From: a virus
IMG/VR virus record: IMGVR_UViG_3300010885_013316
Span: 1 to 24,693 of that record
Reading direction: 5' to 3' (one strand)
Length of the DNA stretch: 24,693 bases
Of the stretch, positions 1 through 24,693 are shown piece by piece. The notes under the pieces were generated by a model. The model saw only the letters and a list, made by a program, of their open reading frames with translations, did no database searches and had not been told where the DNA came from. Within the stretch, counting starts at the first letter, position 1. Each line of letters begins with the position of its first letter. The position numbers and the translations under genes were made by a program.

Positions 1-1
1 C

Positions 2-565
2 CGTGAGCAGAAGCGCCGTCTCCACTATGTTGCTAACATCTATGTGGTGAAGGATCCTTCTAATCCTGCTAATGAAGGTAAGGTCTTCTTGTACAAGTTC
101 GGCAAGAAGATTTTCGACAAGCTCACCTCGGCCATGAATCCCGAGTATGAAGGCGATAAGCCGCTCAACCCGTTCGATTTCTGGTCTGGTGCTAACTTCA
201 AGCTTCGTTCTAAGATGGTCGCTGGTTATGTCAACTACGATACCTCATCGTTTGACACTGCTGGTGCTCTTCTTGATGATGACGCACAGCTTGAGAAGAT
301 TTGGAAGTCCGAGCATTCTCTCAAGGAAGTTCTGGATCCTAAGAACTTCAAGTCATACGACGAACTCAAGCGGAAGCTCGAGGATGTCCTTGGCGCAAGT
401 CTCGGCACTGCTGATGCTCCTGTTGTTGAGTCCGCTTCTATTAGTGGTTTGACACAGAAGCCAAACTTCGAGGCTGCAAAGGCTCGTAAGTCTGTCGCAG
501 ATGATGTGCCATTTGATACTGAGGATGAAGACCTGAACTACTTCAAGGGTCTTGCTGACGAGTAA
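2..565 (+). CDS. 32: Single-stranded DNA binding protein gp32, C-terminal part (5' end outside window)
   Basis: The reading frame is open from base 2 (REQKRRLHYVANIYVVKDP...) to TAA at 563-565, so the gene begins upstream of the window. The segment VANIYVVKDPSNPANEGKVF followed by LYKFGKKIFDKL matches the conserved late core of T4 gp32, and ANFKLRSKMVAGYVNYDTSSF matches its following core strand. The protein ends in an acidic tail (DTEDEDLNYFKGLADE), the position of the T4 acidic C-terminal domain that recruits replication partners. gp32 coats ssDNA cooperatively during replication, recombination and repair. The zinc and LAST motifs would lie in the missing N-terminal part. Its codons are rich in C-ending choices (AAG, TTC, CTC, GTC), unlike the A/T-ending codons of the tail genes, as expected for an abundant protein. 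A GTG at 44 is internal, not the start. A small hairpin (ACTGG/CCAGT, 571-585) follows the stop. Confidence 0.93.
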   Translation, partial: REQKRRLHYVANIYVVKDPSNPANEGKVFLYKFGKKIFDKLTSAMNPEYEGDKPLNPFDFWSGANFKLRSKMVAGYVNYDTSSFDTAGALLDDDAQLEKIWKSEHSLKEVLDPKNFKSYDELKRKLEDVLGASLGTADAPVVESASISGLTQKPNFEAAKARKSVADDVPFDTEDEDLNYFKGLADE

Positions 566-599
566 TAAATACTGGTGATTCCAGTCGGTCGAATGAATT

Positions 600-627
600 G
601 GGCAGCTTTTGGGCTGCCCTTTTCTTT
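600..627 (+). terminator. Intrinsic terminator after gp32, between convergent genes
   Basis: A perfect 7-bp GC-rich stem, GGGCAGC (600-606) and GCTGCCC (613-619), closes a 6-nt loop (ttttgg) and is followed by TTTTCTTT. It lies 35 bases after the gp32 stop and directly against the stop codon (626-628, opposite strand) of the leftward lysin gene. The T tract serves the rightward gp32 transcript. For the leftward transcript the same hairpin is followed by AATTCATT, so termination there is weaker or absent. Confidence 0.88.
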
Positions 628-2857
628 ATGAGAAGTGTCCGTTGACTAGATTGCCACTGTTATCACCATAAAGCTTTGCTCTATTCAAGGCTCTCAACTG
701 TGATGGTGATGATGCCATTGAACCAGAAGACATTGTATCCACAAAGTTTGGATCAGGCGTAGTTACTGGCATTGGCTGTTCTGGTTTTCTTTGCATAGGT
801 TGATTAGTCATTTCCATTCTCTGAGGTTCAACAGGCGCTATTTCAGCTTTTTGATCTTCTCGTCTTATAGTTGACGGATCAACTCTGAGATTACCCTGAT
901 CATCCTGAGTATAAAGTTCCCTGTCATTACTCACAAATTTAGTCTTACCAGTTGTTGTATTGATACCAACAACATTTTCTCCAGGAGTCATTTCAACTGT
1001 ACCGCCAGTTGATAATCCTGGTGCAGCTACAGGCGGTATTTCTGCTGCTGGCAATCCTGGTGCAGCTACAGGCGGTATTTCTGCTGCTGGCAATGCTGGT
1101 AATTCTGTAGGAGGTACCTGCATATTATTTTGTGCTGCTGTAACAGGATCTGAATTTACTCTTGCTGTCACCGCTTCTTCAGCTTTTTTATCAATTTCTT
1201 CTTGTTTCTTCTTTGTCCACTCAGCAAGAGGATCGTAATCATTTTTTTTATCTTGTTCTCTCAATGCAACACCTTCGGCATGAGCCTGCTTAAAGTATTC
1301 CATTCCTTGATATGCTAGAGGAGCATCGCCCTTCTTGTTAGGTCCACCTATGTGCATTGATGTTTTGCCCATATAGTTGTCATTTGGTGACCAGCCGCCA
1401 ACACCAGCACTTGGAATAGTTCTAGAAGAATTCTTTACAAATTCAGCAATCATTGGCCAATGTTCTGGATTGCTTTGATCTAGTATCACTTCATTATTAT
1501 TATCATCTCTATAAGCAAGTCTAATATCAGCCGCTCCGGGAGTATCTGGATTTTGTATATCATGTCTGTTTGAAGGATCAGATCCTGTTGCCGCTAGTGA
1601 GGCTTGTTGTTCTTCCGTTTGCCCACCGGAAAATACTTTAACATACAATCCAGATTGTTCAGCAGCATATTCAAGCGCGTTTCTTAATTCAGGTTTTAAT
1701 GGTGAACTTCTGAAACCTGCTTGTTCTTCACTAACACGACTTTCATCCGATGCTATAGATACAGCTTGTAGAGTTACATTATTAACTGGCTGTTTTTTCA
1801 TTGTTTCATTGAATTGAGCTGTACCTAATTTTCCTAGGGCATCTTCAAAATTTTTCTTTTGAATAGGATTAGCATTTGTGTAGTAATTTCTCAATCTTTC
1901 ATCAAGTTGATCAATCATACCAGCTTCAAATTTACCCATGACATCTTCTATACTTTGTATGTTTTGTGAGGCGCTTTCTATCTCAGCCTGTTTTAATCTT
2001 TCCTGCACTTCAATCTGATCATATCCTTGGTAAGGTCCAGAATAGTTTCCTCTAGCGGCAAAGATATTTCCTCCAATATTCACAAATCCTTGTTTTTCAG
2101 CATCTCTATAGAAATCTTTTCCTCTACCTTCACCATATACATAATAGTCGCCTCTGAATTCATTTGCTCCAAAGGTATTATCGGGAGCTGCGCCAGAAGA
2201 TAATATTTTAATTCTTTGACGAATATATTCCGCTTGGTCTTCGGATACTTTACCTTTATTGAATCCTTTAAATTGTACACCACTAGTGCCTTGTCCCTGA
2301 GAAGCAACATCAAGCAAATTGCTACCGTATTGATCAGAACCAACTCTATTCAACATAACATTGATAACAGCATCAACTCCATCTTTGCTGCTCATTCTAG
2401 CTTCACCAGCAATTGTTCTGATAACCTCATCACTTAAATCTGCGTCTGTTAAACTATATGCTGGTCTATATAATCCAATTTTACCTTCAGGCAAATCGGC
2501 ATATTGACCAACTTTTGCCCTTTGAAGAAGTTCTTGAACTGCTTTTTCTTCTGCTGAAGGACTTTTAAGAGGCTTTGATGTGTTTGGTGTATATGTACTA
2601 TCACTACTGTCTTTACCGCTTAAATTAGTACCGCCAGATAAAGCTCTTCCGAATGATGATCCGCCACCGCCAGATTGACCAACATCTGGTAACTTATCGC
2701 GGTAATATCTAGGAAATAGATTGACCAATTGACCAGGAGTTAATGATGATATTAGATCACTAACAGCACCACTTTGAGCCAGCGTTGTTCGATCCGATGG
2801 TATCATACGGAGCATTTTCTTATAGTCTATGGTCATATTCTCTAGATTAAATGCCAT
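626..2857 (-). CDS. Tail-associated cell-wall lysin with SleB-like and M15-like domains
   Basis: A 743-residue protein with two wall-degrading-type domains. Residues about 142-272 resemble the SleB/CwlJ (Hydrolase_2) fold: EVIRTIAGEARMSS, with presumed catalytic Glu152, then DAVINVMLNRV. Residues about 383-506 resemble an M15-type zinc peptidase: His432 (SNRHD), Asp444 (GAADIRL) and His502 (MHIGG). The His-Asp gap is longer than the usual HxxGxAxD. Between them lies a charged helical stretch (about 281-345); after them a Lys/Glu-rich helix (540-565) and a Pro/Ala-rich, low-complexity tail with a 13-residue tandem repeat. No signal peptide or membrane segment is seen, fitting a virion-borne enzyme rather than an endolysin. 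ATG at 2857 directly abuts the upstream stop (TAAATG), with GAGAAGA as ribosome site. It probably supplies the peptidoglycan-digesting activity that T4 gp5 carries internally. The role is inferred from domains and context. Confidence 0.75.
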   Translation of the reverse strand: MAFNLENMTIDYKKMLRMIPSDRTTLAQSGAVSDLISSLTPGQLVNLFPRYYRDKLPDVGQSGGGGSSFGRALSGGTNLSGKDSSDSTYTPNTSKPLKSPSAEEKAVQELLQRAKVGQYADLPEGKIGLYRPAYSLTDADLSDEVIRTIAGEARMSSKDGVDAVINVMLNRVGSDQYGSNLLDVASQGQGTSGVQFKGFNKGKVSEDQAEYIRQRIKILSSGAAPDNTFGANEFRGDYYVYGEGRGKDFYRDAEKQGFVNIGGNIFAARGNYSGPYQGYDQIEVQERLKQAEIESASQNIQSIEDVMGKFEAGMIDQLDERLRNYYTNANPIQKKNFEDALGKLGTAQFNETMKKQPVNNVTLQAVSIASDESRVSEEQAGFRSSPLKPELRNALEYAAEQSGLYVKVFSGGQTEEQQASLAATGSDPSNRHDIQNPDTPGAADIRLAYRDDNNNEVILDQSNPEHWPMIAEFVKNSSRTIPSAGVGGWSPNDNYMGKTSMHIGGPNKKGDAPLAYQGMEYFKQAHAEGVALREQDKKNDYDPLAEWTKKKQEEIDKKAEEAVTARVNSDPVTAAQNNMQVPPTELPALPAAEIPPVAAPGLPAAEIPPVAAPGLSTGGTVEMTPGENVVGINTTTGKTKFVSNDRELYTQDDQGNLRVDPSTIRREDQKAEIAPVEPQRMEMTNQPMQRKPEQPMPVTTPDPNFVDTMSSGSMASSPSQLRALNRAKLYGDNSGNLVNGHFS
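1014..1091. repeat. Perfect 39-bp tandem duplication in the lysin gene
   Basis: Two identical 39-bp units (1014-1052 and 1053-1091) encode LPAAEIPPVAAPG twice in the lysin's Pro/Ala-rich linker. A degenerate third copy (LPALPAAEIPP in the protein) begins on the N-terminal side. Exact nucleotide identity points to a recent duplication. Confidence 0.9.
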
Positions 2858-3055
2858 TTATCTTCTCTTTTTAAATGTTGCTGCTTGGTCACGATTTTTC
2901 TGCTCTTGTTCTTTTATGTGTTCTTTGAGCAAATCAACGTAAATAAATCTTTCCCAAGGAATCATTCCCTCTAATTCGGTTAGACTATACTTATGGAACT
3001 GCATGAGTGCAAAGTTAGTCTTGTAATGATTCATTAGTTTGTCATGGCCAAGCAT
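2858..3055 (-). CDS. Small P2 GpE'-like tail chaperone extension, probable frameshift product
   Basis: A 65-residue frame that can start at ATG 3055-3053, overlapping the gp26-like stop by one base (TAATG). The core, TNFALMQFHKYSLTELEGM followed by IPWERFIYVDLLKEHI, has the layout of the P2 GpE' family: aromatic-His, then a 'slxEL..M...E...W' type helix. The basic tail ends KKRR. In P2 and lambda, proteins of this kind are made as a -1 frameshift extension of a tail assembly chaperone. Here a correctly phased slippery site lies just upstream, so this segment may be expressed as the C-terminus of a 307-residue fusion, alone, or both. The only Shine-Dalgarno candidate before ATG 3055 is weak. 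Homologues in T4-like phages may carry hub-assembly names such as gp51-like; I cannot confirm that assignment. Confidence 0.7.
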   Translation of the reverse strand: MLGHDKLMNHYKTNFALMQFHKYSLTELEGMIPWERFIYVDLLKEHIKEQEQKNRDQAATFKKRR

Positions 3056-3780
3056 TATTGAAAAAAACGGGTAAAGTCCGTGTATTTAATCTTATGTTCA
3101 AATCCACACTTAGGGCATGTGCCATTCGATTCAATAGCAAAAGATGGTAGATTATCCACAAAAGATTCTAATTTCTTATACTGCTCACTGGTAAGACCCT
3201 CGATGAATTCTACCATTTCTTCCTTTGAGTAATCCTTACTTGAATATGTCTTATCGCCATTTGTAATTCGGTCAATACAACTAGAAATAATTCGTATTTT
3301 CTTTTGGAAATTACTTTCATTGCCTGTAATCATTTTCATGATAGAATAAGATGGATATTTCATCTTTATAGAAATCTTGCCTGATATGTTAATATCCATG
3401 GTAATATCATCTTTCTTTTCGATGACACAATTGGATATATCAATAACAGCATCAAATACGCCACCGCATTTAATACCATCTACCAGATTATTGCACACAT
3501 AAGAAGTCTCAATGTTTTCACCAATAGACTTGGCTCTCAATGCAATAAACAGGTAGTCCACATCAAAGAATGGCATCTTCTCTAGGTCAAGATCACCAGA
3601 CACAATACAGTTATTGATCACTTGCTTGGTGGTCTTAATGATATTCTCATTGTCTTTTGACTCGATTGCCATAAGCAAAAGCTTTTCTTCTTTTACCACA
3701 AACGGTCGAATTTTAATAGTCTTACCAGTCGATGGCAAGGTTATATCATAAATCGGCACATCAATTTTAGGTATAGTCAT
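3055..3780 (-). CDS. 26: gp26-like baseplate protein / tail assembly chaperone
   Basis: A 241-residue protein of the T4 gp26 (T4_baseplate) type; T4 gp26 is about 208 residues. The N-terminus, IPKIDVPIYDITLPSTGK then KIRPFVVKEEKLLL, is the hallmark of this family. Two Cys pairs, Cys96/Cys105 (YVCNN...IKCGG) and Cys222/Cys225 (TCPKCG), probably form a zinc site. The protein ends DFTRFFQ. In T4 this protein is assigned to the baseplate hub or its assembly. The short beta-rich N-terminal part and the coupling to a GpE'-like frame suggest a chaperone role like P2 gpE; that part is inference. The start at 3780 follows a good ribosome site (AAAGGA, about 3789-3794) in the 26-bp gap after the gp54-like gene. 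That gap also holds TATAAAGG, a 6/8 match to the late promoter element. Confidence 0.8.
   Translation of the reverse strand: MTIPKIDVPIYDITLPSTGKTIKIRPFVVKEEKLLLMAIESKDNENIIKTTKQVINNCIVSGDLDLEKMPFFDVDYLFIALRAKSIGENIETSYVCNNLVDGIKCGGVFDAVIDISNCVIEKKDDITMDINISGKISIKMKYPSYSIMKMITGNESNFQKKIRIISSCIDRITNGDKTYSSKDYSKEEMVEFIEGLTSEQYKKLESFVDNLPSFAIESNGTCPKCGFEHKIKYTDFTRFFQ
3061..3067 (-). promoter_or_regulatory. Putative -1 ribosomal frameshift slippery heptamer (T TTT TTT)
   Basis: On the minus strand the end of the gp26-like gene reads CGT TTT TTT CAA TAA TG. The seven T's occupy the phase X XXY YYZ exactly. After a -1 slip the next codons are TCA ATA ATG, entering the 65-residue frame without a stop and giving a 307-residue fusion (240 + Ser-Ile + 65). 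No clear downstream stem or pseudoknot was found by eye. Confidence 0.65.
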
Positions 3781-3806
3781 ATATTTTCATCCTTTATAAT
3801 TAAATA

Positions 3807-4565
3807 TTACCCAGTCGGTAAATCGCCGCCAGGTATGGTAATCTCTAATGGACCTCCGCCAGAACCAGCAGCACCGCCGCGTGAATTTGGAGCCAATGTA
3901 AATGTGCCAGACTGAGGATCTCGGTTCTTTCGAGTCCAGTTGCTATATGAGAAAGAAACCGCTAGACGCTGAAAATTATCATCGGCCCATGTGACTGGCT
4001 GTGGACTAACAAGGACAGGCCAAGCATCATGGAATGTCCAGGCATAAGTAGCTAACGGTTCTGTAAATTCTGAATTTGTAGGAGATGGAATGGCAGTTTC
4101 TCTGTTCGGATCTGTTGTAGTTCTTCTGCCAGCATCACTGAATTGGAACATATTAATCTGGCACTTGTAATTATCTTTATATGAGAAGTCGAATGTGCTG
4201 GTTGGATTAATTATTTCCATCCAATCATCAAAGAATTGTCGTTCAAATGAATCCGTACGACATAAGAATGTCATAGCTGTTTCTTGGTAGTCAGACTGAT
4301 ATGGCACCTTAAAGTTTGGGCCATGATAGCTCATGTCCATATTCATAAAGCCACGACCAGGGAATTCAGCCGACTCGCACAGGTATGTGAATTGCCTCAT
4401 TAATTCACTATAACCAAGCTTTGATAGAAACGAATCAACACCGCTTGGCACAATCTGTACAGCAAATCGACTTGATTTGACCAATCCATTAAATGCTGAC
4501 GAATATGCAAAAAAGTCCTGCATTCTCAGGAATGTTGGTTGATTGTTTATTGAAAAACTAGGCAT
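3807..4565 (-). CDS. 54: Tail-tube-fold protein, probable baseplate tail tube initiator gp54
   Basis: A 252-residue protein with the gp19-type tube fold seen in contractile-tail tubes and tube initiators: SRFAVQIVPSG, then LCESAEFPGRGF, a P-rich turn, FLCRTDSFERQFFDDW, and AWPVLVSPQPVTWADDNFQR with LAVSFSYSNW near the end. A Gly/Ser-rich tail (about 225-252) closes it. Its place beside gp4, gp26, gp48 and gp53 favours gp54, which sits on gp48 and nucleates the tube, rather than gp19 itself, which in T4 lies beside sheath gp18. T4 gp54 is about 320 residues, so this is shorter. The ribosome site AAAGGA lies inside the 3' end of the preceding gene, whose stop is 5 bases before this ATG. The alternative is a second gp19-like tube protein. 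Confidence 0.7.
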   Translation of the reverse strand: MPSFSINNQPTFLRMQDFFAYSSAFNGLVKSSRFAVQIVPSGVDSFLSKLGYSELMRQFTYLCESAEFPGRGFMNMDMSYHGPNFKVPYQSDYQETAMTFLCRTDSFERQFFDDWMEIINPTSTFDFSYKDNYKCQINMFQFSDAGRRTTTDPNRETAIPSPTNSEFTEPLATYAWTFHDAWPVLVSPQPVTWADDNFQRLAVSFSYSNWTRKNRDPQSGTFTLAPNSRGGAAGSGGGPLEITIPGGDLPTG

Positions 4566-4570
4566 TTATT

Positions 4571-5074
4571 TTATCCTTTTGAAACCCATACTGCGACAGG
4601 TAATTGCATGGCCTTATCCCATTCATCGGCTGTGACTTCTACAAATGACGATCTGACCTGTGTGAATAGGTATCTCTTAATGCATGGGCGCATTGCACCT
4701 GCTATTCTACTGGTGCTATTTAATAAGTCATATGTGACGCGGAGCTTGGTGGTGGCATTCATATTATTATTATTTCGAAATTTCATCATGGTATTCAATA
4801 GTGCGCTGCGCTCACCAAATGAGAGGTAGTGAAGATTAAGCCCTAGAAAGCCATCTGGATAACGCTCAATAGGAAATACTAGTGGAAATCGATCATACAT
4901 AGGAAGGGTGGCTTTAGTCTTTGGATCGTACCAGAAGAAATACATCTTACCTATTACGGTAGTATCTCTATTTCGTTCGTTATTGGACATGATTTTATTA
5001 CGGTAGCCAGAGGCACTTTTAGCCTTGCCCGTCATCCAATCGCCTATTTCTTGATTTGTGTAATTCTTTGCCAT
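4571..5074 (-). CDS. Conserved T4-like phage protein of unknown function
   Basis: A 167-residue protein without signal peptide or membrane helix. The core, GKMYFFWYDPKTKATLPMYD followed by RFPLVFPIERYPDGFLGLNL and HYLSFGERSALLNTM, is of a kind I associate with the structural clusters of non-enteric T4-like phages, but I know no proven role. The middle is Asn/Met-rich (FRNNNNMNATTK). The C-terminal half carries a basic stretch (RIAGAMRPCIKRYLFTQVR). It is translationally packed with the gp54-like gene (5-base gap), suggesting a part in tube or hub assembly or head-tail joining. AAATAAATAC (minus strand, 5079-5088), a near match to the late promoter core, lies only 5 bases before its ATG. Confidence 0.72.
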   Translation of the reverse strand: MAKNYTNQEIGDWMTGKAKSASGYRNKIMSNNERNRDTTVIGKMYFFWYDPKTKATLPMYDRFPLVFPIERYPDGFLGLNLHYLSFGERSALLNTMMKFRNNNNMNATTKLRVTYDLLNSTSRIAGAMRPCIKRYLFTQVRSSFVEVTADEWDKAMQLPVAVWVSKG

Positions 5075-5088
5075 AATTGTATTTATTT

Positions 5089-5108
5089 CACTTGACAGCC
5101 ACTTGACA
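5089..5108 (+). repeat. Direct repeat CACTTGACA x2 at 11-bp period
   Basis: CACTTGACA occurs at 5089-5097 and again at 5100-5108. The 11-bp period places both copies on the same DNA face. The first copy contains the -35 box of the promoter at 5092-5120; the second lies in its spacer. This could be an operator or activator site, or a duplicated -35. Confidence 0.7.
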
Positions 5109-5120
5109 TGACTATATAAT
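5092..5120 (+). promoter_or_regulatory. Consensus sigma70-type promoter, antisense to gp4
   Basis: TTGACA (5092-5097), a 17-bp spacer and TATAAT (5115-5120) form an exact textbook sigma70 promoter pointing right, with a predicted start near 5127. It lies in the 73-bp gap between two leftward genes, so its RNA would run antisense through gp4 (5148-5588) towards gp48. No substantial rightward reading frame follows immediately; a 6-codon frame at 5125 lacks a ribosome site. The rest of this gap holds no gene. Confidence 0.7.
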
Positions 5121-5147
5121 GGCTATGTCCTGTATGAATGAATAATA

Positions 5148-5588
5148 CTATTTAATACCTAATTCTTTCTCTGTGATAAGCTTAAACTGCCATCCTCTAT
5201 CAAGACAGTATTCTTCAGCAGCTTTCCACTTAGCTTGATTCTTACCCCATGTAGTTACCTCAGTAATATACTGTTTGGTAATACGCTTCTTTTTAGCAGG
5301 TTCAACAGTCTCTTTTCTAGGCTTTACTTCTAATAGCTGTTCTACAATATTACCATTCTTATCTATGGCTTTAATATAGAAGTCTGGGAAATACCTGTGA
5401 TACCGGTTATCTAATGGTGATATGTATGGTATTGCTATTTCCTCAGATGACCACTGAATAATCGATTTATTCTCATCTAGGTATACCATGAGCTTTCGTT
5501 CCCATAACGAACGGTATATGATTCCCGTTGGGTTACCTTTATATTTTTCAGGGTTCTTGGGGCTATATCTACCCTTGTAAGTTTTCAT
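5148..5588 (-). CDS. 4: Head completion protein gp4 (TnsA-type nuclease fold)
   Basis: A 146-residue protein, close to T4 gp4 (150 residues). The N-terminus KTYKGRYSPKNPEKYKGNP and the block YRSLWERKLMVYLDEN are characteristic. The PD-(D/E)XK-type core is visible: Glu30, then HRYFPDF with Asp69, and LLEVKP with Glu87-x-Lys89; then NQAKWKAAEEYC and RGWQF. In T4, gp4 is needed to complete filled heads so that tails can join. The start is set at ATG 5588 because the KTYKGRY motif follows at once; the longer frame opens only with a TTG at 5639 that lies within the divergent gp48 gene. No good Shine-Dalgarno is seen before 5588. The gp4-gp53-gp5 neighbourhood is like T4, but here gp4 is divergent from gp48/gp53. 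Confidence 0.9.
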   Translation of the reverse strand: MKTYKGRYSPKNPEKYKGNPTGIIYRSLWERKLMVYLDENKSIIQWSSEEIAIPYISPLDNRYHRYFPDFYIKAIDKNGNIVEQLLEVKPRKETVEPAKKKRITKQYITEVTTWGKNQAKWKAAEEYCLDRGWQFKLITEKELGIK

Positions 5589-5595
5589 ATAAATA
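5588..5595 (+). promoter_or_regulatory. T4-type late promoter element for the gp48 block
   Basis: TATAAATA, the exact T4 late -10 consensus, lies on the + strand 29 bases before the gp48 start. By T4 spacing the transcript would begin near 5601, giving a 24-nt leader that contains AGGGA as ribosome site. The first base of the element overlaps the first base of the divergent gp4 start codon. Confidence 0.75.
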
Positions 5596-5624
5596 TATAG
5601 AAAACAATTCCACAGGGAAAACAA

Positions 5625-6671
5625 ATGAGCATATGGCAAGATTTAGTTGATGCAGGACAGTATGCATATGAGGGTATTGTAGGGGGCACCGAGAATATTC
5701 TATCAGTTATCAATGAAGCGGACATAAGATCCCGCAACTTATTCGATTATAATATTAGTGATAGCACTCTTGGCCAGTCCCAGTATGATTTTAGATACCG
5801 CGTATTTCCTTCTGATCTAGCCAATGATTATGTTGGGCACTATATGGTAATTAATATTAATGTGCCTGTGTTCGCCTCTGATGGTAGAGCTAGAACATCG
5901 TATGGCGGATCTGCTTTTGGTCAGAACATATTAGAAAAAGAATATTCAAAGGTGGACACGCTGCGTTTTGGTAATGCAGAAAATGTAGGCGGTACTAGTC
6001 CAATTACACGCGGTGATGCTTTGAAAGCAGAACCATTATCTATTCCTCGATATACTCGCCGAATTAAAGAATCGATTGCTATGTTTATGCCTACTCCTGT
6101 GACATTTAATACCGTCAATGAATTTCAAGAAATAAGCTTGACAGGCATGGTTGGTGGATTAGCTACAGGTGCTGCGGCTCTTGTTGCCGGCGCATTATTT
6201 GGTGAGACAGGAGCAGATTTGGCCAATGCGGTTGGTGATTCGGCAGGTAAAGCCACAAGACTGGTTGGTTATCCAATTAATCCGCGCGTTGAGGTAATGT
6301 TCTCCAAAACAAATCTTCGCCAGTTTGTATTTGAATTTTTAATGGCACCACGCAATGAGCAAGAGTCCGAGAATATGAAGGCTATTGTTCGTACCCTTAG
6401 ATTCCACTCAGCACCAGAGCTTGACTCAACCACAGCAGGCTTCACATGGATTCCGCCCGCTGAATTCGATTTTACCTTCTATAATAAAGGTGTAGAAAAT
6501 ACAAATATTCCAAGAGTAAATACATGTGTTCTGGATCGCATCGAGGTAGACTATGCACCACAGGGAGTATATTCGACATTCTCTAATGGCCATCCAGTAG
6601 CAGCCAGACTTAGCTTAGGTATGAGAGAAATTGAAGTTGTCCACAAGCGCCGCGTTCTTCAAGGATTCTAA
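5625..6671 (+). CDS. 48: Baseplate tail tube cap gp48
   Basis: A 348-residue protein, close to T4 gp48 (about 364). The segment DFRYRVFPSDLANDYVGHYM with VININVPVF is typical of gp48 in T4-like phages (YPxDL...GHYMxFxI). The C-terminal part has the tube-type fold: RVEVMFSKTNLRQFVFEFLM, then ESENMKAIVRTLRFHSAPEL, and FTWIPPAEFDFTFY. gp48 caps the baseplate centre and, with gp54, starts the tail tube. An unusual hydrophobic Gly/Ala-rich stretch occupies residues 174-202 (GMVGGLATGAAALVAGALFG). The ribosome site AGGGA precedes the ATG. Translation of gp53 follows after a 2-base gap. Confidence 0.83.
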   Translation: MSIWQDLVDAGQYAYEGIVGGTENILSVINEADIRSRNLFDYNISDSTLGQSQYDFRYRVFPSDLANDYVGHYMVININVPVFASDGRARTSYGGSAFGQNILEKEYSKVDTLRFGNAENVGGTSPITRGDALKAEPLSIPRYTRRIKESIAMFMPTPVTFNTVNEFQEISLTGMVGGLATGAAALVAGALFGETGADLANAVGDSAGKATRLVGYPINPRVEVMFSKTNLRQFVFEFLMAPRNEQESENMKAIVRTLRFHSAPELDSTTAGFTWIPPAEFDFTFYNKGVENTNIPRVNTCVLDRIEVDYAPQGVYSTFSNGHPVAARLSLGMREIEVVHKRRVLQGF

Positions 6672-6673
6672 GA

Positions 6674-7429
6674 ATGAGTACTTATTTTGATAAATTCCCA
6701 TTAATTCGCTATCAAATATCAGGTGTTAAATATTCAAGCTTCCAGACGGTACGGAATCTTTTATTCCGTACCTCTATTATTCGTGAAGCTCTAAGCAATT
6801 CGTCATCTTATGTTCGCTATGTTATTCGTGACGGTGATACACCAGAGATAATAGCTTCGAAGATATATGGTGATCCACAGGCTCATTGGATGATATTATA
6901 TGCCAATGATATGCTAGATGCTCAATATGACTGGCCAATGACCTCGACTGTTTTTCCTAAGTATATTGCGGATAAATATCGTAGTATGGCGGAAGCAGAT
7001 CGTGGTACAACTTTAGAAGATTATGAGGTGATTGCTTGGACACAGGATACCACCAATATACCATCATATCACCACTATGAGAAGGTGGTAAAATTAGAAA
7101 ATCAAGCGGCTCAGGTAACTACGGAAACACGATTTATAATCAATAAATCATTATTGACCGATGATGAGCTAGTAGATGTTCCACATGATTATTATGATGG
7201 TCTGGCGGATGTTCAGGATGTAGCACCAATCGATCTAACAATAGATGGGCAGACAGTAATTCAGACAGTATATCGCAATAAGGTTACCTACTATGATTAT
7301 GAGGATGAATTAAACGAAGCCAAACGCACCATTCGAATAATAAAGAAAGAGTATTATACACAAATGAATACAGAATTAGGCATTCTTACCAATAGAAATA
7401 CGCCAGTATTTTTGAGAAGAGTATCATAA
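6674..7429 (+). CDS. 53: Baseplate wedge protein gp53
   Basis: A 251-residue protein starting STYFDKFPLIRYQISG. Residues about 55-85 (VRDGDTPEIIASKIYGDPQA followed by HWMILYAND) are the LysM-like hallmark of the gp53 family. The Trp-Pro-Met segment (YDWPMTSTVFPKYI) follows. T4 gp53 is about 196 residues; the extra length lies in the middle (about 105-225), and the end returns to a family-like RTIRIIKKEYYTQ segment. gp53 joins wedges to the central hub in T4. AAGGA ahead of ATG 6674 lies at the end of gp48, indicating coupled translation. A perfect hairpin lies in the coding sequence at 6748-6772. Confidence 0.9.
   Translation: MSTYFDKFPLIRYQISGVKYSSFQTVRNLLFRTSIIREALSNSSSYVRYVIRDGDTPEIIASKIYGDPQAHWMILYANDMLDAQYDWPMTSTVFPKYIADKYRSMAEADRGTTLEDYEVIAWTQDTTNIPSYHHYEKVVKLENQAAQVTTETRFIINKSLLTDDELVDVPHDYYDGLADVQDVAPIDLTIDGQTVIQTVYRNKVTYYDYEDELNEAKRTIRIIKKEYYTQMNTELGILTNRNTPVFLRRVS
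6748..6772 (+). other. Perfect 10-bp inverted repeat inside gp53
   Basis: GGTACGGAAT (6748-6757) and ATTCCGTACC (6763-6772) are exact reverse complements around the 5-nt loop CTTTT, about 75 bases into gp53. In frame it encodes V-R-N-L-L-F-R-T. Downstream bases (TCTATTATTCG) are not a continuous T tract, so it is not a standard terminator. It may be an RNA processing, attenuation or protein-binding hairpin. Confidence 0.8.
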
Positions 7430-7432
7430 AGC

Positions 7433-8695
7433 ATGGTCAATGTTAATTTACCACCAATTGAAGAGTCAAAGGTTGATTTTACGGTAGCCTTTAGTGGTGT
7501 TGATGAACAGAATACCAGAGAAATAACTATTCGTGAGATTACATTGGGAGAGAGCTTATTAACTCCTGGTCTCCAAACATCGGTGCTGGTAAATAGCTTT
7601 CTCCATGCATCACCAGATGGAGAAGGTAAAACAGGCCCACCGAAGAATTATGATGACTTCAAGAATAAAAAGATGGAAATTAGAATTGAGAGAAAGCTTC
7701 TTGAATATTTTAATATGGAAACTACTCTAGATGTTTCACAGAGAATATACAGAGTTTCTGATCGTAAGCTATTAAATAACAGTAACGAACAATTCCGTAT
7801 TCATGCCTGTGATGATAGTCTATTAAATGATGCCAGATCGCTTGTCAGTAAACCATGGAATTGTACCTCTCCATCTAGCATTGTTACAGAAGTATTAAGA
7901 GGATGTGCTGGTGTTAGGAACCTAGATGTAGAACCTAGCACACCAATGCGCGATTATATTGCCGAGAATATTCACCCATTCCAGGTGGTAGCACAACAAG
8001 CCAATGCTGCTTTAGCAGCCGGTAATGACCCGTCATTTGTTCATTATATGACATATAAAGATTTCGGCACACACCATTTTAGATCGATTTATTCACTGAC
8101 AAAAGAAGCACCACCAATAGATAAGCCATTTGTATTTGCTGAAACAGGCGCTGCTTCTGGTTATGGCAATCCATATGGTATAATGATATATAGTTTCCCA
8201 TGCGATTTTGATTTATTATCTGATATTCTAAATGGTATTGATGTGGATGGTAAATTTATTAGCTCAGGTATTTTTGGTAATCTTCTCGCTGGTTTCTTTG
8301 GTTTAATGGGTAATCAAGCAGCCGGTTGTGGCCTAGGCGGTGGTAATATGAATATAGCTAAGACCAATTTCAATACAGAAAAAGCACAAGATCAGTGCCC
8401 ATCAGAAATTGAGAAGTACCTATTAAAAAGACAGGCCAGAATGTCATTATTAGAACAGGATAAAATAGCTCTAACACTCACGGTACCATGGAATCCAATG
8501 CTCCATGCTGGTAAGATGATTGATGTTGAGCTACCTAGAAAAGGCGTTGAGGGTTCTGCAGGTAATGAAGATAAATTATTATATGGTTCTGGTAGATATT
8601 TAATTGTTAATTTAACTCATTCAATTAAAAATGGTGGTTTCTCAACAACTACCATGGAATGTGTAGCGCAGACAGCAGGGCAGGGAATAGTATAA
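7433..8695 (+). CDS. Baseplate hub protein (gp27-type)
   Basis: A 420-residue protein, similar in size to T4 gp27 (391). Its N-terminal half is beta-rich (EITIREITLGESLLTPGLQT, MEIRIERKLLEYFNMETTLD). The middle carries IAENIHPFQVVAQQANAALA and SFVHYMTYKDFGTHHFRSIY, a segment I associate with hub proteins of T4-like and cyanophage-like phages. The end (ALTLTVPWNPMLHAGKMIDV) resembles the second barrel of gp27/gpD-type hubs. A hydrophobic Gly-rich insertion is visible at residues 280-303. It sits directly before the two gp5-like genes, which hubs anchor at the baseplate centre. Similarity to T4 gp27 itself is weak by eye, so no gene number is given. The gap to gp53 is 3 bases, with GAGAAGAG upstream as ribosome site. 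Confidence 0.72.
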   Translation: MVNVNLPPIEESKVDFTVAFSGVDEQNTREITIREITLGESLLTPGLQTSVLVNSFLHASPDGEGKTGPPKNYDDFKNKKMEIRIERKLLEYFNMETTLDVSQRIYRVSDRKLLNNSNEQFRIHACDDSLLNDARSLVSKPWNCTSPSSIVTEVLRGCAGVRNLDVEPSTPMRDYIAENIHPFQVVAQQANAALAAGNDPSFVHYMTYKDFGTHHFRSIYSLTKEAPPIDKPFVFAETGAASGYGNPYGIMIYSFPCDFDLLSDILNGIDVDGKFISSGIFGNLLAGFFGLMGNQAAGCGLGGGNMNIAKTNFNTEKAQDQCPSEIEKYLLKRQARMSLLEQDKIALTLTVPWNPMLHAGKMIDVELPRKGVEGSAGNEDKLLYGSGRYLIVNLTHSIKNGGFSTTTMECVAQTAGQGIV

Positions 8696-8696
8696 T

Positions 8697-9950
8697 ATGG
8701 TTAAGCCAAGAGATCCTACAGCAGAAAATACATTATTGTGTGGTATATGTGTCGGTGGGCATGATGCTGATCCAGATCCAAATCAAAATGGATTATGCAG
8801 AGTTTATTTGCCACAAGTTCATAATGGTGATAATATAAAAGAAAATAACCTAGGATTTTCAGTAACAATAATGCCACCAAATCAGGCTGGCGCGTCTCAA
8901 TTTAATGGTGTGGTAGATCCTGGGCAAGCTCTATTGTGTATGAAGAGCGGGCCTCCTGGTGATTCCACATTAATTGTTCTTGGATCGATCCCAACAAATA
9001 AACAAAGTGGCGTGCAACCAGGTGGTAAAAACTTAAATAATTCGGGCACTCCTACTAAAGCTGGTGCCACCGAATTAAATATTAATATTCCACCAAATGT
9101 AAAAGAAACAACATCGGGTGGTACTCGAATCCGTCAAATACAAGAAAAAGGGCAGAGACATAAACACGACCTATTAAAAGGCATTCCATCTCACGGAGCA
9201 TCATATAACCTGGCTGGTATGCCATTAAAACAAATAACCAGCGTTTCTACAGCCACCCAGTCTTTCAGTAATATTCTGACGGGTTCTATGCTTTCAGCAT
9301 TACCAGGTGCTAACTTCTCAGTTGGTTCTATTCTGTCATCTCTTACCTCATCCGTAGCTGATGAATTACTATCATCGCTACCACCTGAATTAGCACAGGG
9401 TATGCAGAGTATGTTTAATTTAATGCAGTCAATGGAAGTATCGGAAGGCGGTGGATTTGCTACATCTGGTAAGGTGGATCCTACTACATACTTAGCCAAT
9501 GCCATGTCATTATTAAAAGGTAATCAGTCTCTTGGTGAAGTAATTACCAATATTCAACGCCTTCAATATGACACATCATTATTTGGCCTAGATAAATTAG
9601 CAGCTACACCATTTAGTATTCCTACAGCGTTTGGTGATATATCTATGAGCTTGTCTGCCACCGGTGCTATTCAGATAGAAACACCTGAGGCCGTACAGAA
9701 AGCAATAGATGCGTTTGGCGGTCTAATGTCTGCTGGTGCTGGTTTCCCTGGTGCGTCTCTGGGTAATATGTTTGGTAATTCTTCTAAGGTTATGTCTGAT
9801 ATGTTTAATAGACTGCCACCTGGATCGCAGACAATAGCCAAAGGTATGATGGAAAAAGTAATTGCTCCTGGCACACAGGCTCAAACACTATTAAATAAAA
9901 CAAATGAATTAGCACACCAAGCAACTAATATATTTTCAGTATTAAAATAA
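8697..9950 (+). CDS. 5: Baseplate central spike, gp5 OB-fold protein without lysozyme domain
   Basis: A 417-residue protein. Residues about 10-100 form a gp5/gpV-type OB fold: ENTLLCGICVGGHDADPDPN, GLCRVYLPQVHNGD, VVDPGQALLCMKSGPPGDS and LIVLGSIP. T4 gp5 (575 residues) continues into a lysozyme and then a beta-helix in one chain; here neither is present. Residues 160-417 are instead rich in Gly, Ser, Met and Leu (SMLSALPGANFSVGSILSSL; ELAQGMQSMFNLMQSME) with no catalytic motif that I recognise. The beta-helix is encoded by the next gene, 14 bases on. The protein presumably trimerises under the hub and links it to the spike. AGGGA precedes the ATG and the gap to the hub gene is one base. Confidence 0.75.
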   Translation: MVKPRDPTAENTLLCGICVGGHDADPDPNQNGLCRVYLPQVHNGDNIKENNLGFSVTIMPPNQAGASQFNGVVDPGQALLCMKSGPPGDSTLIVLGSIPTNKQSGVQPGGKNLNNSGTPTKAGATELNINIPPNVKETTSGGTRIRQIQEKGQRHKHDLLKGIPSHGASYNLAGMPLKQITSVSTATQSFSNILTGSMLSALPGANFSVGSILSSLTSSVADELLSSLPPELAQGMQSMFNLMQSMEVSEGGGFATSGKVDPTTYLANAMSLLKGNQSLGEVITNIQRLQYDTSLFGLDKLAATPFSIPTAFGDISMSLSATGAIQIETPEAVQKAIDAFGGLMSAGAGFPGASLGNMFGNSSKVMSDMFNRLPPGSQTIAKGMMEKVIAPGTQAQTLLNKTNELAHQATNIFSVLK

Positions 9951-9964
9951 GAAAGTGATGAATA

Positions 9965-10783
9965 ATGGGCGTTTATAAACCACCAGGTAATCCTAAGAAT
10001 ATAACTCCAACTGAGGGTTGGTCTGGTCCGCCAGATGCGCGTGATACTGGTGGTGAGTATCCAAATTATAATGTGTTGGCCAAGACTAAATCAGGCCATG
10101 TTATCATGACAGATGATACCAAGGGCAGTGAGCATGTAACTATCCAGCACCGCAGTGGTTCTATGATCCAATTTATGCCTGATGGTGCTATATCTATCGG
10201 CGCACAAAATGGAATGTATCAGATTATCTTTGGTGAGAATAGAATGCTGATCACTGGTGCTCAGGATATTACTGTTCAAGGCGGTGGTAGCTTGTATGTA
10301 AAGGGCGACTATAACATGACAGTGGAAGGTAATCATAATACAGTTGTCCATGGCGATATGAATTTAACAGCCAAGAATTTAAATCAAACAATTCGTGGTA
10401 ATATGGATACCACCGCTAAAGAAATGTCTACGAATATTGAGGGGTCAAGTAAGATTACCTCTCATGGTATTACCACTATAGCATCAGATGGCGGCCTATC
10501 TCTAATGTCCACAAGCGATTCCATATCTCTTGGCGCTAAACAAGACGTTGGCCTCTATTCAGGTAAAAAGCTAATGGTAGAATCAGGAGCTAGTATGCAT
10601 ATGAAATCGGCTGAAGCTTTAAACTTGAAAGGCGGCGGAAAACTGTCTCTAAAAGGAAGCACAATCGCTGCTGATGGTTCTTCTGGTGGAGCTAATATTC
10701 TACTTGCTTCTGGCGCTTCTGTTGATGCCGAAGCTGCTCAAGTTAAATTTAAACCAGCACCTCCCCCTACTAGAGAGTTATAA
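9965..10783 (+). CDS. gp5 C-terminal-like beta-helix spike protein
   Basis: A 272-residue protein that corresponds to the needle part of gp5. An N-terminal segment (residues 1-60; EYPNYNVLAKTKSGHVIMTD) leads into the gp5C-type core (GSEHVTIQHRSGSMIQFMPD). Then come short repeating strands typical of the triple-stranded beta-helix: YVKGDYNMTVEGNHNTVVHG, DMNLTAKNLNQTIRGNMDTT and further V/I-x-G-type turns to about residue 255. The tail ends APPPTREL. It would form the membrane-puncturing needle below the OB-fold protein; a tip (PAAR-type) protein is not visible in the window. The ATG at 9965 is chosen over the ATG at 9958, which is in another frame and stops early. GAAAG lies upstream. Confidence 0.8.
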   Translation: MGVYKPPGNPKNITPTEGWSGPPDARDTGGEYPNYNVLAKTKSGHVIMTDDTKGSEHVTIQHRSGSMIQFMPDGAISIGAQNGMYQIIFGENRMLITGAQDITVQGGGSLYVKGDYNMTVEGNHNTVVHGDMNLTAKNLNQTIRGNMDTTAKEMSTNIEGSSKITSHGITTIASDGGLSLMSTSDSISLGAKQDVGLYSGKKLMVESGASMHMKSAEALNLKGGGKLSLKGSTIAADGSSGGANILLASGASVDAEAAQVKFKPAPPPTREL

Positions 10784-10786
10784 ATA
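10779..10786 (+). promoter_or_regulatory. T4-type late promoter element before gp25
   Basis: An exact TATAAATA overlaps the stop codon (10781-10783) of the spike gene and ends 5 bases before the gp25 ATG (10792). With T4 spacing the transcript would start at or next to the A of that ATG, giving an almost leaderless gp25 mRNA. No good Shine-Dalgarno is placed for gp25; GAGAG lies about 14 bases upstream. Confidence 0.5.
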
Positions 10787-10791
10787 ACCAT

Positions 10792-11199
10792 ATGGCACAA
10801 CCAATAGTAATATCAAGAACACCAGACTATTCAGACTTAGATTTGGATTTTATAGCACATCCTACAACAAAGGATGTGGTTGTTAAGACTGGTGCGGATG
10901 CTATTAAGCGTTCGGTTCGTAATCTTATTCTAACAAATTTCTACGAAAAACCTTTTAGACCTGGCATTGGTTCAAGTGCTGTGAAATTGCTATTTGATAA
11001 TATGACTCCGCTTGTTTCCAATTTCCTTGAGAATGCGATATATGAAGTCATTCGAAATTATGAACCACGCGTAGAAATTATAAAAGTCACTGTTATACCA
11101 GACTATGATAATAATGGATATACTGCAAGACTTGATTTCATAGTTATCAATAGAAACCAGCCACTGACCACCACAATATTCCTAGAAAGAGTCCGCTAA
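10792..11199 (+). CDS. 25: Baseplate wedge protein gp25
   Basis: A 135-residue protein, nearly the same length as T4 gp25 (132). DYSDLDLDFIAHPTTKDVVV, DAIKRSVRNLILTNFYEKPF then RPGIGSSAVKLLFDN, and YEPRVEIIKVTVIPDYDNNG are the conserved blocks of the gp25/gpW (lysozyme-like fold) family. This is the most conserved wedge component of contractile injection systems; it lies at the core bundle with gp6 and gp53 and contacts the first sheath layer. Its last base is shared with the gp6 start (TAATG), implying coupled translation and balanced gp25:gp6 output. Confidence 0.95.
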   Translation: MAQPIVISRTPDYSDLDLDFIAHPTTKDVVVKTGADAIKRSVRNLILTNFYEKPFRPGIGSSAVKLLFDNMTPLVSNFLENAIYEVIRNYEPRVEIIKVTVIPDYDNNGYTARLDFIVINRNQPLTTTIFLERVR

Positions 11200-13271
11200 T
11201 GGCAGCTAATACAACGCTAACAGTTACCGATCTTGATTTTGATTCAATCAAGAACAACCTCAAGACATTCCTAAGAAACCAGACACGATTCCAAGACTTT
11301 GACTTTGAAGGTTCAGGTATGAGTGTTCTGCTGGATCTTTTGGCTTATAACACTCACTATAATGCGTATTATCTGAACATGATTGCAACTGAAATGTTCC
11401 TTGACACTTCAAAGCTGCGCCAGTCGACCGTATCTCATGCCAAGCTAATCAATTATGTGCCAGAGAGTACTCATGGCGCGGAAACCAAACTGAACATTTT
11501 GGTTACTCCTTCAACAAGCGAAAATCAAAATACAAACATTATAACACTAGACAAATATACCAAAGTCTTTGGTGGAGCTCTTGATGGTGTTAATTATCCA
11601 TTCGTTGTTTTGGATTCTTATACAGTTAATAAAGATGGAAGTTCATTCTTATTCAGTAATGTTACGATTAAACAAGGTGAGGTTGTCACACGCCAGTTCC
11701 TAATGGACACAACAAATACCAAGAGAAGATTTGAAATACCATCAGCAAATGTTGATCTGAATACAGTAATTGTTACTGTTCAAGAGTCCGCAGCAAGTAC
11801 CAATACCTCTGTTTATAATATCGCAGAAGACTTGACTGAAATTACAAGAGACTCAAAGGTATACTTTATTGAAGAAAATGGAAATGGAAATTATAGACTG
11901 TACTTTGGTGATGATGTAATCGGTAAGAAGCCAATAAATGGCAATATTATCAATATCACCTATATTGATACATTAGGTTCTATCGGCAACAAGATATCAT
12001 CGTTTTCCATAGCAAACACTATTGGTGGATTATATAGTGATAATGTTCGCGTATCTTCTACTAGTGCGACATATTCTGGATCGGAAAAAGAAACAATTGA
12101 GCAGGTCAAGTATCGCGCACCATACTTCTATTCAGCACAGAACAGAGCTATTACCACATATGACTATGAAACTCTGATAACCAAAGACTATCCAAACATC
12201 GATTCGGTAGCTGTGTGGGGAGGTGAAGATAATGTTCCTGTTATTTACGGTAAGGTATTCTTATCATTGAAGACTAAGGAAAATTTCTTTTTAACCAATT
12301 TGGAAAAAGAAAACATCAAGAACACTCTAATCACGAATAGAAATGTATTGACCGTTTCTCCTGAAATCGTCGATCCTTCCTATACATACATCATTGTTCG
12401 CGGCTCGGCATACTACGATTCAACTTTAACTCAGTATACAGCGGCCCAGATTAGAAGCTTTGTTGTTGCTTCTATTGAAGACTATAAGATAGACTACCTT
12501 GGTAAGTTTAATTCAGGTTTTCAGAAATCAGTAATACAACAATATATTCAAGACTCGGAAAATTCTATCACTGGTTCCGATATTAAGGTTATACTCCAAA
12601 AGAGAATTCCAATTACTTTGAGTCAATCAAAAAACTATACAGTTGACTATGGAGTGCCTATAAAGAAAGGTGATTTCAATAGCTCAATATCAACTTATCC
12701 TTCACTGGGTATTGTTGATACAAACTTTATCACAAGACAATTATTTTTCGAAGAAGTGCCATCAATAAGCTCTGGTATTGATAAAATCGATATTATAAAT
12801 GGCGGTGTAAACTACACTACAGTTCCAACAGTTACTATTGTTGGTGATGGTACAGGAGCAACAGGTATTGCTAAAATTTATGGTGGCAGGGTTGCGTCAA
12901 TCGAAATAACTAATAAAGGTTCTAACTATACAAGAGCTTCTGTGTCAATATCAGGAGCAACAGGAATAGGCGTAGTTGTAGATCCTATTCTTCAATCTCG
13001 CGTTGGCACTCTTAGAACATACTATATAAATGAAAATAGAGAAAAGATATTCGTTAATAATAATGCTGGAACAATAGACTACGATAATGGTATTATTGTT
13101 CTTACATCGCTGTTGCCAGTGTCAGTAGCTACAAATGCTTATTATGAACCAAATGTATTGACGATAAATACATTTGTAGACAAAGAAATTATTGACTCTA
13201 TCCGAAATAAGATTATAGACATTGATGTTGATAATCCACTCTCATATCAAATAGAAATTGTTTCAGCATAA
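11199..13271 (+). CDS. 6: Baseplate wedge protein gp6
   Basis: A 690-residue protein (T4 gp6 is about 660). The N-terminal block LTVTDLDFDSIKNNLKTFLR and GMSVLLDLLAYNTHYNAYYL NMIATEMFLDTSKLRQS is diagnostic, as is YRAPYFYSAQNRAITTYDYE in the J-like core (residues about 307-330). In T4, two gp6 copies per wedge form the iris ring that opens on contraction. Residues about 525-596 hold a Gly-rich beta module (IINGGVNYTTVPTVTIVGDG, then ITNKGSNYTRASVSI) that is also present in the next two baseplate proteins. The ATG overlaps the gp25 stop. Confidence 0.93.
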   Translation: MAANTTLTVTDLDFDSIKNNLKTFLRNQTRFQDFDFEGSGMSVLLDLLAYNTHYNAYYLNMIATEMFLDTSKLRQSTVSHAKLINYVPESTHGAETKLNILVTPSTSENQNTNIITLDKYTKVFGGALDGVNYPFVVLDSYTVNKDGSSFLFSNVTIKQGEVVTRQFLMDTTNTKRRFEIPSANVDLNTVIVTVQESAASTNTSVYNIAEDLTEITRDSKVYFIEENGNGNYRLYFGDDVIGKKPINGNIINITYIDTLGSIGNKISSFSIANTIGGLYSDNVRVSSTSATYSGSEKETIEQVKYRAPYFYSAQNRAITTYDYETLITKDYPNIDSVAVWGGEDNVPVIYGKVFLSLKTKENFFLTNLEKENIKNTLITNRNVLTVSPEIVDPSYTYIIVRGSAYYDSTLTQYTAAQIRSFVVASIEDYKIDYLGKFNSGFQKSVIQQYIQDSENSITGSDIKVILQKRIPITLSQSKNYTVDYGVPIKKGDFNSSISTYPSLGIVDTNFITRQLFFEEVPSISSGIDKIDIINGGVNYTTVPTVTIVGDGTGATGIAKIYGGRVASIEITNKGSNYTRASVSISGATGIGVVVDPILQSRVGTLRTYYINENREKIFVNNNAGTIDYDNGIIVLTSLLPVSVATNAYYEPNVLTINTFVDKEIIDSIRNKIIDIDVDNPLSYQIEIVSA

Positions 13272-13274
13272 AAG

Positions 13275-15482
13275 ATGATCAGCAACAACAAAATATCAAA
13301 CTTAATTGAATCGCAAGTTCCATTCTTTGTTAGAAACGACCATGAAAACTTCGTTGCTTTTGTGGAAGCATACTATGAATTCTTGGAACAGCAAACAGGT
13401 GTTGTGAATGTCACTAAGAGCCTATTAAATCAAGCAGATGTTGACTTGACTGATATCTTTGTTGAGAAGTTCTACGATAACTTTCTTCCATTTATTCCAA
13501 AAGATACGGTTGTAGATAAAACTCTGATTCTAAAGCACATCAAGGACTTCTATCGTTCTAGAGGTACCGAGAAATCAATTAGATTCCTAATGAGAATCCT
13601 GTTTGATGAAGATGTTGATTTTTATTACCCTCAAAGAGATGTGTTGAAGGTCTCTGATGGTAAATGGTTTCAAGAGAAATCTGTCAAAATTACAAATATA
13701 ACAGTTAATGGTATTGCCAATAATCAATTAGGCATAGAAACCAAATTCATTAACAGAAGAATTACAGGCGATACTTCAAATGCCTATGCGCTAGTTGAAA
13801 GAACCTCATCATACTACGAAGGCACTTCTCTTGTTCGTGAACTCAAACTTTCCAATCAATATAGAGATTTTGGTTCAGGCGAAAGCATATCAACAACATT
13901 TTCTGAGGGTGAGACTGAAAAAACAATTACTGCTGATCTATTTTCTGGCGGTATCAATACTATTGAACTTACCGATGGTGGAACAAGATATCAGATTGGT
14001 GATAGTGTAATAATTGAGAGTGAAACAGGCAGTGGTGCAAATATTATTGTCTCGTCTGTTAGCAGCGGTAACTTGACATCCATTGTTGCTTTAAACGGCG
14101 GTGCTGGATTTCAAGTAGGTAGTCAAGTTTTGATTACTGGCGGTGGCGGATCAGGAGCAAATGCTAATGTTACTACTGTTTCAGCAGATAATTTCTATCA
14201 TCCTAATTCATACAATATTATCTATACTACTATACAATCGATAGCAAGTGCAAATATCAATAACCTTAACTATGGTCTGTATTTTTCTGGGTTTACAAAT
14301 CCTGCTAATGCTAACACTACACTAGCAAACTCTCTTTCTTATTTTGTCTATGCTAACACTGGCCCAATTACAGGCGTTCTTCTATATAATTTGGGTTCTG
14401 GTTATCTATCTTCTCCTTCAATCACCGCTCAAGCCAATACAAGAGTAAGAAATCTTGGTATTCTCGGTAAAATGAGAATTGTTAATGGCGGCACTGGATA
14501 CTATATTGGAGACAAAATACAGTTTATAAATGTTCCTGGTGGAGTTGGATCCGGTGCAAATGCCATAGTTAGTAATGTTGACACATCACAATCTAATACA
14601 ATCAGTGCTGTGAGATTTGTAAATGTCCCTGGTCAAATCACTGGCGGTTCAGGATACGATCAACTCTTTTTACCAACAGCTAATGTTATATCATCAAATG
14701 TTCTAGCCTCTAATGCTAGTATTCAAGTTACAGCCGTTCTCGGATCAGGAGAAACTTTATATTCTGCAAATTCCATACAAGGTAGAATTTTAAGTTTACA
14801 AATCCTACAGAGCGGTTCAGGATATACAACAGCACCTACTCTAAATCTTACACAATCTGGTGATGGAACTGCTCAAGCTGTGGCAACAATCATCACGGGA
14901 GCATTTACATATCCTGGCAGATACCTAAATGATGATGGGCACATTTCGTCATATAACTTTATTCAAGATAGAGATTACTATCAAAAGTTCTCTTATGTTG
15001 TCAAGGTAAAGCAATCTATAGAAAAGTACCGTTCGGTTCTTAAAAATCTAATACATCCTGCTGGAATGAAACTATTTGGTGAGTACGCAACGGTAGATGA
15101 AGGAGCAAATCTAAACATATCTATCAGAGAAACATCCGACAATCTAGTTTCATCTACAACAAGAACATATCGTTTTCAAACTGGAAATGTATACATCAAC
15201 TACACTTCTCATGGATTACAAACAGGCAATACAATATATCTGGATTGGATAACTGGTAATTTGGCTGCTGGTAATGTAACGACAGCACATCCATATGATA
15301 GTATCAAAGGCCCGTATAAGGTCAAGACAGTGGTAAATACTAATCAGTTCATTATTAACACTGTTCCTTATATTGCCAATACAAATACTGACATCACCCT
15401 TGTCGATCTTCCGACATATCTGGCCAATACTCTTCTTCCTAATACCTCAGGAACAGTGAATGTTGGCAAAGTTATATACTAA
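13275..15482 (+). CDS. Probable baseplate wedge protein at the gp7 position
   Basis: A 735-residue protein. The N-terminal domain (residues 1-125) is distinctive: NLIESQVPFFVRNDHENFVA then FVEAYYEFLEQQTG, KHIKDFYRSRGTEKSIRFLM and VDFYYPQRDVLKVSDGKWF. This block recurs in T4-like phages between gp6 and gp8. T4 has gp7 (over 1000 residues) there, so this may be the functional counterpart, but I see no direct gp7 similarity. The middle, about residues 224-545, has several Gly-rich beta repeats (ALNGGAGFQVGSQVLITGGG; RIVNGGTGYYIGDKIQF; QSGSGYTTAPTLNLT). The C-terminal segment includes DYYQKFSYVVKVKQSIEKYR and LIHPAGMKLFGEY, followed by a T-shaped-protein-like beta tail (YINYTSHGLQTGNTIYLDW). The gap to gp6 is 3 bases and the ribosome site is weak. 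Confidence 0.72.
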   Translation: MISNNKISNLIESQVPFFVRNDHENFVAFVEAYYEFLEQQTGVVNVTKSLLNQADVDLTDIFVEKFYDNFLPFIPKDTVVDKTLILKHIKDFYRSRGTEKSIRFLMRILFDEDVDFYYPQRDVLKVSDGKWFQEKSVKITNITVNGIANNQLGIETKFINRRITGDTSNAYALVERTSSYYEGTSLVRELKLSNQYRDFGSGESISTTFSEGETEKTITADLFSGGINTIELTDGGTRYQIGDSVIIESETGSGANIIVSSVSSGNLTSIVALNGGAGFQVGSQVLITGGGGSGANANVTTVSADNFYHPNSYNIIYTTIQSIASANINNLNYGLYFSGFTNPANANTTLANSLSYFVYANTGPITGVLLYNLGSGYLSSPSITAQANTRVRNLGILGKMRIVNGGTGYYIGDKIQFINVPGGVGSGANAIVSNVDTSQSNTISAVRFVNVPGQITGGSGYDQLFLPTANVISSNVLASNASIQVTAVLGSGETLYSANSIQGRILSLQILQSGSGYTTAPTLNLTQSGDGTAQAVATIITGAFTYPGRYLNDDGHISSYNFIQDRDYYQKFSYVVKVKQSIEKYRSVLKNLIHPAGMKLFGEYATVDEGANLNISIRETSDNLVSSTTRTYRFQTGNVYINYTSHGLQTGNTIYLDWITGNLAAGNVTTAHPYDSIKGPYKVKTVVNTNQFIINTVPYIANTNTDITLVDLPTYLANTLLPNTSGTVNVGKVIY

Positions 15483-15504
15483 ATAGTACAAAATAGGAAA
15501 AGAA

Positions 15505-16833
15505 ATGGCTTCGATATACACCAAAAGTACGCAAATCTATAATGCCGAGAATTTTAAGGCATCGGTTGGAGATGCTAGTGAACCATATGTATACTTCACA
15601 TTCGGTAAAGTAGAACCGTGGTCAAGTGAAGTTGCTCCTCCTCAAGCCAACAGTTCTGTTGACACATTCAATCAAGTTTGGAAAAATATGATGGGTGCTA
15701 AGAAAATTGTTGGTAATGATGTTAGATTGGTCATTCGTAGATTTGACTGGGTATCAGGAACAGTTTATACATCATATGATGATTCCGAAGCAGCTTTAGA
15801 TATGAATGATCCTGATGTTAAATTCTATGTTGTCACTGATGAATGGAATGTCTATAAATGTCTAGGTAATAACAATGGCGGTGCATCGACAGTTAAACCG
15901 ACTACCATCAATACATATTTGGCCGAACAGTTATCCGATAAGTACATCTGGAAATATATGTATACACTTTCGGATGAAGAAAAGCTTCGTTTCACAACTA
16001 CTAACTTTATTCCAGTTCGTACATTAACAGAAGACAACGGAACATTACAGTGGCATGTTCAAAATAGTGCTGTACAAGGATCTATTGGATCAATAAAGAT
16101 TGTAAATGCAGGATCTGCTTATTCTGTAGCTACTCCTCCTACAATTACCATTACAGGTGATGGTACAGGTGCCGAAGTTGCTGCTACTGTTAATGTGACA
16201 ACATATGGTATAGAAAGTATTCTTGTAACTAATAAGGGTCAGAATTACACATATGCTAATGTTGCTATAATTTCTGCTACTGGTAGCGGAGCAAACGCAA
16301 GAGCTATCATGAGTCCTACAGGCGGCCACGGTGCTAATCCTGTAGAAGAACTTGGAGGATCTTTTGTTATGATTAATCCAAGATTAAGAGGGTCAGAATC
16401 AGGTATCATAGATACTCAAAACGAAATTAGACAGATAGCATTAATTAAAAACCCTGTATTAAGAGATGGTGTTACAATAGCTTCTGGAATTGTATATTCT
16501 CAGACAACAACAGTAGAAGTAGAACCCACAGGTGATAATTATATAGAAGATGAATATGTTTTCCAAGGATCAAGTTTATCCGCGGCTTCATTTAAAGGTA
16601 GAGTTGTAAGCTGGAATTCAGCACAAAATCTTTTAAATTTGATAGATGTGTTTGGAACTTTAACTAAAGATGGATTAACAGGCGATACTTCAAAAGCTTC
16701 CCGTCTGGTTTTAAATAACATTGACAAAGCTTTTACTCCATATACAGGAAGTTTATTGTACATAAATAATATAGCACCAATTCAAAGAGCTACAGATCAA
16801 ACAGAAGATTTTAAGATCGTGGTTTCATTTTAA
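15505..16833 (+). CDS. 8: Baseplate wedge protein gp8
   Basis: A 442-residue protein. The N-terminal half shows gp8 hallmarks: FTFGKVEPWSSEVAPPQANS, VIRRFDWVSGTVYTSYDD, FYVVTDEWNVYKCLGNNNGG and DKYIWKYMYTLSDEEKLRF. T4 gp8 is 334 residues; the extra length is largely explained by an inserted Gly-rich beta module at about residues 195-275 (IKIVNAGSAYSVATPPTITI TGDGTGAE, then ILVTNKGQNYTYANVAI). gp8 dimers sit in the wedge with gp7, gp6 and gp10. AGGAAA precedes the ATG. CTAAATAG, a poor match to the late promoter, lies in the 22-base gap. Confidence 0.88.
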   Translation: MASIYTKSTQIYNAENFKASVGDASEPYVYFTFGKVEPWSSEVAPPQANSSVDTFNQVWKNMMGAKKIVGNDVRLVIRRFDWVSGTVYTSYDDSEAALDMNDPDVKFYVVTDEWNVYKCLGNNNGGASTVKPTTINTYLAEQLSDKYIWKYMYTLSDEEKLRFTTTNFIPVRTLTEDNGTLQWHVQNSAVQGSIGSIKIVNAGSAYSVATPPTITITGDGTGAEVAATVNVTTYGIESILVTNKGQNYTYANVAIISATGSGANARAIMSPTGGHGANPVEELGGSFVMINPRLRGSESGIIDTQNEIRQIALIKNPVLRDGVTIASGIVYSQTTTVEVEPTGDNYIEDEYVFQGSSLSAASFKGRVVSWNSAQNLLNLIDVFGTLTKDGLTGDTSKASRLVLNNIDKAFTPYTGSLLYINNIAPIQRATDQTEDFKIVVSF

Positions 16834-16858
16834 TCCCAGTGAAGAGGAAAAAGACTAA

Positions 16859-19800
16859 ATGACTGTAGGTTCAGATTACGCAAATACAGAGGCTTACAAC
16901 TTATCAACAGATTTGAATGTAACTCCATATTATGATGATTATGAAGATAAGAAAGAGTACTATAGAATTCTCTATAAGCCTGGATTTGCCGTACAAGGCC
17001 GTGAACTTACCCAAATGCAGACAATTCTGCAAAAGCAGATCACACGATTTGGCAGACATATTTTTGAAGAAGGCACTATCGTTATTCCTGGTAATTTTCA
17101 ACTATTTGCTAATAACATATCTTCAACCGGACCTCTCAATTATGTAAAGATCAAAGATGTTGATAATACAGGTAATACAATATCTCTATCCAACTTTGAT
17201 GGTGTTATAATCCGTGGCGCAACATCTAATGTTACAGCACAGATTAGTATTGTTGCCGACGGTTCAGAAATTAGTGCTAATACCAATGCCAAAACACTTT
17301 ATGTTGATTATCTATCAGTTGATTTAGCAAATACAGCACAAAAAATATTTTCTCCTGATGAAATTCTCGTATCAAATGTAGGTAATGTTGTAGTTCTATC
17401 ATCAGCAACAAATCCTTTGGGTAAAGGATCAGCTTTCCGTATTACAGAAGGCGTTCTATTTGCTAAAGAACATTTTATATATTTCCCAGAACAAGAAGTT
17501 ATTCTAGACCGTTATGGTAATAATCCAACAGCTAAAGTTGGATTCAATATTATCGAAAATATTGTCGATTATACACTCGATAGCAGTCTGCTTGATCCTG
17601 CTCTTGAGTCTTCTAACTATTCCGCGCCCGGTGCGGATCGTTTGAAACTATCTGCCGTTCTTGAATCTCGCGCATTTGATGATGCAGGAAGTATTCCAAA
17701 TTTTACAACTCTCTTCACTATCAAAAATGGCGTAATTCAGACATACAATCAAAGAACTCTATATAACATTCTTAAAGATGAACTTGCAAAAAGAACATTC
17801 GATGAGTCCGGAGATTACTATGTTTCAGGTTTAGATGTTGAACTCAGAGAAACTGCTGATTCAGGAACAAATGGTGGTCTAGTTCCTGCTGGAGAAGGTG
17901 TCGATGCTAATACCATAGCAGTTCGTATAAGTCCCGGCACAGCTTATGTTAAAGGATATGAAGTTGGAACTATAGCTGGTGAATATCTCACAACTCCTAA
18001 ATCTTTAAATTATACTAATGTCAGTTCTCAAATCGTATCCGCTTTTATGGGATCTTATATTACAGCAAATAACATGGTAGGTCATTTTGAACTTGACGAA
18101 GGCACAGAAATAACTCTTCTTGATACATATAATAGAAGAATTTCAAATGGCATATTTACAGCAGCAGCTATAGGCAGCATTATTGGTAAAGCCACTGTAA
18201 TGAGTATTGAATATAACAGTGGTGTATTAGGAACATCTGATGGTAGAGCAGATATCTATCTATCAGATATTCGTATGATAGGAAGCAGTAGTTTTTCCTC
18301 TGTAAAGAGTTTGTATATCAACAACACATCAACTGCCGATTTTGGTGCTGATATTGTTCCAGATATTGTAACAAACACTACAGTCTTAAGAGAGCCATTC
18401 AACGGACCTCTACTGTATTACACAGGTTCAAACTTTACCAGAAAAGTAAGAGACGGAAGTAACGGCGATGTTTCAAAAACAACTTATTATTATACCACAA
18501 CAATACCAGTAACAATTACCGAAGCTGGTAGTTATGGCACATTTACCGCATCTGTTGCTGGTGCCAATGTTCCTTATACAGGAACACTATCCACAACAGA
18601 CAAGAGAGAAATCTTCTTAAGTCTTGAATCTTCTGTAAATGTTGCTATGCCAGGAACTTTCCAAAGTGTTGCTTCTGGTAATGTTATTACCGGAGATATT
18701 AACTCAAGATTTAGACGCTTAACAGCTGGAGAAAAGATTCAGTTCACAGGTGTAGGTCACTCTAATACATATACTGTTTTGGCTACACCTACAAGTGACA
18801 TTTCATTGCAAGTTGTAGAACCTTCACTATATCTTACACCTGCTGGTAGTAGTGTAATGTATAGACATTATGGCGCTGGTAGTTATATTGACTTAACATC
18901 TTACGGCATGGCAACTGGAACTTCTCGTACTGTTGGAGTTATCGGAGGTACTCAAACATTACAGTTTAATTTGCAAGAAACTTTCCCAGCATCTACATCA
19001 GCAGCGGTATCTTTCAGAATATCAAGAACGAATGCTGTACAAACAGGCAAAACATTAAGACCAAGCAGATATGTTAAGATTAATTGTGCAACTGCTGCTT
19101 CGGGTACAACTGGGCCATATAATCTTGGATTTTCCGATGTTTATAGAATAAAGAGTATCGTAAAGAAAACTTCAAGTTTCCCAACATCAAATACTGATGG
19201 AACAGTAGTCACATCTCAATTCCTCTTTAACAATGGTCAAAAAGATACTCTATATGATTTGGCCACTATTAAACCAACAACAAGTCTTGCTACAACAGAC
19301 AGACTTCTTGTTGAATTGGATTATTTTATACCCGACTTCTCAGTAGGTAAAGGATTCTTTACTGTTGATTCTTATCCAGTAAACGATCTTGTATCATCAA
19401 GTTCAACAATAAGCACCGCCGAAATTCCTATCTACAAATCTCCATCGTCTGGTAGGAAATATGACTTAAGAAATTATATTGATTTTAGACCTGTAAAGTC
19501 ACTTACAGCCAACGACATAACAGATCCTGCAAGTGCTAGTGTAACAGTAAGTCCAGTAAAATCAAACACATTTAACTTTACATTAAGCTCTCTTGCTTTG
19601 GTTTCACCATCTTCCGAAATTGATTTTGATTACTCATATTATGTGGCAAGAAAAGACATTGTTTCTGTAAGTAAAAATAAAGTGTTTACCGTTACACAAG
19701 GAGAACCAGGACCTTTACCTGTTACGCCACAAATACCAGAAAACGAATTAGGTTTAGCTGTATTAACTATTGCTCCATTTCCATCTATCTCTCCATACTA

Positions 19801-22800
19801 TGCTAAGATTATAGGTAGACAAGATATCGCATGTGCAAGTAGAAAAATTGCTCCTGTTCGACAGACTATGCGCGATCTTGGCGTTATGAAGAGCAGAATT
19901 GCAAGTCTTGAATATTATGCATCACTTAGCTTGTTAGAGAAGAGTGCTGCTGATATGCTAATTCAAGATGAAGCTGGTCTTGATAGATTTAAAAATGGTA
20001 TCTTTGTTGATACTTTCCGTAATCACACATTAGGCGATACAACAAATGGAGATTATCGTATTGTTGTAGATCCTGCTGAAAATAGCATTCGCCCTCTATA
20101 TTCTATGCAGTCTATTAATTATGATTACCTAGCAGGAGCAAATGTAAGAAGAATAAACGATATAGTCACTCTTGATTACTATGAAGTTGAATATGCAAAT
20201 GTGTCTTCTGTTACTGCTACAATAAACACAGAAAAATCATCATATGCCTTTATTGGAAATATGACACTTATTCCAGATAGCGATATATGGATTGATACAA
20301 TTACTTTACCACCACAAACAGTATCTTTTGAAAATGCAAATCTTGATGGTTTGGCAGATGCCCAGCAAGTTGGTGGTGTAACAACTACATGGAACGCTTG
20401 GCAAACTCATATTACTGGATATAAAGTTTATCAAGAAACAGCAGGTAGTAAAGTATTAATTGGTACATATTCCACATATAATGAAGCTTACAATCAAGCT
20501 CAAAATATTAGAACAACATCGTTTGGCGCAACAATTGAAACATCTTATCAAAATGATAGAACTGGTTCCGAATCCTATACATTTGTAGATCAAGATACTG
20601 TTTCTACAGGTTCTAAACTTGTTAGTACCGAAATTATACCTTATATCAGACCTCAGGTATTGATAGGATCTGTCAGTGGTATTAAACCATATGCAAAATA
20701 TAAGATATTCTTTGACAACATTGATATGACAAGTTATGTCAGACCTATAACTTATGATGAATATCTTAACTTTAACACTTTAACTCCAACATTCTCTATT
20801 GGCGATGATCTTCTAGCTAATCCAGAAGGCCAATTGTGGTTTAGATTGAGTTTACCAAACTCAAACAATTTGAGATTTACTGTAGGTTCAAAAGTAGTTA
20901 AAATTACAGATAGTATGACAAATACATCTGAAGAAACATCTTATGCCACAAAGACATTCTTTGCTCAAGGCATGATTGAAACTAAGCAGGAAACAATTCT
21001 TTCAACAAGACAAGTTGATATAAGAAGCACTCCTTTGACTGAAAGCTATGGTTACAACACATTTGACACTTTACCTCCATTGCTTGCGGCGCCGCCACCA
21101 CCTGCGCCGCCGCCACCAGTGCCACCACCTCCACCTCCGCCGCCAGTTTTGCCTCCTGTGCCACCGCCGCCTCTTCCGCCTCTTGTGCCGAATCCTCCGC
21201 CGCCGCCGCCGCCGCCACCGCCAGTGCCGCCGGTGCCGCCGGTAGTAATACCACCGCGTAAACCGCCAATTGTGCTTAGAATCCCACCAAATTTTGGCAT
21301 GAATCCAAATATTTGCTGCTTTGTGCCTTATGCTATGGTAACTATGGCTGACGGTACTAAGAAAGCAATTTGTGACATTAAGAATGGCGATGAAGTTCTT
21401 AGCAGAACTGGTAGCGCAATAGTAACCGATATTATCATTACCGATCTTGGTAATAGAGAACTATATGGTTTTGCCGGTCATGAACCATTTGCTACGGAAG
21501 ACCATCCGTTCTTAACAAACAAGGGTTGGTCATCTTACAAGATTGGCGATTATCACAACCATCTTGTTCGTGATAATGTTCCAAACATCAATTGGGATCC
21601 AATGACTAACAATGAAGAAGTTCTTCATACAAGTGGATTTGTTCCAGTTAATGAGATTGTTACAAAAAAAGAAGATCCTAATAAGAAAGTGTATGCTCTA
21701 ACTCTTGATGATACTTCAGATCACACATATTGGGTTGAAGACTTCTTAACTCATAATAAAGGAGGCGGTGCCCCTGCCGGCAGATGCCTTGCGTATGTAA
21801 TGCCTATTAAAGTTCCTGGAACTGAAGAAGGTATATTCTTGACAGCCGTTGAAGTATATTGTGCTGAAAAACATCCGACACTTGGAATGTGGTGTGAAGT
21901 TAGAGAACTTGACGCTGGCGGAGGTATTACCAGAAATGCTGTTCCATTCTCTGCTGTATGGTTTAGAAATGGTGAAATTCCAATTTCAACTGATGGAAAA
22001 ACAAATGGACTAAAGGTCACTTTTGAAGCGCCGATATTCTTGTATGCTAATAAATCATATGCGTTTATTATTCATCCAGAAGCAGGGAATCCAAATTATT
22101 ACTTCTGGATGTCAAGAATCGGTCAGACTGATATTAATACAGGGCAACCAGTGAATAGTCGTGGTTACACTGGTACAACCTTCACAACAAACAACGATAC
22201 GATTTGGGTTCTACAAGACCAAATTGATATTACATGTAAGTGGTATCGAGCCGCGTTCTATACAGGAACAGGAACATTTGAAATTGGAAATAAACCAAAA
22301 GAAAAGTTCTACATTAAAGATATTGTTGGCAGTTTAGAAGGATTTGGTGAACCATTCGTGACAGGAGATAGACTCACTCTAACTGGAATTCAAGCTAATA
22401 CAGGCGATTTTATTATTGGTCAATCATCTGGAGTTAATGCTACAGCCATCAGTGTTTCTGGTGGCACATATAAAACATCAAATATTAGATTTACATCTAA
22501 TGAATCCGTGACAATTAGATATGGAGCAAATGGTGTTACTAAAGGATCAACTGCTTGTTCAGGAATAAGCGTTGTAGCAACTGTAGCTCGAGGCACTGGA
22601 TCCCTTGAATACTATAAAGAATCTCCAACAAAGACTCAAATGATTTTAACAAATTCAAATGGTTTGTTCTCAAATGGTGAAATTATCTTTGATATTTCAG
22701 ATGAAGGTTATGGAACTATCGAATCTATAGAAAATCAAAGATATTCTGTTATAGATTTTGAACCTACAGTTATTAATTTTGCTAGTACTAGAACTGTATA

Positions 22801-23512
22801 TGAAATGGCAGTAAGTGCAAATTCGAGCGGAAGCGGTATCAATACATATTTCAATTTTGATGCTGGTGAGAACTATACTTTTGATGAAGAAAAGGCAATT
22901 TTCTCTCGCTCTAATGAAATTAACAATCTAAGTTCAGCGCGTTCTAATAGAGTTAGAATTACAATGTCTACGGATACAAACTATCTGTCTCCAATACTTG
23001 ATCTTTCGAGAACACACTCTGTTATCGTTGATAACTTGATAAATTCAGATGTTACTGGTGAAAATCAAACACAAGGTGGGCAATTGTTTAACAAGTACAT
23101 CTCAAAGATCATAACTCTAGCAGATTTCCAAGATGCTGAAGATATGAATGTGTTCTTAACTGCTTATCGTCCACCAACAACAGATATGAAAGTTTGGATC
23201 AAACTGTTGAATGGCGAAGATTCAGATCCTATGGCACAAATAAACTGGATTGAAATGGAAAAGATTTATGGTGGTGACAGCACCTATTCCTCATTCGCAA
23301 ACAAGAATGATTTCAAAGAATATAAGTTTGTCTTACCAGCAACATCTTTGGATGCTAATGGAATATTCACATATTTGAATACTGCAAGTGTGCCATTCAA
23401 GTCCTTCAAATCTTTCCAGATCAAAGTAGGTCTTCTTGGTTGTATTGATGATGGAAACAGCGCAGTTGTTCCAAGAGTTGCTGATCTAAGAACAATAGCA
23501 TTACAGGTCTAA
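16859..23512 (+). CDS. Giant baseplate/fibre-connecting protein: DUF4815-type region, poly-Pro, Hint domain
   Basis: A 2217-residue protein. The N-terminus, YYDDYEDKKEYYRILYKPGF then AVQGRELTQMQTILQKQITR and FGRHIFEEGTIVIPG, matches DUF4815-type structural proteins found after gp8 in cyanophage-like T4 relatives, the place of T4 gp9/gp10. Residues about 40-1400 are mostly beta-rich, with a helical block (VRQTMRDLGVMKSRIASLEY). A 65-residue tract with 45 prolines covers 1406-1470. A Hint domain covers 1487-1633. After it, PIKVPGTEEGIFLTAVEVYC then KSYAFIIHPEAGNPNYYFWM and ITCKWYRAAFYTGTGTFEIG is the C-terminal beta domain usual in this family, so the Hint domain lies at an interdomain junction. 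Self-cleavage would give fragments of about 1486 and 584 residues. AGAGGA precedes the ATG. It probably connects wedge to fibres; the exact role is unproven. Confidence 0.8.
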   Translation: MTVGSDYANTEAYNLSTDLNVTPYYDDYEDKKEYYRILYKPGFAVQGRELTQMQTILQKQITRFGRHIFEEGTIVIPGNFQLFANNISSTGPLNYVKIKDVDNTGNTISLSNFDGVIIRGATSNVTAQISIVADGSEISANTNAKTLYVDYLSVDLANTAQKIFSPDEILVSNVGNVVVLSSATNPLGKGSAFRITEGVLFAKEHFIYFPEQEVILDRYGNNPTAKVGFNIIENIVDYTLDSSLLDPALESSNYSAPGADRLKLSAVLESRAFDDAGSIPNFTTLFTIKNGVIQTYNQRTLYNILKDELAKRTFDESGDYYVSGLDVELRETADSGTNGGLVPAGEGVDANTIAVRISPGTAYVKGYEVGTIAGEYLTTPKSLNYTNVSSQIVSAFMGSYITANNMVGHFELDEGTEITLLDTYNRRISNGIFTAAAIGSIIGKATVMSIEYNSGVLGTSDGRADIYLSDIRMIGSSSFSSVKSLYINNTSTADFGADIVPDIVTNTTVLREPFNGPLLYYTGSNFTRKVRDGSNGDVSKTTYYYTTTIPVTITEAGSYGTFTASVAGANVPYTGTLSTTDKREIFLSLESSVNVAMPGTFQSVASGNVITGDINSRFRRLTAGEKIQFTGVGHSNTYTVLATPTSDISLQVVEPSLYLTPAGSSVMYRHYGAGSYIDLTSYGMATGTSRTVGVIGGTQTLQFNLQETFPASTSAAVSFRISRTNAVQTGKTLRPSRYVKINCATAASGTTGPYNLGFSDVYRIKSIVKKTSSFPTSNTDGTVVTSQFLFNNGQKDTLYDLATIKPTTSLATTDRLLVELDYFIPDFSVGKGFFTVDSYPVNDLVSSSSTISTAEIPIYKSPSSGRKYDLRNYIDFRPVKSLTANDITDPASASVTVSPVKSNTFNFTLSSLALVSPSSEIDFDYSYYVARKDIVSVSKNKVFTVTQGEPGPLPVTPQIPENELGLAVLTIAPFPSISPYYAKIIGRQDIACASRKIAPVRQTMRDLGVMKSRIASLEYYASLSLLEKSAADMLIQDEAGLDRFKNGIFVDTFRNHTLGDTTNGDYRIVVDPAENSIRPLYSMQSINYDYLAGANVRRINDIVTLDYYEVEYANVSSVTATINTEKSSYAFIGNMTLIPDSDIWIDTITLPPQTVSFENANLDGLADAQQVGGVTTTWNAWQTHITGYKVYQETAGSKVLIGTYSTYNEAYNQAQNIRTTSFGATIETSYQNDRTGSESYTFVDQDTVSTGSKLVSTEIIPYIRPQVLIGSVSGIKPYAKYKIFFDNIDMTSYVRPITYDEYLNFNTLTPTFSIGDDLLANPEGQLWFRLSLPNSNNLRFTVGSKVVKITDSMTNTSEETSYATKTFFAQGMIETKQETILSTRQVDIRSTPLTESYGYNTFDTLPPLLAAPPPPAPPPPVPPPPPPPPVLPPVPPPPLPPLVPNPPPPPPPPPPVPPVPPVVIPPRKPPIVLRIPPNFGMNPNICCFVPYAMVTMADGTKKAICDIKNGDEVLSRTGSAIVTDIIITDLGNRELYGFAGHEPFATEDHPFLTNKGWSSYKIGDYHNHLVRDNVPNINWDPMTNNEEVLHTSGFVPVNEIVTKKEDPNKKVYALTLDDTSDHTYWVEDFLTHNKGGGAPAGRCLAYVMPIKVPGTEEGIFLTAVEVYCAEKHPTLGMWCEVRELDAGGGITRNAVPFSAVWFRNGEIPISTDGKTNGLKVTFEAPIFLYANKSYAFIIHPEAGNPNYYFWMSRIGQTDINTGQPVNSRGYTGTTFTTNNDTIWVLQDQIDITCKWYRAAFYTGTGTFEIGNKPKEKFYIKDIVGSLEGFGEPFVTGDRLTLTGIQANTGDFIIGQSSGVNATAISVSGGTYKTSNIRFTSNESVTIRYGANGVTKGSTACSGISVVATVARGTGSLEYYKESPTKTQMILTNSNGLFSNGEIIFDISDEGYGTIESIENQRYSVIDFEPTVINFASTRTVYEMAVSANSSGSGINTYFNFDAGENYTFDEEKAIFSRSNEINNLSSARSNRVRITMSTDTNYLSPILDLSRTHSVIVDNLINSDVTGENQTQGGQLFNKYISKIITLADFQDAEDMNVFLTAYRPPTTDMKVWIKLLNGEDSDPMAQINWIEMEKIYGGDSTYSSFANKNDFKEYKFVLPATSLDANGIFTYLNTASVPFKSFKSFQIKVGLLGCIDDGNSAVVPRVADLRTIALQV
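21074..21268 (+). repeat. Polyproline tract (45 Pro in 65 residues)
   Basis: Residues 1406-1470 of the giant protein contain runs of 8 and 10 consecutive prolines. The DNA is pyrimidine-biased and very GC-rich (CCG/CCA/CCT codons) within an AT-rich gene. Such runs stall ribosomes and need elongation factor EF-P. They form a stiff polyproline-II rod, here placed just before the Hint domain. Confidence 0.93.
21317..21757 (+). other. Hint (mini-intein-like) autoprocessing domain
   Basis: Residues 1487-1633 (147 residues) carry the Hint signature in order. Block A is CFVPYAMVTMADGTKKAICD followed by IKNGDEVLS, with nucleophile Cys1487. Block B is T1546-E-D-H1549-P, the TxxH motif. Blocks F/G are VYALTLDDTSDHTYWVEDFL ending in His1632-Asn1633. 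No homing endonuclease domain fits in this length. The next residue is Lys1634, not Cys/Ser/Thr; the nearest Cys downstream is 1643. This fits a bacterial intein-like (BIL) or hedgehog-type Hint that cleaves rather than splices. Confidence 0.85.
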
Positions 23513-23516
23513 AATT

Positions 23517-23732
23517 ATGAAAAAAACTGAGATTCCAGGAATATATAAGGTTTCGGAAGGTGTCCTCGTCAACAAAGATAACGAGGCCCTTCAGAAATAC
23601 AAGAAGAGACGCGATGCTATGAGAAGAACTGATAGACAGATAAATATTTTAGAAGAAAAAGTATCTAAGATTGATAAGCTTGAAAACGATCTAGAAGAAA
23701 TTAAATCACTATTAAAAAAGTTGGTAGAATAG
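23517..23732 (+). CDS. Small coiled-coil protein between wedge and fibre genes
   Basis: A 71-residue protein. IPGIYKVSEGVLVNKDNEAL is followed by a basic stretch (KYKKRRDAMRRTDRQ) and a C-terminal coiled coil with hydrophobic heptads (INILEEKVSKIDKLENDLEE IKSLLKKLVE). Similar short proteins occur at this place in T4-like phages of the cyanophage type; no function is established to my knowledge. Its position between the giant wedge protein and the tail fibre, with gaps of 4 bases on each side, suggests a small connector or fibre-assembly factor. The ribosome site is weak (AGGTC). Confidence 0.75.
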   Translation: MKKTEIPGIYKVSEGVLVNKDNEALQKYKKRRDAMRRTDRQINILEEKVSKIDKLENDLEEIKSLLKKLVE

Positions 23733-23736
23733 ACAA

Positions 23737-24693
23737 ATGGCATTAGCAAACGTAGCACTAACAAACACATTTGATGAGTGGCGTACTAGAACGAATCAGC
23801 TGGTCGTTCAAAGTAATGTTTATGAAAGCGATATGTTATTTCTGTATAATAAAGGCAATAATTCTCCTTCTTACGCATATGCTAATAACATTGGTGTAAC
23901 ATCAAATGCTTTTGCTAGTAATACGATAGCTGGGGCAAACACAGCAGTTGGTGCTGGTGCTAATGCTTTTTCTGCTGCTACAATAGCAGGTGCTAATACA
24001 GCAGTTGGTGCTGGTGCTAATAACTTTGCTAAAGCAACTATTGCCGGTGCTAATACAGCAGTTGGTGCTGGTGCTAATGCTTTTGCTTCTGCTACAATAG
24101 CAGGTGCTAATGCTGCTGTTGGTGCTGGTGCTAATGCTTATGCTGCTTCTATTGGTACTGCTTCTAATAACTATCTCCTAGCAGTAATTGCTGGTGCTAA
24201 TACAGCAGTCGGTGCTGGTGCTAACGCTTATGCTCTATCAATAAGTTCAACATCAGGTGTCAGCTTTACATCCACACTAAATGGTGCTAATACAGCAGTC
24301 GGTGCTGGTGCTAATGCTTATGCTTCTGCTACCATAGCAGGTGCTAATACCGCAGTTGGCAATGGTGCTAATAACTTTACTAAAGCGACATTGAATGGCG
24401 CTAATACTGCTGCAAGAGATGCGACAAACTTAACATCAGGTACTGTTGCTCTTGCTCGCGGTGGTACAAATGCACCACTTAGCGGAATTGCAGGAGGTAT
24501 TGTTTATTCTACATCAGGAGCTCTTGCTATAAGCGCGGCTGGTAGCACTAATCAAGTTTTAATATCTAATGCTGGTACTGCACCATCATGGATCGGGCAA
24601 TCAGCTCTACAGGTTGGTTATGCTACTGCGGCAGGATCTGCTGGTTCAGCAACAACGGCTGGTTCAGCAACAACGGCTGACAGTGCCACTACC
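23737..24693 (+). CDS. Tail fibre protein, N-terminal part (runs off the window)
   Basis: ATG at 23737 opens a frame that stays open for 319 codons to the end of the window. The N-terminus (ALANVALTNTFDEWRTRTNQ followed by LVVQSNVYES) is the short attachment segment shared by many T4-like tail fibres. Residues about 63-228 are Ala/Gly/Asn repeats (TIAGANTAVGAGANAF) that suggest a trimeric repetitive shaft. LTSGTVALARGGTNAPLSG is the 'ARGGT' motif common to phage fibre shafts, and the following part is Ala/Ser/Thr-rich. The receptor-binding C-terminus and any chaperone lie beyond the window. The ATG is 4 bases after the preceding stop. Confidence 0.85.
   Translation, partial: MALANVALTNTFDEWRTRTNQLVVQSNVYESDMLFLYNKGNNSPSYAYANNIGVTSNAFASNTIAGANTAVGAGANAFSAATIAGANTAVGAGANNFAKATIAGANTAVGAGANAFASATIAGANAAVGAGANAYAASIGTASNNYLLAVIAGANTAVGAGANAYALSISSTSGVSFTSTLNGANTAVGAGANAYASATIAGANTAVGNGANNFTKATLNGANTAARDATNLTSGTVALARGGTNAPLSGIAGGIVYSTSGALAISAAGSTNQVLISNAGTAPSWIGQSALQVGYATAAGSAGSATTAGSATTADSATT
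23923..24420 (+). repeat. Degenerate 57-bp (19-residue) tandem repeats in the fibre shaft
   Basis: Units begin at 23923, 23980, 24037 and 24094 at an exact 57-bp spacing. Longer variant units follow from about 24184 and 24280, and 57-bp spacing returns at 24331 and 24388. Each encodes a variant of TIAGANTAVGAGANAFASA. Nearly identical blocks (ggtgctaatacagcagt) make the array prone to recombination and length change. Confidence 0.88.
24643..24678 (+). repeat. 18-bp perfect tandem duplication in the tail fibre
   Basis: The unit ggttcagcaacaacggct occurs at 24643-24660 and again at 24661-24678, encoding GSATTA twice. A third diverged copy (DSATT) follows at the window edge, so the array may continue. 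Confidence 0.9.

Follow-up and report, generated by a model that had tools for sequence, protein, structure and literature searches.

The locus lies on the minus strand of a 24,693-nucleotide stretch of viral DNA (IMG/VR record IMGVR_UViG_3300010885_013316), the whole of which is referred to here as the window. A gp26-like gene encoding 241 amino acids (3780-3055) ends in CGT-TTT-TTT-CAA-TAA, and a second frame of 65 amino acids (3055-2858) overlaps its stop codon. The features of the locus are as follows.

626..2857 (-): gene downstream, 743 amino acids; weak match to a cell-wall hydrolase; candidate tape-measure or hub partner by its position
2858..3067 (-): -1 reading, from the heptamer to the stop of the 65-amino-acid frame; homologous to the T4 gp51 C-terminus and to PHROG 634
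2861..3780 (-): coding region of the predicted 307-residue long form, from arithmetic on the sequence; domain order as in T4 gp51
3053..3055 (-): ATG of the 65-amino-acid frame, overlapping the stop codon (TAATG); possible coupled restart
3055..3057 (-): 0-frame stop TAA, one codon past the heptamer, which terminates the short form
3055..3780 (-): gp26-like gene, short form; PF12322 T4_baseplate (E 4e-58) and PHROG 150 (E 7e-61)
3061..3067 (-): slippery heptamer T-TTT-TTT, in the X-XXY-YYZ phase of the gp26 frame; conserved in relatives

A sequence-only reading of the window had predicted a -1 programmed frameshift at this junction, and the sequence, phase, overlap and fusion that it described were all confirmed on the minus strand. 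Slipping back by one base, the -1 reading runs through TCA ATA ATG into the 65-amino-acid frame with no intervening stop, and the predicted product comprises 240 + 67 = 307 residues. The spacing given in that reading, six bases before the stop, is correct if the stop codon is included; the gap between the heptamer and TAA is 3 nt (CAA). Among 18 genes of the window that were scanned, this was the sole in-phase poly-T heptamer.

The gp26-like protein matched PF12322 over residues 9-240 with a score of 197 bits (curated cut-off 24.5), and aligned with the first 233 positions of PHROG 150. The 65-amino-acid frame matched PHROG 634, named 'baseplate hub assembly catalyst' (E 2e-25), and had a second match in PHROG 150, covering its last 45 positions. 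Since PHROG 150 was matched by both frames, this public family already holds the two parts joined.

Conservation of the slip site

The slippery run was present at the same place in all 79 readable IMG/VR relatives of a first set. When the set was extended, T-TTT-TTN was found in phase in 180 of 199 related gp26 loci, and the gap from heptamer to 0-frame stop was exactly 3 nt in 177 of the 180 loci that carried it. Grouping into lineages (<70% amino-acid identity) gave an in-phase heptamer in 39/42. Bearers of the heptamer include the cyanophages P-SSM2, P-SSM4, P-HM2 and syn9, Pelagibacter phage Mosig, KVP40, Cronobacter phage LPCS28, rhizobial phages, pf16, YB07 and phiWae14. Across eight close relatives, synonymous variation was observed at 61% of the degenerate codons of the gene, and codons 234-240 formed its longest invariant codon run. 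By these comparisons the heptamer is conserved beyond chance.

The heptamer was absent in Det7, Cygsa01 and Vibrio D493, where just [AC]TT-TTC precedes the stop; the homologous C-terminal domain is still found in the -1 frame of all three. Det7 has no start codon near the junction, and its arrangement was identical in 15 related contigs, with an invariant ATTTTCATTTAA. The phages noted as lacking the heptamer and retaining this domain in the -1 frame are Ackermannviridae-like (L091:2298-2320, L184-L198, L094 and L098). As Det7 and its 15 relatives lack both a heptamer and a nearby start, another slip site (T_TTC) or another start may serve in them, and slippage on the T_TTC tetramer is a possible mode of expression in the phages without the heptamer.

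Sequence elements that might stimulate slippage were looked for on both sides of the heptamer. The sequence-only reading had proposed folding the 100 nt on the 3' side, and this gave a z of +0.55 for that segment and +1.09 for 75 nt, indicating no stimulatory structure in the window; of three relatives folded, one had a z of -2.1. A Shine-Dalgarno-like element about 10 nt upstream of the heptamer stood out by position in relatives (mean -5.4 kcal/mol, against about -2 elsewhere). Synonymous recodings of the element averaged -4.4, with values <0.05 in just 1 of 36 lineages. This candidate stimulator, which is weak in the window, was rejected as largely accounted for by the encoded amino acids.

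Relation to T4 gp26 and gp51 and to frameshifted chaperones

In T4, gp26 (208 amino acids) and gp51 (249 amino acids) are the products of separate, divergently transcribed genes. Both proteins matched PF12322, gp51 over its N-terminal 201 residues. The last 50 residues of gp51 aligned with the -1 domain of the window (BLASTP, 2e-5), and comparison of the -1 domain with a gp51 profile gave an E of 4.5e-10 and a probability of 96.7%. Judged by these alignments, it is the C-terminal domain of T4 gp51 that the -1 frame encodes. Since the remainder of gp51 belongs to PF12322, T4 has the fused long form in a single gene; on the same homology, gp51 corresponds to the long form and gp26 to the short one. 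The two systems therefore share a protein family and a C-terminal domain, whereas T4 has two divergent genes and no in-phase heptamer at the end of gp26, and the window has one gene with a slip site.

Searches of whole records found two copies of the PF12322 family in T4 and IME13, and one copy in each of ten other T4-like phages. The T4 gp29 tape-measure family was detected in T4 and IME13 only, among these 12 records. In a tree of 27 gp26 and gp51 sequences, the window grouped with marine T4-like relatives; the deep branches were not resolved, and the direction of the change between one gene and two is therefore something that we infer.

Frameshifted chaperones of other phages were used for comparison. 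The G/GT tail assembly chaperone (TAC) of lambda was reportedly described, with its relatives, by Xu, Hendrix and Duda in 2004. As described in the literature, lambda G/GT resembles the window in having a short form, a -1 slip near the 3' end and a longer form with a small C-terminal domain (PMC5009743). The window differs from it in its poly-T slip site and in a downstream gene that is a tape-measure candidate only. The TAC locus of Vandenendeviridae and Andersonviridae, again by its published description, shares with the window a conserved T-run, an open -1 frame and a C-terminal frame misannotated as a gene, and differs in belonging to other phage families and in its GTTTTT motif (PMC12846349). 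P2 E/E' (PF10109; -1 frameshift annotated in NC_001895) has the same layout as the window, with a T-TTT-TTG heptamer, but the C-terminal domains have no detectable sequence homology.

The sequence-only reading had gone further, and had taken the small frame for a relative of P2 GpE' on the basis of the pattern FHxxSLTELxxM...E. Profile comparison with hhalign gave a score of 9.8 and a probability of 0.2%, and the score lay within the range of 6.1-12.2 obtained from 30 column-shuffled controls, so that homology to GpE' was rejected. The P2 alignment used here was small and drawn from other phages; 80/80 P2 loci were identical to P2 in the part compared. No match of the small frame to the Pfam Phage_TAC or GpE' families was found. 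The best register of the two domains pairs FHWPPSELYPMSLTEL with HKYSLTELEGMIPWER, placing the SLTEL match in a different register, and the resemblance to P2 in these residues therefore appears to be coincidental.

Probable short and long forms from one gene, and alternative explanations

The presence of a gp51-like domain in the -1 frame, together with the two family copies of T4 and IME13 against one in ten other phages, indicates that the gene very probably yields two versions of a tail assembly chaperone, one short and one long. What we infer here is the slippage itself, its rate and the chaperone function. Most ribosomes would stop at the TAA at 3057-3055 and yield the 241-amino-acid gp26-like short form. 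A minority would slip back by one base, with two tRNA-Phe on T-TTT-TTT, and continue in the -1 frame to give a 307-amino-acid long form ending in the T4 gp51 C-terminal domain; the slip would set the ratio of short to long form. By analogy with lambda G/GT, both forms may act while the baseplate hub and tail are being built around the tape-measure protein, and phages of the T4 type would make the same pair from two genes, gp26 (short) and gp51 (long). The proposal that gp26 and its partner are a tail-chaperone pair was upheld as to a conserved -1 site joining a gp26-like protein to a small C-terminal domain, which is how a TAC gene is laid out, and not as to the relation with P2 GpE'.

Three other explanations of the junction were considered; counts out of 36 lineages refer to a set preselected for a heptamer and a complete -1 frame. 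Termination-coupled restart at TAATG could translate the small frame as a gene of its own, leaving the heptamer incidental. The TAATG of the window means that such separate translation is also possible there, and an ATG lies close to the junction in 15/36 lineages, as it does in the window. However, ATG, GTG and TTG are absent from the first six -1 codons in 20/36 lineages, in which the -1 frame could be expressed only by a frameshift or from an unknown start, and the alignment of relatives shows the -1 domain to be conserved from the junction onward. The heptamer is retained where the ATG is lost, the T-run ahead of the ATG shows nothing resembling a Shine-Dalgarno stretch, and T4 carries both domains in one protein; we consider a separate gene improbable. 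A fusion could also be generated if RNA polymerase, and not the ribosome, slipped on the T-run, which is a homopolymer of 7 T in the window and is longer in locus L018. In most relatives, however, the run is just six or seven T long before a C (T-TTT-TTC), which is short for polymerase slippage, and conservation tracks the codon phase X-XXY-YYZ, needed by ribosomal slippage and not by transcription, making an origin in transcription more improbable still.

The T-run might, lastly, do no more than encode a Phe-Phe that the protein conserves at its end. Phe-Phe is indeed conserved at the end of gp26, including that of T4, where it is encoded as TTC TTT with no in-phase heptamer. Yet the codon choice and the preceding T were fixed at the junction in 36/36 of the lineages, a set chosen for bearing the heptamer (the unconditioned figure being the 39/42 given above), whereas other Phe-Phe pairs in the same genes read T-TTT-TTY in 2/36 (Fisher p = 3e-18). 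In addition, 3/36 lineages keep the slippery run with a second codon that specifies Leu (TTA or TTG), and T4, which has a second gene, is without it. That amino-acid conservation accounts for the run is therefore scarcely credible.

In the sequence-only reading, T4-like phages were said to be often considered devoid of tail chaperones. The chaperone identity of T4-like genes was reportedly established by Vladimirov, Gautam and Davidson (Virology 2022, 566:9-15). The PRFect paper, in a passage citing Vladimirov et al. 2022, describes some T4-like phages as having a short gene and a long fused gene (PMC10885494), and a passage in a further paper, with the same citation, states that TAC genes in T4-like phages have poly-T frameshift signals (PMC12846349). 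As far as these passages convey it, the view that the chaperones are missing is outdated, and the principle, both the chaperone pair and the contrast between two genes in T4 and one gene elsewhere, is already published in outline.

A -1 frameshift in a single gene would have consequences for genome annotation. The -1 frame is annotated from an internal start, or omitted, in P-HM2, syn9, Det7, LPCS28, Mosig, DSL-LC03, D493 and phiWae14, in keeping with the lack of a nearby start in many lineages. Records of cyanophages and pelagiphages (L083-L086, L096 and others) list 'gp51' or 'baseplate hub assembly catalyst' as a separate gene, often with an internal start, or lack it. The cyanophage 'baseplate hub assembly catalyst gp51' is, with high probability, the frameshift-encoded end of gp26, and many T4-like genome records would then contain a misannotated gene. 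Under the frameshift reading, gp26 and gp51, which have long gone by the name of hub assembly factors and whose role was uncertain, would join the tail-chaperone system that long-tailed phages share. It would offer a natural comparison, for the same protein pair, between a ratio set by slippage in one gene and separate expression from the two genes of T4.

A broader scenario, which we advance tentatively and rate somewhat short of even, combines several of these elements. The one-gene -1 slip would be the ancestral and commonest chaperone mode of T4-like phages (cyanophages, pelagiphages, KVP40, rhizobial phages and others), and T4-type phages, with a gp29-type tape measure, would have split the products into divergent genes. 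Ackermannviridae-like phages would keep the -1 fusion at a non-canonical T_TTC, and marine T4-like phages would have their unrecognised tape measure in the gene just after the chaperone. In the window that gene encodes the 743-amino-acid protein, a candidate tape-measure or hub partner. It was not recognisable as a tape measure in searches. A weak match to a cell-wall hydrolase domain covers residues 157-266, and tblastn against 50,697 phage records gave no match at E 1e-3.

Sequence searches of solved structures with profiles of both frames gave no match. A predicted model of gp26, built from the window and IMG/VR loci alone, had a pLDDT of 88.8. Compared with the PDB it gave no match below E 0.001, and no TAC was found among solved structures; compared with viral models it retrieved phage proteins, mostly of its own family.

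Two further features of the window were noted. An in-phase A-AAA-AAG occurs at 23714-23720 (+), 19 nt before the end of a 71-amino-acid frame; the -1 reading from it meets a stop after 10 codons, and the site is therefore probably meaningless. A 163-amino-acid frame at 5148-5639 (-), with a TTG start and an overlap with an opposite-strand gene at 5625, resembles by eye a head-completion nuclease of the T4 gp4 type.

Follow-up and report, generated by a model that had tools for sequence, protein, structure and literature searches.

A Hint domain followed by a conserved lysine in the linker of a DUF4815 baseplate protein from an uncultured phage

The window analysed here, a virus record of 24,693 bases from an uncultured virus of bacteria, encodes on its plus strand a 2217-aa baseplate protein (16859..23512, +) of the DUF4815 / phrog_358 family (Pfam PF16075, E 1.2e-41; phrog_358, E 0). 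The protein is VrlC-like, VrlC being the name given to the DUF4815/phrog_358 protein of pelagimyophages, where it is described as integral to two-layered baseplates (PMC7029224). Genes resembling those for gp53, gp6 and gp8 of the baseplate wedge adjoin this ORF, as identified with Pfam and PHROGs. The downstream ORF (23737-24691) runs for 319 aa to the end of the window and contains repeated GANTAVGAGAN-like units, so that it is probably a repetitive tail fibre. On the minus strand, a 743-aa protein (626-2857) shows a weak match to Hydrolase_2, a cell-wall hydrolase model (E 2e-5, below cut-off).

The DUF4815 protein hosts a Hint domain of 147 aa (residues 1487-1633; 21317..21757, +), placed between an N-terminal part and a C-terminal part of 584 aa (residues 1634-2217; 21758..23509, +) that is homologous to the region beginning DPxAQ(S/T)F in many other DUF4815 proteins. 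Ahead of it lies a poly-proline spacer (residues 1405-1477; 21071..21289, +), which is missing in Hint-less relatives and varies in length among the Hint-bearing ones. The C-terminal region has homologues in 563 phage records; a domain of its own was looked for in residues 1634-2217 and none was identified, and an AlphaFold2 model of this part, built from 7 sequences, was unusable (pLDDT 43.5). In two other loci the DUF4815 protein is encoded by two adjacent ORFs with the break upstream of the Hint (L006, 3491-6646 + 6681-9923; G001:C1, 28403-31411 + 31440-34658), so that the N-terminal part can exist as a chain of its own and continuity is not essential everywhere.

All the residues expected of an active Hint can be read from the translation. 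Cys1486 (21314..21316, +) is the -1 residue of a Cys-Cys-Phe start, and Cys1487 (21317..21319, +), the catalytic Cys1, falls in an invariant column of two Hint alignments. Block B is the TxxH motif Thr1546-Glu-Asp-His1549 (21494..21505, +), block G is His1632-Asn1633 (21752..21757, +), and the +1 residue is Lys1634 (21758..21760, +). The first-pass annotation had proposed exactly these residues, together with the span of the domain and a 2217-residue host with flanks of about 1486 and 584 residues, and the translation bears it out: Cys1487 begins at nucleotide 21317, Asn1633 ends at 21757, and the flanks comprise residues 1-1486 and 1634-2217. Its reading of the domain as a BIL-type Hint that lacks Cys/Ser/Thr at +1, at an interdomain site rather than in an enzyme active site, is likewise sound, all catalytic residues being present ahead of a Lys and the domain sitting in an interdomain linker.

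The assignment to the Hint fold is supported from several sides. The Pfam models Vint, Hom_end_hint, Hint and PT-HINT match exactly this stretch (PT-HINT from 1493 to 1633), all of them below their curated cut-offs, and the AlphaFold2 model of the domain, for which 57 sequences from the window and from viral contigs were used, reaches a mean pLDDT of 89.9; the coincidence of the matches with a confidently predicted fold argues against a chance call. When the model was compared with solved structures, 45 PDB chains matched at a Foldseek E<=0.001, and all those listed are Hint domains. The best solved fold is Tetrahymena BIL2 (6y75/6tmm; Foldseek E 2.1e-9 for 6y75), which aligns over 142 residues with an rmsd of 2.2 (VIA Z 19.2). 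On VIA Z, C. thermocellum BIL4 (2lwy, Z 16.7) shares second place with gp41-1 (Z 16.6), ahead of other inteins. A sequence profile search of the PDB is also led by BIL2 (E 4e-19) and BIL4 (E 4e-18). As modelled, residues 1487-1633 belong to the Hint superfamily, with its Hedgehog/intein beta fold. Within it, the domain has the marks of a type-A BIL, namely Cys1, TxxH and a C-terminal His-Asn, with a +1 residue that is not Cys, Ser or Thr; it is Lys here and in all 5 close loci. Type-A BILs are also expected in hypervariable regions of non-conserved proteins; here the linker is hypervariable and the host protein is conserved.

The variability of this linker becomes apparent when the family is examined with a scan for the DPxAQTF start, which is blind to what lies upstream. 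It returned at least 119 family ORFs, of which 97 had 150 or more residues upstream and were counted, the 22 shorter ones being left out. Among the 97 listed, a single ORF (L176) has a Hint at the site, the others carrying poly-Pro, Gly-rich, Thr-rich or other linkers; that of Ochrobactrum phage OC is Gly-rich. The closest relatives found to lack the Hint (L519, L520 and L521; 70-74% identity in the C-terminal part) have a short linker within one continuous chain, with neither Hint nor poly-Pro spacer. By these comparisons, the Hint and its spacer form a cassette that is present or absent in a hypervariable linker. This pattern led us to reject a conserved maturation cleavage of the kind known for gp5 of T4, to which the processing had originally been likened, because the site is not kept across the homologues examined. 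The junction itself reads NNK-SCLAY in L519 and L521 and RDR-SNACLAY in L520, to be compared with HN-K-SNACLAY in the Hint-bearing L004. Judging from these alignments, relatives without the Hint already carry a basic residue here, so that the Lys at the window's site may be host sequence.

The domain seems to have been under long-term constraint at the protein level. Between the window and its distant relative L006, the Hint shares 77.6% amino acid identity (147 residues), versus 36.4% (978 residues) and 31.3% (483 residues) for its flanks and 42.9% (434 residues) for gp8. Four-fold degenerate sites differ to a similar extent throughout (26/47 in the Hint, 86/166 and 36/66 in the flanks, 56/82 in gp8), which gives no clear sign that the Hint is younger and suggests that selection maintains its protein sequence. 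A recent horizontal transfer as the source of the high identity was rejected because these sites are about as diverged in the Hint as in the flanks, within the limits that saturation sets to such a test. In the close relatives L002 and L004, Hint and flanks have diverged by similar amounts.

We surveyed the +1 residue in short Hints gathered from viral contigs and genomes by DNA patterns blind to that position, together with relatives of the window, using a profile that ends at the Asn. Of 488 domain rows, 52 exceeded E 1e-3, 46 lacked the N-terminal end and 157 the C-terminal one, 1 lay at an edge and 27 were exact duplicates; after these had been removed, 205 remained (124 viral, 3 from phages and 78 from genomes); all counts are samples among the matches listed, not totals. 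Some scans selected for one catalytic motif, and a full-length profile match was required throughout. Among the full-length viral Hints listed, Cys1 is found in 123/124 and the terminal His-Asn in 120/124; of the 119 that have both, 115 show TxxH or SxxH as block B. The catalytic Cys, His and Asn are kept over deep divergence, as the reading of the first-pass annotation requires. Even among the loci listed that were selected on block B only, Cys1 and His-Asn are present in 47/47. This degree of conservation makes it improbable that the Hint is a catalytically silent structural domain, a spacer or a binding knob, a role to which its repeats and the long poly-Pro spacers would otherwise lend a structural look.

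The same survey modifies the view that the domain simply lacks its +1 nucleophile. In most of the homologues listed Lys or Arg does stand in place of Cys/Ser/Thr, but this is not mere loss, as the Lys is itself conserved: among the 119 viral matches listed with Cys1 and His-Asn, 85 have Lys and 11 have Arg at +1, leaving 23 with neither. When the viral matches listed are grouped at 60% identity, the most frequent +1 residue is Lys in 34/63 clusters and Arg in 10/63. At the other flanking positions examined, Lys occurs in 2 to 15 of 102-119 sequences, and it makes up 5.1% of the 97 Hint host ORFs listed; the enrichment at +1 is also found by two separate scans (34/47 for the block-B pattern and 30/49 for the block-A pattern, among the matches listed). 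Both Lys codons are used (AAA 62, AAG 23 among those listed), which indicates that the residue rather than a DNA word is kept, and a DNA-level constraint on the codon was rejected on this ground. At -1, Ser (34), Gly (23) and Cys (20) prevail among the 119 viral Hints listed. The columns associated with a +1 Lys or Arg are a GWK[SA]xxP stretch and an acid before the block-B His, an association confounded by descent. The preference is not specific to viruses, since 9/31 bacterial and archaeal clusters among the matches listed likewise have Lys as their most frequent +1 residue; of the 65 genome Hints listed with His-Asn, Ser follows in 27 (the commonest, mostly from Streptomyces) and Lys in 13. 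By contrast, all 9 distinct full-size inteins that one of these scans recovered carry Cys (7) or Thr (2) at +1.

As to cultured phages, Hint searches of 50,697 phage records mostly returned the inteins of helicases, terminases and recombination proteins, and no HNK Hint was found among the matches translated and read, which may explain why this type has gone unnoticed. Other Hints of cultured phages are found in Achromobacter JWF/2-1 and in Ruminococcus phages, the latter with Ala or Ser next. A literature search, covering the titles and abstracts listed of largely open papers, found neither a Lys rule for +1 nor phage baseplate proteins reported to have Hint domains. Four loci in Aeromonas chromosomes (L291, L311, L340 and L342) contain short HN-K Hints followed by a Gly/Asp-rich stretch, possibly in prophage or secreted proteins; their hosts being cultivable, these would be useful for experiments.

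The architecture of the host proteins gives further clues to the nature of the module. In 12 of the 85 +1-Lys proteins listed, the protein ends exactly at HNK-stop, and three proteins (L063, L114 and L119) start with Met-Cys directly ahead of Cys1. By the N-degron rule, an N-terminal Lys or Arg marks a chain for turnover. Cleavage after the Asn would expose such a residue on the downstream chain, so that the Hint could create a basic N-degron, and it is precisely these two residues that are enriched at +1; yet the proteins that end in HNK-stop have no downstream chain, and the phage would be destroying its own baseplate domain, which makes this explanation extremely improbable. Two or more full-length Hints occur in 18/102 viral ORFs listed, forming 22 adjacent pairs in which the first spacer residue is Lys in 12 and Arg in 7. 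The clearest array is that of L176, a DUF4815 protein by both phrog_358 and PF16075, where four tandem Hints (1274-1419, 1421-1582, 1584-1745 and 1747-1908) are separated by a single Lys each and HN-K-DPLAQTF stands at the end. In our quick tree, a starred branch unites its Hint 1 with L191 and L241 rather than with its own Hints 2 and 3, so that duplication is not the only source of the array.

Hints of this kind are also found in other hosts, such as a J-like tail-tip protein with an N-terminal Hint (L082, from a PHROGs scan of 15 proteins in all, in which several hosts received no assignment). In L241, two Hints (640-784 and 806-950) precede a weak match to Peptidase_S74, the endosialidase chaperone (952-1022), to which the second is joined by HN-K-SDARLKR, possibly placing two self-processing modules in a row. 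Six further proteins (L083, L109, L118, L143, L144 and L164) have, behind the HNK Hint, a second Hint-like stretch of ~143 aa with a CFLKGT or similar start that reaches the protein end; the copy in L109 is without the terminal HN.

Such a distribution raises the question of whether the module is a passenger, be it selfish or neutral: a mini-intein-like element might persist where linkers tolerate it, by removing itself or by being harmless. The first-pass annotation had argued against a selfish element, a position made harder to defend by a sporadic cassette in a hypervariable linker that recurs, sometimes in tandem, in several tail proteins, is absent from L519-L521 and, on a quick tree with 48/126 inner branches open, needs 7 changes of the DUF4815 label, the number of independent gains being unsure. 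However, the 147-aa domain contains no homing endonuclease and has been better conserved than its host protein over long times, Hints lie in linkers and at protein ends rather than in conserved enzyme sites, and the Lys accompanies the module in unrelated hosts. On balance, we regard a passenger as rather unlikely.

We consider it probable, from the conserved residues, the modelled fold and the analogy with known BILs, that the domain is an autoprocessing, type-A-BIL-like Hint that was inserted with its poly-Pro spacer in a flexible DUF4815 linker, and that it cleaves or splices its host through an amine. In type-A BILs, a thioester forms, the Asn cyclises and the freed amine attacks the thioester, and cleavage products dominate, according to a review (PMC4031507). 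Here, Cys1487 would take over the N-terminal peptide bond as a thioester, the N-S shift being helped by TxxH, and Asn1633 would cyclise and free the C-terminal part. The thioester could then be hydrolysed, leaving two chains, or be attacked by an amine of Lys1634, either the freed alpha-amine or that of the side chain, which would join the two flanks into one chain that lacks the Hint. Since both junction residues and the +1 Lys are kept, we infer a reaction at both junctions, with a +1 amine able to end the thioester. The +1 Lys, sometimes Arg, would be part of the working unit, likely as the source of the amine, or of the positive charge, by which the thioester is resolved. The Arg found in 11 of the 119 Hints listed speaks against a strict side-chain nucleophile and suggests that charge or the alpha-amine matters more. 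Counting against any such role, as far as alignments can tell, are the 23/119 listed Hints with neither Lys nor Arg and the basic residue already found in Hint-less relatives.

Whether the reaction would end mainly in cleavage or mainly in rejoining is about an even bet. If it were cleavage only, both junctions would break and chains of 1486 and 584 residues would be held non-covalently in the baseplate. BILs without a Cys/Ser/Thr at +1 are described as giving mainly cleavage products (PMC4031507; PMC7664689), the flanks of the Hint are flexible linkers, and the protein is naturally split into two ORFs in L006 and G001; but plain cleavage needs no conserved +1 Lys, the Hint is missing from most family members listed, and the nearest Hint-less relatives keep a single chain, which favours rejoining. 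Self-cleavage alone is a possibility to be taken seriously, though less likely than not. The conserved Lys, together with the isopeptide that BIL2 forms with a Lys side chain according to the authors of its structure (PMC8616854), leaves splicing through an amine as open as cleavage. A bolder version, which we find doubtful, is that a widespread group of viral Hints splices with a Lys acceptor: its unit would be Cys...His-Asn-Lys, the +1 amine (the alpha-amine once the Asn has cyclised, or the epsilon-amine if an isopeptide forms) would take the N-terminal chain from the thioester, and single units, HNK ends and Lys-spaced arrays would rejoin or cross-link tail proteins without Cys/Ser/Thr.

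If the Lys does take part in the reaction, nature would offer in these Hints a source of domains whose ligation or cleavage needs no Cys/Ser/Thr acceptor, of help in protein engineering, and the resolution of the BIL thioester would become testable with many variants. For phage biology, autoprocessing would mean an ATP-free step in the tail and baseplate proteins of uncultured phages. Were the Lys a bystander charge only, it would still be a marked regularity without an explanation.

Among known systems, the closest in fold is BIL2 of Tetrahymena BUBL1 (6y75, 6tmm; Z 19.2, 23% identity), which is likewise interposed between independent domains and in which, as its authors describe it, a Lys amine forms the isopeptide (PMC8616854). 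The two differ in that BIL2 belongs to a eukaryotic ubiquitin-like locus, whereas the Hint described here lies in a phage baseplate protein, and in that the acceptor Lys of BIL2 is placed by its authors in the downstream ubl5 domain (PMC8616854), while here the candidate Lys is the +1 residue itself, conserved and yet replaced by Arg in 11/119 of the matches listed. Type-A BILs such as C. thermocellum BIL4 (2lwy; Z 16.7, 28% identity) share Cys1, TxxH, the terminal HN, the lack of a +1 Cys/Ser/Thr and, as regards the linker though not the conserved host protein, the location in variable regions; window-type modules differ from them by a +1 residue that is mostly Lys, a rule not found for BILs in the literature covered, and by their occurrence in Lys-spaced arrays. 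With class 1 inteins such as gp41-1 (6qaz) the domain has in common the fold and the catalytic residues, but it has neither a +1 nucleophile nor an endonuclease; an ordinary class 1 intein was rejected, given Lys1634 at +1 and a variable linker rather than a conserved functional site. The PT-HINT domains of polymorphic toxins are related through the Pfam match below cut-off, but what follows here is the conserved DUF4815 C-terminal region, so that a toxin-releasing Hint was also rejected, the downstream part being baseplate and no C-terminal toxin domain being present. The Streptomyces Hints of our survey, with mainly Ser at +1 among the matches listed, are again unlike that of the window. Finally, the Hint-less VrlC/DUF4815 proteins, such as those of Ochrobactrum phage OC and L519-L521, have the same protein on both sides and a short linker at the site. 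Measured against all of these, and as far as sequence comparison goes, the module would be of a known Hint/BIL kind, the surprising part being its conserved +1 Lys and its Lys-spaced arrays.
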